Shown: piece after piece, positions 1 through 64,000 of the stretch
Layout of the letters: every line of letters starts with the position of its first letter
Position numbering within the stretch: position 1 is the stretch's first letter
Source of the DNA: Pseudomonadota bacterium
Lineage (GTDB): Bacteria > Pseudomonadota > Alphaproteobacteria > Rickettsiales > SXRF01
Direction: 5' to 3'
Assembly (NCBI GenBank): GCA_963205195.1
Contig: CAUJHR010000011.1
Span: 1-64,000 of the forward strand
DNA length: 64,000 nt
Position numbers and translations under genes: made by a program
The notes under the pieces: model-generated
What the model was told of the DNA's origin: nothing
The model's input: only the letters and a program-made list of their open reading frames with translations
Databases searched by the model: none

Positions 1-89
1 TTGAATTGGCCGCCAATTGCATCTTTTTGTGCTACCCTTAGGCCAGCTACATTATTAACCAGCCAGATCGTTTTTTTATCATCAGCCAT
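1..89 (-). CDS. Partial CDS at window edge, unknown protein (N-terminus only)
   Basis: The last 89 bases of the complement read as an open frame starting with ATG at 89-87 (MADDKKTIWLVNN...) and running off the left end with no stop. It lies 16 bases downstream of the maeB stop on the same strand, so it could be the next gene of that transcript. About 29 residues are visible, which is too few to assign a family. There is no clear Shine-Dalgarno; the upstream bases are T-rich. Confidence 0.4.
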   Translation of the reverse strand, partial: MADDKKTIWLVNNVAGLRVAQKDAIGGQF

Positions 90-105
90 AAAAACACCCT
101 ATAAC

Positions 106-2421
106 CTATGCCTTGGCTTTTTTAGATTTAGCAATCGGTGTCACCTTTGCCTGTTTTTCCTCGATTGCTTCCATAGCAGTGATAGCGCAGAGGTTCAGTA
201 TTTCCGAAAGTGTAGCGTTCATCTGCATTATCTGCACTGGGCGCTCAAGCCCCATAAGCACAGGGCCAATGGTCACGCCATCGCTTAATTCCTGCAGCAT
301 GTGCGAAGCAATATGCGCGGAGTGCAGCGCAGGCATGATAAGCACGTTAGCAGGACCAGACAGGCGGCAGAACGGGTACAGGCTCATCATTTCCTTGTTG
401 AGCGCAACGCTTGCCGACATTTCCCCGTCATATTCAAAATCAACATTCATCCCGTCCAGCACTTTGACAGCATCACGGATACGCACTGATTTCTCGCGGA
501 TAGGGTTTCCGAAGGTCGAGAATGAAAGCAGCGCAACCCGTGGCTGGTGCCCCATCTTTTTCGCTTTCTCAGCGGTTTTAACCGCGATATGTGCAAGCTG
601 TTCAGCACTTGGCAGTTCCTGCACGGTTGTGTCGGAGAAGAAGATGGTTTTACCTTTGGCAACCACCAGGGAAATCCCGAAAAGGAATTCATCTTTCTTG
701 GTATTGATAACACGGCTTACATTATCCAGCGATACCGTGTAGTTGCGGGTAAGCCCGGTTATGAGCGCATCGCCATGCCCCATTGCGAGCATGCAGGATG
801 CAAAAATATCGCGGTCATTCTTCACCATGCGTGCAACATCGCGGTAAAGGTAGCCCGCACGTTGCAGGCGCGGATACAGATAATCGATATATGCCTCAAC
901 ATTAGGGCTGACTGCTGCATTGGCGATTTCTATATTTTCAAAATCAGCAACGCTCATTTTTTTCATCAGAGCCTGGATGCGGTCAACACGGCCAACCAAT
1001 ATCGGGTTGCCGTAACCGTTATCGCGCCACTGCACAGCCGCACGGATAATTTTTTCTTCCTCGCCTTCGGCAAAGATCATGCGCTGCGGGTTCTCGCGTA
1101 CTTTGTCGAAAATATGCTGCATCGAATTGGCAGTTGGATCGCGGCGTGCTGCCAGTTCCTGTTTATAGGCGGCGAAATCTGCTATCGGCTTGCGGGCAAC
1201 GCCGGTTTTCATAGCGGCCTTGGCAACGGCAACCGGAACGGTGGTCATAAGCCTTGGATCAAATGGCGCCGGGATGATATATTCCGAGCCATATTCCATT
1301 TTGCGGCCTGCATAAGCTGCAGAAACTTCTTCCGGCACGTCTTCACGCGCAAGTGCTGCAATAGCTTCAGCGGCTGCAACTTTCATCTCTTCATTTATCT
1401 GTGAAGCGCGAACGTCAAGCGCGCCGCGGAAGATATACGGGAAACCCATTACGTTATTAACCTGGTTGGCATAGTCCGAGCGCCCGGTTGCGATGATCGC
1501 GTCAGAACGCACGCTACGCACATCTTCGGGTGTGATTTCAGGGTCTGGGTTTGCCATTGCAAAAATTATCGGGTTTTTAGCCATTGTAGCCACCATTTCC
1601 TTGGAAACGGCATTCTTACCAGCCAGCCCCATGAACATATCGGCGCCCTTCATAGCATCGGCAAGGGTGCGCTTGTCGGTTTTTACGGCGTGTGCTGATT
1701 TCCATTGGTTCATGCCTTCGGTGCGGCCTTCATAGATCACACCGGTTTTATCAACAAGGAAAGCGTTCTCATGCTTAATACCCATGCGCTTGATAAGCTC
1801 AAGGCAGGCGATACCTGCCGAGCCAGCGCCAAGCACTACAACTTTTATGTCTTTAAGGTCGCGGCCTGTAAGATGCGCGGCGTTGATAAGGCCAGCTGCA
1901 ACTATGATAGCGGTTCCGTGCTGGTCGTCATGGAATACCGGAATATCCATTATTTCGCGCAGGCGTTGCTCAATGATAAAACATTCAGGCGCTGCGATAT
2001 CTTCAAGGTTGATACCGCCCCATGATGGACCAAGCAGCTTCACGCAGTTTACGAATTCATCAACGTTGGTTGTGTCAACTTCAATATCAATACAATCAAT
2101 ATCGGCAAAACGCTTGAACAAGATAGCCTTGCCTTCCATAACCGGCTTGGAAGCGAGGGCGCCAAGATTGCCAAGGCCAAGAACCGCGGTTCCGTTAGAT
2201 ATAACCGCTACGAAATTACCGCGCGAAGTATAATCATAAGCCAGGTTGGGATCTTTCTGGATTTCTAAGCAGGGAATAGCAACACCGGGAGAATAACCAA
2301 GGGAGAGGTCGCGCTGGGTCATTAGCGGCTTGGTTGGCAGAATAGAAATCTTGCCGGGTTTGCCTTCAGAGTGATAGGCAAGTGCTTCTGCGTCGGTGAT
2401 CGGTTCTTTCTCGTAACTCAT
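106..2421 (-). CDS. maeB: NADP-dependent malic enzyme, MaeB type with phosphotransacetylase-like tail
   Basis: Oxidatively decarboxylates malate to pyruvate with NADP in the cytosol. The 771 residues match the long bacterial MaeB form. The N-terminal ~430 residues are the malic enzyme domains, with a conserved start (AEALAYHSEGKPGKI), the EDI-AAPECF metal-site segment, the HDDQHGTA segment and a Rossmann motif VVLGAGSAGIACL. The C-terminal ~320 residues (from about MIFAEGEEEKIIRAA) resemble phosphate acetyltransferase; in known MaeB proteins this part is regulatory and senses acetyl-CoA. An AGGA motif sits ten bases before the ATG. The 5' leader (2422-2617) contains a small TGCTGC/GCAGCA hairpin but no promoter I would defend. 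The gene appears monocistronic or followed by the partial gene at the edge. Confidence 0.96.
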   Translation of the reverse strand: MSYEKEPITDAEALAYHSEGKPGKISILPTKPLMTQRDLSLGYSPGVAIPCLEIQKDPNLAYDYTSRGNFVAVISNGTAVLGLGNLGALASKPVMEGKAILFKRFADIDCIDIEVDTTNVDEFVNCVKLLGPSWGGINLEDIAAPECFIIEQRLREIMDIPVFHDDQHGTAIIVAAGLINAAHLTGRDLKDIKVVVLGAGSAGIACLELIKRMGIKHENAFLVDKTGVIYEGRTEGMNQWKSAHAVKTDKRTLADAMKGADMFMGLAGKNAVSKEMVATMAKNPIIFAMANPDPEITPEDVRSVRSDAIIATGRSDYANQVNNVMGFPYIFRGALDVRASQINEEMKVAAAEAIAALAREDVPEEVSAAYAGRKMEYGSEYIIPAPFDPRLMTTVPVAVAKAAMKTGVARKPIADFAAYKQELAARRDPTANSMQHIFDKVRENPQRMIFAEGEEEKIIRAAVQWRDNGYGNPILVGRVDRIQALMKKMSVADFENIEIANAAVSPNVEAYIDYLYPRLQRAGYLYRDVARMVKNDRDIFASCMLAMGHGDALITGLTRNYTVSLDNVSRVINTKKDEFLFGISLVVAKGKTIFFSDTTVQELPSAEQLAHIAVKTAEKAKKMGHQPRVALLSFSTFGNPIREKSVRIRDAVKVLDGMNVDFEYDGEMSASVALNKEMMSLYPFCRLSGPANVLIMPALHSAHIASHMLQELSDGVTIGPVLMGLERPVQIMQMNATLSEILNLCAITAMEAIEEKQAKVTPIAKSKKAKA

Positions 2422-2617
2422 GTTTTTTTCGTCCTGCTAGTAGTTTTAATTTTTTGTTTATTAGACAATAAGCCTTAAATATATTTTGCTGCAACGCAGC
2501 ATAAGATAATGATATTAATAAGTAAAATTTGCCGAATCTTTTAATTTGCATATCAGTTGGGATATTGCAAGGGCAAATTGGATAATTTAACAGAAATATT
2601 GGTCAATAACCGTTAAA

Positions 2618-3652
2618 TCAGGCGGCTATAGCAGTTTTGGGCTTTTTGCGTTTCCATATAATGGAATCAACAATATAATGATGGAAGTTTAGTGTCATAA
2701 ATATAACTACGGTAAAGGAAATAGCAGATGTGTAATGTATTATGATACCGATTGCCATAAGCACCTGATATATGAAAAAGGTGATTGCTAAGCATATAAG
2801 CATATAGATGAATATTTTACCGTCCTGGCTGATACGTGAAATGAAGCGGTGCGATTCGTCTATGCCGTTTTTGAATTTATTGTTATTCTGTAACCAGACA
2901 AAAATTATATATTGCATGTTATGCCACATATTTATTGCCAGCCAGCCGATACTTATATCGTCTATTAATATATAACTTACTAGAAATATTAGATGGTGGG
3001 ATAGAACATAAAGAGCATAGCTTCCATGAAGGTGACCGGCCCTGTATAATTTAAACCATGAATATAGCTGGTAAGCGATTAATATAGCGGCAGTGCATCC
3101 TGATATTATAACAAGCATGTAAGGAACTGGTATTGTCCAAAATTGCATGAATAGAAATGTTTCAGGGGCTTGCCATGACCGGTATAATATCCCGGTTATG
3201 GGCAAGGCATATAAAGCCATTGTCTGAATGGGTGAATATAATTTATCTGGGGCTTTTCCTGAGCGCGATAAATAATAGCGGGATATTCCGTAACTCTGGC
3301 GTATATAATGAAACCATTGCCAGTAAAAATATATAGTGGCGATTATCCAGCTGCCAAAAATCCAATAGACCAGGAATGTTATACCAAGAACTATGGGTGG
3401 CAAGCCAAATACAAGGAATTTATGAGCTTTGGCGCTGGCCCAGTCAAATGCTATTCGCGTGTAAGTGGCGATAACGTGGTGATATCCAAGCAGCCATAGA
3501 TCAAACGCCAGTATAGTAGGGAATAGTGCCGGGTCTGAAGTGCATAAAGCAGCAAAGAAAATTCCTGTTACCAGCGGCAATATAAGAAATGTGCTATCGA
3601 AACTTACATTTCGTAACCAGTAAAAGTTTAATCCTTGTGCCTGTGCTAACAT
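2618..3652 (-). CDS. Histidine-rich multi-pass membrane protein, unknown function
   Basis: This 344-residue protein has about eight hydrophobic segments and many histidines at or next to membrane segments: H58-H59 (LLGYHHV), H115 (WFHYIRQSYG), H219-H220 (SHHLIF), H244 (WHNMQY) and H324-H325 (NFHHYIVD). Paired histidines in membrane helices suggest metal or heme ligation, as in membrane di-iron oxygenases or the Brp/Blh carotene-cleavage family, but the spacing matches no motif I can name, so this is only a lead. Its start overlaps the stop of the upstream acyltransferase by seven bases, so the two genes are very probably translationally coupled and act together on an envelope or lipid substrate. 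The N-terminus has no cleavable signal peptide. The gene is real; its function is open. Confidence 0.75.
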   Translation of the reverse strand: MLAQAQGLNFYWLRNVSFDSTFLILPLVTGIFFAALCTSDPALFPTILAFDLWLLGYHHVIATYTRIAFDWASAKAHKFLVFGLPPIVLGITFLVYWIFGSWIIATIYFYWQWFHYIRQSYGISRYYLSRSGKAPDKLYSPIQTMALYALPITGILYRSWQAPETFLFMQFWTIPVPYMLVIISGCTAAILIAYQLYSWFKLYRAGHLHGSYALYVLSHHLIFLVSYILIDDISIGWLAINMWHNMQYIIFVWLQNNNKFKNGIDESHRFISRISQDGKIFIYMLICLAITFFIYQVLMAIGIIIHYTSAISFTVVIFMTLNFHHYIVDSIIWKRKKPKTAIAA

Positions 3653-4710
3653 TTTTTCTTTATTTTCTCACGAATTATAGAAACAGGTTTTTCTACACCA
3701 AGCCATAACCCTATTGCCAGAATATTAACGATTGGAAATGCCATAGCAGTAAGCTGCCAGCTTCTTCCGCATATTATACCTGTGCATGTATTATCAACTA
3801 TAGCAACAATGACTATAGCAGTAAATATATGCAATAGGAATATAGGATATGATAAATTACCAAGCAATTTATCCATTTTCATGATTTTTTCTGGTAATGC
3901 TGATGTATCGATACGTGACAGGAAATATATGGTTATGCAGTTTAAGATCATTGCGGCATATAGGCCGGAATTAAGCATAGGCAGATTGTTCAGGTCATTT
4001 ATAGAATATGAGGGGGTTCCGTAAATCCAGCCGGCGGCAATATAAAAAACGATTGAAACCAATATTAGAATGAAACCATAGCTTGGGCGTATGTTCAAAG
4101 GGCGTTTTGTAAGCATGTATATAGCTGCGCCTGAAAAAAAGGGCAGGGCGGCAGCAAGATGGCTATAGTAGCGGATATTAAGAGGTGAGTTTTCGATAAA
4201 GGCCGATACGAATATTGTGTAAGCAATTGCAAAAAATCCCCATACATAAAGTCTTGCCTTGCTTCTTACCAAAAAAGGCATAAGCAGCCAGAACACTATC
4301 TCAACTGAAAGTGACCATGCCGGTGGAACCAGATTAAATACGCTTCTTCGCCCATCAAGGATAGTAAGTCCCAATACAAATATATTGGCGATCCAGTCAC
4401 CGATGGAATCCGGCCATTGCAGCCGTTCATGGATTGCTTTTGAAATTATTGGAAAATAAGCGGCTGCCAAGGCAGAAAAAAACAGAACCACCCAATATGA
4501 TGGCAATATTCTAAGTAACCTGTTGGCGGTATATTTTTCATAGCTGTGGGGTAGTTTGTAATAGGTGGTGTGCAGTACAAGCGTCATCAGGTATCCGCTT
4601 AAGGTAAAAAAGCCAAAAACCGCATAAAACCCAACATGCACCATATTTATAGGAGCTAAATGGGCTATAGCCACCATCAATGCCAGAATATATCTATACG
4701 TGCCGAACAT
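3646..4710 (-). CDS. Membrane acyltransferase, acyltransferase-3 (OafA/YrhL-like) family
   Basis: A 354-residue protein with about ten membrane helices, an early histidine in the first segment (AIAHLAP), FGFFTLSGYLMT, and an arginine-rich loop with NRLLRILPSYW, which are the usual marks of acyltransferase family 3. These enzymes move acetyl or other acyl groups onto surface sugars such as LPS or O-antigen, peptidoglycan or secreted glycans. The substrate cannot be told from sequence. It is the first gene of a two-gene minus-strand unit with the histidine-rich membrane protein, which starts within its last codons. The ATG lies close to a run of A/T-rich sequence; no clear Shine-Dalgarno was seen. 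Confidence 0.85.
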   Translation of the reverse strand: MFGTYRYILALMVAIAHLAPINMVHVGFYAVFGFFTLSGYLMTLVLHTTYYKLPHSYEKYTANRLLRILPSYWVVLFFSALAAAYFPIISKAIHERLQWPDSIGDWIANIFVLGLTILDGRRSVFNLVPPAWSLSVEIVFWLLMPFLVRSKARLYVWGFFAIAYTIFVSAFIENSPLNIRYYSHLAAALPFFSGAAIYMLTKRPLNIRPSYGFILILVSIVFYIAAGWIYGTPSYSINDLNNLPMLNSGLYAAMILNCITIYFLSRIDTSALPEKIMKMDKLLGNLSYPIFLLHIFTAIVIVAIVDNTCTGIICGRSWQLTAMAFPIVNILAIGLWLGVEKPVSIIREKIKKKC

Positions 4711-4901
4711 TATTTATGAATTGATATTGGGTTGTTAACCATGACATTTTATAGCATAAGTAAACAATAATGCCTTAATTTTCGCTATTTTTGTTGTTTT
4801 ATTATAAAGTTTGTATCTTTAGAATATTTTTACTGGCTTTAAAAAAAGACATTTGCTATAAGACACGCCTCCTTGGTAATTTATCAGGGATTTTAAGGTG
4901 T

Positions 4902-4976
4902 TCCGCGATAGCTCAGCGGTAGAGCAATCGACTGTTAATCGATCGGTCCCTGGTTCGAATCCAGGTCGCGGAGCCA
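4902..4976 (+). tRNA. tRNA-Asn (anticodon GTT)
   Basis: The cloverleaf reads directly: acceptor TCCGCGA (4902-4908) pairs with TCGCGGA (4966-4972); discriminator G, then encoded CCA (4974-4976). The anticodon stem ATCGA/TCGAT encloses loop CTGTTAA with anticodon GTT at 4934-4936. The T arm has GGTTCGAATCC. A -10-like TATAAG lies at 4857-4862, about 40 bases upstream, with a poor -35 (TGGCTT at 4834-4839), a plausible tRNA promoter. A palindromic repeat begins five bases after CCA. Confidence 0.97.
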
Positions 4977-4980
4977 TCCT

Positions 4981-5065
4981 CCTTCGCTTACGCTACGGCG
5001 CGATTGGGTTTACAATCGCAACGAACGTTAGAGAAGTGGATGCCGCGCCGAAGCGCAAGCGAAGG
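4981..5065. repeat. 85-bp palindromic element after tRNA-Asn
   Basis: The ends are imperfect inverted repeats of 21 bp: 4981-5001 (CCTTCGCTTACGCTACGGCG + C) and 5045-5065, whose reverse complement differs at two positions. Inside is a second hairpin GCGATTG (5000-5006) / CAATCGC (5013-5019) with a six-base loop, and an AACGTT palindrome. The GC-rich composition contrasts with the surrounding AT-rich spacer. It resembles the short interspersed palindromic elements of many alphaproteobacteria (e.g. Rickettsia palindromic elements), though I cannot test copy number here. It could also act as a tRNA 3' processing or termination structure. Confidence 0.65.
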
Positions 5066-5083
5066 CGGGCTAAATAAATAATA

Positions 5084-5317
5084 CTAATGGCTATTCGCCC
5101 CTGCCGCATATGCAGACGCATTATCCCTTGCCGCGATTTTCACCTTATCAAGCATGGCGCGGAGTGAACCAGATGGTAATGCTATATCAGCTATATTTTG
5201 TGATTTGGCGGCGAATTTATCAAAGCGCTGCGCCGCTTTTTCCCTGTTAGCTGCAAGCATGGAGCGCATGGCTCCAATACGGGCAGTTACAGATTCATCA
5301 GCAGGCGTTTGTTCCAA
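5084..5317 (-). CDS. Small helical protein of unknown function (77 aa)
   Basis: An alanine- and charge-rich 77-residue protein (starts MEQTPADES), predicted mostly helical, with no membrane segment, cysteine or recognised motif. The start is TTG at 5317-5315, supported by AAGGA seven bases upstream and by a good promoter (5353-5381) about 35 bases before it. These signals argue that this frame is real rather than the overlapping plus-strand frame, which lacks them. It is a single gene between the tRNA-Asn repeat and pntB. The family is not recognised. Confidence 0.55.
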   Translation of the reverse strand: MEQTPADESVTARIGAMRSMLAANREKAAQRFDKFAAKSQNIADIALPSGSLRAMLDKVKIAARDNASAYAAGANSH

Positions 5318-5352
5318 AATCCATTCCTTAATTTCAGGCAGTGTAAGAAATA

Positions 5353-5381
5353 ACTATAACAAATTAAAAACCCAGGCACAA
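5353..5381 (-). promoter_or_regulatory. Sigma-70-like promoter of the 77-aa gene
   Basis: On the minus strand, -35 TTGTGC (5376-5381) and -10 TATAGT (5353-5358) are separated by 17 bases. The -10 has five of six consensus bases, the -35 three. The start codon with its AAGGA lies about 35 bases further on, a normal 5' leader length. Confidence 0.5.
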
Positions 5382-5507
5382 TGATTTCATCAGGAAAAAA
5401 GCCTGTTTTTTTATATTCTGCCTCAAGCTAAAATCCTTGCAACATGTTGCCAAAATAGTGTAATCATTCTGGCAGTTTAAAATTCTAATTTATTTTATGA
5501 ATCTTCC

Positions 5508-6902
5508 ATGAATGACGTTTCCGCCTTATTATATTTAGTGGCTTCAGTATTATTCATACTGGCGCTTAAGGGTCTTTCATCGCCTGCCACTGCTCGCCGC
5601 GGTAATATCCTCGGTATAGCGGGCATGGTGATAGCGATAGCAACAACACTTAGCATGCCTGCTATTGAAAATTACGCCATGATATTATTTGGTATAATGA
5701 TAGGTGGCATATTCGGGACGGTGATAGCGCGTAAAATCGCAATGACAGCGATGCCCCAGCTAGTTGCCGCATTTCACTCTCTGGTCGGGTTGGCGGCGGT
5801 TTTGATAGCTTCTGCGGCATTGTACGCACCGGAAAGCTACGGCATTGGTAATAGTGGTAATATTCATGCCGGTAGCCTTTTGGAAATGAGCTTAGGCGCG
5901 GTTATCGGAGCTATAACTTTTACCGGCTCCATAATTGCTTTTGCAAAATTGCAGGGAATATTGTCTGGAAAACCCTTGCGCTTTTCCGGGCAGAATATGG
6001 TGAATGCTCTGCTGGGGCTTTCACTTATTTTATTGATATTGCTGTTTTGTATCACTGAATCAAAATTTTTATTTATTCTGATGGTGCTATTGTCTTTCGC
6101 CCTTGGCGTGCTACTGATAGTGCCGATTGGTGGCGCGGATATGCCGGTTGTGGTTTCCATGCTTAATTCATATTCTGGCTGGGCGGCGTCTGGTATCGGC
6201 TTCACGCTTGGCAACCCGCTGCTTATTATAACTGGCGCGCTGGTGGGCGCTAGCGGCGCTATACTCTCCTATATTATGTGCAAGGCGATGAACCGTTCCA
6301 TTATAAACGTGATATTTGGCGGGTTTGGGGCGCATGCACAGGCAGCATCAATTGTTGGTGATGCAAGTGATAAGCCAGTTAAAAGCGGAAGTGCGGAAGA
6401 TGCTGCGTTCCTGCTGAAAAACTCAAGCTCGGTTATCATTGTTCCGGGGTATGGCATGGCGGTAGCGCAGGCTCAGCATGCGGTGCGTGAAATGGCCGAG
6501 GAACTGGAAAAAGAAGGTATAAAAGTGCGCTATGCGATCCACCCGGTGGCCGGGCGTATGCCGGGGCACATGAACGTGCTGCTTGCTGAAGCCAATGTGC
6601 CGTATGACAGCGTGGTTGAACTGGAAGAGATAAATAATGATTTTTCAACTACCGATGTAGCCTTTGTGATCGGCGCTAATGACGTGACCAACCCTGCTGC
6701 CAAGAATAACCCAAGCAGCCCGATCTTCGGCATGCCGGTTCTTGATGTCGGCTCTGCAAAAACTGTGATTTTTGTAAAGCGCGGTATGGCAGCCGGTTAC
6801 GCGGGCATTGAAAATGAATTATTCTATCAGGATAACACCATGATGCTGTTCGGTGATGCAAAGAAAGTCACGGAAGCATTAGTTAAGGCGCTTAAGGCCT
6901 GA
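5508..6902 (+). CDS. pntB: NAD(P) transhydrogenase subunit beta
   Basis: The beta subunit of the proton-pumping transhydrogenase, which transfers hydride from NADH to NADP+ using the proton gradient. At 464 residues it is full length. The first ~280 residues hold about eight membrane helices (domain II), including [20 protein letters not shown]. The last ~180 residues are the NADP-binding domain III, with [39 protein letters not shown] and [13 protein letters not shown]. No alpha-subunit gene (pntA, or pntAA/pntAB) is upstream, where the neighbour is a divergent 77-aa gene, or elsewhere in the window, so the subunits must be encoded apart. xseB follows after 52 bases. Confidence 0.96.
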
Positions 6903-6954
6903 TAATTTCATTTCCTGTTGCAAGCGCAGCCTATTTTAGATACACTCCCGCCCT

Positions 6955-7206
6955 ATGACAAAATCAACCCAGACAGAAATTCCAGCTGAAACCTCATTTG
7001 AGGCGGCCCTTAAAGAATTAGAGGCTATAGTTCGCAAGCTAGAGGGCGGCACCGGCGATCTGGAAGCCTCCATATCTGATTATGTGCGCGGCACTGAACT
7101 TAAGGAATTCTGCCAGAAAAAGCTTGAATCCGCCCGCCTCAAAGTTGAAACTATCCTCCAGGCCAAAGACGGCAGTGTAACAACCCAACCCTTCGATAAC
7201 GTATAG
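6955..7206 (+). CDS. xseB: Exodeoxyribonuclease VII small subunit
   Basis: The 83-residue small subunit of exonuclease VII, which binds the large XseA subunit to degrade single-stranded DNA. The family pattern is clear: SFEAALKELEAIVRKLEGG, then DLEASISDYVRGTELKEFCQ and a C-terminal helix (KKLESARLKVETI). Only ten bases separate it from ispA, the usual xseB-ispA pairing in proteobacteria, so they are probably co-transcribed. There is no strong Shine-Dalgarno before the ATG. Confidence 0.95.
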   Translation: MTKSTQTEIPAETSFEAALKELEAIVRKLEGGTGDLEASISDYVRGTELKEFCQKKLESARLKVETILQAKDGSVTTQPFDNV

Positions 7207-7216
7207 AGTAGCCCAA

Positions 7217-8182
7217 ATGGTTATAAAACTCCCTGATAATTTACAGGATGCAATTGATTTTGTCGCAAAATCCTTAACCGAGCGCATGGATGAGCTGCTG
7301 CGCGTTCCTGAGACTGACGGCACTACTGTAGTTGCGATAAATTCGCAGGCGGCAACTTCACATGATACGCGGGTTGTAAAAGAAGATACAATAGTTGAAG
7401 CCATGCGCTACAGCGCGCTGGGCGGCGGCAAGCGCCTGCGCCCATTCCTTACTATCTGTGCCAGCAGCTTGTTTGGCGTAAGTATGGATTCGGCTTTGGA
7501 AACTGCGGCAGCGATTGAGTTCATACATACCTATTCTCTTATGCACGATGACTTGCCGGCAATGGATAATGACGACCTGCGCCGTGGCAAGCCAACTTCT
7601 CATAAGGTATTTGGTGAAGCTGCCGCTATCCTTGCAGGTGATGGCTTGCTAACTTATGCCTTCCAGATACTTGCCAATCAGAAAACCCATGCTGACCCTG
7701 CTGTGCGTTGTGAATTAATAACAGCTCTGGCTCAGGCTTCAGGCAGTTGGGGCATGGTCGGCGGGCAGATGATGGATTTGCAATCAGAAAACAAGCAGCT
7801 ATCAGTTGATGAGATTATCAGGCTGCAGCGTTTAAAAACCGGGGAGCTGTTCGCGGTATCCTGTGAAGCGGGGGCGATACTTGGTAAAGCGCCGGGAATG
7901 ATGCGTAAGCTAATGCGTGCCTATGCCCATGATATGGGGCTTGCTTTCCAGATCACTGACGACCTTCTGGACGTTGAGGGAACCCGCACCCAGACCGGAA
8001 AAGGTGTGCGTAAAGATAAGATCGCAGGCAAAGCCACGCTGGTTTCAAGCATGGGTGTTGAGCGTGCGCGTGAGCATGCACAGATACTTATACGTCAGGC
8101 TATTTCCTATCTCGATGTGTTCGATAAAAAAGCTGACAATCTCCGCGACCTTGCGGAATTCGTTATTTCGCGCAAATCCTGA
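7217..8182 (+). CDS. ispA: Polyprenyl synthetase (farnesyl/geranylgeranyl diphosphate synthase)
   Basis: Condenses isopentenyl diphosphate with allylic diphosphates to make C15 (or C20) prenyl diphosphates for quinones, undecaprenyl carrier and heme O/A. The 321 residues contain the first aspartate-rich motif DDLPAMDNDD with RRGKPTSHK, the upstream GGGKRLRPFL and the second aspartate-rich motif FQITDDLLDVEG. About 25 residues (ETDGTTVVAINSQAATSH...) are inserted near residues 32-57, before the first conserved block, compared with typical IspA. Chain length cannot be fixed by eye. Transcribed with xseB. Confidence 0.93.
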   Translation: MVIKLPDNLQDAIDFVAKSLTERMDELLRVPETDGTTVVAINSQAATSHDTRVVKEDTIVEAMRYSALGGGKRLRPFLTICASSLFGVSMDSALETAAAIEFIHTYSLMHDDLPAMDNDDLRRGKPTSHKVFGEAAAILAGDGLLTYAFQILANQKTHADPAVRCELITALAQASGSWGMVGGQMMDLQSENKQLSVDEIIRLQRLKTGELFAVSCEAGAILGKAPGMMRKLMRAYAHDMGLAFQITDDLLDVEGTRTQTGKGVRKDKIAGKATLVSSMGVERAREHAQILIRQAISYLDVFDKKADNLRDLAEFVISRKS

Positions 8183-8207
8183 GTTTGTTTGTAAATAAGG
8201 ATAATTT

Positions 8208-8633
8208 ATGAATTTCTATCTTAATATCCTTATTGAATCAGCCTATGTCTCCAGCATAATTCCATTCGGGCATGAGCCGACCTTTTTTGCAATGCTCGGC
8301 TTCGGTAATTATGATATGATGCTGCCGGTAATTATTGCAGTTATAGGTTCTGCAATTGGCGCATCTTTCTGCTTCGCGCTTGGTCTGCTCATGAAAAATA
8401 TTTATTTTAAAACCGGCCAGAAACATTTAAGCCGGGAAAAATACCAGAAAGCATCGCAGATATTTTCGCGTTTCTTTATGCTGCTTTTGCCGTTTACATG
8501 GATCGTGCTTCTGAATTTCCTGCCGCTTATCGCCGCTTTCCTTGGCAAGCGTGCAAGGATAGTCCTGCCGCTGGTGATACTCGGAAAAATTGGTTATTAC
8601 GGTTTCTGCGTTAAAACAGGCAAGCCTATTTAA
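8208..8633 (+). CDS. Small membrane protein, possible YqaA/VTT-like
   Basis: A 141-residue protein with about three hydrophobic segments. The stretch [20 protein letters not shown] followed by [14 protein letters not shown] resembles the start of the YqaA/DedA (VTT, SNARE-associated) fold, but it is shorter than classic DedA proteins and the later conserved arginine motif is not obvious. The ATG lies 26 bases after ispA, with AAGGA about nine bases upstream. The 3' end runs eight bases into the end of convergent tyrS. Membrane location is firm; the family is tentative. Confidence 0.7.
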
Positions 8634-10044
8634 GTTTTACCAGCATATGCTTTTTCTTGCCCGATGAGAGCTTGAGCGAACCCTCGTTTTTGAAATAAGC
8701 CGGTGTTATTGATATATTCTCATCCTCTATCTTCTGGTCATTTATTTTTGCACCACCTCCGCGTATCAGGCGTTTGGCTTCACCGCCAGAAGCAGCAAGG
8801 CCGGAAAGCCTTATAAGCTCATAAGCAGCGATTCCTTTTCCAAGTTCCTGTGCGCTTATGGAATAAACTGGTATATCAGCCCCAATTTTTCCCTGCTCGA
8901 AAGTTTTTTTCGCGGTATCAGCCGCCTGCTTTGCAGCACGTTCGCCGTGGCAGATTTTTGTTGCTTCATTAGCCAGGATCTTTTTAGCTTCGTTTATATC
9001 TGCACCTTTCATGGCCTCCAGCTTTTCTATTTCCTTAAGCGGAAGCTCGGTGAACAGACGCAGGAAACGCCCGACATCTGCATCTTCAACATTGCGCCAA
9101 TATTGCCAGTAATCATATGGGCTTAACATATCCTTGTTAAGCCACACAGCTCCTGTTGCTGACTTACCCATCTTTGCGCCGGAGCTGGTCGCAAGCAGCG
9201 GTGTTGTAAGCCCATACAGGTTTTTATTATCACCCTCATTAATGAAATTCATAAATGCTGCTTGTGTATAATCCTCAGGATCAGTGCGGGTGGATTTTAT
9301 CATTGGCTGCACTTCCAGGACTTTCAAAACTTTCTTATCATCTTGTTCGATATTAAGCGGTTGAAAACGCGTTGCTGAATCTATGCGCCTCGATAGGTCA
9401 ATCCCCATTATGATATTGCCCCATTGGTCAGAGCCGCCAATCTGCAACGTGCAGCCGTAACGACTATTCAACTCGACAAAATCATAGGCCTGCAGGATCA
9501 TATAATTGAATTCCAGAAAGCTTAAATTCTGCTCGCGCTCAAGGCGCATCTTCACACTCTCCTGCGTCAGCATGCGGTTTACTGAAAAATACTTGCCGTA
9601 ATCACGCAGGAATTGGATATAGTTAAGTTTCTCCAGCCACAGGGCATTATTCACCAGGATAGCATCATTAACGTCTGAGCCGAAAGTGATGAATTGCTCC
9701 AGCAATTTCTGGATAGATTCGGTATTTTTGGCAATATCCGCATCCGAAAGCATTTTGCGGGCTTCATCCTTGCCTGAAGGATCTCCAACTCTGCTGGTTC
9801 CGCCACCCATTAGAACAATAGGCTTATGCCCGGTTTTTTGCAGCCAGCGCAGTATCATGATCTGTACAAGGCTTCCAACATGCAGGCTGGGCGCTGTGGC
9901 ATCGAAGCCAATATACGCCATTACTTTATTGTTTTTCATGCTTTTATCGAGGTTTACCGCATCCGTGCACTGGTGGATAAAGCCGCGCTCTTGCATTATT
10001 TGCATGAATTCTGAGTTAAATTTAGCGGTTTCTGTTTTGGCCAT
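8626..10044 (-). CDS. tyrS: Tyrosyl-tRNA synthetase
   Basis: Charges tRNA-Tyr with tyrosine. The 472 residues show a class I Rossmann fold: [15 protein letters not shown] (HIGH variant HVGS), [35 protein letters not shown], and the second signature KMGKS in place of KMSKS ([15 protein letters not shown]). The C-terminus is an S4-type RNA-binding domain ([15 protein letters not shown]). It is about 50 residues longer than E. coli TyrS; the N-terminus and the connective region account for this. It is divergent from anmK across 67 bases. A GATAAT box six bases before the ATG hints at a very short leader, but no -35 supports it. Confidence 0.96.
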
Positions 10045-10111
10045 GGCGTTATTATCAATTTGTTAATTACATTCGAATTATAATATTAACCATAATAACT
10101 GGAGAAAACTA

Positions 10112-11209
10112 ATGAATTCAAGTCCTAAATGGTCACTTGGGTTAATGAGCGGCACTTCGCTCGATGGCATAGATGCTGCCCTTATCCGCACTGACGGAGA
10201 GCATATACTGGAATTTGGGCAATCAATTACAGTGCCTTACAGTGAAAATGAAAAGATCGCCCTGCGCGAAGCAGTGCATGGCCGCGGCGATATGCTGCTT
10301 GCCGAGCATAACAATACTCTGAAGCATGCTGAGGTGGTAAAAAAGCTCCTTGAGCAGGCAGATATTCACTATAAGGACATAGAGGTAATAGGTTTTCACG
10401 GCCAGACGGTTTCACACCGCCCCGATGAGCATTTGACATGGCAGATAGGCGATGGCGCATTGCTTGCCGAAAAAACCCGCATTGACGTGGTTTGTGATTT
10501 CCGCCGCCGTGATATTGCAACAGGCGGGCAGGGCGCGCCGCTTGTTCCGCTATATCATGCAGCACTTGCGCGGCATATGGACCTGCCGGTTGCGATCCTA
10601 AACCTTGGCGGCATAGCAAATGTGACTTGGATAGGCCGTTCGGAAGAAACCGCCAGTGAGTTAATGGCACTGGATATTTTGGCGTTCGATACCGGCACCG
10701 GGAATGTTCTGCTAAACGAATGGGCATATAAAAATACCGGGAAGGATTGCGATTTTGGCGGTGCGCTGGCGCTTGCAGGCAAGGCCGATATGAAGCTGGT
10801 TGAATCAATGCTTAAAGACTGGTTCTTCGCCAAGCACCCGCCCAAATCCCTTGATAGGAATTATTTTACCTATGAGCCTGTGGAAAATCTATCTGCTGCC
10901 GATGGTGCGGCGACATTAACTGAATTCACAACTGCTGCAATAGAGGCGGGCGCAGCATTTTTCCCGCGCCCTGCCAATCAATGGTTCGTAAGCGGTGGAG
11001 GGCGGCTTAACCCGTCGCTTATGCAGTCGTTGCGCCGCAGGTTTGACCATGTCTATCCTGTAGAATCACTGGGCTGGGTAGGCGATTCGCTGGAAGCGCA
11101 GGCATTTGCATTCCTTGCTGTGCGCTCTCTGAAAAAACTGCCGCTGTCACTGCCTACAACCACAGGCGCTATCCGTGCTGTCACTGGCGGCGCGCTTTAT
11201 CGGGCGTAA
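10112..11209 (+). CDS. anmK: Anhydro-N-acetylmuramic acid kinase
   Basis: Phosphorylates and opens 1,6-anhydro-MurNAc recovered from cell-wall turnover to give MurNAc-6-phosphate. The 365 residues have the family start LGLMSGTSLDGIDAALI, then GFHGQTVSHRP, QIGDGALLAE, VCDFRRRDIATGGQGAPLVP, LNLGGIANVTW and FDTGTGN, and the C-terminal VSGGGRLNPSL. GGAG lies seven bases before the ATG and a perfect TATAAT at 10079-10084 upstream without a good -35. The last 13 bases overlap the end of the convergent aldehyde dehydrogenase gene. Confidence 0.95.
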   Translation: MNSSPKWSLGLMSGTSLDGIDAALIRTDGEHILEFGQSITVPYSENEKIALREAVHGRGDMLLAEHNNTLKHAEVVKKLLEQADIHYKDIEVIGFHGQTVSHRPDEHLTWQIGDGALLAEKTRIDVVCDFRRRDIATGGQGAPLVPLYHAALARHMDLPVAILNLGGIANVTWIGRSEETASELMALDILAFDTGTGNVLLNEWAYKNTGKDCDFGGALALAGKADMKLVESMLKDWFFAKHPPKSLDRNYFTYEPVENLSAADGAATLTEFTTAAIEAGAAFFPRPANQWFVSGGGRLNPSLMQSLRRRFDHVYPVESLGWVGDSLEAQAFAFLAVRSLKKLPLSLPTTTGAIRAVTGGALYRA

Positions 11210-12927
11210 GAATGTTCTTGTGCAGATGACTTTATAATATAATTTCCTTTGCCAAGTCCGTCTGGCTTTTGATGTAATGTATGGAATTTTGCAGTGAAAT
11301 TAGCGAAATGGTTTTCGCCCCCAACTCCTGCTTCGCCTTTGGTCCCATGCATACCTTTAGGTGACGGGTCTTTAGGTGCTCCATTATGAACTACAGAATT
11401 AACGCCAGTTTCCGATTTGTATTTCTTAAAGTCATCTTCACTCGCAGTGAATATAGCTCCAGCTAATTTATGCTTATCAAGTGCTTTAGTTATCTCTATC
11501 GCATGATTCAGATCTTTTACTGGATGAACTATATGAACCAATGGCCCAAAAGTTTCAGCCTCTTTGATAAAATCAAAGATTTTCTTATTGGTTTCAGGAT
11601 TCTTATTCTGCACTTCACTCCAGTCGATCATTACCGGGTTTACAAAGTGTGCTGAGCCCTTCGGCAAAGGAAGGTTGCTACTTGGACTGTTAGCATCCAG
11701 TACGCCATAAATTTTAGCTTTCAACTCTATTGCGAGGTTGATACCCTGCTTTATCCTTGCATACGCGGCATCATCGATCAATGCACCCATCTGTACACCT
11801 TTTTCAAACGGGTTGCCTATTCCACCAGCACCTATTTTTGGCCCTTCTATTACTATATCTTTTAAAGCCTTTGTAACTTTTTGACCATCGCCTTCCTGAA
11901 CGCATAGAATACGGGGCGCTGTGCAGCGTTGACCTGATAATGGACCAAAGCCTTCATATATAGCCTTGGCTATAGCTTTTGCATTTTCTTGCGGAGTTTC
12001 ACCTTCTTTGGTAACCGCTGAATTCATGACTGTAACTACATTGTTTCCGCCAGTTTCAAGGATTGTTGGTTTATCACCCCTTTGTTTTTTTATGTCTTCG
12101 CCAACTTTATTGCTGCCGACAAAGCTTACAATATCTGCTTCCTTATAAAGTTCATTTCTGCCGATAGTAGATTGCACAAGGCCTTTATTAAGTGCTTCTT
12201 TTTTCTCAGGCAATATATCAAGGTCTTTAGTAAATTCGCTGACTGCTTCACGAAATGCTCTCATTACGGGTCCAGCAGTATTTAAAGCCTTATCAGGGAA
12301 AGAAATTGTAACGGAATTACCCGATACCAATGCACCTACTGCAGGGCCTATTGCCAGGGCTACAGGATAATTCCCTGCCGGAATAATTTGCGCCATGCCC
12401 AAAGCGGGATACTCTTGGGTTTTGCTGTCTTCAATAATACCAAGCTGTTTTTTTGCATTGTCCCTCGCATACTGAAACCATTCATTAGCTTTGACCATTT
12501 CTTTTGCTGACATATCGATAGGTTTCGTTGTGTCAGCGGTTATGGTAAGGGCTATGTCGTTTTCGTATTTTTTGAATTTTTCTTCAATTTTATCTATAAG
12601 CTGTATTCGCTGGCCAACTGAAAGCTCACTTAAAACTTCCTGTGCGGCTCTTCCATTTTTAAGAATTTCCTTTACTTCATCATTGCTAGTGCTCTTCAGG
12701 CGGAAATTTTCCGGGTGCTCGCCTGCTGGCAGTGAAGAATCATTAAGCATATAATTGATAGAAGGGATAGAGCCTTCCTTACTTGCCGTCACGCGTTCCT
12801 TAAACTCTGGGAATTGCTCAAGGTATTCTGTGTAATTAGCTTTAAATCCGCGAAGATCGCCATTTTTAAAGGTATCACCTAGCTTTTGTTTGGTTTCTTC
12901 TGCTGTTGGGTAATTTGCTTCGGCCAC
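11197..12927 (-). CDS. Aldehyde dehydrogenase family protein with N-terminal extension
   Basis: NAD(P)-dependent aldehyde oxidation is expected. The catalytic set is present: Asn186 (IIPAGNYPV), Glu291 (TILETGGNN), Cys335 (SGQRCTAPR) and the EtFGP motif late in the chain. The ETGGNN wording and overall pattern lean to the ALDH7/aminoadipate-semialdehyde branch. At 576 residues it is about 80 longer than usual: residues 1-75 form a charged helical extension with no recognised domain. The usual cofactor-binding K-P-S/A-E is SFPDK here, so the adenine-ribose lysine is displaced and cofactor choice is uncertain. The start is GTG, preceded by GGGGAAGGA at six bases. The substrate is unknown and no pathway neighbours are present. 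Confidence 0.85.
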   Translation of the reverse strand: MAEANYPTAEETKQKLGDTFKNGDLRGFKANYTEYLEQFPEFKERVTASKEGSIPSINYMLNDSSLPAGEHPENFRLKSTSNDEVKEILKNGRAAQEVLSELSVGQRIQLIDKIEEKFKKYENDIALTITADTTKPIDMSAKEMVKANEWFQYARDNAKKQLGIIEDSKTQEYPALGMAQIIPAGNYPVALAIGPAVGALVSGNSVTISFPDKALNTAGPVMRAFREAVSEFTKDLDILPEKKEALNKGLVQSTIGRNELYKEADIVSFVGSNKVGEDIKKQRGDKPTILETGGNNVVTVMNSAVTKEGETPQENAKAIAKAIYEGFGPLSGQRCTAPRILCVQEGDGQKVTKALKDIVIEGPKIGAGGIGNPFEKGVQMGALIDDAAYARIKQGINLAIELKAKIYGVLDANSPSSNLPLPKGSAHFVNPVMIDWSEVQNKNPETNKKIFDFIKEAETFGPLVHIVHPVKDLNHAIEITKALDKHKLAGAIFTASEDDFKKYKSETGVNSVVHNGAPKDPSPKGMHGTKGEAGVGGENHFANFTAKFHTLHQKPDGLGKGNYIIKSSAQEHSYAR

Positions 12928-12982
12928 AATTGTTCCTTCCCCTGATAATGAAATTTTTAAATAAATTTCTTGCTTGCTTAAA

Positions 12983-13016
12983 ACTATGCGGTTTCAAGCT
13001 CATTAACTCAAGTTAA
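12983..13016 (-). promoter_or_regulatory. Possible promoter with overlapping inverted-repeat operator for the aldehyde dehydrogenase
   Basis: On the minus strand, TTGAGT (13006-13011) and CATAGT (12983-12988) are 17 bases apart, four of six consensus bases each. The -35 is embedded in an inverted repeat TTAACT-CA-AGTTAA (13003-13016), a shape expected of a regulator site. The start codon lies about 55 bases downstream. No adjacent regulator gene is present. Confidence 0.35.
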
Positions 13017-13094
13017 GGTTATGTGACAATTGCAGCCGGATTATGGCTTTTATTCAATTTACTGTAATATTTTACTGCTGGGATGCTTAGATGG

Positions 13095-13595
13095 CTAGAA
13101 TTTCCAGCCTATTTTCCCGCCAACGAATGGTACATGGCTGGAATTGTAATAGCCTTTATAATTGTCATGGCTATTGCTGGAGCCAAGCGGTGATACACCT
13201 ATATCAAATCCGGCATTAAATCCGCTTTTAACATGTTCAACTCCAACAGTTCCCCCTATGACGGGAGTAATTCCCCTATAATTATCATAGGCTACGCCTC
13301 CGAAAGGTCCGGCTTTTAGTGTAATTGGGCCTACCTGAGAATTTGTATCAAACTCTTTTTGTAATGCCAAAAGGTCGGCACGCCCCATTACTACAGGGCC
13401 TTCCAGCGCTGGACCGCCTGTATGTACGGAAGCACCAAGGCTTAAATATTTAACGGGTAAAAAATCAAGCTCCATACCCGCGCCATATGTAGTAGCGGAT
13501 AGCTGGGCGTTAAATTTACGATCCGGCAATTCAGGGCCTATCACACCGGCATTATTAAGCTTAGCGCCTTCTTTTTTTACATCATCACTGGCCAT
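13095..13595 (-). CDS. Hypothetical beta-rich protein (166 aa)
   Basis: Unrecognised protein. From residue 30 on it alternates short polar and hydrophobic stretches rich in Gly, Asn and Tyr (e.g. LSLGASVHTGGP, GPFGGVAYDNYRG, GFNAGFDIGVSP) and ends GGKIGWKF with a terminal Phe, as in outer-membrane barrels. However, it starts MASDDVKKEGAK and has no signal peptide, so secretion by Sec is unlikely unless the start is wrong. I place the start at ATG 13595 because AGAGG lies seven bases upstream; a GTG two codons earlier is the alternative. It stands alone between the aldehyde dehydrogenase and hemA. Confidence 0.6.
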   Translation of the reverse strand: MASDDVKKEGAKLNNAGVIGPELPDRKFNAQLSATTYGAGMELDFLPVKYLSLGASVHTGGPALEGPVVMGRADLLALQKEFDTNSQVGPITLKAGPFGGVAYDNYRGITPVIGGTVGVEHVKSGFNAGFDIGVSPLGSSNSHDNYKGYYNSSHVPFVGGKIGWKF

Positions 13596-13670
13596 AACCA
13601 CACCTCTATAATTATAATGGGTTAATTTATGTCAGCTATTTTACAGGATTTTTTAATATACACAATAAAT

Positions 13671-14912
13671 TTAAGCGGCCTTGTCCAATACACTCATATC
13701 CGGCTTGATTCCAAGCCGCTCAAAAACCCAGACTAATGCGCGGGTTAGCTCGAACATCATGGCATGGTTATGGTTAGGTGTTGGGGTAATACGCAGGCGC
13801 TCGGTGCCACGCGGCACGGTTGGAAAATTTATAGGCTGCACGTAAATATCGAATTGATTGAGCAGCATGTCAGATGCTTTCTTGCAAAGAACCGGGTCAG
13901 CGACCAGCACCGGTAATATATGGCTCTGGCTCGGCATTACCGGGATTCCGGCCTTTAGCATCATGTCCTTGAGCGCGCCAACATTATACTGGTGGCGCTT
14001 GCGTTCTTCACTGCTTTCCATCAAATGCCTTATGCTCGCGTTCGCGCCTGCTGCAAGGGCAGGGGGCAGGGCAGTTGTAAATATAAATCCCGATGCGTAT
14101 GAGCGTATAACATCAACAATAGTTCTGGTGCTGGCGATATAACCGCCCATTACGCCGTAAGCTTTACCCAGGGTTCCTTGTATTATATCAAGGCGTTCCA
14201 TTAAGCCTTCGCGCTCGGCAACGCCTGCTCCGTGATCACCATACATACCCACTGCATGAACTTCATCAAGATAGGTGATAGCGTTGTATTTTTCCGCAAG
14301 GTCGCAAATGGCGGCGATAGGTGAAATATCCCCATCCATGGAATAGACCGATTCAAATGCTATTACCTTGGGGCGTAGAGGGTTAGCGGCTTTAAGTAAT
14401 TCTTCCAGATGTCCTATATCATTATGGCGGAATATCTTTTTTTCGGCCTTGCTGCTTTTGATACCGTGGATCATGGAAGCATGATTATACTCATCAGAAA
14501 ATATTATGCAGTCCGGCAGTATAGAACATAAGGTAGAAAGAGCCGCTTCGTTAGTTACATAACCGGAGGTCATAACCAATGCCGCTTCTTTATTATGCAG
14601 TTCGGCGAGTGTTTCTTCAAGTGTAACCATCGCGTGATGTGTGCCGGATATATTCCGCGTGCCGCCAGCACCTGCGCCATACCTGCCTATAGCTTCCGAC
14701 ATCGCAGATATAACTTTAGGATGCTGGCCCATGCCGAGATAATCGTTGCTGCACCATACATTTACGGTTTTACCGGTGATATGGCTCTGTGCATGCGGGA
14801 ACGAACCTGCTTTGCGCTCCAGATCATTGAAAACCCTGTAGCGGCCTTCGGATTTAAGGCGGTTGATGCTTTGCTGGAAAAGGGCTTCGTAATTTATGTT
14901 GCTATAAGTCAT
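13671..14912 (-). CDS. hemA: 5-aminolevulinate synthase (C4 pathway)
   Basis: PLP enzyme joining glycine and succinyl-CoA to make 5-aminolevulinate, the first step of heme synthesis in alphaproteobacteria. The 413 residues show a typical start ([19 protein letters not shown]), [53 protein letters not shown] and the lysine loop [14 protein letters not shown]. The start overlaps the end of ctaA in an ATGA arrangement, so heme and heme A synthesis genes are translationally coupled. GC content and codon use look like the neighbours. Confidence 0.97.
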
Positions 14913-15958
14913 TTTACTAATTTTATGTAATTTGTTTTGTTATTCTCATTCCTAAGCAAATATAGCATACACACCGCAATTATCCATAAAACCAAAGCAG
15001 TTATTTGGTGGGCAAGTGCGGCAGCAAGCGGCACCTCATTGACCAATGTATATACACCAAGTATGAATTGTATAAAAATAACTCCTAAAATCAAAGAGCT
15101 GCACTTACCAAGGTTGTTTATCTTTATATATTCTTTATATTTAAAACACCATAATAAAAAACCGCACACGAGAAAAATTGCAATAGTGCGATGGGTGAAC
15201 TGCACGAAGGCAATATTTTCCAGCAGGTTGCCAGAAAACGTGCTGCTTGGGAAAATCTCCCCATCCATATATGGCCAGGTATTATAGATAAGCCCGGCAT
15301 GCAAACCAGCCATGAAAGCCCCAAATATTAACTGGAGAGAAAGTAAGAAAAACCACAGCCTGTAAGAGAAAACAGCCCATGAATTACGTGTAGAAACCCG
15401 TGCAATCCCGTAAAGTCCCATAAAAACCCATAGGATAAGGGCTAATATAAGGAAGGCTGTACCCAGATGGAGAGCTAACTTTATATGGCTTACATGCGGC
15501 GAATCTACAAGTCCACTTTTTACCATTATCCAGCCAATGGCACCTTGTAAACCGCCAAGGGCTAGTATCGCAAATAATTTCCAGAACAGATTTTTAGAAA
15601 TGCTGCCGCGCAATGTGAAATATATCAGTGGAAGAAAAAAAACTATGCCTATAATTCGCCCCAGTAACCTATGGATAAATTCCGGCCAGAAGATAGTTTT
15701 AAAGCCTTCCAGTGTCATGTCGGAATTTACCTGCTTATATTGTGGAGAATCTTTATAAGCTTCGAATTCTTCCTGCCATTGTGCTTCGTTTGTGGGCGGT
15801 ATACTTCCATGAATTGGCTTCCAACTGGTTATAGAAAGGCCGGAACCGGAGAGGCGCGTATATCCACCTATAAAAACCATCAGCCCTACAAGGGCTATAC
15901 ATAACAGCATCCATGCCAGTATGGATTTGCGGTCACGGGCTATAATTTGCGGGGACAT
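14909..15958 (-). CDS. ctaA: Heme A synthase, COX15/CtaA type
   Basis: Membrane enzyme that oxidises the heme O methyl group to a formyl group, giving heme A for aa3 oxidases. About eight membrane helices; conserved segments are [13 protein letters not shown] with [45 protein letters not shown] and [12 protein letters not shown], which carry the expected pairs of heme-ligand histidines. I chose ATG 15958 because an AGG lies about five bases upstream; an in-frame ATG at 15991 would add eleven residues (MNYAIRKIQVN). It forms an operon with hemA (4-base overlap) and is divergent from the oxidase-like gene at 16045. Confidence 0.93.
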
Positions 15959-16044
15959 ATTTACCTGTATTTTTCTTATAGCATAATTCATACGCCGGAG
16001 CTATGCTTCGCAAGTTTCCTATAGCATATAATTATTAGCAGACA

Positions 16045-17439
16045 ATGACAAATTCTCACTTTCCTTTGGCCCAACTTTTTCCAGAAAACAGCAGCCTCCC
16101 TAAAGCGGCATTCCGCTGGCTTATGATAGGGGTTTGGTCGCTTGCGGTTGCGGGTATATTTGCCGTGATCTTAGTAGTGGCCCGCACCCCAGGATTTTGT
16201 GGTATGCCATTCTTCCTGAAGCTGTTCCATGAAGCTTTGGTGGTGCATGTAGACCTATCTGTGCTGGTTTGGTTTTTATCCATTGCCTGCATGTTTCTAA
16301 GCCTTGCCAGCCCAGTATCAGGGGTGAATACAAAAAATGCTCTTCTTTCATATTTGAACCCTGCAGGACAGCTTTGCTTTGTAGGAGGCATGTTTTTTAT
16401 CGCCGTTTCACCTGTTGACCCTAAAGGGGAAGGGATAATGAGCAATTACATACCTGTTATCATGAGTCCGCTATTTTTCTTTGGCCTGTCTTTGTTGTTA
16501 TGTGGCGTTGGGCTGATGATAGCGCATTTTTTTGCCTATAAAAAATATAACCAGGTTTTTTCCGGACCGGTAAAATTCGGCATTTATGGAAGCGCTATCA
16601 TTTCCCTTTTTGTAATTTTTGCGTTTTTCTGGTCATATCACTTATTGCCGCCAGAAATTGATGGGCAGCAATATTATGAGATGCTTTTCTGGGGAGGCGG
16701 ACATGTTCTGCAATTCGTACATACGCAGTTACTGCTGGTGTGCTGGCTATGGCTAATGATGGCTCTGAACCCAGAATTTACTATTTCCAGAAAATTACTT
16801 TATATCTTATTCAGTATCGGCCCTATAGTTGCCATTGCTACCCCGATACCTTACTTTTTATATGATATAACTTCGCCGGGATATCGCGCATTTTTTACCG
16901 ATGGAATGATTATAGCAGGCGGAATAGCACCGCTTGTATTTGCCGTATTTATCATTCCTGCGCTGTGGAAAAAACGTAGTGCAAGAAAAGGCAGGAACCG
17001 GGCGCTATGGTCGTCATTATTTATGTCATTGCTGTTGTTTGTTTATGGCGGATTTCTGGCAGGCTTAATTCAGGGGCAGAATGTTGTTATCCCCGCCCAT
17101 TACCACGGTTCTATTGTAGGTGTGACGCTTGCCTTTATGGGAATATCATATCTATTGCTTGAGCGTTTTGGTTATAACAATATCGCAAGCTTGCGCCTTG
17201 CTTACTGGCAACCTATCGTTTATGGCGTGGGGCAGATCATGCATATCTCCGGGCTTGCCTATTCAGGCGGTTATGGCGGCCTGCAAAGGAAAACGCCCTG
17301 TGGTGGCGGAATTGAGCTTGCACCTGATATTAAGGCCGCAATGGGCTTTATGGGAATGGGTGGATTGCTGGCAATTATCGGTGGGTTGCTTTTTGTAGTG
17401 GTAGTTGGCAAAGCTGTTTATGGGAAAAATAGAATTTAA
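16045..17439 (+). CDS. Divergent heme-copper oxidase subunit I-like membrane protein
   Basis: A 464-residue protein with about 12 membrane helices laid out like oxidase subunit I. Matching points are H62/H68 in helix 2 (FHEALVVHVDLS), H220/H226 in a helix-6-like segment (GGGHVLQFVHTQ), the H-x-H pair H352/H354 (PAHYHGS, the heme-ligand position of helix 10) and HISGLAYSGGYGG near the end, comparable to the GMPRR region. The His-His pair of helix 7 that binds CuB is not seen between H226 and H352, so oxygen-reducing activity is doubtful. It is divergent from ctaA-hemA. A perfect TATAAT (16027-16032) lies 12 bases before the ATG and no Shine-Dalgarno is visible, suggesting a very short leader. 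It may be a heme-binding sensor, assembly factor or NOR-like variant. Confidence 0.75.
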   Translation: MTNSHFPLAQLFPENSSLPKAAFRWLMIGVWSLAVAGIFAVILVVARTPGFCGMPFFLKLFHEALVVHVDLSVLVWFLSIACMFLSLASPVSGVNTKNALLSYLNPAGQLCFVGGMFFIAVSPVDPKGEGIMSNYIPVIMSPLFFFGLSLLLCGVGLMIAHFFAYKKYNQVFSGPVKFGIYGSAIISLFVIFAFFWSYHLLPPEIDGQQYYEMLFWGGGHVLQFVHTQLLLVCWLWLMMALNPEFTISRKLLYILFSIGPIVAIATPIPYFLYDITSPGYRAFFTDGMIIAGGIAPLVFAVFIIPALWKKRSARKGRNRALWSSLFMSLLLFVYGGFLAGLIQGQNVVIPAHYHGSIVGVTLAFMGISYLLLERFGYNNIASLRLAYWQPIVYGVGQIMHISGLAYSGGYGGLQRKTPCGGGIELAPDIKAAMGFMGMGGLLAIIGGLLFVVVVGKAVYGKNRI

Positions 17440-17455
17440 CAATAATTAATTATTG
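17440..17455. promoter_or_regulatory. Perfect 16-bp palindrome, possible operator
   Basis: CAATAATTAATTATTG is a perfect palindrome starting one base after the stop of the oxidase-like gene. A TTGACA hexamer follows at 17467-17472, but no convincing -10 is placed after it. It could be a weak AT-rich terminator stem or a regulator site for the lipoprotein gene; the A/T composition makes chance plausible. Confidence 0.3.
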
Positions 17456-17613
17456 AAATAGAATATTTGACAATGAATTACTTGAATGTAACGATACGGA
17501 CATCTATTGGTAGTTGCTAATGATGTAAGTTTGTGGAATATATGGATACTCCATATACAGCTTTGGCGGGTTTCGCTGAAGGTTTATAAACGATTTTGGC
17601 TAAAGGATTTATT

Positions 17614-18123
17614 ATGAAAAACTCAAAAATACTTACACTCGTTGCAGTGGCTTCAATGCTTGCTGCCTGTAACCAGCCTATGGGTCAGCCTGGTCGTGGC
17701 GTTATGCAGGGCGGCAACATAAATAAGCAGGATATCGGCACTGTTGCCGGTGCTATCGGTGGTGGTGTGATCGGCCATAATATCGGTGGTGGCGCAGGCC
17801 AGACAGTTGCGACTATAGCGGGTACATTGCTTGGCGGAGCAATTGGTAATTCAATTGGTGCTTCCATGGATAATGCTGATATGGCAGCTTATAATGATGC
17901 TTCACGCCGCGCCTTGGAAAATGCTCCTGCCGGACAGTCTCTTCCATGGAAAAACCCTGATTCAGGTAATTATGGTACTATAACTCCTTCTAATTATTAT
18001 ACCAATGGCAGGGGCCAGTATTGCCGCGAATACAACCAGACTATCGTAGTTGGCGGACGTAAGCAAAGCGGTCATGGGACTGCCTGCCGCGAGCCGGACG
18101 GTAGCTGGAAAATTGTAGAATAG
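17614..18123 (+). CDS. 17-kDa surface-antigen-like outer-membrane lipoprotein
   Basis: A 169-residue lipoprotein: signal peptide MKNSKILTLVAVASMLAAC with lipobox LAAC, then the glycine-rich membrane-associated motif characteristic of the Rickettsia 17-kDa antigen/glycine-zipper family (GTVAGAIGGGVIGHNIGGG, then GTLLGGAIGNSIGASMD). The C-terminal part has the typical YCREYNQTIVVGG...GTACREPDGSWKIV. It probably sits in the outer membrane facing the periplasm. The start is ATG 17614 because AAAGGA lies six bases before it and the signal peptide begins there; an upstream TTG at 17596 is not needed. fabI follows 12 bases after the stop. Confidence 0.9.
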   Translation: MKNSKILTLVAVASMLAACNQPMGQPGRGVMQGGNINKQDIGTVAGAIGGGVIGHNIGGGAGQTVATIAGTLLGGAIGNSIGASMDNADMAAYNDASRRALENAPAGQSLPWKNPDSGNYGTITPSNYYTNGRGQYCREYNQTIVVGGRKQSGHGTACREPDGSWKIVE

Positions 18124-18135
18124 TTAAAGTATATA

Positions 18136-18993
18136 ATGACGATTAGTTTGCAAATGACAGAAGTCAATGAACAACAGCCCAGCGTGCCGCAAGGCACGCT
18201 GATGGCTGGCAAGCGCGGCCTTATTATGGGCGTTGCTAATGATAAGTCACTCGCTTGGGGAATTGCCCAATATCTAAGCGCGCAGGGAGCAGAAATCGGT
18301 TTTACCTACCAGGGGGAAGCGCTTGAAAAGCGTGTTCGCCCTCTTGCTGAAAGCGTAGGTTCAAAACTGGTGCTGCCTTGTGACGTTACTGATATGGGAA
18401 GCATTGACAGCTTGTTTTCAAATGTAGAAAAATCATGGGGTGGAATTGACTTTTTAGTTCACGCCATAGCGTTTTCTGATAAGAACGAGCTTAAAGGAAA
18501 ATATGTCGATACTTCGCTGGAAAATTTCCAGATGACCATGAATATCTCCTGTTATTCTTTCACAGCACTTGCACGCCGTGCAAGCCAGCTCATGAAAAAT
18601 GGCGGGAGCATGGTGACACTTACCTATTATGGCGCGGAAAGGGTTGTCCCGCATTATAATGTCATGGGTGTTGCCAAAGCAGCCCTTGAAGCCAGTGTGC
18701 GCTATCTGGCTATGGACCTTGGTTGTGATAATATACGCGTGAATGCGATTTCTGCCGGGCCGGTGAAAACCCTTGCAGCATCTGGCATCGGTGATTTCCG
18801 TTATATACTTAAATGGAATGAATATAATTCACCGCTTGGCCGCAATACCACAATCGAGGATGTCGGCGGTGCCGCACTCTACCTGTTATCCCAGTTAGGG
18901 CAGGGGACTACTGGTGAAGTGTTGCATGTGGATTCTGGTTACCATGTTGTGGGAATGAAGCGGGTGGATGCGCCGGATATAAGCACAGTTTAA
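18136..18993 (+). CDS. fabI: Enoyl-[acyl-carrier-protein] reductase (NADH)
   Basis: Last reductive step of fatty-acid elongation. The 285 residues form a short-chain dehydrogenase fold typical of FabI: RGLIMGVANDKSLAWGIAQ (nucleotide site), IGFTYQGEALEKRV, LPCDVTDMGSID, LVHAIAFSDKNELKG, then TYYGAERVVPHYNVMGVAKAAL with the FabI catalytic Tyr-x6-Lys (Y-NVMGVA-K), and AISAGPVKTLAASGI. About 25 residues precede the fold; an in-frame ATG at codon 7 is also possible. Its neighbours are a lipoprotein upstream and flagellar genes downstream, with no functional link evident. Confidence 0.96.
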   Translation: MTISLQMTEVNEQQPSVPQGTLMAGKRGLIMGVANDKSLAWGIAQYLSAQGAEIGFTYQGEALEKRVRPLAESVGSKLVLPCDVTDMGSIDSLFSNVEKSWGGIDFLVHAIAFSDKNELKGKYVDTSLENFQMTMNISCYSFTALARRASQLMKNGGSMVTLTYYGAERVVPHYNVMGVAKAALEASVRYLAMDLGCDNIRVNAISAGPVKTLAASGIGDFRYILKWNEYNSPLGRNTTIEDVGGAALYLLSQLGQGTTGEVLHVDSGYHVVGMKRVDAPDISTV

Positions 18994-19057
18994 TATTGCT
19001 TCCATTACTGCTGTTTCATTATGTAGATTCTGTTGTTTAATTAAGTAAGGGCAATAT

Positions 19058-19639
19058 ATGGCTAAGAAAGCTAAGGCAGAAAAAGCAAACCAGGCGGATG
19101 AAGAAGAAAAAGACCCGGATGCAAAAGGCGAAGCAGGTACAGAAGGGGCAGAAGGCGCCGAAGGTGAAGCTGCCCCCGCACCCAAATCAAAAAAGAAAAA
19201 AATTATAATTGCTGCTGTAGCTGCCGTAGTGCTTATAGGTGGTGGTGTTGGCGGGTTTATGGCTTTTTCTAAAAAAGCTGAAGAACCAAAAGAAGAAGCT
19301 GCTGCTGTTGATGAGCATGGGAACCCTATAAGCAAGACTGTTTATTATACCTTGCCGCAATTCCTGGTTAACCTGAATGCTACTGGAAAATCCCAGGTGT
19401 TTTTGAAAACTACTGTTGTGCTCGAAGTGGCTAAGGCAACTGATGTGCCATTCATTGAATCCAACCTTCCGCGTCTTGTTGATGGCATCAATACTTACCT
19501 GCGTGAGCTACGTTCCAGCGACCTTGCAGGGTCAGCTGGTATCCAGCGCCTTCGCGAGGAAATATTGCTACGTGTTAACAAAGCGATTACTCCAGTGCAG
19601 GTGAATGATGTTTTGTTTAAAGAAATTATTGTGCAATAA
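19058..19639 (+). CDS. fliL: Flagellar basal-body-associated protein FliL
   Basis: A 193-residue inner-membrane protein that supports stator function near the motor. It has a charged cytoplasmic N-terminus rich in E, A and K (residues 1-47), one membrane helix (IIIAAVAAVVLIGGGVGGFMAF), and a periplasmic domain with YTLPQFLVNLNATGKSQVFLKTTVVLEV and the terminal VNDVLFKEIIVQ. AAGGG lies six bases before the ATG. It is the first gene of the plus-strand flagellar block fliL-fliM-DUF6468-motE. Confidence 0.92.
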   Translation: MAKKAKAEKANQADEEEKDPDAKGEAGTEGAEGAEGEAAPAPKSKKKKIIIAAVAAVVLIGGGVGGFMAFSKKAEEPKEEAAAVDEHGNPISKTVYYTLPQFLVNLNATGKSQVFLKTTVVLEVAKATDVPFIESNLPRLVDGINTYLRELRSSDLAGSAGIQRLREEILLRVNKAITPVQVNDVLFKEIIVQ

Positions 19640-19725
19640 CATGTGCATAATCAATTATATGAATATTTGGCATTAGTTTTGCTCACTAGTGTATTGTTTA
19701 ATTTTTATATATTGATGAAGTTATT

Positions 19726-20841
19726 ATGGCCGATCCAGACCAGCAGAAAATAGATGACGAAGCCGCCGCCGCGGAATGGGCGTCGATGTTGGAGCTTGAG
19801 GAAAAAAAAGCTGCCGACCCTGATTTTGTTGACCCTAATGCTGACCCCAATGCCGAAGAACCAGCGAGGGTTTTGAACCAGGACGAAATTGACAGCCTTC
19901 TTGGGTTTGATGTTAAGAAGGAAGGCGCGGATACGCGCACAGATGGCATATTCGCCATACTTGATAAATCTACAACTGCTTATGAAAAACTGCCGATGAT
20001 GGAGGTGGTTTTTGACCGCCTTGTCCGCCAGCTTTCAACATCTTTGCGTAACTTTACTTCAGAAAACGTCGATGTGAGCCTGGATTCTATGGCCAGTATC
20101 CGTTTTGATGATTACCTGAATTCAATTCCTCTGCCAGCACTACTTGTGGTTTTTCGTGCCGTGGAATGGGAAAATTTTGGAATTATAACAGTTGATAGCT
20201 CACATATCTACTCAATGGTGGATATATTACTTGGAGGCCGGAAATCAGACCGGCCAACGCGCATAGAAGGCCGCCCATATACAACTATCGAACAGGATAT
20301 TGTAAAGCGCATGATAGATGTGGTGCTGGCGGATATGAGTGCAGCATTCGAGCCTCTCTCACCAGTTACTTTTCATTTTGAACGCTTAGAGAGCAACCCG
20401 CGTTTTGCAACTATCACCCGTCCGGGGAATCCGGCGCTTCTGATCAAATTCCGCATTGATATGGCCGATGATCGTGGCGGTATGCTGGAAATACTGCTTC
20501 CGCATACAACGTTGGAGCCAGTTCGCGACCTGCTTTTGCAGATGTTCATGGGCGAAAATTTTGGTAAAGATACGGTATGGGAAAAATACCTTGGCAAGGA
20601 ACTGCGCGGAACAAATATAGAAATCGAAGCTATATTTAATGAAAAACTGGTTACGCTTAAAGACATAATGAGCCTGAAAGTTGGAAGCACTATCCTGCTT
20701 GATTGCGGGCCCGAAGATGATATTACCCTGCGTTGCGGAGGTATTCCTGTTACTACCGGGACCCTTGGCCGTGTGCGCGATAATATAGCTGTTTCCATCC
20801 ATGACCAGGTGAAACAGAAACCTAAGGAACCGCAGCTATGA
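19726..20841 (+). CDS. fliM: Flagellar motor switch protein FliM
   Basis: C-ring switch protein that binds phospho-CheY and sets rotation direction. The CheY-binding motif LNQDEIDSLLGF is present but starts at residue 50, after an unusual acidic, Ala/Asp/Pro-rich extension (DPNADPNAEEP). The middle domain (YEKLPMMEVVFDRLVRQLSTSLRNF, VDVSLDSMASIRFDDY, ITVDSSHIYSMVDILLGG) and the SpoA-like C-terminus (LVTLKDIMSLKVGSTILLDC) are intact. The 371 residues exceed the usual ~330 by the extension. Its stop overlaps the next ATG (ATGA), so the next gene is coupled. Confidence 0.95.
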   Translation: MADPDQQKIDDEAAAAEWASMLELEEKKAADPDFVDPNADPNAEEPARVLNQDEIDSLLGFDVKKEGADTRTDGIFAILDKSTTAYEKLPMMEVVFDRLVRQLSTSLRNFTSENVDVSLDSMASIRFDDYLNSIPLPALLVVFRAVEWENFGIITVDSSHIYSMVDILLGGRKSDRPTRIEGRPYTTIEQDIVKRMIDVVLADMSAAFEPLSPVTFHFERLESNPRFATITRPGNPALLIKFRIDMADDRGGMLEILLPHTTLEPVRDLLLQMFMGENFGKDTVWEKYLGKELRGTNIEIEAIFNEKLVTLKDIMSLKVGSTILLDCGPEDDITLRCGGIPVTTGTLGRVRDNIAVSIHDQVKQKPKEPQL

Positions 20842-21500
20842 CCGTTGCAATCATAGGTCTTCTTCTGAACCTGCTTATTGTTGGCTTGCTTATGGCTACT
20901 ATAAGCTATTGCTGGGTACTTAATAAGCGTATTAAAATTTTGCAGGATGGAAAAAGCGAGCTTGCAAATCTGCTTCAATATTTTGATGAATCTACCAGCC
21001 GTGCATCCGAAAGCATTGTTGCCTTGCAGTCAGCCAGTAAAAAGATTGGCGAGAATATCCAATCACGTATTGATAAGGTTAATTACCTTATGGATGACCT
21101 GGCTTTTATGGTGGAAAAAGGTAATAAGCTTGCCGATAAACTTGATGCCAGCTTTGCCGTGAATCGTGCCCGCAGCCGGGTTGTGGCCGAAGATAACGAG
21201 GAAGAAACAGAGCCTTCCTATAAACCAGAAAGGGCAGAACCTGTTTTTGAAAAGCCCAGGGTTAAAGAGAATATAAGCACGCATAAGCCATCTGAGAAAG
21301 TACTGGCCAAAGAAAAAACTGCTGCCTCGCTTGAAGCTGTGCTGGAGCGGGTTGTTGGCCGCAAACCTGCAAACTTCAATTCTAATACGCCCGTACTGGA
21401 AAAAGAAAATCCTCCGCCTAAAGCTAAAAATCAATCAGCCGCCAGATCAAAAGCAGAGCAGGAACTCCTGGATATGATCCGCGCAGGCATTAAAGGATAA
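20838..21500 (+). CDS. DUF6468 flagellar-locus membrane protein
   Basis: A 220-residue protein with one N-terminal membrane helix (VAIIGLLLNLLIVGLLMATISYCW), then a conserved helical part (NKRIKILQDGKSELANLLQY, SASKKIGENIQSRIDKVNYLMDDLAFMVEKG) matching the alphaproteobacterial protein found directly after fliM, and a charged low-complexity tail. The role is unproven; the ATGA overlap with fliM and the following motE place it in motor assembly. The C-terminal ~20 residues (ARSKAEQELLDMIRAGIKG) are also conserved in character. Confidence 0.85.
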   Translation: MTVAIIGLLLNLLIVGLLMATISYCWVLNKRIKILQDGKSELANLLQYFDESTSRASESIVALQSASKKIGENIQSRIDKVNYLMDDLAFMVEKGNKLADKLDASFAVNRARSRVVAEDNEEETEPSYKPERAEPVFEKPRVKENISTHKPSEKVLAKEKTAASLEAVLERVVGRKPANFNSNTPVLEKENPPPKAKNQSAARSKAEQELLDMIRAGIKG

Positions 21501-21505
21501 CCTCA

Positions 21506-22423
21506 GTGAGCAAAATATTCCGCCTCCTTCCAGCTACAATTATTACGGCTGCCTTATTATCTGTAGTTAAAGTTGTTAGTATGGTGCATGATACCGAATC
21601 ATTATTTATCGGCAATGTCGAAGCGCAGCAGCCAGAAAAACCTTCTAATGTTTCGACGGAAAAGCCTACAACAGCTGATAAAGCAGTAAAACCGGAAGCT
21701 GCAAGCGAAGCAAAAAAATCAGAAGAAGGTAAACAATCAGAAGCAAAGGCTGAAGGTAATAGCAGCGAATCAAAGGGTGAGGGTAAGGTAGAAGGAAAGG
21801 GTGAAGAGAAAAAGGAATCCAAAGGCGAGTCTAAATCTTCGGAGGAAGGGCACGGTGAAAAGGAAGGCAAGAAAGAAAAAGCCAATCCGAATGTTTCAAA
21901 GGAATTAGACAATACTACTGACCATCGCTATACCGCCGTGGAAGTAGAACTGCTTCAGACGCTATCTAAGCGCCGTGAGGAACTTGACCGCTGGCAAAAT
22001 AATATTGAGATAAAGGAATCTACCCTTGATGCTGCTGAAAAGCGCATAGATGACAAAATAAAGCAGATCGAGGGTATGAAAAAACAAGTGGCTGCCTTGC
22101 TTGCCCAATATAATGCTCAGGAAGATGCAAAGATACGCAGCCTTGTGAAAATTTATGAGAATATGAAACCGGCAGAGGCCGCAAGGATATTTGATGAGGT
22201 TGAAATGCCTATATTGCTGCTGGTAATTGATGCCATGGCGGAAAAGAAAGCCGCACCTATACTTGCGGCAATGAATCCAAATAAAGCGAAGCAGCTTACA
22301 GTGGAGCTTGCCAATGAACGAAAAATAAACAGCAAAGTTACCAACGGAGCTGAATCGCAGATTGCACCTGAAGCTAATACTCCAACTGCGCCTGCCACTA
22401 ATCCCAACCCTACTAAACCCTAA
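21506..22423 (+). CDS. motE: MotE-like flagellar motor protein (MgtE-N-like helical domain)
   Basis: A 305-residue periplasmic or membrane-anchored protein. After an N-terminal hydrophobic segment comes a low-complexity K/E/S/G linker (about residues 45-135), a coiled coil (RREELDRWQNNIEIKESTLDAAEKR...), then the conserved MotE domain (KIRSLVKIYENMKPAEAARIFDEVEMPILLLVI..MNPNKAKQLT) and an Ala/Pro-rich tail. In alphaproteobacteria such as Sinorhizobium, MotE is a chaperone for the motor protein MotC. Start GTG 21506 with AAAGGA eight bases upstream; five bases after the previous stop. Confidence 0.85.
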   Translation: MSKIFRLLPATIITAALLSVVKVVSMVHDTESLFIGNVEAQQPEKPSNVSTEKPTTADKAVKPEAASEAKKSEEGKQSEAKAEGNSSESKGEGKVEGKGEEKKESKGESKSSEEGHGEKEGKKEKANPNVSKELDNTTDHRYTAVEVELLQTLSKRREELDRWQNNIEIKESTLDAAEKRIDDKIKQIEGMKKQVAALLAQYNAQEDAKIRSLVKIYENMKPAEAARIFDEVEMPILLLVIDAMAEKKAAPILAAMNPNKAKQLTVELANERKINSKVTNGAESQIAPEANTPTAPATNPNPTKP

Positions 22424-22439
22424 TTAGAAAAGAAAAAAA

Positions 22440-23840
22440 ATGACAGCCCAGACCGCACAAAATAAACCTGCCCATATTTTTACACCAACTATCTTCCGTG
22501 AGTATGATATTCGCGGGATTGTAGGTGAAAGCCTCTTTGAGCAGGACGCTTATTATATCGCCCGCGCTTTTGCGACCAAGGCGGCACAGGTAAATCCCGG
22601 CGGAATAATTTGTGTTGGGCGTGACGGCAGAATGAGTTCGCCACAAATGCACGAGGCTATTTGCCGTGGTGTGGTTGATAGCGGAATGAATGTGCTGGAT
22701 ATAGGGCTTGGGCCAACACCTATGCTTTATTACGCAGCCTATACCAAAAAAGCAGCAGGTGGAATTATGATAACCGGTTCGCATAATCCGCCTGACCATA
22801 ACGGGTTTAAATTCGTATTCCAGAATAAGGCATTTTATGGTGCAGCGATTTCCGAGCTTAAAACCATTGCAGAGAGCGGCTCACTGGCCAGTGGCTGTGG
22901 TAAAACCGAGAAACAAGACATACGAGAAACATATATCAAGGCTCTGCTATCAGCTTATGATGGTACACGCGAACTATCGGTTGCATGGGATGCCGGAAAT
23001 GGCGCAACCGGAGAAATAATGCAGGCTTTGTGTGAACGTTTGCCCGGAAAACATATTGCACTTAATGAAAAGATTGACGGGACATTCCCGGCGCATCATC
23101 CAGACCCTACGGTACCAGAAAATTTGAAACAGGTAATTTCCGAAGTGCGTGGAAAAAAAATGGATGTTGGCATTGCATTTGACGGCGACGGTGATCGTAT
23201 AGGTGTTGTTGATGACGAAGGAGAAATACTCTGGGGCGACCAGCTGCTTATGCTCTACGCTGCGGATATACTGCGCGAAAAGCCTGGTGCAACCATTATT
23301 GCCGATGTAAAAGCCAGCGGAGCATTGTTTGAGGAGGTTGAAAGGCTCGGTGGTATTCCCCTTATGTGGAAAACCGGGCATTCCCTCATTAAATCGAAGA
23401 TGGCAGAAACAGGTTCTCCTCTTGCCGGTGAGATGAGCGGGCATTTATTTTTTGCCGATAAATATTATGGTTTTGATGATGCGCTTTATGCAGCGGTGCG
23501 CCTTCTTGGTCTGCTTTCACGCAGCGATAAAAAACTATCTGACCTGCGTAAGGCTTTGCCAAAGCGCATAAACACGCCTGAGATTCGCTTTCCATGTGAT
23601 GATTTACGAAAATTCAAAGTAATTGATGAAGTAAAATCCAGATTGCAAAAAGATGGAGCAAAGTTCAGTGATGTTGACGGTGTACGTGTAAGTGTAGGTA
23701 GCGGCTGGTGGCTGCTTCGCGCTTCCAATACACAGGCTTTGCTTGTTGCCCGCTGCGAAGCGGAAAATGCCAAGGGACTTGAGCAATTGCAAAGTGACCT
23801 TAAGGCACAGCTTGCCAAGAGCAATGTAGAACTTCCATAA
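22440..23840 (+). CDS. manB: Phosphomannomutase/phosphoglucomutase
   Basis: Interconverts hexose 6- and 1-phosphates to feed polysaccharide and LPS precursors. The 466 residues carry the four-domain alpha-D-phosphohexomutase pattern: FREYDIRGIVGE, the phosphoserine loop MITGSHNPPDHNGFKF, the metal loop FDGDGDRIGVVDD, the sugar-binding GEMSGHLFFADKYYGFDDAL, and the phosphate-binding C-terminal region VRVSVGSGWWLLRASNTQALLVARCE. Mannose or glucose preference cannot be told. It starts 16 bases after motE but is functionally separate. tRNA-Pro follows 13 bases after the stop. Confidence 0.94.
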   Translation: MTAQTAQNKPAHIFTPTIFREYDIRGIVGESLFEQDAYYIARAFATKAAQVNPGGIICVGRDGRMSSPQMHEAICRGVVDSGMNVLDIGLGPTPMLYYAAYTKKAAGGIMITGSHNPPDHNGFKFVFQNKAFYGAAISELKTIAESGSLASGCGKTEKQDIRETYIKALLSAYDGTRELSVAWDAGNGATGEIMQALCERLPGKHIALNEKIDGTFPAHHPDPTVPENLKQVISEVRGKKMDVGIAFDGDGDRIGVVDDEGEILWGDQLLMLYAADILREKPGATIIADVKASGALFEEVERLGGIPLMWKTGHSLIKSKMAETGSPLAGEMSGHLFFADKYYGFDDALYAAVRLLGLLSRSDKKLSDLRKALPKRINTPEIRFPCDDLRKFKVIDEVKSRLQKDGAKFSDVDGVRVSVGSGWWLLRASNTQALLVARCEAENAKGLEQLQSDLKAQLAKSNVELP

Positions 23841-23853
23841 AGCAAATGATATT

Positions 23854-23930
23854 CGGAGCGTAGCGCAGCCTGGTAGCGCGCTAGTCTGGGGGACTAGAGG
23901 TCGCAGGTTCAAATCCTGTCGTTCCGACCA
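23854..23930 (+). tRNA. tRNA-Pro (anticodon GGG)
   Basis: Acceptor CGGAGCG (23854-23860) pairs with CGTTCCG (23920-23926) with one G-T pair; discriminator A and encoded CCA at 23928-23930. The anticodon stem CTAGT/ACTAG encloses loop CTGGGGG, anticodon GGG at 23888-23890. The T arm GGTTCAAATCC is normal. There is no separate promoter in the 13 bases after manB, so it may be read through from that gene; a strong hairpin follows directly. Confidence 0.97.
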
Positions 23931-23964
23931 TTAAAAAAACACCACTTTGGTGCTTTTTTAATGG
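23928..23964 (+). terminator. Intrinsic terminator after tRNA-Pro
   Basis: The CCA end of the tRNA begins a 17-bp near-perfect stem: 23928-23944 pairs with 23948-23964 around loop CTT, with one mismatch. The stem has an A-run on the left and a T-run (CTTTTTT) on the right, the usual form of a bidirectional intrinsic terminator. Confidence 0.8.
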
Positions 23965-23974
23965 TAAGAATTAT

Positions 23975-24107
23975 AGGCCTTATCTGCGAAGCAGGTTCAC
24001 AATTTTTCAGTAAGAAAAATTGGACGGCGTAGCCGCCCACAAGGGTAAATGGCCAGTAGGCCATTTATCAATTCCTGTCGCTTTTGAGGCCTTATTCACT
24101 AGTGAAT
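23975..24107. repeat. Cluster of short hairpins flanked by 9-bp direct repeats
   Basis: Between two copies of AGGCCTTAT (23975-23983 and 24087-24095) lie four consecutive hairpins: CTGC-GAA-GCAG (23984-23994); CAATTTTTC (24000-24008)/GAAAAATTG (24014-24022); CGGC-GTA-GCCG (24025-24035); TAAATGGCC (24046-24054)/GGCCATTTA (24059-24067). Right after the second direct repeat is a perfect palindrome ATTCACTAGTGAAT (24094-24107). The paired 9-bp repeats look like a target-site duplication around a roughly 103-bp element. The rest of the gene-free stretch to 24246 shows only AT-rich sequence. Confidence 0.6.
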
Positions 24108-24246
24108 CGTGAAATGGAATATATACTTTTCGTAAAAGAGTTCCTGAAGATTTGTAAATATACTAGGCAAGAAGGCTATCAAGCATTCTTTAGGAACAAA
24201 ACAATGCTAATGAACAGTAATAATACAATTGTTACGTTATAAGGTA

Positions 24247-25647
24247 CTATAGGCTATCTTTTTTATTAAAAGCTCCCTTAATTTGCCTCTTTATTCGCTC
24301 TCGGTTGCGTTCGCTTCTACGTTTCTCAAGAAATTCACCTAGATAAAACCTGCTTCCTGCAAAATATTTGATAACTTGGTAATACGAAATAGTACCATAC
24401 CAATGGTTGACAATTCCTCCTTCAAAACCATTGGAAAAATCTGGACCATACTCGCCAACAGCAACTCCCTTTTTATCACTACCATCACTAATGATTCTTA
24501 TCTTCACTGTTGTAGGAAGGGTATAAAATTTGAAAAATGATAATAAAATAAAGATGCGCCTAGTTATATAATTACTATGCCATAAATAGTCATTTACCGC
24601 GCTTTTACTTCTCCACTCTGGCCATGCATCTCGTATGACAATAGTCATATAACGACACATATAATAACCCAAATTGTAACTCTCATACCTTCCTCCGTCC
24701 AATTCAGGATTGCCGTATACATCAGCTGGCATAAGATGCGGTGGAATATTTAGGTTTCTGAAACCATATGGCTTACAGTAAGAAAGCTCCAGCTTATATG
24801 AATAACAGCTTCTAAATGTAAAAAATACATTTTCGTCAACATATGTATACCAAATGTAAGGATCATAATCCTCTCCTCTATGCATATGATATTCCGCTCT
24901 TGCCGGGAATATTACGGCCTTACCATCTTCTCTTATTAGGTGAGGCATTTTTTCAAAGCCGGTAAGAGGATGATCCGGTGGCAAATAATATATTCCTTTA
25001 CCAGTCTTTGTTATTCCCTCAATTTCAGCGCTTAGCGCCGGAGTTTCAACGTCTACATATTTCCATTGCTGCGGTATTGGAGCATTTAAATCCTCCATAT
25101 AAGGTTCGGCTATATGATAATTCTGTTTTTTATCTATGTAATCTGTCCTTCCTGTAAATTTACGCCAATATTTATTATCCCATTTGCCTTGTTTCCAACC
25201 CCCAACAACCTGCACTCTGAGCCAATTACCATCTATAATCTTCTCAGGCCAGCATAAGACGGCATCCACGATAAAATCATCTACTCTTTGCCACAGACCA
25301 TAGGGAGGATATTTAGCGTTTCCGTTTGCTTTACACCAAAGAAGAGCAGATTCAATGTGATCAATTTCCAAAATAAAATGGTAATTTTTTCCTTCTTCAG
25401 CAATAGGCACAACCCGGTTAATAATAATAGGATAACTAATTTCACTATCCATATATTCAAGTGTGATTTCCTCATAATGTGTATCATATTGTGGTGGCTT
25501 AAATTGGGAATACTCGTGATATGGCTTCCTTGACTTACTAATCCAAGTCAAAGTTTGACCGGATTTAAAGTTTGACAATATCCCCTTATCTGCATCAAAA
25601 TCATACCAGCCGTAGTGATTTCCGCGCCGCTCTTCTTTTTCGACCAT
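24247..25647 (-). CDS. Unrecognised 466-aa protein rich in Tyr and Trp
   Basis: I do not recognise this protein. It is soluble-looking apart from one hydrophobic patch near residue 370 (RRIFILLSFFKFY), has no signal peptide, and is unusually rich in Tyr, Trp and Pro (HYGWYDFDADKG, KYPPYGLWQRVDDF, GNWLRVQVVGGWKQGKWDNKYW). The start MVEKEERRGNHYGWYD and the repeated short aromatic beta-like motifs suggest a multi-sheet fold. The end is strongly basic (EKRRSERNRERIKRQIKG). The gene is AT-rich and stands alone between tRNA-Pro with its hairpin cluster and the VWA gene, a typical spot for acquired DNA. The 466-codon open frame and usual start make it a real gene; the function is unknown. Confidence 0.7.
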   Translation of the reverse strand: MVEKEERRGNHYGWYDFDADKGILSNFKSGQTLTWISKSRKPYHEYSQFKPPQYDTHYEEITLEYMDSEISYPIIINRVVPIAEEGKNYHFILEIDHIESALLWCKANGNAKYPPYGLWQRVDDFIVDAVLCWPEKIIDGNWLRVQVVGGWKQGKWDNKYWRKFTGRTDYIDKKQNYHIAEPYMEDLNAPIPQQWKYVDVETPALSAEIEGITKTGKGIYYLPPDHPLTGFEKMPHLIREDGKAVIFPARAEYHMHRGEDYDPYIWYTYVDENVFFTFRSCYSYKLELSYCKPYGFRNLNIPPHLMPADVYGNPELDGGRYESYNLGYYMCRYMTIVIRDAWPEWRSKSAVNDYLWHSNYITRRIFILLSFFKFYTLPTTVKIRIISDGSDKKGVAVGEYGPDFSNGFEGGIVNHWYGTISYYQVIKYFAGSRFYLGEFLEKRRSERNRERIKRQIKGAFNKKDSL

Positions 25648-25738
25648 ACCATTTTACCGTGTTTTTATGTATTATTTACAGTATTATTAAAAACCTTAAA
25701 TTGTATCTTCTCTATATTCTCATAACCTCGTTTATATG

Positions 25739-27874
25739 TTACTCAATCCCTCTAGGCACTCCCAGATTTACGGGCCGTCCCTGCGACATATTTTTAGCTA
25801 ATCGTGCCATATTTATGAACTCTGAACGATAGCCAAATTTATCATCGCCTTTTGCTGCCTGTGCCATGTTTATAACATCGTCATAGCTATATGCTTTAGT
25901 GTAAGGATCACCGCGCAGTAGCTGGCCGAACCCCGCAACAGAAACCGCAAACCGGGCATCAGTTGGAACTTCGGATATCTGATTATACTCGACCTTGCTG
26001 TCAACAGGGGTGGTTATGAGTTTGCTGGTGTTGCTACCTGGCAGTTTGTAACGGATCTTCACGAAGGCATATTCGCTGCTACCCGCTTTTTCATTCGGCT
26101 GTGCCGCTGATTTCTGATAGCGAGAATCATCTATAAGTTTTGCCCTGCTGCCAACCGGCGTGATTTCATAAATGGCAGTGACGGTGTGGCCTGAACCTAT
26201 ATCACCAGCATCAACCTTGTCGTTATTGAAATCTTCACGGTTCAGGATACGGGTTTCATAACCAATAAGCCTGTATTCTGCCACTTGATCGGGATTGAAT
26301 TCAACCTGTATCTTAACATCCTTGGCAATGGTGAATAAAGTAGAGCTGGCTTCTTCTACCAATGCTTTGCGCGCTTCACTTAAATTATCTATGTAAGCTG
26401 CATTACCATTACCGTTCTGTGCAAGTACCTGCATCAATGCATCATTATAATTGCCACGCCCAAAACCAAGTACGGAAAGAAACACACCACTATCGCGCTT
26501 GCGCTCGATATAGCTTTTAAGCTCTTCGGTGTTGGTTATCCCTACGTTAAAATCACCATCGGTTGCCAGTATCACGCGGTTCACGCCGTCCTTGTCGAAA
26601 TGGCTTTCAGCAAGCTCATATGCTGTTTTGATGCCCTGTGCCCCGGCAGTTGAGCCGCCCGCACCAAGGCTATCAAGCACGATGCTGATTTTATATTTAT
26701 CACTGGCTTTTGTTGGCTCCAGCGCAACGCCTGCACTTCCGGCATAGGTTACAATTGCAACTGTATCATCTGGCTTTAGGGTATCTAGCAGTAGCTTAAG
26801 CGAATTTTTAAGCAGCGGCAGTTTGTTTTGCTCATTCATGGAACCTGAAGTGTCGATCAGGAAAACAAGATTTGAATGAGGCTTTTCTTTTTGCTCAAGC
26901 TGGTATCCCTTAATGCCTATATGTATGAGTTTGGTGTCTGGATTCCACGGGGTCGGGAACACGGAAACATTAGCCTTGAACGGTTCAGATTTTTTTTCTG
27001 GGGCTTCGTAGTCATAAGGGAAATAATTTATCATTTCCTCTATACGCACCGCATCCTTCTGTGGAAGGGCATTGTTATTTATTGATGCGCGCATAAAGGA
27101 ATAGGACGAGGTGTCTACATCAACGGAGAAAGTTGAAACCGGCTCTTCTTTTGTCAGTTTCGTTGGGTTAGGCTTTATATCCTGGAATTTATCACGGCCT
27201 TCATCATGGTATGATGGCGGGGAGTATTGCTCCGGCTTCAGCATCATGGAATCGGCAACCATGCCGCGTGCGCTGCTGCCAGCAACGGCGGCATAGTTCG
27301 CAGTTTTTTCTTTTGCAGGAGCGGCATAGCCCAGCATATGGCTTAATTCAGCTTTTTTAGATTCTATTGGCATAGACGCTGGCGCAGAAGGTGGTGCTTC
27401 ACGCTCTACTTTTTGCAGCTCTGCAGTGGGTGGGGGTGATATCGCGGCCACAGTGGTCACTGGCCTATCCGCCTTGTCCTGTGCGGCAAGAGATTCTTCC
27501 CTATGCCATACGGATTTTTTCTCGGCAGGCTTTACATCTGCAAGCTTGGAAGTAACCTGATCTACCTGCATAGGCGGGCTTGGCACTAAATTGCTGGTGG
27601 TCATTAACACAACAGTGATAGCAGCAAGGCTTAAGCCGCCTGCCAATATAAATTCCCTTTTCATAAAATTTGCTCCTCTAATAGTTTCATGTACAGCAAG
27701 CACTGTATCCATAAGACGGTTAAGAGGATTAGTTCCTTGGCGGGCGGGTGATTTTTTTTTATCAAATTCTTCCATGGCGCGGAAAATGGCCATGTTTTGG
27801 GCGCTTTCCGATGGCTCTGGGGGCGTGGAATCTTTTAATAGTTCCAGCATTTTATCTAGTTCATTATCATCCAT
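25739..27874 (-). CDS. VWA-domain membrane protein, YfbK-like, paired with an ECF sigma factor
   Basis: A 711-residue protein. Residues 1-70 are a cytoplasmic part resembling an anti-sigma N-terminus, residues ~75-92 a membrane helix (LAGGLSLAAITVVLMTT), then a Pro/Ala-rich linker to ~240. Next come the VWA N-terminal conserved block (FSVDVDTSSYSFMRASINN, RIEEMINYFPYDY) and a von Willebrand A domain with MIDAS DTSGS at residue 341 and ATDGDFNVG. A YfbK-type C-terminal domain follows. It is probably periplasmic, binding a metal-dependent partner. Its start overlaps the sigma factor gene by eight bases, so they are co-translated; by analogy it may hold the sigma factor at the membrane. That role is inference. 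Confidence 0.85.
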   Translation of the reverse strand: MDDNELDKMLELLKDSTPPEPSESAQNMAIFRAMEEFDKKKSPARQGTNPLNRLMDTVLAVHETIRGANFMKREFILAGGLSLAAITVVLMTTSNLVPSPPMQVDQVTSKLADVKPAEKKSVWHREESLAAQDKADRPVTTVAAISPPPTAELQKVEREAPPSAPASMPIESKKAELSHMLGYAAPAKEKTANYAAVAGSSARGMVADSMMLKPEQYSPPSYHDEGRDKFQDIKPNPTKLTKEEPVSTFSVDVDTSSYSFMRASINNNALPQKDAVRIEEMINYFPYDYEAPEKKSEPFKANVSVFPTPWNPDTKLIHIGIKGYQLEQKEKPHSNLVFLIDTSGSMNEQNKLPLLKNSLKLLLDTLKPDDTVAIVTYAGSAGVALEPTKASDKYKISIVLDSLGAGGSTAGAQGIKTAYELAESHFDKDGVNRVILATDGDFNVGITNTEELKSYIERKRDSGVFLSVLGFGRGNYNDALMQVLAQNGNGNAAYIDNLSEARKALVEEASSTLFTIAKDVKIQVEFNPDQVAEYRLIGYETRILNREDFNNDKVDAGDIGSGHTVTAIYEITPVGSRAKLIDDSRYQKSAAQPNEKAGSSEYAFVKIRYKLPGSNTSKLITTPVDSKVEYNQISEVPTDARFAVSVAGFGQLLRGDPYTKAYSYDDVINMAQAAKGDDKFGYRSEFINMARLAKNMSQGRPVNLGVPRGIE

Positions 27875-28403
27875 TGCCGTTACCCATTGCTATTTTAAGT
27901 TGCTTGCGTACTTCATGCATCCGCCATGAAATGGTGGATTCGGCGCAGCCTAATATTTTCCCTGCTTCAGCATGGCTTAACTGCTCAGTTAGTATAAGTA
28001 ATGCAGTTTCCTTTAATGACTGCTCAAGCCCTGAAATACTACGGTATAACCACGCTATCTTACGCTTGTTATCATTATCGTTTTCCCGGTCATTATATTC
28101 AAATTCCATATAATTATTTTGTATATTCCGCTGGGAAATATCTTTGCGCTGCATATCGCGGCAGGCATTAACCACTACGCGGTATAACCAAGTTGAAAAA
28201 TTACTTTCATTATTAAAACTGCGTATTTTGGTTGCGAGTTTCATACAAACATCCTGCGCTATATCCTCTGCGTCCTGAGTTTTGCCGGTAAAACGGTAAG
28301 CGACTCGGTAGATCATGGAATAATGCTGTGTAAGCAATTGCTGGAAGGCAGCTTGCTCGCCTCCCTGCGCCCTGCTTATCAATATCTGTTCGCTGTTTTC
28401 CAT
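27867..28403 (-). CDS. ECF-type RNA polymerase sigma factor
   Basis: A 178-residue sigma factor with region 2 (residues ~18-85: QLLTQHYSMIYRVAYRF, DAEDIAQDVCMKLATKI, FSTWLYRVVVNACRD) and region 4 (residues ~120-172: LKETALLILTEQLSHAEAGKILGCAESTISWRMHEVRKQLK). Regions 1 and 3 are absent, as usual for the extracytoplasmic-function group. The region between them is Asn/Asp-rich. Its stop lies inside the start of the VWA gene, which probably encodes its regulator. The genes it controls cannot be told; no conserved promoter pair with an AAC-type -35 was identified. Confidence 0.92.
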   Translation of the reverse strand: MENSEQILISRAQGGEQAAFQQLLTQHYSMIYRVAYRFTGKTQDAEDIAQDVCMKLATKIRSFNNESNFSTWLYRVVVNACRDMQRKDISQRNIQNNYMEFEYNDRENDNDNKRKIAWLYRSISGLEQSLKETALLILTEQLSHAEAGKILGCAESTISWRMHEVRKQLKIAMGNGNG

Positions 28404-28447
28404 GTGTTATATAGGTTAGACGATTGCAGAGGCCAGTTTCTTGGAAA

Positions 28448-28930
28448 CTAAATTATTTTTCCTAACATCTCAAGCGCTTTGGAAATGCTTTCCACGCGGA
28501 TCTGCTGCCTTGTCCCGTTGAAGATATTTTCGGTGCAGGTTACGCCGTCTTTCCTGCCCACAGCTATGTAAACGAGGCCAACTGGCTTTTCTTTCGTGCC
28601 CCCGGTTGGGCCTGCGATGCCGGTTATTGCAATAGCAATATCGGCGCTGGTTTTTTTCAATGCGCCAGCTACCATTTCATTTGCCACTTCTGCGCTAACT
28701 GCACCATGAGTTTCGATCAATTCATAATTAACCCCAAGCAGGTTTATTTTTGATTGGTTGGAATAGGTAACAAATCCACCTTCAAATACCGCTGACGAGC
28801 CGGAAATTTCAGTGATAAGTGCTGAAAGCATGCCTCCGGTGCAGGATTCGGCAGTCGTGAGCTTAAGCCTTTTGCCTTTGAGGGCTTCCAGCAGTTCAGA
28901 GGCTTGTTTGTAATTTGCTTCAGTGAACAT
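28448..28930 (-). CDS. pncC: Nicotinamide-nucleotide amidohydrolase, CinA C-terminal domain type
   Basis: A stand-alone 160-residue CinA-C domain, which deamidates NMN to nicotinate mononucleotide. Motifs: KLTTAESCTGGMLSALITEISGSS, GFVTYSNQSKINLLGV, ETHGAVSAEVANEMV, ADIAIAITGIAGPTGGTKEKPVGLVYIA and FNGTRQQIRVESISKALEML. The N-terminal COG1058 domain found in full CinA is absent, which is common. It overlaps pgpA by 11 bases, in the order ispDF-pgpA-pncC, a known alphaproteobacterial cluster. Confidence 0.93.
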   Translation of the reverse strand: MFTEANYKQASELLEALKGKRLKLTTAESCTGGMLSALITEISGSSAVFEGGFVTYSNQSKINLLGVNYELIETHGAVSAEVANEMVAGALKKTSADIAIAITGIAGPTGGTKEKPVGLVYIAVGRKDGVTCTENIFNGTRQQIRVESISKALEMLGKII

Positions 28931-29408
28931 AATGGAAATAAAAATGCGGAAAAAATATTTGCGCCAGTAGTAATATTATAATTGGGTACATTGCTGCCAG
29001 AATATCATCAAACATTACACCGAAACCGCCTTTTATTTTTTGGTCGGCAACGCATATAGGCCACGGTTTGAGCACATCAAAAATACGGAACATTACAAAG
29101 CCAATTAGATAGCCATGCCATGAGTGGGGCAGGGCGGCAAGCAGCAGCCAGATCCCTGCCACCTCATCAACCACAATCTCTTTTGGATCGTCATTGCGCC
29201 CAGTTTGTTTTAAATACTCATTCGATGCCCACCACCCCGCAAAGAAAATTAAAAATGCTGCTATTGGAAGGGAATATAGGCCACCAATTTTTTGTATAAA
29301 ATAAGCGAAGGGCAGGGCGGCTATTGAGCCAAAAGTACCACTGGCCTTGGGCGCGAGGCCGGAGCCGAACCATGTGGCTATCCACCACCATAATGGTTTC
29401 TTACTCAT
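28920..29408 (-). CDS. pgpA: Phosphatidylglycerophosphatase A
   Basis: A membrane phosphatase of phosphatidylglycerol synthesis, 162 residues with about four hydrophobic segments. Family motifs: IATWFGSGLAPKASGTFGSIAALPFAY at the start, DDPKEIVVDEVAGIWLLL with the metal-binding DE, IGFVMFRIFDVLKPWPI and IKGGFGVMFDDILAAMYP. It starts on the ATGA overlap with ispDF and runs into pncC, so the three genes are one translationally linked unit. Confidence 0.95.
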   Translation of the reverse strand: MSKKPLWWWIATWFGSGLAPKASGTFGSIAALPFAYFIQKIGGLYSLPIAAFLIFFAGWWASNEYLKQTGRNDDPKEIVVDEVAGIWLLLAALPHSWHGYLIGFVMFRIFDVLKPWPICVADQKIKGGFGVMFDDILAAMYPIIILLLAQIFFPHFYFHYVH

Positions 29409-30598
29409 CGCGGCAGCCTTACTGTTGCAATCGCCTGGGCTGCAATACCTTCGCCGCGCCCGGCAAAGCCCAGTTTTTCGGTTGTAGTTGCCTTGATGCT
29501 AATGCGGCGTGTATCAATTTTAAGGGTCTTAGCGATATGCTCGATCATTTCATCCCGGTAATCGGAAATTTTTGGACGCTCGCATATAAGCGTTACATCT
29601 ATGTTTACCAGCTCACCGCCGCGGTTATGCAATAATTCATAAGCATGGAGCAAGAAGCGCTCGGAATCGGCTCCCTGCCATTTACGGTCATGTGGAGGAA
29701 AATGTGCCCCGATGTCTTCCGCGCTGATTGCTCCTAGTATCGCATCGACAATTGCATGCAGGCCAACGTCAGCATCAGAATGTCCAACGAGATAATGGGT
29801 AAAAGGGATGCGAATACCGCAAAGCTTCACTATCTGCTGTGAAACGGGGGTTTCGGCGTCATGCCGTGCCAGCGTATGTACGTCATAACCCATGCCCACG
29901 CGGGTTTCGGAATTGATAGCCAGATTATTTTCCATATATCTTAAATCCCCTGCATTGGTGATCTTAAAATTATCATTATCACCCTCTACTGTAAAAACAT
30001 CAATGCCTGCAAGTTCGCACACAGCGGCATCATCGGTAAGGTTTTGGCCATTTGCAATCCTGTGCGCCTCTATCAGGCTTTGATAATCAAACCCCTGCGG
30101 CGTCTGCACACGCACCGCGCCATCACGACTGATAGTTTCCACCACTTTACCGTTTTCGATGCGTTTTATAGTGTCGGTTATGGCTAAAGCCGGGATTACT
30201 GCCTTATGTTTGTATAAAGCCTCATTAACCCGTGAGATCAATTCATGGCTTACGAAAGGGCGTGCCACATCATGTACCAATACCCTTTCTGGCTGGTGGT
30301 GGGATAGGCTTTCAAGCCCCAGTCGCACCGATTCCTGCCTTGAATTTCCCCCAATTACACAAGGGATAATTGTTAGCCCCTCGATTGCCTTTCGGTAATA
30401 TGGATGATGCTCACGGCGGATCACTACCCGCACGCCGTCAATATCTGGATGCTCAAGGAATATCTTGATTGTACGGCGTAAAATGCTTTCTTCACCGAAC
30501 TGGATATAGGGTTTGGGCATGCCCCCGCCCATTCTTTCACTGCGCCCTGCGGCGACCAGTAATGCTATGGTTTTCAGTTTTTTAGGGGGAGTAGGCAT
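29405..30598 (-). CDS. ispDF: Bifunctional IspD/IspF isoprenoid enzyme
   Basis: A fusion that carries out two MEP-pathway steps. Residues ~8-230 are IspD, the CTP transfer to methylerythritol phosphate (LLVAAGRSERMGGGMPKPYIQ, GGNSRQESVRLGL, VHDVARPFVS). Residues ~232-397 are IspF, the cyclising step (VGMGYDVHTL, GHSDADVGLHAIVDAILGAI, GAHFPP, ICERPKI, ATTTEKLGFAGRGEGIAAQA). The fusion is common in alpha- and epsilonproteobacteria. It is the first gene of ispDF-pgpA-pncC. The upstream spacer (30599-30718), shared with divergent dusB, holds a short inverted repeat. Confidence 0.96.
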   Translation of the reverse strand: MPTPPKKLKTIALLVAAGRSERMGGGMPKPYIQFGEESILRRTIKIFLEHPDIDGVRVVIRREHHPYYRKAIEGLTIIPCVIGGNSRQESVRLGLESLSHHQPERVLVHDVARPFVSHELISRVNEALYKHKAVIPALAITDTIKRIENGKVVETISRDGAVRVQTPQGFDYQSLIEAHRIANGQNLTDDAAVCELAGIDVFTVEGDNDNFKITNAGDLRYMENNLAINSETRVGMGYDVHTLARHDAETPVSQQIVKLCGIRIPFTHYLVGHSDADVGLHAIVDAILGAISAEDIGAHFPPHDRKWQGADSERFLLHAYELLHNRGGELVNIDVTLICERPKISDYRDEMIEHIAKTLKIDTRRISIKATTTEKLGFAGRGEGIAAQAIATVRLPR

Positions 30599-30684
30599 GG
30601 TATTTGGCGAAATCCTTGAAAATTACTGGGAAATATCATATTGTACGCCGCTTAAAAAAACAAACAAACATTTTCCAAAAATGG

Positions 30685-30704
30685 ATACCAGCCTTAGCTG
30701 GTAT
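30685..30704. repeat. Short inverted repeat in the ispDF-dusB spacer
   Basis: ATACCAGC (30685-30692) and GCTGGTAT (30697-30704) form a perfect 8-bp stem with loop CTTA, within the context ATGGATACCAGCCTTAGCTG. This resembles the widespread interspersed repeat of proteobacteria with a 'TGGAT-CCxGC...GCxGG-ATGAC' frame. Just before dusB it could also shape the mRNA leader. Only one copy was seen in this window. Confidence 0.5.
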
Positions 30705-30718
30705 GACAAGAGAATAAT

Positions 30719-31735
30719 ATGGCTATTACAATTGGTGGCATTAATATTGAAAATCCGGTCTGGCTTGCGCCGATGACAGGTGTTTCTGATTTACCATTCC
30801 GCAAGCTGGTGAAACATTTCGGTGTTGGCATGGTAGTTTCTGAAATGATCGCTTCACGTGCGATGATACTTGAAACCAAGAACACTATGCGTATGGCTAG
30901 TTTCTCGCCGCTTGAGTTCCCCTTTGCGGTGCAGCTTGCCGGATGCGACCCGGAAGTTATGGGTGAGGCTGCTAAATTGAACGAAGATCGCGGCGCGCAT
31001 ATGATCGATATTAATTTCGGCTGCCCGGTGAAAAAAGTAGTGGGCGGCAATGCTGGCTCGGCGCTGCTGCGTGATGAACCGCTGGCGGCGAAGATATTGG
31101 AGGCAGTGGTGAAGGCGGTAAAAATACCGGTGACACTTAAAATGCGTACCGGATGGGACGATAACAATCGTAACGCACCAAAAATAGCTAAAATCGCCGA
31201 AGATGTTGGAATCCAGCTACTAACAGTACATGGGCGCACGCGCTGCCAGATGTATAAGGGCCATGCTGATTGGAGTTTTGTACGTAATGTTAAGGAGGCG
31301 GTGAAGCTTCCGGTTATCGTTAATGGTGATATAAATAATTTTGACGATGTAGACATGGCTCTTGCACAGTCAGGCGCAGATGGGGTTATGATAGGACGTG
31401 GAAGTTATGGCCGTCCGTGGTTCCCTGCACAGGTCTGCCATTATTTGAAAACTGGCGAGAAAACAGCTCCGCCGGCCTTTAAGCAGCAGCGCGAAGTGGT
31501 GCTTGCCCATTATGATGAAATGCTTGAGCATTACGGTTCGCAAAATGGTGTTATGATCGCCCGCAAACATCTTGGATGGTACTCAAGCGGGCTTTATGGC
31601 TCTGCCGAATACCGCCAGAAAATAAATACCATGAGCGACCCGGTCCTGGTTAAGCAGGAAGTGGTAGATTTTTATGACCGCACTTTTGAAGTTATGGCAG
31701 AAGCGGGCGAGCGCGAAGTTATGTTGGCAGCTTAA
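30719..31735 (+). CDS. dusB: tRNA-dihydrouridine synthase DusB
   Basis: An FMN enzyme that reduces uridine to dihydrouridine in the tRNA D-arm. The 338 residues show [68 protein letters not shown] with the catalytic Cys, [28 protein letters not shown] and [10 protein letters not shown], then [18 protein letters not shown]. The mid-chain RTRCQMYKG is the usual dihydrouridine-synthase signature. It is convergent with dnaJ, 26 bases from its end. There is no strong Shine-Dalgarno. Confidence 0.96.
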
Positions 31736-31761
31736 TTAGCCTTTGGCAATAATAAGGCCAA

Positions 31762-32910
31762 CTATTCCTTCAGGTCTGCCCAGAAATCCTTTACCTTAGC
31801 AAAGAAGCTGTCGGACTGCGGGCTTACATTTTCGCCGTTCTTATCAAATTCCTTTAGCAGTTCCTTTTGCTTTTTGCTCAGCCTTATTGGGGTTTCTACC
31901 AGAGTATGTATATACATATCGCCGCGGCTTCCAGCCCTTAATATTGACATGCCTTTCCCGCGCAGGCGCATCTGGTGGCCATGCTGGGTGCCTTCTGGAA
32001 TTGTAACTTTTACGCGGCTTCCATCAATGGTAGGTACTTCAATAGAGCCACCCAGTGTTGCGGTTGTCATCTTGATCGGGATGTTGCAGTGAATGTCGGC
32101 CCCGTCACGTTGGAATAGGCCGTGCGCCTTGATGCCGATAAAAATATAAAGGTCGCCCGGCGGTCCGCCGCGAACGCCAACTTCACCTTCGCCGCTTAAG
32201 CGTATGCGCGTGCCTTCCTCAACTCCTGCCGGAATATTTACCGATAATGTTTTTTCTTTACGTACACGTCCGGTTCCCGCACAAGTTTTGCATGGGTCTT
32301 TTATAGTTTTACCCATGCCGCCGCAAGTGGTGCAGGTGCGCTCGACAGTGAAAAAACCCTGGGTTGCGCGGATGCGTCCGCTGCCATTACATGTAGTGCA
32401 GGTGATTGGCTTGCTGCCATTAGCTCCGCCGCTACCTTGACATGTATCGCAAGATACCGCGGTAGTTACTTTAATAGTTTCGCTTTTACCATTGAAAGCT
32501 TCTTCCAATGTTACATTCAGGTTATAGCGTAGGTCTGCGCCGCGTGTGGAAGCTGCTGCTTCTCCACCGCGCCCACGCCCGCCTCCCATACCGAACAGAT
32601 CTTCAAAAATATCAGCAAAGCCCGATGAAAAATCAAACCCTCCAGCTCCAGCGCCGCCGCCTGCTGAACCCATACCACCCTGTGTGAAGGCATCATGTCC
32701 GTAACGGTCATAGGCGGCGCGTTTCTGCTCATCGGACAGCACGTCGTATGCATGGCTGATTTCCTTGAATTTCTCTTCCGCTGTTTTATCCCCGGGGTTT
32801 TTATCTGGGTGATGCTTCATTGCTAGTTTGCGGTAGGCTTTTTTAAGCTCTTCCTGTGTTGACGTTTTTGGTACGTCAAGTATCTGGTAATAATCTTTTG
32901 CCATTTTCAA
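31762..32910 (-). CDS. dnaJ: Chaperone DnaJ
   Basis: Hsp40 co-chaperone that delivers substrates to DnaK and stimulates its ATPase. The 382 residues have an N-terminal J domain with [10 protein letters not shown], a Gly/Phe region (residues ~75-120, unusually Gly/Ala-rich), four CxxCxGxG zinc repeats ([32 protein letters not shown]), and a C-terminal substrate-binding part ([41 protein letters not shown]). It is downstream of dnaK on the same strand across a 118-base repeat-bearing spacer, so it could be in the same transcript. Confidence 0.97.
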
Positions 32911-32930
32911 TTATCGTTGTTTGGTGGTTA

Positions 32931-33021
32931 GGTGACTGGTGGTTGGTGACTGGTGTCTAACGAATAATACAAAATAAGCAATGCAATATTTGCTAACCAC
33001 TATTCACTAATCACCAGTCAC
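32931..33021. repeat. Direct and inverted GTGACTGGTG repeats between dnaK and dnaJ
   Basis: GGTGACTGGTG occurs twice as a tandem pair (32931-32941 and 32945-32955). Its reverse complement CACCAGTCAC stands at 33012-33021, able to pair with either copy around a loop of 56 bases or more. The flanks repeat TGGTTAG/CTAACCA-like words. This could fold in the dnaK-dnaJ mRNA or be a decayed interspersed repeat. Confidence 0.6.
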
Positions 33022-33028
33022 TATTCCA

Positions 33029-34960
33029 TTAGCCTTCATTACGTTTTTTTTCGTCTACTTCTTCGTAAGTGGCATCAACGACTTTGGCATCATCATTTGC
33101 TGCACCGTCATTTGCAGGTGCCTCACCACCAGCAGCTGCCGCTTTTTCCTGTTCGGCCTTATAAAGGATTTCGCCGATCTTCATTGAAGACTGGGTGAGG
33201 GCTTCGGTCTGTTTGGTGATACTATCCGCATCTTCGCTGTTCAAAGCTTCCTTCAAGGCCGCAACATCACGTTCAATTGCGTCCTTGTCGGCAGATGGGA
33301 TTTTATCACCATGTTCTTTTATGCTTTTTTCTGCTGAATGGATAAGCGCATCCGCATGGTTCTTGGCGTCAACCAATGCACGGCGTTTTTTATCTTCTTC
33401 AGCATGTGCCTGAGCATCTTTTACCATTTTCTCGATGTCAGAATCTGATAAGCCGCCGGAAGCCTGGATACGTATCTGCTGTTCCTTGCCGGTTGCTTTA
33501 TCTTTGGCCGAAACATTCACGATGCCGTTAGCGTCAATATCGAAGGTAACTTCGATCTGCGGCATGCCACGAGGCGCATTTGGTATGCCAACGAGGTCGA
33601 ACTGCCCAAGCAATTTATTATCGCTAGCCATTTCACGCTCACCTTGGAACACGCGGATGGTAACCGCTGTCTGGTTGTCATCAGCTGTTGAGAATACCTG
33701 TGATTTCTTGGTAGGAATTGTGGTATTACGGTCAATCAAACGGGTGAACACGCCGCCAAGGGTTTCAATACCAAGCGAAAGCGGGGTAACGTCTAGGAGC
33801 AATACGTCTTTCACATCGCCTTTAAGTACAGCTCCTTGAATCGCAGCGCCCATTGCCACCACTTCATCAGGGTTAACGCCTTTATGAGGTTCGCGCCCGA
33901 AGAATTCCTTCACTACTTCTATTACTTTCGGCATGCGGGTCATACCGCCTACCAGTATAACCTCATCAATATCCTTAGCAGAAAGCCCAGCATCTTTAAG
34001 AGCTGCTTTGCATGGGGCTATGGTCTTTTGGATAAGGTCATCCACCAATGATTCCAGCTTTGCACGTGTAAGCTTGATGTTCATGTGTTTAGGGCCGGAG
34101 GCATCTGCTGTGATGAATGGCAGGTTTACATCGGTCTGCATTGAATTAGAAAGCTCGATCTTAGCTTTTTCCGCAGCTTCTTTCAGGCGCTGCAGGGCAA
34201 GTTTGTCATTACGTAAATCAATTCCCTGGTCGCGTTTGAACTCATCAGCAAGGAAGTCAATGATACGCTTGTCAAAATCTTCACCGCCTAAGAATGTATC
34301 GCCGTTGGTAGCTTTTACTTCGAACACGCCATCATCGATTTCCAGTACTGATACGTCGAATGTACCGCCGCCAAGGTCATATACGGCTACGGTTTTTCCG
34401 TCTTTCTTTTCCTTATCGAGACCGTAAGCCAGCGCTGCTGCTGTTGGTTCGTTTATGATACGCAGAACTTCAAGCCCGGCGATGCGTCCGGCATCTTTGG
34501 TGGCCTGACGCTGAGCATCATTAAAATAAGCCGGGACAGTGATTACTGCCTGAGTTACTTTTTCGCCGAGATAGCTTTCGGCAACATCTTTCATCTTGGT
34601 GAGGATGAATGCGGAAACCTGGCTTGGCGAATATTTATCGCCGCGCGCTTCAACCCACGCATCGCCATTATCACCTTTTACTATCTTATATGGAACCAGC
34701 GCCATATCTTTAGCTACTATCGGATCGCTAAAATTACGGCCTATAAGACGCTTTATCGCAAACAGTGTATTTTCCGGATTGGTCACAGCTTGACGCCTTG
34801 CGCCATCGCCAACCAGCCTTTCACCGTTTTCAGTAAGGGCTACTACAGAAGGAACAACATTGCGCCCTTCCTGTGAATGTATGACCTTTATCTGGCTGCC
34901 TTCCATAATTGCAACGCAGCTATTGGTTGTCCCTAAATCTATGCCTATGATTTTACTCAT
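33029..34960 (-). CDS. dnaK: Chaperone DnaK (Hsp70)
   Basis: ATP-dependent protein-folding chaperone. The 643 residues show the nucleotide-binding domain ([72 protein letters not shown]), the linker [19 protein letters not shown], the substrate domain and a C-terminal lid ending in a charged tail ([15 protein letters not shown]). The start has AGGAG six bases upstream. A sigma-70-type promoter lies about 70 bases upstream (35028-35055); I saw neither a sigma-32 -10 nor a CIRCE element. Confidence 0.98.
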
Positions 34961-35027
34961 GAATTTCTCCTGTTTTAAGTATATTGTTTGTGTTTTTGTT
35001 CATGTTTATGTTACTGACTATGGATGT

Positions 35028-35055
35028 GATATAGTAAGCAAAAATTTAATGACAA
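35028..35055 (-). promoter_or_regulatory. Sigma-70-like promoter upstream of dnaK
   Basis: On the minus strand, TTGTCA (35050-35055) and TATATC (35028-35033) are 16 bases apart, five and four of six consensus bases. The transcript would have a leader of about 60 bases ending in AGGAG-ATG of dnaK. The gene-free stretch 34961-35211 otherwise contains A/T-rich sequence only. Confidence 0.5.
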
Positions 35056-35211
35056 CACCCTGTTAGACATTTTTTTAAAAAAAAGCGGCAAAATAGAAAA
35101 AAAATCTAAAAATACGCAAAAAACTGCTTTTTATTAATAAATATTAACTAATAATTAACTATTAATCTTTATTAACATTGCTCCAGTATTTATTAATAAG
35201 GATTAAGATAT

Positions 35212-35496
35212 ATGAACAGCCGCGATATAAAAGTTATTGAAACTGCAAGGGAATTATTGAAAGCTCATGGATTTTTTGTCGATAATTTGTGGCATGTGGA
35301 TGATATAAATTTTATCTGCGAGCAAAAAAACCTGCCTATTCTTTCTAAAAGGGAAGCTATGGAAGTTTTTGTAATTGCCAATGAGCAGTTTGAAGGTGAA
35401 ACAGGTCTATGCTGGCCGCAGCTTGAAAATGCCGTGAATTGTTATTTCCGCCGCAAGTCACTAATTGATGAAGATATAAAAAATATAATTTGCTAG
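35212..35496 (+). CDS. Small soluble protein of unknown function (94 aa)
   Basis: A 94-residue acidic protein (MNSRDIKVIETARELLKAHG...) with predicted helices, Cys at residues 36 and 67 and a Trp in WHVDDINF. There is no signal peptide or membrane segment. AAGGA is nine to eleven bases before the ATG, and TATTAATA-type A/T sequence precedes it. It is divergent from dnaK. I do not recognise a family; the even codon use suggests a real gene. Confidence 0.55.
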   Translation: MNSRDIKVIETARELLKAHGFFVDNLWHVDDINFICEQKNLPILSKREAMEVFVIANEQFEGETGLCWPQLENAVNCYFRRKSLIDEDIKNIIC

Positions 35497-35595
35497 CATA
35501 TTATTTGGTTGCCACAATTGCCGCAAAGCAGCATAAAATTAATTATTTTTTAACTTAATATTGGCTTTTTTGCTAAATTATGTTATGATTTAATT

Positions 35596-36009
35596 ATGAA
35601 TAAATTGTTGGCAGTAGTGGCGGCGCTTCTACTTATTCAACCAACTATAATATTATGTGTGGCAGCGGCCGCCGAAAATCCAGAGCATTTAGATAAATAT
35701 GCTAATGCTCCTATCAAGCAAAAAAAAGTGGAAAAATTGCTAGCTATGCTGCGCTCAATTGGTATCTCCGACCCGCAAATAACATCATTCGCCAATGAAA
35801 TAAATGAACGCCATAAAGATGGTTATTTCATGCTGCGCGAGGAACGCATTGAAACCCCAATGTCAGAGGGAAATTTAACATTGCGCTATGCAACTGACAG
35901 AGGGGTCGGCATCAGGCAATTGGAGCTTAATTATAGCCCTGATGATTCGCACACTGAATATAGCATACGCAGCAATTCAGCTATGGTTACTTATAAGCTG
36001 CATTTTTAG
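35596..36009 (+). CDS. Secreted protein of unknown function (137 aa)
   Basis: The N-terminus is a clear signal peptide: KLLAVVAALLLIQPTIILCVAAAA with a likely cleavage after AAA. The mature ~110 residues contain a charged helical part (KKVEKLLAMLRSIGISDPQI, FANEINERHKDGYFM) followed by beta-like strands (GNLTLRYATDRGVGIRQLELNY). It is probably periplasmic or surface-exposed. No Cys is in the mature part. A possible TATGTTA-type -10 region precedes the ATG but no firm promoter. It ends 7 bases before the secA stop (convergent). Family not recognised. Confidence 0.6.
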   Translation: MNKLLAVVAALLLIQPTIILCVAAAAENPEHLDKYANAPIKQKKVEKLLAMLRSIGISDPQITSFANEINERHKDGYFMLREERIETPMSEGNLTLRYATDRGVGIRQLELNYSPDDSHTEYSIRSNSAMVTYKLHF

Positions 36010-36016
36010 GGATGGA

Positions 36017-38644
36017 TTAAGCCAGCTTTCCGTGGCAATGCTTGTATTTTTTGCCGCTTCCGCATGGGCAAGGGTCATTACGTCCGATATTCTTATCTGA
36101 CTGCTCATCAATATTTTCTACGCGGTTTTCGAACATTCTTTGCTTTGGCATAACCGGCATAGGGGAAGGAGGCTGTTCGAAATGAATTTCAAGATGAGAA
36201 AGGCGGCTTACCACAAGCTCGCGCAGTTGCGTTAGCATTTGTTCAAACAATGAGAATGCTTCCTGCTTATATTCATTCAACGGGTCGCGCTGGCCGTAAC
36301 CACGCAAATGTATGCCCTGACGTAAATGGTCGAGTGACAGCAGATGGTCTTTCCATAGCTGGTCGAGCGTTTGCAGCATTATACGCTTTTCTGCCATTTG
36401 CATTACCTGTTCACCGTATTTTTTCACCTTATCTTCGAAATGTTCGGTGGTGGCAGCAGTTATGCGCTGGGTAATTTCATCGTCGGCAATACCTTCTTCT
36501 TTCGCCCAGGCAGCTACCGGTAAATGCATGCCAAAAACGCGGAATAATTCTTTTTCCAATGCCTCGGTTTCCCATGAATCAGCATAGCTCTTGGGAGGTA
36601 TATGGTTTAGCACCAATGAATGAATGGTCTCCGAGCACATATCAATAACTGTATCTGATACAGTATCTGCTTCCATAAGCTCAATGCGCTGTTCGTAAAT
36701 AACCTTGCGCTGATCGTTCATCACGTCATCATATTTAAGCAGGTTCTTACGCATATCATAATTGCGTGCTTCAACCTTCTGTTGCGCTCTTTCTATTGCT
36801 TTACTCATCCATGGGTGGAAAATTGCTTCATCTTCTTTCATGCCAAGCTTTTGCAGTAAGCCGTCAATACGTTCGCTGCCAAAAATACGCATCAGGTCAT
36901 CTTCAAGTGACAGGTAGAATTTTGAAGCGCCCGGATCACCCTGGCGGCCTGCGCGACCACGCAGCTGGTTGTCTATGCGGCGTGATTCATGGCGCTCGGT
37001 GGCAATTACATAAAGGCCGCCAGCCACAATCACTTTTTTCTTATCAGCTTCCACTTCGCTGATAATTTTGTTTTTATCGGTTTCGTTGGCATCTTCCCCC
37101 AACTCTTTGGCAATACGCATTTCAGCATTGCCGCCAAGGGTAATATCTGTTCCGCGTCCTGCCATGTTGGTGGCAATGGTAACAGCGCCGGGCTTACCGG
37201 CTTGTGCTATGATATACGCTTCCTGCTCGTGGTAGCGCGCATTTAATACCTGATGCTGGATTTTTTCTTTTTTGAGCATTTCCGACAGCATTTCCGATTT
37301 TTCGATGGAAACAGTACCTACAAGTACTGGTGTACCTTTTTCATTCGCTGCTTTTATTTCTTTTATTACGGAACGGAATTTTTCTTTAGCTGTTCGATAT
37401 ATCTCATCCTGGTGATCGATACGCACTACAGGAACATTGGTTGGTATGTCGATAACTTCCAGCTTGTAAATATCGCGGAATTCTCCGGCTTCAGTCATCG
37501 CAGTTCCGGTCATTCCTGAAAGTTTCGGGTACATGCGGAAATAATTCTGGAAGGTAATTGACGCCAGTGTCTGGTTCTCATTCTGTATCTTTACTTTTTC
37601 CTTGGCTTCCAGAGCTTGATGCAAACCGTCGGAATAGCGTCTTCCTTCCATCATGCGCCCGGTGAATTCGTCGATAATAACGACTTTTCCGTCTTTAACT
37701 ATATAATCCACATCAGCAGTGAACAAAGTATGGGCGCGGAGCGCCTGATTTACATGGTGGACAAAGGATACGTTATCAATATCATAAAGTGATGCCCCAG
37801 CTGCCAGCATCCCTTGTGCTTCAAGCATTGCTTCCATGCTCTGCACACCTTTTTCAGTAAGGGTTACACTGCGCTGCTTTTCATCTTTTTCATAATCATC
37901 AGTAACTAGTTTGGCGACCAGCTTATCTACCTGGGTATATAAATCGGAATTATCCTCGGTAGGCCCAGAAATGATAAGAGGGGTACGGGCTTCATCGATA
38001 AGGATAGAATCCACCTCATCAACAATTGCGTAGGCAAAACGGCGGTGAACCATTGCCTCTCGCGAATATTTCATGTTATCACGCAGGTAATCGAACCCGA
38101 GCTCGTTATTGGTGGCATAAGTTATATCACATTCATAAGCAGCCTTACGCTGCTCGTCATCCAGCCCATGGGTTATACAACCTACGCTTAAGCCTAAAAA
38201 CTCATGGAGTTTGCCCATCCAGCCAGAGTCACGCTTTGCAAGGTAGTCATTGACAGTTACCACATGCACACCTTTGCCCGGCAGAGCATTTAAATAAGCC
38301 GCCAGAGTACATACAAGGGTTTTTCCTTCTCCGGTACGCATTTCAGCTATCATTCCTTTATGAAGGACCATGCCTCCAATAAGCTGCACGTCGAAATGGC
38401 GCATTCCCAGAACGCGTTTTCCGGCTTCACGCACTGTTGCGAAAGCATCTACCAATAAATTATCAAGTGATTCACCGGCATTCAACCGCTCGCGCAGCCA
38501 TTTCGTACGGCCACGCAGTTCGTCATCGGAAAGGCGGGAAACCTGAGCCTCAAGCGCGTTTATCTGCTGCAATTTTGGCTGCAATGATTTAACAAAGCGC
38601 TCGTTGGCGGAACCGAATATCTTTTTTGCAAATGAGTTTAGCAT
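36017..38644 (-). CDS. secA: Protein translocase ATPase SecA
   Basis: Motor of the Sec export pathway, bound to SecYEG. The 875 residues include Walker [14 protein letters not shown]-type [48 protein letters not shown] and [11 protein letters not shown], the helical wing/scaffold, and the C-terminal zinc-binding tail [17 protein letters not shown] that binds SecB. Length is normal. The promoter at 38652-38680 puts the start of transcription at or within two bases of the ATG, and no Shine-Dalgarno is present, so the mRNA is probably leaderless or nearly so. Confidence 0.98.
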
Positions 38645-38651
38645 GGGGGAT

Positions 38652-38680
38652 TAAATAGGTGTTAATTGCAACTAAGTCAA
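38652..38680 (-). promoter_or_regulatory. secA promoter predicting a leaderless or near-leaderless mRNA
   Basis: On the minus strand, TTGACT (38675-38680) and TATTTA (38652-38657) are 17 bases apart; the -35 has five of six consensus bases, the -10 four. Only seven bases (ATCCCCC) lie between the -10 and the secA ATG, so transcription would begin at or just before it. No Shine-Dalgarno is present there. Confidence 0.6.
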
Positions 38681-38812
38681 CGGGCGGAATAGAAGAAAAA
38701 TAAATAATTGCAATGTTGTAGTGCCTATTGCCAATATTTGCGGAATATGCCATAAGGCTCAGGTCAAATTTTTTATACTAGTTAACTGAATTATCAACAT
38801 TAAGGAAATTTT

Positions 38813-39910
38813 ATGAAAATAACCCTGCATAACGTTTTATTGCTGGCTTTAATATCATTTGCCCTGCCTGCTTCAGCACAGGATTCAAAGGGAAATATTG
38901 ATGCTAAGCCATCTGAAAACAAAGCTGTTGAAACAAAGGCTGCCGCTGATAACAAAGCTTCTGATGCAAAACCTGCATCTGATAGCAAATCCTCCTCTAA
39001 GGATTTTACTGTTATTACTGTAGATGGAGATGACGTTAAAAACTCTGATGTTCAGGAAGTATGGAAAAGCCTGTTCCAAGGCGGCGCTGTTCCCGACTTT
39101 TCAACCTTTGATGAAAATATCAAGCAGAATGTTATCCGCGGGCTTGTATCGGAACGCCTTATATACAAGGAAGCATTGAAAAATGATTATGATAAAAATG
39201 AAGATATCAAAAAACGTTTGGAAAATCTTAAAAAACAATTGATTATCCAATCATATATCGAAACTAAGGCTAAGGCACTGGTTACTGATGAGCAAATAAA
39301 AACACTTTATGATGAAAAGGTTGCCGCAAGCAAAGGTCAGGAAGAGTTAAAAGCCCGCCATATACTTGTTGCAAATGAAGATGAGGCTAAAAAACTTTCT
39401 GAATCCCTCAAAAAAGGCGGGGATTTTGAAAAGATCGCTAAGGAAAAATCTACCGATAAAGGCTCAGGCGTAAATGGTGGTGACCTAGGCTGGTTCACTA
39501 AAGATAAAATGGTCCCAGAGTTTTTTGATGCAGCAAATAAACTGAAGAAAGGTGAAGTTTCTGCACCTGTTAAATCAAGCTTTGGCTGGCATGTTATAAA
39601 ACTAGAAGACCGCCGTCCTGTGAAAATGCCAAGTCTTGCAGAAAGCAAAGAGTCGCTTAAAAGCGAACTTACCAATAAGGCTATACAATCCTATGTAGAA
39701 ACCTTGTTGAAAAATGCCAACATCAAATATTATGATGAAAATGGTAAGGAAAAAGACTTCGCCAGAACTTTGACTGCTACAAAAATTGAGTCTAAGCCTG
39801 CAGATGAAGCAAAACCAGCTGATTCCAAGCCTGCAGATGCTCCGGCAAAGTCCGAAGAAAAACCTGCAAAAAGCGAGGAAAAACCAGCTAAGATTGAAGA
39901 AAAAATGTAA
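38813..39910 (+). CDS. Periplasmic parvulin-type peptidyl-prolyl isomerase
   Basis: A 365-residue exported foldase. The signal peptide LLLALISFALPASAQD is followed by a low-complexity Lys/Ala/Asp/Ser segment (residues ~25-65), an N-terminal SurA/PrsA-like helical region, and a parvulin domain at ~170-265 (KARHILVANEDEAKKLSESLKKGGDFEKIAKE, GGDLGWFTKDKMVPEF, VKSSFGWHVIKLEDRRP). The C-terminus is a Pro/Ala/Lys/Glu repeat tail (PADSKPADAP, then KSEEKPAKSEEKPAK). AAGGA lies seven bases before the ATG. Upstream of argJ, separated by a terminator, an arrangement common in alphaproteobacteria. Confidence 0.9.
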   Translation: MKITLHNVLLLALISFALPASAQDSKGNIDAKPSENKAVETKAAADNKASDAKPASDSKSSSKDFTVITVDGDDVKNSDVQEVWKSLFQGGAVPDFSTFDENIKQNVIRGLVSERLIYKEALKNDYDKNEDIKKRLENLKKQLIIQSYIETKAKALVTDEQIKTLYDEKVAASKGQEELKARHILVANEDEAKKLSESLKKGGDFEKIAKEKSTDKGSGVNGGDLGWFTKDKMVPEFFDAANKLKKGEVSAPVKSSFGWHVIKLEDRRPVKMPSLAESKESLKSELTNKAIQSYVETLLKNANIKYYDENGKEKDFARTLTATKIESKPADEAKPADSKPADAPAKSEEKPAKSEEKPAKIEEKM

Positions 39911-39916
39911 TATAGA

Positions 39917-39952
39917 TGGTGGCTGGAAAATTATCCAGCCACCACCTTTTAA
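39917..39952 (+). terminator. Intrinsic terminator between the parvulin gene and argJ
   Basis: TGGTGGCTGG (39917-39926) pairs perfectly with CCAGCCACCA (39935-39944) around an 8-base loop, followed by CCTTTTAA. The T-tract is short, so termination may be partial, leaving some read-through to argJ seven bases further on. Confidence 0.65.
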
Positions 39953-39958
39953 TGTTCT

Positions 39959-41161
39959 ATGAAAATATCTCCTCTTGCCCCCCAAACATTCCCTGAACTT
40001 AAACCGATTGATGGTGTTCGTTTGGGAACGGCTGCTTGTGAAATACGCTATAAAAACCGCACTGACCTGCTTATTGTAGAATTTTCTGAGGATACTTGTG
40101 TTGCTGGTGTGTTCACAAAATCGCTTACCGCCTCCGCTTCCGTCCATGCCTGCCGTGATGCACTTAAGAGTGGGAAAGCTAGTGCATTGGTTATTAATTC
40201 TGGTAACTCAAACGCTTTTACCGGGAAAGCAGGCGATGAATCAGTAAAACGTATCCGAGATGCGGCAGCCAAAAAATTTAATTGTAATGCTGAAAATGTT
40301 TTTACCGCATCTACTGGGGTTATTGGTGAAAAATTGCCAGATGAGAAAATAACAAAGGCCCTGCCTGATATTTCGCTTTCGGAAAATGAGTGGGATGCGG
40401 CGGCACGGGCCATTATGACCACCGACACTTATTCCAAGAGCGCAACTAAAACAGCGAATATCGGAGGAGTCCAAGTTACTATAAACGGTATTGCCAAAGG
40501 ATCGGGAATGATCGCACCGGATATGGCTACCATGCTTGTATTCATATTTACCGATGCAAAAATTCCCGTTGTTAAATTACAGCAAATGCTTGAGCAGGCC
40601 AATGAAGACAGCTTTAACAGCATAACAGTTGATGGTGATACTTCCACCAGCGATACGCTTCTGGTTTTTGCCACTGGAAAAGCTGGTAATACTGACGGTG
40701 ACTTAAGTGATTTCAACCGCGCCTTGCATGAAGTTTTACATGACCTTGCACTGCAAATTGTAAAAGACGGCGAGGGTGCTGAAAAGCTTGTAACAATAAA
40801 AGTAAGTGGTGCGGAATCAAAAAATGCCGCAAAGATAATCGCCATGAGTATAGCAAATTCCCCATTGGTAAAAACGGCTCTGGCGGCATCTGACGCTAAT
40901 TGGGGGCGTATAGTTATGGCAGTGGGTAAAGCAGGGCAGAAAGCTGACCGTGACAAGCTTTGCATTTCAATTGGCGGAGTGATAGTTGCTCATAACGGAT
41001 CGGCAGCGCCTGATTATGATGAATCTAAAATTCAAGGCCACATGACAGGCCGTGATATTAAAATAGATGTGGATGTCGGCGTGGGTAGTGCATCGGCAAC
41101 GGTTTATACCTGCGACCTTACCCATGCTTATATTGATATTAATGGCAGTTACAGGACGTAA
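39959..41161 (+). CDS. argJ: Bifunctional ornithine acetyltransferase / N-acetylglutamate synthase
   Basis: Recycles the acetyl group in arginine synthesis. It is a single chain that cleaves itself before a Thr: the site GSGMIAPDMATMLVFIF is present around residue 185. Other motifs are AACEIRYKNRTDL, VINSGNSNAFTG, STGVIGEKLPDEKI, TTDTYSKSATK and GDTSTSDTLLVFATG, the last two of the mature beta part. The 400 residues match the family. The stop codon lies inside the left inverted arm of a palindromic element (41159-41283). No Shine-Dalgarno is evident before the ATG. Confidence 0.95.
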   Translation: MKISPLAPQTFPELKPIDGVRLGTAACEIRYKNRTDLLIVEFSEDTCVAGVFTKSLTASASVHACRDALKSGKASALVINSGNSNAFTGKAGDESVKRIRDAAAKKFNCNAENVFTASTGVIGEKLPDEKITKALPDISLSENEWDAAARAIMTTDTYSKSATKTANIGGVQVTINGIAKGSGMIAPDMATMLVFIFTDAKIPVVKLQQMLEQANEDSFNSITVDGDTSTSDTLLVFATGKAGNTDGDLSDFNRALHEVLHDLALQIVKDGEGAEKLVTIKVSGAESKNAAKIIAMSIANSPLVKTALAASDANWGRIVMAVGKAGQKADRDKLCISIGGVIVAHNGSAAPDYDESKIQGHMTGRDIKIDVDVGVGSASATVYTCDLTHAYIDINGSYRT

Positions 41162-41283
41162 AAATCATTATAGAGGCGAATCTGCTTGTAATGAACCTTC
41201 CTCGAAAAGTCACGTATCAAAGAATACGCTCAACTTTTCTCGGCTTTCATTGCTGTGCGCTTCATCCACTCTAATGATTTTTA
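41159..41283. repeat. 125-bp palindromic element overlapping the argJ stop
   Basis: The ends are inverted repeats: TAAAAATCATTATAGAG at 41159-41175 and, reversed, TAAAAATCATTAGAG at 41283-41269 (two-base indel). Nested inner pairs share the same centre: GAAAAGT (41204-41210)/ACTTTTC (41233-41239) and the core hairpin CGTAT (41213-41217)/ATACG (41224-41228) with loop CAAAGA. Arm centres agree to within a base near 41221, so the element can fold into one long cruciform. The left arm supplies the argJ stop codon. It resembles the palindromic mobile elements (RPE-like) of alphaproteobacteria. Confidence 0.7.
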
Positions 41284-41310
41284 GATATTTATATTGATAC
41301 AAGGACTAGC

Positions 41311-41715
41311 ATGAAAATATTATTAGTTGTTGCAGCTGTAATTATAAATGATAAGGGCGAGATACTGCTAGCGCAAAGGCCAGAAGGAAAGCGACTTGCC
41401 GGAAAATGGGAATTTGCAGGCGGCAAGGTGGAAGAGGGGGAAAGCCCGGAATCAGCCCTTATACGTGAATTGCGTGAAGAGCTTGGTATAGAAATAACGC
41501 CAAAGAATTTAGAAAATTTCTGCTTTCTTTCTCACCCATACCAGGAATTTGATTTTCATCTGTTAATGCCTGTTTATATATGCCGCAAATGGCAAGGAAC
41601 ACCAAAAGCGCTGGAACATTCTGCTATATGCTGGGTACTGCCAAATGATATGCACAAGCTCGACATGATAGAAGCCGATAACGAGCTTGTGCAACGACTG
41701 CAAAATATTAGTTGA
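41311..41715 (+). CDS. mutT: 8-oxo-dGTP diphosphatase MutT (Nudix)
   Basis: Removes oxidised dGTP from the nucleotide pool. The 134 residues carry the Nudix box GGKVEEGESPESALIRELREELGI (all GX5EX7REUXEEXGU positions fit), the substrate loop LLAQRPEGKRLAGKWEFAGG, and a terminal helix. The short enzyme follows argJ in the same direction, a usual neighbour, after the 125-bp element. AAGGA precedes the ATG at about seven bases. It ends eight bases into the end of the convergent SGNH hydrolase gene. Confidence 0.92.
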   Translation: MKILLVVAAVIINDKGEILLAQRPEGKRLAGKWEFAGGKVEEGESPESALIRELREELGIEITPKNLENFCFLSHPYQEFDFHLLMPVYICRKWQGTPKALEHSAICWVLPNDMHKLDMIEADNELVQRLQNIS

Positions 41716-43264
41716 TCGTAGGAATTGCCATATTAGCAACCAGGTAAGGAATCCCGGCGGGAACGCTTGGGTGTATACCATCATTTGCACAAAATGCTGT
41801 TGCCCCGCCATAGGCATCTATACGCCATGCACTTGTGGTTGTTGTGCTTCGGCAATAGCTGCTTATGTCAATGATTCCGTCATTGGGTATAGCACCTGAA
41901 AGCATGGCGCTATTATATTGCTCAACCCTACCGCCCGCCTGGAAATTTAAAGTGCTGCCGCTGACAAGGGCTGGCGATTGCTCGGCAATGGTTGTAAATT
42001 TATTGCTGCCTGAGCTGGTAGTGTTGGCAGGAGTTATGGTGGTGAGGATAATTTTAGCCCCGCGTGCACGCCATAGATTGGCAATATTGTTTATATTTCC
42101 CTGCGTATAGCTGATAACATCGGAATTATTATTGGTCAGGAAATCATTTACCCCCAGCCCGATAACCACATGGGTTGGGCGCATGCCGCGCTGGATCTGG
42201 GCATCCATATAATTAAGCTGCTGCGTTTTTGTAGCCATGAATCCTGCGCTGGATTCACCTGATACTGCCATTTTATGAACTGATACGCCGCGGTTTACAA
42301 GTGCCTGTTCATATAGTCCATAACTTCCGTTCAGGTCACCTATTGTATCAACTGAGCCATACCCGGCAGTTATACTATCGCCAAGTAATAATACGCTTGG
42401 CGTGCGGCGGCGTGGTATACCGCTTATAAGGCTTGGCCCATAAGTTGCTGTTGTTGTGCCAAACCCAGTATTAGCTGTTCCGGTACCCCCTATAAATGCC
42501 TGTGGCGGAGTGCTCTGGCTGTGACCTGTGCCACCAGAAGTAATTGTTATGCTTGTTACCTGCCCCCCGCCGACATTGCCATAACCACCTACACCAGAAC
42601 CAGCGTATAGTGAGCCGGGCTGATTGCTTCCAGCCGGACCATACCATAATGCGAGGTTTACACCTGCGCTATAGCCGGTTCCCTTATTAGCTGGGTCCAT
42701 AGGGATTGAGGTTATGACACCGCTGCCATTTACTACTGGGGTTCCAGCCTTTGCGCCATAAGCTACACCAACTCCAAGTGTGTAATCCTTGCTGGTATCG
42801 GTTCCGCTTATTATACCATCCTGCCTTATATTTGTACCCGCAGTAGTTGTAATAATGTTATAAGTTCCTGCAGCGCCATTATCAGCCGCAACACGGCGGT
42901 TAGTTATATAAAAGTCGGTATTTGGAGGTATATAAACATTAGCTTTGCCAACTGCCATTCCCCAATTTTTAGATACAGTTGTTTCTATTTGTCCATCAAA
43001 AAGAAATTGTGTGAACTGACCGTTTACTAATATACCGGCGCGCAGCACGAAATCATAATAAGCATTCTGCTCACTATTAGTGCTTATGACGCCATTGATA
43101 AATGTTGCCTCTATAGCAACATAACCAGAACCGCCAGAGTGATGTTTTGTCCAGCAATTTTGTACCCAATTAGCGCCGGAATTGTAATTTGTAGGCAGGT
43201 TGCAATTATTGGCTATTGCAACGCGATTCTGTGATTTTGAAAGTAAAGTGGTAAGAGAACCCAT
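41708..43264 (-). CDS. SGNH/GDSL hydrolase with phage-like N-terminal region
   Basis: The C-terminal ~230 residues of this 518-aa protein form an SGNH hydrolase: LLLGDSITAGYG (Ser nucleophile), VIGLGVNDF (Asn block) and NDGIHPS (Asp/His). The N-terminal ~150 residues (LTTLLSKSQNRVAIANNC...) look like a virion attachment part. A Gly/Ser/Thr-rich middle segment resembles a phage tail fibre. I place the start at ATG 43264, one base after the stop of the partner gene, rather than at 43285, where the two frames would overlap. The pair probably removes acyl groups from surface glycans on host cells. It sits beside tRNA-Phe, a common integration site, and has no signal peptide. Confidence 0.75.
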   Translation of the reverse strand: MGSLTTLLSKSQNRVAIANNCNLPTNYNSGANWVQNCWTKHHSGGSGYVAIEATFINGVISTNSEQNAYYDFVLRAGILVNGQFTQFLFDGQIETTVSKNWGMAVGKANVYIPPNTDFYITNRRVAADNGAAGTYNIITTTAGTNIRQDGIISGTDTSKDYTLGVGVAYGAKAGTPVVNGSGVITSIPMDPANKGTGYSAGVNLALWYGPAGSNQPGSLYAGSGVGGYGNVGGGQVTSITITSGGTGHSQSTPPQAFIGGTGTANTGFGTTTATYGPSLISGIPRRRTPSVLLLGDSITAGYGSVDTIGDLNGSYGLYEQALVNRGVSVHKMAVSGESSAGFMATKTQQLNYMDAQIQRGMRPTHVVIGLGVNDFLTNNNSDVISYTQGNINNIANLWRARGAKIILTTITPANTTSSGSNKFTTIAEQSPALVSGSTLNFQAGGRVEQYNSAMLSGAIPNDGIIDISSYCRSTTTTSAWRIDAYGGATAFCANDGIHPSVPAGIPYLVANMAIPTIN

Positions 43265-43265
43265 A

Positions 43266-43625
43266 TTACAGTGACCGCAGTGCAAGGGTTATTACTGCAT
43301 CAGTTGAGGACTGGGCGGTTCCAGCTATAAGTTTTATAAAACGCAGCCCTGCAACAACATTATAATTGCTTATCGGAACATACTTATTTGCTGATACTGT
43401 GATGGAATAAGTGGAGCCATAGCCATCCTGCGCGGTGACGTAAGTTCCGCCGCTTGCGGGTGCTGTTTGTATAGAAATTGCAGTTGCCGTGAAATTGGAA
43501 GGTATAAATAAACCAACCAGTTCAAGCCCACATAGATCAATTGCCGAGCTGTCAGTCTGGCCCACTGCTATTGTGGTTGTTAGATCATAAAATTTATCAT
43601 TGCTGTAATTTTTTTCGCTGGTCAT
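43266..43625 (-). CDS. Phage-like structural protein (119 aa)
   Basis: A 119-residue beta-rich protein: DLTTTIAVGQTDSSAIDLCGLELVGL, FTATAISIQTAPASGGTYV, then YSITVSANKYVPISNYNVVAGLRFIKLIAGTAQSSTDAVITLAL. This 'GQT-S-AIDL...LRFIKLISGTAQ' layout is one I know from small proteins encoded near phage capsid or tail genes; no catalytic residue is seen. The start is about 10 bases after AAGGGGAA on the minus strand (rc of 43626-43640). Its stop is one base before the ATG of the SGNH gene, so the two are one unit. Confidence 0.65.
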   Translation of the reverse strand: MTSEKNYSNDKFYDLTTTIAVGQTDSSAIDLCGLELVGLFIPSNFTATAISIQTAPASGGTYVTAQDGYGSTYSITVSANKYVPISNYNVVAGLRFIKLIAGTAQSSTDAVITLALRSL

Positions 43626-43749
43626 ATGTTCCCCTTTTTATTTAATAAATTGCCTAAGCAGCCTATCTTTCCTATAGGTGTGTATGGTCTGGAAGGGGGA
43701 AAATGAGAAAATACAGGTCTATTTTACCAAATTTAGGCACACTAGAGGC

Positions 43750-43778
43750 TAGACAAAGCAATTCACTTCTTCTATAAG
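43750..43778 (+). promoter_or_regulatory. Promoter of tRNA-Phe
   Basis: TAGACA (43750-43755, five of six -35 bases) and TATAAG (43773-43778, five of six -10 bases) are separated by exactly 17 bases. The tRNA begins 24 bases after the -10, a normal distance for a stable RNA transcript. Confidence 0.7.
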
Positions 43779-43801
43779 GCAATGCTCTTTTTATATTATG
43801 T

Positions 43802-43877
43802 GCCTCGATAGCTCAGTTGGTAGAGCAAGGGACTGAAAATCCCTGTGTCGCTGGTTCGATTCCGGCTCGAGGCACCA
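43802..43877 (+). tRNA. tRNA-Phe (anticodon GAA)
   Basis: Acceptor GCCTCGA (43802-43808) pairs with TCGAGGC (43867-43873); discriminator A, encoded CCA (43875-43877). The anticodon stem AGGGA/TCCCT holds loop CTGAAAA with anticodon GAA at 43835-43837. The T arm GGTTCGATTCC is standard. Phage-like genes lie on the upstream side, but no duplicated tRNA 3' end (att site) was found in the window. Confidence 0.97.
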
Positions 43878-43933
43878 TATCTTGCTTAGCTTGTATATTC
43901 TAACTATATACAAAGAAATTTAAGGAAAATATT

Positions 43934-43963
43934 ATGGCAATATTCAAAGCTGTATCAATATAG
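43934..43963 (+). CDS. Possible nine-residue leader ORF before the 166-aa gene
   Basis: AAGGA seven bases upstream and an ATG at 43934 open a nine-codon frame (MAIFKAVSI) ending in TAG at 43961-43963, three bases before the ATG of the next gene (43966), which itself lacks a Shine-Dalgarno. This could be a translational-coupling leader, or the remnant of the true N-terminus after a frameshift. Confidence 0.3.
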   Translation: MAIFKAVSI

Positions 43964-43965
43964 AT

Positions 43966-44466
43966 ATGAACGGCGCTGATGCAGGAAACTTAAAAGAAAA
44001 AGGTGAAATGCCGCCTTGGAAAGAGCATTTTGAAAAACTCAAAAAACTTGTGGATGAGTTAAAAGAGGGAATATCTGACCCAAGGGAATTGCTACATGAA
44101 ATAAAACTGAGCCTTGCTAAGGCAAAGCTGCCTAAAGATACAGAAAAATCATTGGGGGAAGAAATAAAAACTAATACGGTAATTGGCTACATAAAAATAA
44201 TAGAGAGAAACCTTAAAACAACTGAGGAAGAGGGAGGATTTAAGGATTTTGGCCCGAAAATAAAAGAATATTTATCCGCAATTAAAGATACCAAGGCAAA
44301 ACTTAGCGATAAAGATACAAAATTACTTATTAGGCTAAATAAAGAATATGATGAGCAAAAGAAGATGTACGAGTCCCTTGAGCAATTTCACAAGGGATCA
44401 AATGGTAACCCTTCCCATAATTATACACCATCTGTGCCAAAGGCAGAAACTAACAGGCAGCGTTAA
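43966..44466 (+). CDS. Charged helical protein of unknown function (166 aa)
   Basis: A 166-residue hydrophilic protein (Lys, Glu, Asp rich; about 30 Lys) with long helical stretches and heptad-like spacing (HFEKLKKLVDELKEGISD, EIKLSLAKAKLPKDTEKSLGEEIK, LIRLNKEYDEQKKMYESLEQF). There is no membrane segment, Cys or signal peptide. A Pro/Asn-rich tail follows (NGNPSHNYTPSVPKAETNRQR). The start lies three bases after a nine-codon ORF in another frame. It is the first gene after tRNA-Phe and ends directly before the leuA stop. Possible accessory gene; family unknown. Confidence 0.55.
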   Translation: MNGADAGNLKEKGEMPPWKEHFEKLKKLVDELKEGISDPRELLHEIKLSLAKAKLPKDTEKSLGEEIKTNTVIGYIKIIERNLKTTEEEGGFKDFGPKIKEYLSAIKDTKAKLSDKDTKLLIRLNKEYDEQKKMYESLEQFHKGSNGNPSHNYTPSVPKAETNRQR

Positions 44467-46005
44467 TCACTTAACTGGCAGCAAACCTTCGCGCTGCTGA
44501 AGGGTTTGCAGTTTACATAATGCACTTATATAAGCCAGAGCCGAAGCGACCACGGTATCGATATTCGAACTGTTACCATTTACGATCTTTCCGTCATCTG
44601 TTTCCAGCCGCACAGTTACTTCCGCCTGCGCGTCGGTTCCTTGCGTTATAGCATTAACCTGATAAAGTTTTAGAACGGCTGTATGAGGTACAAGTGCGCG
44701 GATGGCATTAAATGCCGCATCAACTGGCCCATTGCCTTCAATTGTTACACGGCGGATGTCATCCTCAACGCGCAGGCATAGCATTGCTGTCTGTGGCCCA
44801 ACGGTTCCGCATGTTATGTGAAGAGATTCCAGATGTATCGCATCATCACGGCGGGATTCAGTGTCGAGTAAGGCAATAAGGTCTTCATCATATATATCTT
44901 TTTTCTTATCAGCTAAGTCTTTGAAGCGAGAAAACGCATCTTCAAGAGCGTTATCACCCAGCACAAAGCCGAGCTGCGCGATCTTATCCTTGAACGCATG
45001 ACGTCCTGAATGTTTACCCATTACAAGGTTGGACTTAGCAAGTCCTACCGATTCTGGCGTCATTATTTCATAGGTTCCTGCATGCTTTAATACCCCATCC
45101 TGATGGATTCCTGACTCATGCGCGAAAGCATTTGCCCCGACAATTGCCTTATTTACCTGAACCATAGCGCCAGTTATATTCTGTATCAGGCGTGATGCTC
45201 TGGTTATATGGGTTGCATCAACCCCGGTTGCGAACGGGTACATATCGGCACGGGTTTTAATCGCCATTACTACTTCTTCAAGTGCAGTGTTTCCGGCACG
45301 CTCTCCAATGCCATTTATTGTGCATTCTATCTGCCGAGCGCCATTGCGAATAGCTGCCAGCGAATTGGCCGTTGCCAGCCCCAGATCATTCTGACAGTGA
45401 GTGGAGAAGATAACTTTATCCGCACCTTTTGCTTTTTCGATCAATGTGCGGATGAGCAAACCGTAATCATCCGGTGTGGCGTAACCAACCGTGTCGGGGA
45501 TATTGACGGTAGTAGCACCTGCCTTTATTGCGGTTTCAACTGCTTTTACTAAGAAATTTATCTCGGTACGCGTTGCGTCCATCGCCGACCATTCGACATT
45601 GTCAGTATATTTTCTCGCAAGGGTTACGCTTTCTCGTATCATCTCTAGGCAGGCATCCTGGTTGATACGGTATTGGTGGGTCAAATGGATCTCGGAGGTG
45701 GACATGAATGTATGGATACGCCCGCGCTTGGCCGGTTTTATGGCTTCCGCTGCCCGCTCGATATCAGCTGATTTAGCGCGTGCCAGAGAGCATACCACCG
45801 CGTTTTTTACGCGTCCGGCAATTTCACGAACTGATTCGAAATCACCGTTGCTCGCCATGGCAAACCCGGCCTCGATAACGTCAACACCCATTGCATCAAG
45901 CACTTCAGCAACCATGATCTTTTCTTCAAGGTTCATGGACATGCCGGGCGATTGCTCGCCATCACGCAAAGTTGTGTCGAATATTATTATTTTTTCTTTG
46001 GTCAT
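44467..46005 (-). CDS. leuA: 2-isopropylmalate synthase
   Basis: First committed step of leucine synthesis (acetyl-CoA plus 2-oxoisovalerate). The 512 residues match the LeuA form with regulatory tail: FDTTLRDGEQSPGMSMNLEEKI, EAGFAMASNGDFESV, STSEIHLTHQ, TVNIPDTVGYATP, STHCQNDLGLATANSLAAI (HXH metal site), GERAGNTALEEVVMAI, HESGIHQDGVLKH, and in the tail VTIEGNGPVDAAFNAI, the leucine-binding region. RBS region TCAGGAAATTTTATG. No attenuator peptide was found upstream. metZ lies behind on the same strand (12 bases), so the two may be co-transcribed. Confidence 0.97.
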   Translation of the reverse strand: MTKEKIIIFDTTLRDGEQSPGMSMNLEEKIMVAEVLDAMGVDVIEAGFAMASNGDFESVREIAGRVKNAVVCSLARAKSADIERAAEAIKPAKRGRIHTFMSTSEIHLTHQYRINQDACLEMIRESVTLARKYTDNVEWSAMDATRTEINFLVKAVETAIKAGATTVNIPDTVGYATPDDYGLLIRTLIEKAKGADKVIFSTHCQNDLGLATANSLAAIRNGARQIECTINGIGERAGNTALEEVVMAIKTRADMYPFATGVDATHITRASRLIQNITGAMVQVNKAIVGANAFAHESGIHQDGVLKHAGTYEIMTPESVGLAKSNLVMGKHSGRHAFKDKIAQLGFVLGDNALEDAFSRFKDLADKKKDIYDEDLIALLDTESRRDDAIHLESLHITCGTVGPQTAMLCLRVEDDIRRVTIEGNGPVDAAFNAIRALVPHTAVLKLYQVNAITQGTDAQAEVTVRLETDDGKIVNGNSSNIDTVVASALAYISALCKLQTLQQREGLLPVK

Positions 46006-46017
46006 AAAATTTCCTGA

Positions 46018-47217
46018 TTAGCTAATTGCTTTTAGTGCATTTAAAATATCATTCTTCAAATCGTCTATATTCTCGATTCCTGCCGATAGTCGCAGCAGCG
46101 AATCATTTATGCCGATTCTAAGTCGCGCATCCTCGCCAATGCTTGCGTGAGTTGTTGATGCCGGGTGGGTGATAATGCTCTTGGTGTTGCCGAGGTTATT
46201 GGAGATATCGATAATTTTAAGTGCATTCATGAACTGGAAAGCAGATTTTTTTCCGCCTTTTAGTTCAAATGCTATTATTGGACCACCATTTTTCATTTGT
46301 TTTTTTGCGATCTCATATTGCGGATGGCTTTTCAGTCCAGGGTAAATAAGACGTGAAACGGCAGGGTGATTATCCAGTATTTCAGCTATTGCTTGAGCAT
46401 TGCTGCAATGGCGCTCTATCCGCAAATGTAATGTTTCCAACGATTTAAGCAATAGCCAGGCATTGAAATGGCTCATATGCGGCCCGGTATGGCGCACGAA
46501 TGGCATCAGCGTTTCATCAATGAATTTACGGCTGCTAAGGATCGCTCCGCCAAGTGTACGGCCTTGCCCGTCAATATGCTTGGTGGTGGAATACATAACG
46601 ATGTCAGCGCCAAGGGCTAATGGGCTTTGTACAAGTGGTGTAGCAAATACATTATCAATGATAAGTTTTACCCCAAGAGGTTTGCAAATGTTGGCGATAG
46701 CTTTAATATCTACCAGCTCAAGAGTAGGATTAGCCGGGGTTTCTACAAAAACGCAGACTGTATTTCTAGTTTCGATAGCGCGTTTCCAGCCTTCCATGTC
46801 GTCAGCTTCAACCAGCGTAAAACTGATGCCAAAACGCGGAAGTATCTGAGTAATGATATACTGGCAGGAAGAAAATAACGTGCCGCTGGCAACTACATGA
46901 TCGCCGGTTTTAAGCTGGCACATAAGGGTCGCAAAAAGTGCGGCCATGCCAGAAGCAGTTACAACACAAGCCTCAGTACCTTCCATAAGGGCAAAACGTT
47001 CCTCAAGCATCGCAAGGTTAGGGTGCGAATAACGCCCATATTTGAACCCCTCGGCTTCACCAATGAATAATTTTTCCCCTTCCTCAGCAGTTTCATAGGA
47101 AAATGAGGAGTTTAAGAACAAGGCTTCCGAGGTTTCACCAAACTGGCTTTGTAAGCTTCCACCATGCACTAGTTTAGTTTCAATGCCTAAAGATTCAGGA
47201 TTTTGCTTCTTTTTCAT
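46018..47217 (-). CDS. metZ: O-succinylhomoserine sulfhydrylase
   Basis: PLP enzyme that makes homocysteine directly from O-succinylhomoserine and sulfide. The 399 residues carry ETKLVHGG, YGRYSHPNLAMLEERF, TASGMAALFATLMCQLKTGDHVVA, VFVETPANPTLEL, KLIIDNVFATPLVQ, and the lysine loop YSTTKHIDGQGRTLGGAI typical of MetZ. I start it at ATG 47217 (MKKKQNPESLG); the open frame continues upstream for 59 codons, but those overlap queE on the other strand and look non-coding. Divergent from queE. Confidence 0.94.
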   Translation of the reverse strand: MKKKQNPESLGIETKLVHGGSLQSQFGETSEALFLNSSFSYETAEEGEKLFIGEAEGFKYGRYSHPNLAMLEERFALMEGTEACVVTASGMAALFATLMCQLKTGDHVVASGTLFSSCQYIITQILPRFGISFTLVEADDMEGWKRAIETRNTVCVFVETPANPTLELVDIKAIANICKPLGVKLIIDNVFATPLVQSPLALGADIVMYSTTKHIDGQGRTLGGAILSSRKFIDETLMPFVRHTGPHMSHFNAWLLLKSLETLHLRIERHCSNAQAIAEILDNHPAVSRLIYPGLKSHPQYEIAKKQMKNGGPIIAFELKGGKKSAFQFMNALKIIDISNNLGNTKSIITHPASTTHASIGEDARLRIGINDSLLRLSAGIENIDDLKNDILNALKAIS

Positions 47218-47287
47218 ATAAAATTTCGTTAAAACTGCTAATTGAGGAAAAACAAGATAATATAGTAGAAGTAATGGTGCAAGTGCG

Positions 47288-47965
47288 ATGCGTGGAAAAA
47301 ATCCAATACGTCCCCCAGTTTCTGATGACGGAAGCCAATTAGGGGTAAAGAATATTTTTGCTACCTTACAGGGAGAAGGTCCGCATGTAGGCATTCCATC
47401 TGTATTTATAAGGCTTGGCGGTTGTAATCTGGCTTGCGATTTCTGTGATGCTGAGTTTGAAGATTATGATATGATACCAATTACGGCTATTTTGCATAAT
47501 GTTCATAAATTATCATGCAATAATAAAGGCAAAAGTGTCAGGAAGCTGGTTGTAATTACGGGTGGCGAGCCTTTTCGCCAGAATATAACTCCATTATGCG
47601 ATTTATTGCTTGCTAATGGCTTTAATGTACAAATTGAGACCAATGGAACCCTATACAGGGAAATCGCACCAAAAATTGATATAGTGTGTTCACCCAAAAA
47701 TACTGGAATCGGTTATACAAAAATACGTGGTGATTTGCTTGCTAGGGTTTCAGCCATAAAATTTATCATTTCAGCGTCCGATGAAAAATATAAAAATGTG
47801 GGAGATATTGGGCAGGATTTATATAATATCCCGGTTTATGTGCAGCCTATGGACGAGGTGGATAATGCTAAAAATGCTGCGAATAAGCAACTTGCGCTGG
47901 AACTCGCTATGCAATATGGCTACCGCCTGTCATTGCAGACACAAAAAATATTAAAAATAGACTGA
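47288..47965 (+). CDS. queE: 7-carboxy-7-deazaguanine synthase QueE
   Basis: Radical-SAM enzyme that contracts the ring to make CDG, a step in queuosine and preQ0 synthesis. The 225 residues contain the start GVKNIFATLQGEGPHVGIPSVFIRLGGCNLACDFCDAEF, with a C-x3-C-x2-C cluster, and VVITGGEPFRQNITPLCDLLLANGFNVQIETNGTLY. About 15 residues precede the fold. Nine bases separate it from queC, so the two are a unit. queD was not seen in the window. It is divergent from metZ. Confidence 0.95.
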   Translation: MRGKNPIRPPVSDDGSQLGVKNIFATLQGEGPHVGIPSVFIRLGGCNLACDFCDAEFEDYDMIPITAILHNVHKLSCNNKGKSVRKLVVITGGEPFRQNITPLCDLLLANGFNVQIETNGTLYREIAPKIDIVCSPKNTGIGYTKIRGDLLARVSAIKFIISASDEKYKNVGDIGQDLYNIPVYVQPMDEVDNAKNAANKQLALELAMQYGYRLSLQTQKILKID

Positions 47966-47974
47966 GTTAGTTAT

Positions 47975-48667
47975 ATGACTAAAAAGGCTGTATTATTACT
48001 AAGTGGCGGATTAGACTCAACAACTACACTAGCAATAGCTAAAGAGTTGGGGTTTTGTATTTATGCCCTTTCATTCTCCTACGGCCAGCGCCATAGCCAT
48101 GAATTGCAGGCTGCGCGTATCATAGCCAGTAAAATGGGGGCTACAGAACACCGCATCATAAATATTGACCTGGGCGGGTTTGGTGGATCTGCCCTTACGC
48201 AGGCTGGAATTGATGTGCCTAAAGACCGCGATTCAGAAGCAATTGCACATGGCATACCTGTAACATATGTGCCGGCGCGTAATACGGTATTCCTGTCGTT
48301 TGCGTTGGCATGGGCAGAAGTTCTCAAAGCCTATGATATTTTCATAGGCGTTAATGCGCTGGATTATAGCGGATACCCGGACTGCCGCCCGGAGTTCATA
48401 AAATCATTTGAACAAACCGCCAATCTTGCAACGGCCTATGGTGATGGCGGAAAAAAACATATCACTATACATACACCATTGATTGCTATGACCAAAGCTG
48501 AAATTATCAGTAAGGGACTTAAGCTCGGCGTTGATTACAGCCTGACGACAAGTTGTTATGATCCTGACATAAAGGGAAGGGCATGCGGGCATTGTGATGC
48601 CTGCCAGTTGCGCCTGAAAGGTTTTAGCGGAAACTCTATTGCAGACCCATCCCCTTATCAGAAGTAA
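47975..48667 (+). CDS. queC: 7-cyano-7-deazaguanine synthase QueC
   Basis: ATP-dependent conversion of CDG to preQ0. The 230 residues show the PP-loop [77 protein letters not shown], and a C-terminal zinc cluster [25 protein letters not shown]. Directly after queE. The stop is two bases from the stop of the convergent outer-membrane gene. Confidence 0.96.
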
Positions 48668-48669
48668 TG

Positions 48670-49749
48670 CTAGAATTTGTAATTCAGCCCTGCCATGTAA
48701 TCAATGGAGTGGAACTCAGCTTCATTAAACCTTGTAGTCGCTGCAGAACCATCAGAGAAGAATACCTTATCCTTGCCGTCGTTTGTTTTAAAGTAATTAT
48801 AAGTCGATGATAAGGTAAACTGGGTGCGCGGAGAGAACTGCCAGCCATATTCAGCTGATATTACATAGCCATTTCCATTTGCTTTCTGCTCGAAACTATC
48901 AGGGTGTGCAAAGTCTGAGCGCAGGTTCCAGTGGCCAGTACCATCATATTGCCCATACATATATTCGCCACGTATTTTCAAATGGTGGTGCTCAGAAAAA
49001 TTGCTGGTCAGTTCAGCGCCGATGAATGGAGCGCGTATTTCCATATCGTAACTGCTGCGAAGCCCAGCAAATGGGCCAGTTGCCGGTATGGTCTGGTTTC
49101 CATCACGCATTACAAAGGTCTGGTTCTGCATAGAATAACCAACTAAGGCTGTGAAACGGGCAAGAGTCTTTTTATGGCTGCTATTAAAGTCAAAAGCATA
49201 GCCCACTGAAGCCTTGAAGCCTTCTGAATGGCCAGCATCAGAATCATTGTTGGAGCGCGAAAATTCGCCGGTACGATTATTGCCAGCATAATCAGAATCT
49301 TGGTTATCGCCTGTTATGCTGATACTTTTATTAACAGAGCCTTGCAGGTTTAAGCCTTTGAGTTTTCCGGTTTTCTGTGTGTATTCGATGTTCGGCTGAA
49401 ATTCGTAGCCGCCTACATTATCCCAATGCAGTTCAGATAAAATATTTGGTGACGTGCCAGCATAATTGCCTGCTATGTTCCATTTAAGCTCGCTGGTCTT
49501 ATAACCTGTTTCTATTCCAACATTTAAGTCAAAATCCGGGTTTTTATATGGTGAGCTTTTGGCTGGGGCAGCATATGTTGTGACTTGTGAGCTATTCCCG
49601 TTATACTGAGCATTCCCTGCATTATAACGATTGTTAGGAGTAAGTGAATAAGAAGCGGTTTTTGCAGTATTATCGCTATAGTTTATCGGTTCGGCAAATG
49701 CAGCTGAAGTGATTGAAAACAAACAGCAAGTTATGTAAAGTGACCGCAT
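48670..49749 (-). CDS. Outer-membrane beta-barrel protein (omptin/Pom-like)
   Basis: A 359-residue exported protein: signal peptide MRSLYITCCLFSITSAAFA, then a Ser/Asn-rich spacer to residue ~70, then about ten alternating strands with Tyr, Trp and Gly (TSELKWNIAGN, LSELHWDNVGGYEF, FKASVGYAFDF, LARFTALVGYSMQ, LKIRGEYMYGQYDG, YVISAEYGWQFSP, HSIDYMAGLNYKF), ending in Phe. The SELKW/SELHW pattern is like the omptin and Protochlamydia outer-membrane (Pom) proteins. I saw no convincing omptin catalytic Asp/His pair, so protease activity is not claimed. Monocistronic; a terminator for glnA stands at 49845-49876 before its start region. Confidence 0.75.
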   Translation of the reverse strand: MRSLYITCCLFSITSAAFAEPINYSDNTAKTASYSLTPNNRYNAGNAQYNGNSSQVTTYAAPAKSSPYKNPDFDLNVGIETGYKTSELKWNIAGNYAGTSPNILSELHWDNVGGYEFQPNIEYTQKTGKLKGLNLQGSVNKSISITGDNQDSDYAGNNRTGEFSRSNNDSDAGHSEGFKASVGYAFDFNSSHKKTLARFTALVGYSMQNQTFVMRDGNQTIPATGPFAGLRSSYDMEIRAPFIGAELTSNFSEHHHLKIRGEYMYGQYDGTGHWNLRSDFAHPDSFEQKANGNGYVISAEYGWQFSPRTQFTLSSTYNYFKTNDGKDKVFFSDGSAATTRFNEAEFHSIDYMAGLNYKF

Positions 49750-49844
49750 TATACTCTCCTGAATTGATTAATTTTAGTAATAAATTTGTAAATAATATTA
49801 AATTGGTATCAGATGTAATTCTATGAGTCAAAAAGAACTTAATA

Positions 49845-49876
49845 AAAAAAGGGAGCATTTTAATGCCCCCTTTTTT
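49845..49876 (-). terminator. Intrinsic terminator downstream of glnA
   Basis: A(6)GGG-a-GCAT (49845-49858) pairs with ATGC-c-CCC-T(6) (49863-49876) around loop TTTA, with one A/C mismatch, flanked by A and T runs on both sides. It works in both directions, and sits 17 bases after the glnA stop. Confidence 0.8.
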
Positions 49877-49893
49877 CAATGGTTTACAAGGCC

Positions 49894-51318
49894 TTAGATA
49901 CTATAATACATTTCAAATTCACCCGGTGTCGGGGTATGCTCCCAACGGTAAACTTCCTGCATTTTAAGCTCAATATAGGCATCAATAAGGTCATCAGTGA
50001 AAACGTCACCTTTCTTGAGGAAGTTACGATCTGCATCAAGAGCAGCAAGTGCTTCGCGCAGTGAACCGCAAACGGTTGGCACATTTTTAAGCTCTTCCGG
50101 TGGCAGGTCGTAAAGGTTTTTATCCATTGCGTCGCCAGGGTGTATTTTATTTTCTATACCGTCCAGCCCAGCCATAAGCATAGCTGAACATGCAAGGTAA
50201 GGATTGGCGGTTGGATCCGGGAACCTTACCTCAATGCGCTTGCCCTTAGGCGAAGCAACATAAGGGATACGTATGGAAGCTGATCGGTTGCGGGCGGAAT
50301 ATGCCAGCAATACAGGAGCTTCAAAGCCGGGTATCAGCCTCTTATAGCTGTTGGTTGAAGGGTTGGTGAAAGCATTAAGTGCTTTGGCATGCTTAATGAT
50401 GCCGCCGATATAATAAAGGCACATTTCGGAAAGGTCGGCATATCCGTTACCAGCAAATAAAGGCTTGCCTGATTTCCAGATAGACTGATGTACGTGCATG
50501 CCTGAGCCATTATCTCCAGAAAGGGGCTTTGGCATAAAAGTTACCGATTTTCCATAAGAATGAGCTACATTATGCACCACGTATTTATATTTCTGGATAT
50601 TGTCGGCTGTACCAAGCAGGGTTGAAAATAATGTTCCCAGTTCGCATTGTGCCGGAGCCACTTCATGGTGATGAAGAACAGGCTCAACGCCAACTACTTT
50701 AAGGGTGGAGAGCATTTCGCCGCGCAGGTCAGCAAGTGAGTCAACCGGCTGCACCGGAAAATAACCACCTTTAGTTGGCGGGCGGTGCCCCATATTTCCT
50801 GCCTGATATGAACGGTCACTGTTTACAGGGAGTTCTTCACTGTCAAGCTGGTGAAAGCTGTAATTACCTGATGTTTTGAAGCGAACATCGTCAAACACAA
50901 AAAATTCAAGCTCTGGACCAAAATAAGCTGTATCACCGATCCCGGTATATGCCAGATATGCTTCGGCACGTTTTGCCAGTGAGCGAGGATCACGGCCATA
51001 CGGCTGCCCGGTTGATGGCTCTATAACATCACAAAAAATTACAAGTGTTGGCTGGGCTGCAAAAGGGTCGATAAAGGCAGTTTTTGCATCTGGCATTAAG
51101 ATCATGTCGGATTCATTAATTGATTTCCATCCAGCAATAGACGATCCATCAAACATGATGCCATCTTCAAAGCTGCTTTCATTAACCTGCTCAGCAACAT
51201 AGCAGGTATGCTGCCATTTACCTTTAGGGTCTGTGAAGCGGAAATCAACAAACTGGATGTCGTTGTCTTTTATGAGCGTAAAAACATCTTTTGAATCCTT
51301 GGCATCTTTGGCGGACAT
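49894..51318 (-). CDS. glnA: Glutamine synthetase type I
   Basis: ATP-dependent synthesis of glutamine from glutamate and ammonia; a dodecamer in the cytosol. The 474 residues have [113 protein letters not shown], and the adenylylation site NLYDLPPEE with Tyr around position 400. The downstream terminator is clear. It is 107 bases after glnB, with its own promoter in the spacer. Confidence 0.98.
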
Positions 51319-51370
51319 GAAAAAACCTTTCTCGATTGGTATTTAATTAGGGGAAAATAAATCACCCGCA

Positions 51371-51398
51371 TTTATAGCAGCGGCTTAGGCTTTGTAAA
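51371..51398 (-). promoter_or_regulatory. Sigma-70-like promoter of glnA
   Basis: On the minus strand TTTACA (51393-51398) and TATAAA (51371-51376) are 16 bases apart, each five of six consensus bases. A leader of about 45 bases follows to the glnA ATG. glnA can therefore be transcribed independently of glnB. Confidence 0.65.
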
Positions 51399-51425
51399 GG
51401 GGAGAAAGAATATAGGAATTCTGCG

Positions 51426-51782
<357 letters not shown>

Positions 51783-51862
51783 TTACCGTAAAATATTATA
51801 TATAATGGAAGTATTTGTACCGATTGCAAGCGTATTTTATAGGCAAATTGATTCTGCCGCCC

Positions 51863-51891
51863 TTGACTTAGGTTAATATCTGCTGCATAAA
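51863..51891 (+). promoter_or_regulatory. Promoter of the bacterioferritin gene
   Basis: TTGACT (51863-51868; five of six) and CATAAA (51886-51891; four of six) are separated by 17 bases. A leader of about 50 bases follows to the bfr ATG (51951). No iron-box or Irr motif was recognised. Confidence 0.5.
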
Positions 51892-51950
51892 TTTTTTATA
51901 TATTAATGACATATTATTTATGTATTAGAGATATATTTGTAAGGAATATC

Positions 51951-52418
51951 ATGCCTACCCCCAATAAGGAAATTATTAAGCACCTCAATAATGTGCTTAC
52001 TAGCAAGCTTACCGTAATAAATCAGTATTTTCTCCATGCCCGTATGATGAAGCATATGGGTTATATGCGGCTTGCTGATTATGAGTATAAGGAATCAATA
52101 CAGCAGATGAAATATGCCGATAAGCTTGTTGAAAAGGTATTATCTTTAAGCGGTGTGCCTAATATGCAGGATCAGGCCAAATTAAATATTGGCACCACTG
52201 TTGAAGAAATACTGAAATATGACCTTGATGCCGGTAAGGTTTCGGTAAATAATATCAAAGCGGCAATTGAAGCCTGTATAAATGCCAATGATTCGGGAAA
52301 TACTGATATATTAAGCAGCATACTGGAAAATGAAGAGGAACATATATCATTTGTTGCCTCCCAGCTTAATTTGATTGACACATTAGGTTTGCCTAAGTAT
52401 CTGCAATCCCACGCTTGA
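51951..52418 (+). CDS. bfr: Bacterioferritin, heme-binding subunit with degenerate ferroxidase site
   Basis: An iron-storage family protein, 155 residues, start ATG 51951 supported by AAGGA five bases upstream. Alignment by eye to E. coli Bfr (+1 offset) shows that the heme ligand Met53 (E. coli Met52) and Tyr26 are kept. Of the ferroxidase ligands, E18 is K19, E51 is Q52, H54 is Y55 and E94 is G95; only E128 and H131 remain. The subunit therefore probably cannot oxidise iron by itself. Two-subunit bacterioferritins of Magnetospirillum and Pseudomonas have one such heme subunit and one with an intact center, so a partner gene is expected elsewhere. Confidence 0.88.
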   Translation: MPTPNKEIIKHLNNVLTSKLTVINQYFLHARMMKHMGYMRLADYEYKESIQQMKYADKLVEKVLSLSGVPNMQDQAKLNIGTTVEEILKYDLDAGKVSVNNIKAAIEACINANDSGNTDILSSILENEEEHISFVASQLNLIDTLGLPKYLQSHA

Positions 52419-52446
52419 TTTTTAATTTTAACAAAAGGGATGTTGC

Positions 52447-53028
52447 ATGCTGCGTAAAATTTTTCTTCCACTGACTTTAATTTTTTTAATATCATTTATT
52501 TCTGGAGCAATTGTAATGGCAAAATCTAAACCCGCAAAGGCTGCGGAAAACCCACTAGAAAATACCTTGTATCTTGACCTGAAAGATGGCCGCGTTGTTA
52601 TAGAGATGCGTCCCGACCTTGCCCCTAAGCATGTAAAGCGCATTAAAGAACTGGTACGCCAGGGATTTTATAATGGGGTGGTTTTCCACCGTGTAATTGA
52701 TGGCTTCATGGCGCAGACCGGTGACCCAACAGGCACAGGCATGGGTGGCTCTGGACAGAAACTTAAAGCTGAGTTCAGCAAAGAGCCGCATATGCGCGGT
52801 GCTGTTTCAATGGCACGCGCAGCTGACCCAAACAGTGCTGACAGCCAATTCTTTATTTGCCTTGCTGAAGCAAGTTATTTAAATGGACAATATACCTATT
52901 GGGGTAAGGTGGTAAAGGGCATGGAATTTGTCGATCATATCAAAAAAGGCGACAAATATAATAACGGCTCGGTTACCGATCCCGACAAGATAATTAAAAT
53001 TCAAGTTGCCGCTGATGTGAAGGAATAA
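52447..53028 (+). CDS. ppiB: Cyclophilin-type peptidyl-prolyl cis-trans isomerase
   Basis: Catalyses cis-trans isomerisation of prolyl bonds. N-terminal ~30 residues form a membrane anchor or signal (KIFLPLTLIFLISFISGAIVM), so it is probably periplasmic. The cyclophilin fold is complete: GFYNGVVFHRVIDGFMAQTGDPTGTGMGGSG, MRGAVSMARAADPNSADSQFFICL, YLNGQYTYWGKVVKGMEFVDHI. The Trp of the drug-binding site is replaced by Tyr (YTYWGKV). The terminator follows 10 bases after the stop. It is separate from bfr by 28 bases. Confidence 0.94.
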   Translation: MLRKIFLPLTLIFLISFISGAIVMAKSKPAKAAENPLENTLYLDLKDGRVVIEMRPDLAPKHVKRIKELVRQGFYNGVVFHRVIDGFMAQTGDPTGTGMGGSGQKLKAEFSKEPHMRGAVSMARAADPNSADSQFFICLAEASYLNGQYTYWGKVVKGMEFVDHIKKGDKYNNGSVTDPDKIIKIQVAADVKE

Positions 53029-53038
53029 TTGTTGATAA

Positions 53039-53061
53039 GCGGCCAGCGTTAAGCTGGCCGC
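53039..53061 (+). terminator. Hairpin terminator after ppiB
   Basis: GCGGCCAGC (53039-53047) pairs perfectly with GCTGGCCGC (53053-53061) around loop GTTAA. The following T-tract is weak (ATCAATCATTTTAT), so termination is likely but not certain. Confidence 0.6.
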
Positions 53062-53078
53062 ATCAATCATTTTATAAA

Positions 53079-53909
53079 ATGGAAAATATTTCCTCGATTT
53101 CCCCTATTATAAATAATTATGACGCATTTATCCTTGATCTATGGGGTGTGGTGCATGATGGGTCACAGCTATATCCCGGTGTTGGCAATACACTGCATGC
53201 AATAAGGAAAGCAGGAAAAAAAATTGTATTTCTTTCAAATGCCCCGCGGCGCTCCGGTTCTGTAGCTTCAGTTCTTACCCAGCTTGGCATTGGGCAGGAG
53301 CTGTATGACCATATAGTATCATCGGGCGAGGTTGGGTATCATTGGCTGCGGACTGGTAGTGCCCCTTGGGGAAAACGCTATTACTTAATAGCCGCCCAGA
53401 AAGATGCTGGATTGCTTGATGATCTGGATTTCGAGGAAGTCGCTGCTATAGAAAATGCTGATTTTATTTTGAACCTTGGCTTTGGAACTGATGAGCAGAC
53501 CACCGAGGATTTTTCTGCTATCCTGCATTCATCTGTAAAGCTTTCCATCCCAATGCTATGTTTGAATCCTGATCTCGAAGTCATCAAAATTACCGGTGAG
53601 CGTTATCCATGCGCCGGGGCAATTGCCAAAAAATATGTTGCAATTGGCGGCAAAGTTGAATGGTTTGGAAAACCCTATCCGGCGGTTTATGAAAGTGCCT
53701 ATAAGGTGTTTGGCAATATTGATAAGAAAAAAATACTGGCTGTTGGAGATAGTCTGGAAACGGATATTCCAGGGGCTAAATATTTTGGTGTGGATTCCGC
53801 CTTGGTAACTGGGGGTATACTTAAGGATTATAATGCGGATGAGATAAAAGAAATGTGCCGTAAGCTTGAGTTGTGCCCAAATTATATATTACCTAATTTC
53901 GGCAGTTGA
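53079..53909 (+). CDS. HAD-superfamily class IIA hydrolase (TIGR01459-like)
   Basis: A 276-residue phosphatase-fold enzyme. Motif I is DAFILDLWGVVHDG, motif II FLSNAPRRSGSVAS (Ser/Asn after the strand), the C2 cap lies at residues ~80-180, and motif III/IV is KILAVGDSLETDIPGAKYFGVDSALVTGGI. The wording 'LDLWGVVHDG' and 'SNAPRR' fits the alphaproteobacterial TIGR01459 subfamily, whose substrate is not established. It directly abuts tlpA (opposite strand) with a one-base junction. Confidence 0.88.
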   Translation: MENISSISPIINNYDAFILDLWGVVHDGSQLYPGVGNTLHAIRKAGKKIVFLSNAPRRSGSVASVLTQLGIGQELYDHIVSSGEVGYHWLRTGSAPWGKRYYLIAAQKDAGLLDDLDFEEVAAIENADFILNLGFGTDEQTTEDFSAILHSSVKLSIPMLCLNPDLEVIKITGERYPCAGAIAKKYVAIGGKVEWFGKPYPAVYESAYKVFGNIDKKKILAVGDSLETDIPGAKYFGVDSALVTGGILKDYNADEIKEMCRKLELCPNYILPNFGS

Positions 53910-54446
53910 TTATTTTGAATTAGCTTTAATAATTTTTTTTACACTTTCGCTTTCCCAATCCAGTGGCCCGTCGGCACGGGCAATCTCGTGACCTTTATTA
54001 TTTATAAAAATAGTAGTTGGTAAGCCTTTTATTCCCAGCTCTTTAAAAGAATCCATATTTTCATACAGCATTATATCAAGGCTTTTAATATTGTTATCGC
54101 TGTAAAATTTTTTTACGTTATCAATGTTTTTACCATCCAGCGCCAGGGCGATGACTTTAAAGTTTTTCTTCTCATATTTTTGCTGTGCGGCATCGACAGC
54201 AGGGAGTTCCCTAACGCAGGGCTGACACCATGTCGCCCAAAAATGCAGGGCAGTAAGCTTATATTTGCCAAAATCCACAGATTGTTCCTTGCCCTGCTCG
54301 TCGCTGTAAGTAACAGGCGGCACCGGGTTTTCAGAAGTTATCCTAATATCTGCTGCAAAAATGTAAGAAGGGAAAAGTAACCCCATTAGAACAATTATGA
54401 TTCTTATTCTTGCCAAATGGGAAGAAATGCTTGTAAAATATTGCAT
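53910..54446 (-). CDS. TlpA/ResA-like thioredoxin-fold protein
   Basis: A 178-residue exported thiol-disulfide oxidoreductase. The N-terminal segment IIIVLMGLLFPSYIFAAD is a signal peptide or anchor. The thioredoxin motif is FWATWCQPCVRELPAVDAA, active site CQPC; the cis-Pro region is GIKGLPTTIFINNKGHEI. It probably keeps apocytochrome or other periplasmic thiols reduced. The start may also be ATG at codon 21 (MGLLFP), as neither has a Shine-Dalgarno. Its stop is one base from the HAD gene; its start faces argH across 24 bases. Confidence 0.88.
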   Translation of the reverse strand: MQYFTSISSHLARIRIIIVLMGLLFPSYIFAADIRITSENPVPPVTYSDEQGKEQSVDFGKYKLTALHFWATWCQPCVRELPAVDAAQQKYEKKNFKVIALALDGKNIDNVKKFYSDNNIKSLDIMLYENMDSFKELGIKGLPTTIFINNKGHEIARADGPLDWESESVKKIIKANSK

Positions 54447-54470
54447 AAATTATGTTTACTGTAGGTTGAA

Positions 54471-55901
54471 ATGTCAAAAATACCAAAAAATAAAACAATT
54501 AAAACCAAGTCTATTAAAGCGCAGTCTAACCAGATGTGGGGCGGACAATTCACTAGCTCGCCATCAGAGCTTATGTCTAAGATTAACGTATCTATAAGTT
54601 TTGACAAGAGGCTTTACAAGCAGGATATAGAAGGCTCTATCGCGCATGCTAATATGCTCGCACAGCAAAAAATTATCTCTGCGGCTGATGCTAAAGCAAT
54701 TGTTTCTGGCCTTAAAGACATCCTTGGCGATATAGAAGCGGGCAAGTTTGAATTTAAAGATAGCCTTGAAGATATACATATGAATATCGAGGCGGCTCTT
54801 AAAGAGCGTATAGGTGAACAGGCGGGCAGGCTGCATACGGCACGTTCTCGTAATGACCAGGTGGCAACAGATTTCCGCCTTTACGTCCGCGATGCCTTTG
54901 ATGCCCTTGATGGACTCATTAAAAATCTCCAGATTAATTTGCTGGAAAGGGCAGGGGAACATTTTGCAACTGTAATGCCGGGTTTTACTCATTTGCAGGT
55001 GGCACAGCCTGTAACTTTTGGCCACCATCTGCTCGCATATGTAGAAATGTTTTCTCGTGACCGTATGCGGGTGCAGGGTGCTCGTTCAAGGATTAATGAA
55101 TCGCCATTGGGAGCTGCTGCGCTTGCCGGTACATCATTTCCCATTGACCGTTTTGCAACCGCAAAATCTTTGGGTTTTGATAGACCAATGGCTAACTCGC
55201 TGGATGCAGTTTCTGACCGGGATTTTGCGTTGGATTATTTATCAATATGTGCGATATGTGCGGTGCATTTATCGCGCCTTGCCGAGGAAATGGTAAACTG
55301 GTCGAGCGCGCAATTTGGCTTTATCCGCTTTTCTGATTCTTACTCAACAGGCAGCTCTATAATGCCACAAAAACGCAACCCTGATGCTGCTGAACTGGTG
55401 CGCGGAAAATCCGGGCGTATGTTTGGCAATTTAATAGCACTGCTTACAACTATGAAGTCCCTGCCATTGGCCTACAATAAGGATATGCAGGAAGATAAGG
55501 AAAGCGTATTTGACACAGCAGAGAATATAGGAATTTGCCTTCAGGCAATGGCAGGAATGGTAAGTGATTTAAAAGTGGATAAGGAAAAAATGCTTGCAGC
55601 TGCTGGTACAGGATATTCAACTGCCACAGATCTTGCAGATTACTTGGTGCGCGAGCTTAAAATTCCATTCCGCGATGCCCATCATATCACTGCAAAAATT
55701 GTAAAAATCGCGAGTGATAAAAGAAAAAATCTTGAAGAATTGTCACTTAAGGAAATGCAAGCTTTTGAGCCAATGATAAAGCAGGATGTATATAAAATAC
55801 TGGGAGTTGAAAATTCCGTAAAAAGCCGTGTTAGTTATGGTGGAACTGCACCGGATAATGTAAGAAAAGCAGTCGCGGATGCGAAAAAGAGGATAAAGTA
55901 A
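54471..55901 (+). CDS. argH: Argininosuccinate lyase
   Basis: Last step of arginine synthesis. The 476 residues carry [73 protein letters not shown], the family signature [22 protein letters not shown], and [14 protein letters not shown]. Codons 1-20 are a small Lys-rich extension. AGG lies five bases before the ATG. Its stop shares a base with the next gene's start (TAATG), so argH-lptM-lysA are translationally linked. Confidence 0.97.
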
Positions 55902-56149
55902 TGTATAATATTTTAAGAATTATTTTTCTGTTTTCCCTGATTTTTCCAGTATCTGCGTGTGGACTGAAAGGTAAATTGAAAACGCCTGAGCAGATACAAA
56001 AAATCGAAGCCAAGAAAGCTCAAGAAGAGATTAAGAAGCAGGAAAAAAATGAGGAGGAGGATAAGCAGGAAGATCAATCTGCCTATGGCAGTGTGCCATC
56101 TAAAACTCAGAATGCACCTACGCCACCACTGCCTGCAGGAAAAGAATAA
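55901..56149 (+). CDS. lptM: Small outer-membrane lipoprotein LptM (YifL-like)
   Basis: An 82-residue lipoprotein with the lipobox VSAC-GLKG after a hydrophobic signal (LRIIFLFSLIFPVSAC). The CGLKGKLKTP start of the mature part matches the LptM (YifL) family, which helps LptD form its disulfides. The rest is a charged K/E tail and a Pro/Thr end (NAPTPPLPAGKE). Sits between argH and lysA as in many proteobacteria, with TAATG overlaps on both sides. Function is from the family. Confidence 0.8.
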   Translation: MYNILRIIFLFSLIFPVSACGLKGKLKTPEQIQKIEAKKAQEEIKKQEKNEEEDKQEDQSAYGSVPSKTQNAPTPPLPAGKE

Positions 56150-57414
56150 TGGACCATTTTGCTTATAAGAACGGTGAATATTATGCCGAAGATGTTGCAA
56201 TCTCAGACATTGCAAAAAAGATAGGAACAGCTTTTTATTGCTATTCATCGGCTACACTTGAGCATCATTATAAAGTTTTTGCCTCACAATTTGCCGATAT
56301 TGATGCGAAGGTTTGTTTTGCAGTAAAGTCCAATGATAACCTTGCAGTCCTTGCAACATTTGCAAAGCTTGGCGCATGGGCAGATGTGGTTTCCGGCGGT
56401 GAAATACGCAAAGTACGCAAAGCCGGTATTAAATCGGCAAATATTGTTTTTTCTGGTGTTGGCAAAACCCGCGAAGAAATGGAATACGCATTGGACGAGG
56501 GAATTTTCCAGTTCAATGTTGAATCAGAAGCGGAACTCCTTCTTTTAAATGATGTGGCAATTTCCAAGGGAAAAAAAGCACCAATAGCAATTCGGGTGAA
56601 CCCTGATGTAGATCCCAAAACCCATGCAAAGATCTCCACCGGGCAGAAGGAAAGTAAATTTGGCGTTGCCATGAGCCATGCAATCCCAGTTTATAAACTA
56701 GCTGATTCTCTTGCAGGAATTGATGTTCAGGGGGTATCTGTACATATAGGATCCCAGCTTACAACGCTGGAACCATTCGCGCAGGCATTTTTACATTTGC
56801 GTAATTTTGTAAATGAGCTTCGCGCAGAAAATATAAAAATTACGACACTGGATCTAGGCGGTGGTCTTGGAATACCTTATGGAAAGGAGCAGCCCCCGCT
56901 TCCCGAATTTTATGCGGAAATCGCGAAGCGCGAAACCAAAGACTTAGGTGTAACGCTTCTGTTTGAGCCGGGCAGGGTGTTGGTTGGCAATGCTGGGATA
57001 TTGGTTTCCAAAGTATTATATATAAAGCGTGGTGAGAACCGGATATTTGTTATAGCTGATGCCGCAATGAACGACCTTATCCGCCCAACACTTTATGATG
57101 CCTATCATGAAATTATACCCGTAATTCCTCCTGCGGGTGATGTTCCAACTGAAATGGTGGATGTGGTTGGCCCGGTATGTGAAACAGGGGATATATTCGC
57201 GGAGCAGCGGCTTATGAAGTTGCCGCAGGCCGGGGATTTGATAGCATTCCGCTCCGCAGGGGCTTATGGTGCGGTAATGGCAGGAACATATAACGCCCGC
57301 CCGCTTATTGCTGAAGTCATGGTTAAAGGTGATAAATTCTCGGTAATCCGCCCGCGCCAGACTTATGATGAATTGCTTGGGCGTGACAGGCTTCCTGAAT
57401 GGATAGCTAAATAG
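56149..57414 (+). CDS. lysA: Diaminopimelate decarboxylase
   Basis: Decarboxylates meso-diaminopimelate to lysine. The 421 residues show the PLP-lysine motif VCFAVKSNDNLAVLATF, GAWADVVSGGEI, NIVFSGVGKTREEM, RVNPDVDPKTHAKISTGQKESKFGV, GVSVHIGSQLTTLEPF, LDLGGGLGIPYGKEQP, FEPGRVLVGNAG, and PVCETGDIFAEQR with the active-site Cys, then GAYGAVMAGTYNARP. It overlaps the end of hpt by eight bases (convergent). The third gene of argH-lptM-lysA. Confidence 0.97.
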   Translation: MDHFAYKNGEYYAEDVAISDIAKKIGTAFYCYSSATLEHHYKVFASQFADIDAKVCFAVKSNDNLAVLATFAKLGAWADVVSGGEIRKVRKAGIKSANIVFSGVGKTREEMEYALDEGIFQFNVESEAELLLLNDVAISKGKKAPIAIRVNPDVDPKTHAKISTGQKESKFGVAMSHAIPVYKLADSLAGIDVQGVSVHIGSQLTTLEPFAQAFLHLRNFVNELRAENIKITTLDLGGGLGIPYGKEQPPLPEFYAEIAKRETKDLGVTLLFEPGRVLVGNAGILVSKVLYIKRGENRIFVIADAAMNDLIRPTLYDAYHEIIPVIPPAGDVPTEMVDVVGPVCETGDIFAEQRLMKLPQAGDLIAFRSAGAYGAVMAGTYNARPLIAEVMVKGDKFSVIRPRQTYDELLGRDRLPEWIAK

Positions 57415-57940
57415 CAATTACTCCAATAAATGGCAGTTCACGATAGTAATTAGCATAATCAAGGCCGTATCCCACTACGAATTTATCAGGAATTTTAAAC
57501 CCTATAAAATCAGCGTCTATCGCCACTTTGCGCTTTCCAGGTTTTTCCAGCATTACAGCTATTTTTATGCTGGCGGCACCTCGCTCTTGGATAATGTTGC
57601 GGGCAAAAGTCAATGTGTTGCCGGACTCTAAAATATCATCGACTATCAGTACATCACGCCCACGTACATTTTCTATTATATCACGTGTGATTTCGATCTT
57701 TCCACTTGAAGTGGTATTGTTGCCATAGCTGGCCAAAGTCATAAAATCCAGCTGCGGTTGCATACCACAAAAATGCAGTGCGCGTATTAGATCTGCAGTG
57801 AATATAAAACTGCCACGCAGCAGGGATACTATCATAATGTCACGCGTCATAGAGCCAGCAATTTCATGCGCCAAACTCTCAACACGCTGCGTGATTTGCT
57901 GTGCAGTAACCAGAATTTCTATATCAGATGGAAGTTTCAT
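57407..57940 (-). CDS. hpt: Hypoxanthine phosphoribosyltransferase
   Basis: Purine salvage enzyme that makes IMP/GMP from hypoxanthine/guanine and PRPP. The 177 residues contain the PRPP loop DVLIVDDILESGNTL, VSLLRGSFIFTADLIRAL and the flexible-loop LASYGNNTTSSGKIEI, ending DKFVVGYGLDYANYYRELPFIGVI. Its start and the upstream zinc-ribbon gene's stop share one base (TAATG), so the two genes are translationally coupled. Confidence 0.94.
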   Translation of the reverse strand: MKLPSDIEILVTAQQITQRVESLAHEIAGSMTRDIMIVSLLRGSFIFTADLIRALHFCGMQPQLDFMTLASYGNNTTSSGKIEITRDIIENVRGRDVLIVDDILESGNTLTFARNIIQERGAASIKIAVMLEKPGKRKVAIDADFIGFKIPDKFVVGYGLDYANYYRELPFIGVIAI

Positions 57941-58605
57941 TATGGTTTGCGCCGTAATGCAAGCTCTATCGGCGTTCCCATGTCTATTACAAAGCGTTTT
58001 GCAAGTGTGAATTTTACATTCAGGTCACCGGTGGTAAAAGGCATTGTTGCACCGGCTTTAAGAATTTCACCGTTTGTTTTGAATTCCCATGATTGCAGAG
58101 GATTATTCATGCTGTCTAACAATATTACGCGAATATTAGGAACCTTGCTTTCTGTAGTAGCGGTATTAAAAATATTGCCGCTTATCTCTACAGTGTTTGT
58201 TGTATCGCTGGAGCGTTTTTGGATCTGTATATCGGAAAATACCATACCTTTACTTGGAATTATTCCAAACATACGCGGTTTAACTATAAATAATGAAAGG
58301 GCTATTATTAATATAGCGCATATGGCAACCATGGCTTTAAGCCCTGCCGGGGTTCTTGCCCTTTTTACAGGAAGGTTGGAACCTTCAGGAAGCGGCTTTG
58401 CCGTAGCATTTATGCTGCCAATTATAGTATCTAAATCAGGAATAGGGGGGGAGGCTATTTCAGGAGACTCAACGATTTCTATTTCTGCGTGCTGCTGAAA
58501 CCATTCATGTTGGCAGCGGGCGCAACGCACTGTCCTGCCTTCAGCCCTAATAGCATTATCAGGTACAAGATAACGTGCATTGCAGTTTTTACATTGTAAA
58601 ATCAT
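57940..58605 (-). CDS. MJ0042-type zinc-ribbon membrane protein (DUF3426-like)
   Basis: A 221-residue protein of alphaproteobacteria. The N-terminal zinc ribbon is ILQCKNCNARYLVPDNAIRAEGRTVRCARCQHEWFQQ (four Cys). Then comes an acidic linker, one membrane helix (AMVAICAILIIALSLFIV, residues ~90-108), and a periplasmic beta domain similar to DUF3426 (SSDTTNTVEISGNIFNTATTESKVPNIRVILLDSMNNPLQSWEF). Function is not known. Its position is back to back with ftsE, and it is co-transcribed with hpt. Confidence 0.85.
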   Translation of the reverse strand: MILQCKNCNARYLVPDNAIRAEGRTVRCARCQHEWFQQHAEIEIVESPEIASPPIPDLDTIIGSINATAKPLPEGSNLPVKRARTPAGLKAMVAICAILIIALSLFIVKPRMFGIIPSKGMVFSDIQIQKRSSDTTNTVEISGNIFNTATTESKVPNIRVILLDSMNNPLQSWEFKTNGEILKAGATMPFTTGDLNVKFTLAKRFVIDMGTPIELALRRKP

Positions 58606-58689
58606 ATGACTCGTATAATCTTTATTTTGAACATATCAATATCGCAGATTTTTGCCACAGATATTTACATTATAAAAAGTGATAAATGA

Positions 58690-59391
58690 ATGATTACATT
58701 AGAACATATTGCAATGGAATATACACCGGGGCAACCGATATTGAAAGATGTATCGCTAACCCTTGAGCGTGGCTCATTCCATTTTCTTACTGGTGCAAGC
58801 GGTGCTGGTAAAAGCACACTGCTTTCGCTGCTATCATTGCAGGGCAGGGCAACAACGGGTAAATTCCACATGTTTGGAGAAAATGTAACTAACATGACCC
58901 GCGAACAATTGCCAAAACTTAGGCGCAGGATAGGAATTGTATTGCAAGATTACCGGCTGCTTGACCATTTAACTGTTCTTGAAAATGTTTCTCTTCCATT
59001 AAAAGTTGCGGGGGAGGCAGATGCTGAAATTACACCAAAAGCGTTAGAGCTATTAGAGTGGATAGGTCTTTCCGAGCACCAGAATGCAAAGCCGCCAACT
59101 TTATCGGGTGGGCAGAAGCAGCGTGCAGCGATTGCACGCGCTGTTATTACCAAGCCTGATATTTTACTTGCCGATGAGCCAACCGGTAATTTAGATACTG
59201 AGCTTGCACAGCGTTTTATGTATCTGTTTGAGGCCTTGAACCAGACTGGAACAACTGTATTAATAGCCAGCCATGATGAAAACCTTATTTCCCTTTTTGA
59301 TTACCCGACTTTACGGCTTAAGAATGGCGCATTAGTTAAAAAATCGTCAACTATCGAGGATTTAAGCAGTTTTAACGAAATAATCTCATAA
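58690..59391 (+). CDS. ftsE: Cell-division ABC ATPase FtsE
   Basis: Cytoplasmic ATPase that, with FtsX, activates peptidoglycan hydrolysis at the septum. The 233 residues have Walker A LTGASGAGKSTLLSLLSL, Q-loop VLQDYRLLDHLTVLENV, signature TLSGGQKQRAAIARA, Walker B ILLADEPTGNLD and switch His SHDE. The N-terminus ITLEHIAMEYTPGQPILKDVSL is typical of FtsE. No ftsX follows; the next gene is a PAS protein, so FtsX must be elsewhere, or FtsE acts with another partner. Confidence 0.93.
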   Translation: MITLEHIAMEYTPGQPILKDVSLTLERGSFHFLTGASGAGKSTLLSLLSLQGRATTGKFHMFGENVTNMTREQLPKLRRRIGIVLQDYRLLDHLTVLENVSLPLKVAGEADAEITPKALELLEWIGLSEHQNAKPPTLSGGQKQRAAIARAVITKPDILLADEPTGNLDTELAQRFMYLFEALNQTGTTVLIASHDENLISLFDYPTLRLKNGALVKKSSTIEDLSSFNEIIS

Positions 59392-59470
59392 AAACTGCTA
59401 TATCAATGCGTCTTATTATGGTATAATCTTATATTAAGTATCCATTATAAATCACATAGTTAGGATTCCC

Positions 59471-59917
59471 ATGACATCAGCAATGGAACGCCGCATAACG
59501 CTTCGCTTAATGGCTTATTGGGAAAAGGCACGAAAAAATAAACCCATGCCTTCCGAAGCGGATATTGATCCTGATGACCTGCAGGATTTGTGGGATTATT
59601 GCTTTCTAATACATGTTAAGGATCTATCAAAGCCTGATTATAATTATACATATCTTGGAAGCGCTATTCAGCGTGCATACCAAGGAGAGCTTATTGATGC
59701 TGAAAATACAGGTATAGCCTCATTAAATGCGGATAAGCTGGCAGCCAGCTATTCAAAAATAATTGAAACGCGAACCCCGCTCCTAGAAGAAGGTGAATTC
59801 GTAAATATGCATAATGATGTTGTAAAATACCGTCAATGTCTGCTGCCGCTTGGTGAAGGCGAAGTTGTGGATGCTATATTTGGGGGGATGCGCTTTAAGG
59901 TTTTTACCAATAGGTAG
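59471..59917 (+). CDS. PAS-domain protein (PAS_5 family)
   Basis: A 148-residue protein of the alphaproteobacterial PAS_5 family (PF07310 type). Visible pattern: LMAYWEKARKNKPMPSEADIDPDDLQDLWDYCFLIHV, NYTYLGSAIQRAYQGELIDAEN, TRTPLLEEGEFVNMHNDVVKYRQCLLPLGEGE, then DAIFGGMRF. It probably binds a small ligand or controls a partner; there is no output domain. It lies 79 bases after ftsE and 179 bases before rplM. The start ATG has AGGATT nearby. Confidence 0.85.
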   Translation: MTSAMERRITLRLMAYWEKARKNKPMPSEADIDPDDLQDLWDYCFLIHVKDLSKPDYNYTYLGSAIQRAYQGELIDAENTGIASLNADKLAASYSKIIETRTPLLEEGEFVNMHNDVVKYRQCLLPLGEGEVVDAIFGGMRFKVFTNR

Positions 59918-60096
59918 TGGCAAGGCCCGGTTTTACATTAATTGTTATAATAGGGTAAATAGGTGCAATTTAGTTATTGACTTGCCTGTAACCTTACAAT
60001 AAATTCCAGCTCCTTTTTAATCTATACGAGGTTCCGTAAGAGGGCTTCGCTATTGTTAAATATATAGAAATTTTTATAATTAAGGCATTGTTTTTT

Positions 60097-60558
60097 ATGA
60101 ATACTTACTCGGCAAAGCCGTCAGAAGTAACAAAGAAGTGGCTCATCATAGACGCAGAGGGTGTAGTTCTTGGCCGCCTGGCTTCGAATATTGCAAAAAT
60201 ACTGCGTGGTAAGCACAAAACCATTTTTACCCCACATATTGATACTGGCGATCATGTGGTGGTGATAAATGCAGAAAAAGTAAAGCTCACTGGTAAAAAG
60301 CGCACAAATAAGCTGTATCACAGGCATACAGGTCATCCTGGTGGTATAAAAACTGTAACCCCTGAATTTATTTTAGGAAGCCAGTTTCCTGAGCGTGTTA
60401 TTGAGAAAGCAGTTGAGCGTATGATGCCGAAGGAAAGCCCATTGGCACGTGACCAACTTGGCAAACTCCGTGTTTATGGAGGAAAAGATCATCCACATGA
60501 AGCACAAAAACCAGAAATATATGATTTTGCTTCCAAAAATCCAAAGAATAAGAGGTAG
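60097..60558 (+). CDS. rplM: Ribosomal protein L13 (uL13)
   Basis: Large-subunit ribosomal protein of 153 residues: [98 protein letters not shown], with the terminal [11 protein letters not shown]. The start is ATG 60097; a TTG three codons earlier lies too close to the AAGG. The 5' leader (59918-60096) holds TATAAT (59946-59951) and a TTGACT (59977-59982), each without a good partner. It is the first gene of the rplM-rpsI pair. Confidence 0.97.
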
Positions 60559-60560
60559 AC

Positions 60561-61058
60561 GTGGCTAAAGCAGCAGTAAAGGCATCACCAGCTCCTAGAA
60601 CAGGCGCAAAAGTACCAGCAAAAGCAACACCAAAGGCTTCAAAAAAAGAATCTTTCGGTTCGAATGATAAAGAACTTATCTGCTACGGTACTGGCCGCCG
60701 TAAAGATGCAATTGCGCGTGTTTTCCTAAAACGCGGCACTGGCAAAATAACAGTAAATGGCCGTGACCTTGATGTGTATTTTGCACGCCCGGTGCTTCGT
60801 ATGATAATCAACCAGCCATTTGGGGCGATTGACCGTATAGGTAATTTCGACGTTAATTGTACGGTTACCGGTGGTGGTCTTTCCGGGCAGGCTGGGGCAG
60901 TTCGCCACGGAATCAGCCGCGCGCTTGATGAATATGATTCAATCTTCCATAAAGCACTTCGCACCGGTGGTTTCCTCACCCGCGATAGCCGCGTTGTTGA
61001 ACGTAAGAAATACGGCCATAAGAAAGCCCGCCGTAGTTTCCAGTTCTCCAAACGCTAA
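60561..61058 (+). CDS. rpsI: Ribosomal protein S9 (uS9)
   Basis: Small-subunit ribosomal protein. The 165 residues contain [33 protein letters not shown], the mid part [38 protein letters not shown], and a terminal RRSFQFSKR that reaches into the decoding site. Residues 1-30 are an Ala/Lys/Pro-rich extension, common in alphaproteobacteria. Starts with GTG, with AGAGG five bases upstream inside the rplM stop region. Ends in a strong terminator. Confidence 0.97.
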
Positions 61059-61083
61059 TTGGTATAAAACATATATTTGTTTC

Positions 61084-61112
61084 AAAAAAAGCACCTATAT
61101 GGTGCTTTTTTT
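61084..61112 (+). terminator. Intrinsic terminator after rpsI
   Basis: A(7)GCACC (61084-61095) pairs perfectly with GGTGC-T(7) (61101-61112) around loop TATAT. The T-run ends the transcript; it may act in both directions. Confidence 0.88.
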
Positions 61113-61148
61113 GTATCTGGAAACTGCTTTATTTGTTAGGCTTACAGC

Positions 61149-62195
61149 ATGGAAAGTAAAAAAATATCTATAGCGATACTTGGTGCAAGCGGATATACGG
61201 GAGCTGAGCTTATAAGGCTTTTGCTTGCCCATCCTAATGCCAATATTTCTGTCTTAACCGGTGATTCAAAAGCTGGAAAACATATAGGCGAAGTCTATCC
61301 GCATTTGCGTTTTAAGAACCTCCCTAAGCTTGTTTCAATAGAGCAGGTGGAATTTTCTGGAATAGACCTGGTTTTTTGTTGCCTGCCACATGGAACTACC
61401 CAACCTATAATAGCAGCTTTGCCTAGGCATTTACGTATAATCGACCTGTCGGCAGATTTTAGGCTTCATGATGTGAAAAGCTATGCCAAGTGGTACGGGC
61501 ATGAGCATCAGGCAGTAGAATTGCAAAAAAATGCAGTTTACGGACTTACCGAGCAGGCGCGGGATAAAATAAAAACCGCCAGGCTGGTTGCAAACCCTGG
61601 GTGTTACCCTACAGGTTCAAGCCTTGCACTTATGCCGCTTCTGGCTTCTGGATTAATAAATTCTGAAAATATTATAATTGATTCTAAATCCGGGGTAACT
61701 GGTGCAGGGCGTAGCGCAAAGCAGGATAACTTATTTACAGAAATAAATGATGGAATGAAAGCTTACGGAATATCATCACACCGCCATGCACCAGAAATTG
61801 AACAGAACCTGAGTTCATCTTGCAATAAAGAAATTACTGTGACATTTACCCCGCATTTGATACCGATGAATCGGGGAATATTGTCAACTATTTATGTACA
61901 TCTATCTGCCGGTAAATCAGCGGCAGACCTGCGTGCAAAACTTATCGAAGTTTATGATAAGGAGCGATTTGTGCATATTATGCCTGAAGGTATAGCACCT
62001 TCAACGCATGAAGTGCGCGGAACGAATGATTGCCATATAAGTGTGTTTTCTGATAGAATAGCTGGTAAGGCGATATTGGTGGCGGCTATAGATAACCTGG
62101 TAAAAGGCGCTTCTGGGCAGGCCATACAGAATATGAATGTGATGTTTGGATTCCCTGAAAATACTGGCCTTGAATTAACTGCGGTATTCCCATGA
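61149..62195 (+). CDS. argC: N-acetyl-gamma-glutamyl-phosphate reductase
   Basis: Third step of arginine synthesis, NADPH-dependent. The 348 residues match the family: IAILGASGYTGAELIRLLLAHP, VFCCLPHGTTQPII, DLSADFRLHD, VYGLTEQARDKIKTARLVANPGCYPTGSSLAL (catalytic Cys), IDSKSGVTGAGRSAKQDN, SSHRHAPEIEQNL and HLIPMNRGILSTIYV. Starts 36 bases after the rpsI terminator, so it probably has its own promoter, not identified. The gene end overlaps the next start in ATGA form. Confidence 0.97.
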   Translation: MESKKISIAILGASGYTGAELIRLLLAHPNANISVLTGDSKAGKHIGEVYPHLRFKNLPKLVSIEQVEFSGIDLVFCCLPHGTTQPIIAALPRHLRIIDLSADFRLHDVKSYAKWYGHEHQAVELQKNAVYGLTEQARDKIKTARLVANPGCYPTGSSLALMPLLASGLINSENIIIDSKSGVTGAGRSAKQDNLFTEINDGMKAYGISSHRHAPEIEQNLSSSCNKEITVTFTPHLIPMNRGILSTIYVHLSAGKSAADLRAKLIEVYDKERFVHIMPEGIAPSTHEVRGTNDCHISVFSDRIAGKAILVAAIDNLVKGASGQAIQNMNVMFGFPENTGLELTAVFP

Positions 62196-62749
62196 ACGAT
62201 AAATTATCACCTCTTATAATACCTTACCGTGGTGAGTATGCTCCCCATGGAATTTCCCCTCGTATTTCTGAAAAAGCGTTTATTGCCCCCGGAGCATCTA
62301 TTATTGGAGATGTTGAGATAGGTGAGGATAGTGGGATATGGTTTGGTTGTGTAGTGCGCGGTGACGTGAATTATATACGTATTGGCATCCGTACCAATAT
62401 TCAGGATGGGACAGTTATCCATGTGACCCGGAAAACAGGTCCTACGGTAATAGGCTCAAATATAACAATTGGGCATTCTGCGCTGCTGCATGCCTGCACC
62501 CTTGAAGATGGATGTTTTATAGGAATGCGGGCAACATTAATGGATGGGGTTATTGTAGAATCAGGGGCGCAGGTTGCTGCGGGAGCGCTTGTTACCCCCA
62601 ATAAGCGAATACCTAAAGGTCAGTTATGGGCAGGGAGCCCGGCTAAATATTTTAGAGATTTAACTGAGGAAGAACAAAGGTTTATTCCGGTTTCTGCAGA
62701 AAATTATGTTAAGCATGCCCGTGAATATCTGGCTATGGGGTTATCGTAA
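62192..62749 (+). CDS. Gamma-carbonic-anhydrase-like protein
   Basis: A 185-residue left-handed beta-helix protein. Hexapeptide repeats run from PRISEKAFIAPGASIIGDVEIGEDSGIWFGCVVRGDVNYIRIGIRTNIQDG; three metal-ligand histidines fit (TVIHVTRK, then IGHSALLHAC). The tail VPxNKRIPKGQLWAGSPAKYFRDLTEEE (beginning around residue 140) is typical. Whether it has carbonic anhydrase activity or binds coenzyme A is not settled for most members. ATGA overlap with argC suggests linked expression. Confidence 0.92.
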   Translation: MNDKLSPLIIPYRGEYAPHGISPRISEKAFIAPGASIIGDVEIGEDSGIWFGCVVRGDVNYIRIGIRTNIQDGTVIHVTRKTGPTVIGSNITIGHSALLHACTLEDGCFIGMRATLMDGVIVESGAQVAAGALVTPNKRIPKGQLWAGSPAKYFRDLTEEEQRFIPVSAENYVKHAREYLAMGLS

Positions 62750-62824
62750 TTAAGTTTTCATATAATTGTCACATTTCTTTGGGCTTTTTCATGTAGAATA
62801 AACAATGAAAAAGGAGTGATTTAA

Positions 62825-63937
62825 GTGTCATTATTGACTGAAGACGAAACATTAAGTGAAAGCGCAGGTAATGCGGTAGGCAATTTGGGCGCAAAGCATT
62901 TTGCCCATACTGCTATTGAAGGTGCTGCCGGTGCAGCAGCAGGTGTTGCTTCAGCAATTGGCATGGGTGTAGCTGCTGCAGCAAGTGTTATTATAAATCA
63001 ATCAGCATATCAGCGTAAAATAGCCTCGCTGCGTACAATGTATGCGGATGAAATTTCTGCACAGACAGGAAAAGCAAAATCAGAATTAAAAGATAAAGAT
63101 TTATTCTCAGTAGCTAAAGGTGACAGCGAACGCGGAATACCAGCGAATAAAGCCATTGCGGAAGAACTGAAAAAACTTTCAAAACGCCGTAATGTTGGGA
63201 TACTTGTTACGGCGGCATCAATTCTTGGTACGCTTGCAATAATAGCAGCTATACCAGCGTTATCCGGCCTTGCTGTAGGCGGCGGTGCTGCAGCTGGTGG
63301 GATTACGATGGCAAGTGCAGGCACTTTTGCACTTAGAGCTTTTATAGGGTTTTCTATTCACAGGGTTATTGAAACCCCGATTAAGAATATAGGAAAAAAG
63401 CTGTTTGATCTTAATGATACTACTACCCATGAGCGTATATCTGAGCTTGCCAAAGAGCACAAAAAAGGCAAAGTACTTGGCCGTGAGCAGGTTCTTGCTG
63501 TATTCATAAGTGCTAATAAGGATCTAGGCCAGTTTGTTATCAGCAATTATGGAAAACAATATGATAAGCTGTCAGTTCAAGAAAAATGTGTTGTTGCAGA
63601 TGCAATGGAACAATATGTTCCGAGCAAACACATAACTGAAAACTTAAATTCGGGGGCTGTAAAGGTTTCAGAATTAGCTTTTATGGTTGAAGGAAAGCAT
63701 TCCGGAGTTGCACCTAATTCTGTCAAACCGCATTTAAGCCTTGTTGGAAAAGCTCGTACGGCACTTCGCGGAGTTGGTGAGCGTATGCACAAAATCAAAC
63801 AACAGGAAGTTGCATTCGCAGAAGCGGCGCCAAAGCAAAGAACAATTGCTGAATATGACAACCCAACTCCTGTACGCTCATTTGTTGAGCGTTTAGAAGC
63901 TGAAAAAAATCATTCTTCTGAGCACGTATTACATTAA
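62825..63937 (+). CDS. Large Ala/Gly-rich protein of unknown function (370 aa)
   Basis: I do not recognise the protein. It has two strongly hydrophobic, Gly/Ala-rich segments at about residues 30-57 (IEGAAGAAAGVASAIGMGVA) and 124-178, charged helical parts between and after, and a Lys/Glu-rich tail. There is no cleavable signal peptide. It could insert in a membrane by two helical hairpins, as pore or effector-like proteins do, but this is a guess. The start is GTG 62825, with AGGAG eight bases upstream, a good Shine-Dalgarno. It is alone after the gamma-carbonic-anhydrase gene. The last 63 bases of the window hold no supported gene. Confidence 0.65.
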   Translation: MSLLTEDETLSESAGNAVGNLGAKHFAHTAIEGAAGAAAGVASAIGMGVAAAASVIINQSAYQRKIASLRTMYADEISAQTGKAKSELKDKDLFSVAKGDSERGIPANKAIAEELKKLSKRRNVGILVTAASILGTLAIIAAIPALSGLAVGGGAAAGGITMASAGTFALRAFIGFSIHRVIETPIKNIGKKLFDLNDTTTHERISELAKEHKKGKVLGREQVLAVFISANKDLGQFVISNYGKQYDKLSVQEKCVVADAMEQYVPSKHITENLNSGAVKVSELAFMVEGKHSGVAPNSVKPHLSLVGKARTALRGVGERMHKIKQQEVAFAEAAPKQRTIAEYDNPTPVRSFVERLEAEKNHSSEHVLH

Positions 63938-64000
63938 ACTATAAAAAATTTCTGATAGTATGCCCATGATTAAGAGGGCCATTGCCATTACCTAGGCAAG

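Follow-up and report, generated by a model that had tools for sequence, protein, structure and literature searches.

A bacterioferritin that kept its heme site and lost its ferroxidase center: a probable partnerless heme protein

A bacterioferritin (Bfr) in which the heme ligand persists and most of the ferroxidase ligands are gone raises the question of whether it serves as one half of a two-subunit system, as a passive iron cage, or as a heme protein in its own right. Such a gene, bfr, lies in the window, that is, the whole stretch of 64,000 nucleotides analyzed here (Table 1). Its product, P0001, is a member of the bacterioferritin family, matching TIGR00754 with 172 bits against a curated cut-off of 125.55, and Pfam Ferritin with 98 bits. 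The AlphaFold2 (AF2) monomer model has a mean pLDDT of 95.3 and superposes on P. aeruginosa BfrB with a TM of 0.95 and an rmsd of 0.7 Å, helix E included. A second in-frame ATG is present upstream, at 51906; homologues begin at 51951, with AAGGAA just 5' of this codon. The gene is followed by an open reading frame that we take, from its sequence, to encode a peptidyl-prolyl isomerase (ppi); in the window genus, 28 bases separate the bfr stop from the ppi ATG, with no overlap.

Table 1. Coordinates of the bfr locus and of the codons for functional residues of P0001
Feature	Position	Strand	Basis
bfr, putatively ferroxidase-deficient, heme-ligand-retaining bacterioferritin (P0001), 155 aa	51951..52418	+	TIGR00754, Pfam Ferritin, AF2 model
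Shine-Dalgarno-like AAGGAA ahead of the bfr ATG at 51951	51941..51946	+	read in sequence
Lys19 codon (E. coli Glu18, ferroxidase ligand, lost)	52005..52007	+	sequence, alignment
Tyr26 codon (E. coli Tyr25, kept)	52026..52028	+	sequence, alignment
Gln52 codon (E. coli Glu51, bridging ligand, lost)	52104..52106	+	sequence, alignment
Met53 codon (E. coli Met52, axial heme ligand, kept)	52107..52109	+	sequence, alignment
Tyr55 codon (E. coli His54, lost)	52113..52115	+	sequence, alignment
Gly95 codon (E. coli Glu94, lost)	52233..52235	+	sequence, alignment
Glu128 codon (E. coli Glu127, kept)	52332..52334	+	sequence, alignment
His131 codon (E. coli His130, kept)	52341..52343	+	sequence, alignment
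glnB (PII), divergent neighbor upstream of bfr	51426..51764	-	sequence; synteny
Presumed peptidyl-prolyl isomerase (ppi), conserved downstream of bfr, N-terminal signal-like stretch	52447..53028	+	sequence

Residue numbers in P0001 are those of E. coli Bfr plus one. The phmmer alignment of P0001 with P. aeruginosa BfrB has no gaps and a constant offset of +1 (query 5-154 against chain 4-153), and a shift of register that would restore the ligands is ruled out by ungapped alignments over the whole chain; the preliminary description had named such a check, and the ligands stay absent after it. At the six ferroxidase positions (E18, E51, H54, E94, E127, and H130), P0001 has K, Q, Y, G, E, and H, and thus does not carry the six-ligand set. 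Alignment with E. coli Bfr bears out the preliminary description both in the four replacements (K19, Q52, Y55, and G95) and in the retention of Met53, Tyr26, Glu128, and His131. The inner-surface iron site is altered as well (H46 to K and D50 to Q), and Met52 and the heme-pocket residues L19, I22, N23, F26, Y45, I49, and K53 are all present.

This condition extends over most of the family of the window genome, where bfr was found in 13 of 16 genomes, as 14 genes, most of these relatives probably being metagenome bins. Where the flanks can be read, glnB and/or the isomerase adjoin the gene, forming a syntenic glnB-bfr-ppi locus. Twelve of the 14 genes lack between two and five ferroxidase ligands, with diverse replacements, and all 12 keep Met52 and Tyr25. 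At the six positions they read KQYGEH (the window), KQYEAH, QQHEEH, GQNQQH, KIHSQH, KAHAQH (three genes), KIHCQH, AEHSAR, and KAHLQR (two genes), ranging from four ligands kept in L006 to H130 alone in L009. The genus g3, represented by two genomes, has all six ligands and is the only genus of the family with an intact center. When the functional columns are masked, the tree groups the deficient genes in a single clade (96/89) with g3 as its sister (95/69), which suggests that a single ferroxidase loss explains the family and that the sites drifted apart afterwards. The branches of the deficient genes are longer than those of g3, indicating weaker constraint in the former. Nevertheless, dN/dS is below 1 in the three pairs compared (0.15 for L001/L005, 0.27 for L020/L023, and 0.36 for L015/L020), with dS partly saturated at genus distance, and these values point to purifying selection on the family bfr; 33 columns, among them most of the heme pocket, are invariant across the 14 sequences, and the 12 deficient genes have no internal stops.

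In a comparison set outside the family, 68 of 81 Bfrs (80 named loci) possess all six ligands and Met52, 11 deviate only at position 127, and one lacks only Met52; the protein of Pseudomonas sp. M47T1 (L126), with three ligands gone, is the sole such case. Against these counts, and with the deficient family genes having lost two to five ligands and always kept Met52, the ligand loss in the window Bfr goes beyond chance drift. Thr at position 127 with the rest intact (EEHETH; L066, L067, L077, L119, L123, L125, L127, L133, L137, L138, and L140) is a recurrent single-ligand variant of alpha- and betaproteobacterial Bfrs. Two distant Bfr-like proteins of another family, f16 (L209 and L210, both in genome G135), lack the ferroxidase and the heme residues (LEYSED, Arg52).

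The preliminary description had predicted a second bfr gene with an intact center elsewhere in the genome. The window genome (1,882,860 bases, or 1.88 Mb, in 24 contigs; estimated completeness 100%) was searched as a whole with P0001, Pfam Ferritin, and TIGR00754, and the prediction failed: no second Bfr was found, and, sub-threshold noise apart, the only other ferritin-family gene encodes one canonical Dps (L003, 160 aa) with the usual Dps motifs. A PF00210 match on contig C18 was weak (E 0.07), contained an internal stop, and was rejected, the listed open reading frames there encoding nothing ferritin-like. Nine other ferroxidase-deficient genomes of the family have one Bfr each and a further one, G013, has two, both deficient; no ferroxidase Bfr or Ftn partner was found in any of them, the extra ferritin-like matches being Dps, in two genomes a 141-aa mini-Bfr-like protein, and in one a longer Dps-like protein. 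The 141-aa proteins (L050:1483-1908 in G002 and L048:1492-1917 in G012) carry the full Glu/His motif set, are not encoded in the window genome, and are perhaps kin of the 139-residue Bfr in PDB 9qq4. The two distinct bfr genes of G013 (L020 and L023) may reflect duplication or a mixed bin, this genome being 87% complete with 4% contamination, and G004 (family f1, genus g2, 91% complete) has no Ferritin-family match, neither Bfr nor Dps.

These searches bear directly on the proposal that P0001 is the heme subunit of a hetero-bacterioferritin of the Magnetospirillum, Shewanella, or Pseudomonas type, with the ferroxidase subunit encoded elsewhere. Its residue pattern equals that of M. gryphiswaldense Bfr2, in which the heme ligand is kept and the ferroxidase center mutated. 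However, the absence of a second Bfr or Ftn, from a genome rated complete and from the other deficient genomes, and the bifunctional homo-Bfrs that relatives have at the same locus largely refute this proposal, to which we leave hardly any probability. Thus, one defining feature of such a subunit, Met52 together with lost ferroxidase ligands, is present, and the other, a second, heme-free bfr with an intact ferroxidase center (FC), is missing. As defining features of both classes are missing, P0001 appears to be neither a hetero-bacterioferritin subunit nor a ferroxidase-competent bacterioferritin, and to belong to the family by descent and by its heme site.

The loss also involves the electron donor. 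In g3, bfd lies just upstream of bfr, in the glnB-bfr gap (G005:C36:7360-7503; bfr at 7646), and bfd beside bfr is common to many other families of the order. It was detected in none of the 11 deficient genomes, in which the HMM gave no match over the family cut-off and an IUPAC DNA motif none in frame; the window genome has no PF04324 match at E<=1 and the Bfd DNA motif only out of frame (109 bases), so a cognate Bfd was not found there. A hidden Bfd was rejected as well, the motif being in frame only in the two g3 genomes and all other matches having lengths not divisible by three. In the order as a whole, 17 of the 27 intact-center, Met52-bearing genes are accompanied by bfd, against none of the 11 deficient genomes (Fisher P 0.0003, relatedness ignored), and within the family the counts are two of two intact versus 0 of 11 deficient genomes (P 0.013). 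The absence of bfd proves nothing by itself, since the gene is likewise undetected near 10 of the 27 intact-center Bfrs. The Bfr-Bfd interface is formed by L68 and E81, although Q81 is compatible with Bfd in Acinetobacter and Brucella (PMC13136788). E81 occurs in all of the 80 named Bfrs and in 16 of the 17 Bfrs linked to bfd, but in only three of the 12 deficient genes, and L68 is kept in two of those 12.

Ferrochelatase is encoded in 15 of the 16 family genomes, so the cells can synthesize heme. Heme-pocket retention was scored at eight positions (19, 22, 23, 26, 45, 49, 52, and 53), which we chose from general knowledge of Bfr structures. Over the 12 deficient genes, the ancestral residue is kept at 95% in the heme pocket, at 32% among the ferroxidase ligands, and at 73% in other conserved sites; site permutation gives P 0.001 for ferroxidase loss and P 0.017 for heme retention, the site counts being phylogenetically non-independent.

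The reading that we favor, and hold to be rather probable, is that P0001 is a homomeric, ferroxidase-null, heme-binding Bfr that most likely serves to buffer heme or in redox chemistry. The ancestor would have been bifunctional, with a ferroxidase center, the Met52 heme site, and bfd next door. The center would then have been lost once inside the family, along with bfd and the Bfd-docking surface, the two-fold heme pocket remaining under selection. The subunit dimer would still form, with one heme clamped between two Met53 residues. The loss of E18, E51, H54, and E94 would leave no diiron center to bind and oxidize Fe(II), and that of Bfd no dedicated electron donor for mobilization of the core, while Dps could take over iron and peroxide detoxification in the window genome. 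Heme binding and nil ferroxidase activity are thus predicted for P0001. Since the heme site is the conserved part, holding heme or heme redox would be the remaining function; more tentatively, its job might be heme buffering or storage, or one-electron redox via the bis-Met heme, iron oxidation being left to Dps. The preliminary description had offered a heme carrier without iron oxidation as its fallback, and the kept pocket, together with the loss of ferroxidase ligands, bfd, and docking residues, favors it.

The C-terminal end of the protein differs among genera and matters for the alternatives. In g4, g6, and g7, seven genes are devoid of the C-terminal helix E region, so that the Bfrs of these genera may form no normal 24-mer cage. 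In L010, L014, L015, L019, and L023 of the same genera, the bfr stop and the ppi start overlap as ATGA, with the Shine-Dalgarno sequence inside the bfr tail; in L012 and L020, both also devoid of the helix E region, the overlap is not seen or the junction is cut. The KECA/KDCA tails were considered as a conserved cysteine motif and discarded, as the AAGGA and ATG belonging to the downstream gene fall at the same bases, and the tails seem to reflect overlap with its ribosome-binding site instead of a function.

A passive homomeric cage, comparable to L chains, could store iron oxidized elsewhere (by Dps, by H2O2, or spontaneously), with the heme passing electrons from another reductant for release. 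The fold and helix E of the modeled window protein appear intact, and vertebrate L ferritin works without a center in mixed cages; nevertheless, bfd, the Bfd-docking residues and, in the window genus, the inner-surface ligands H46 and D50 have been lost, and the lack of the helix E region in other genera adds to making this explanation unlikely. Less probable still, bfr could be a decaying gene whose reading frame persists through cotranscription and translational coupling with the downstream isomerase. The long branches and the ATGA overlap in the g4, g6, and g7 members except L012 would fit such a decay, whereas the dN/dS values, the invariant columns, the absence of internal stops, and the spacer in the window genus argue against it. 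Finally, Lys, Gln, and Tyr could have joined the persisting Glu128 and His131 in a new mononuclear center with other chemistry. This we regard as very improbable: the replacements vary by genus (K, Q, G, or A at 18; Q, I, or A at 51; G, Q, S, A, C, or L at 94; A or Q at 127), and with L009 retaining a single ligand, no alternative ligand set seems to be conserved.

The opposite loss occurs in another family of the same order, f20. Here, 30 Bfrs of the genera g48 and g50 (L175-L180, L182-L202, L205, L208, and L211) retain 99% of the ferroxidase ligands but only 20% of the heme-pocket residues, with Met52 replaced by Leu, Val, or Phe and with N23, Y45, K53, and D56 changed; no bfd was found for them. 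The g49 members of f20 (L181, L203, L204, and L207) keep both sites. One g50 genome (G112) encodes a DsbA whose clear best match is PDB 6EEZ, the alpha-DsbA2 of Wolbachia pipientis (PMC6450060); this places g50 within or very close to Wolbachia and identifies the order as Rickettsiales. Wolbachia Bfr was earlier reported to have all ferroxidase residues (PMC2759286). The g48 and g50 Bfrs are probably heme-free, which is at odds with the heme storage ascribed in the literature to Wolbachia bacterioferritin (PMC10195089). One order thus holds three states: bifunctional ancestral, ferroxidase-only, and heme-only. Taken together, the family Bfr may be a dedicated heme protein (a store, a carrier, or a b-type electron mediator), probably lacking a normal cage in some genera, and the Bfr of the Wolbachia-like sister lineage a heme-free ferritin derived from the same ancestral protein; we give this natural double dissociation somewhat less than an even chance.

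The role of Bfr heme beyond accepting Bfd electrons for iron release is debated, and a further role has been proposed (PMC10946800). A heme pocket kept after the loss of both the ferroxidase center and Bfd would imply that the heme serves a selectable function apart from iron storage, one that can be tested directly on a single small protein, and the reverse loss in the Wolbachia-like lineage would be a complementary natural experiment that bears on the heme-storage claims (PMC10195089). A literature search of incomplete coverage returned no published Bfr that is at once partnerless, Bfd-less, ferroxidase-less, and heme-only, and such a protein may therefore be new.

Among known systems, P. 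aeruginosa BfrB and E. coli Bfr are the closest solved structures to P0001, with 44-47% identity, a TM of 0.95, and a shared heme pocket; however, they have six ligands and a cognate Bfd, whereas P0001 has lost four ligands and Bfd, and the L68/E81 pair is mostly gone. Vertebrate L ferritin is likewise a ferroxidase-null subunit with Lys in the former diiron site, but it is heme-free and works in mixed cages with the H chain. M. gryphiswaldense Bfr2 and S. oneidensis SoBfr2 resemble P0001 in having the Bfr fold with Met52 kept and the ferroxidase ligands substituted (PMC6529640, PMC12120770); they differ in possessing a gene for a heme-free ferroxidase partner, on which iron storage depends, while P0001 has neither partner nor Bfd. 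The Wolbachia-type Bfr of g50 and g48 is similar to the window Bfr in belonging to the same order, in being the single Bfr, and in having no Bfd detected, and it is its opposite in what was lost, with the ferroxidase center intact and Met52 and the heme pocket gone.
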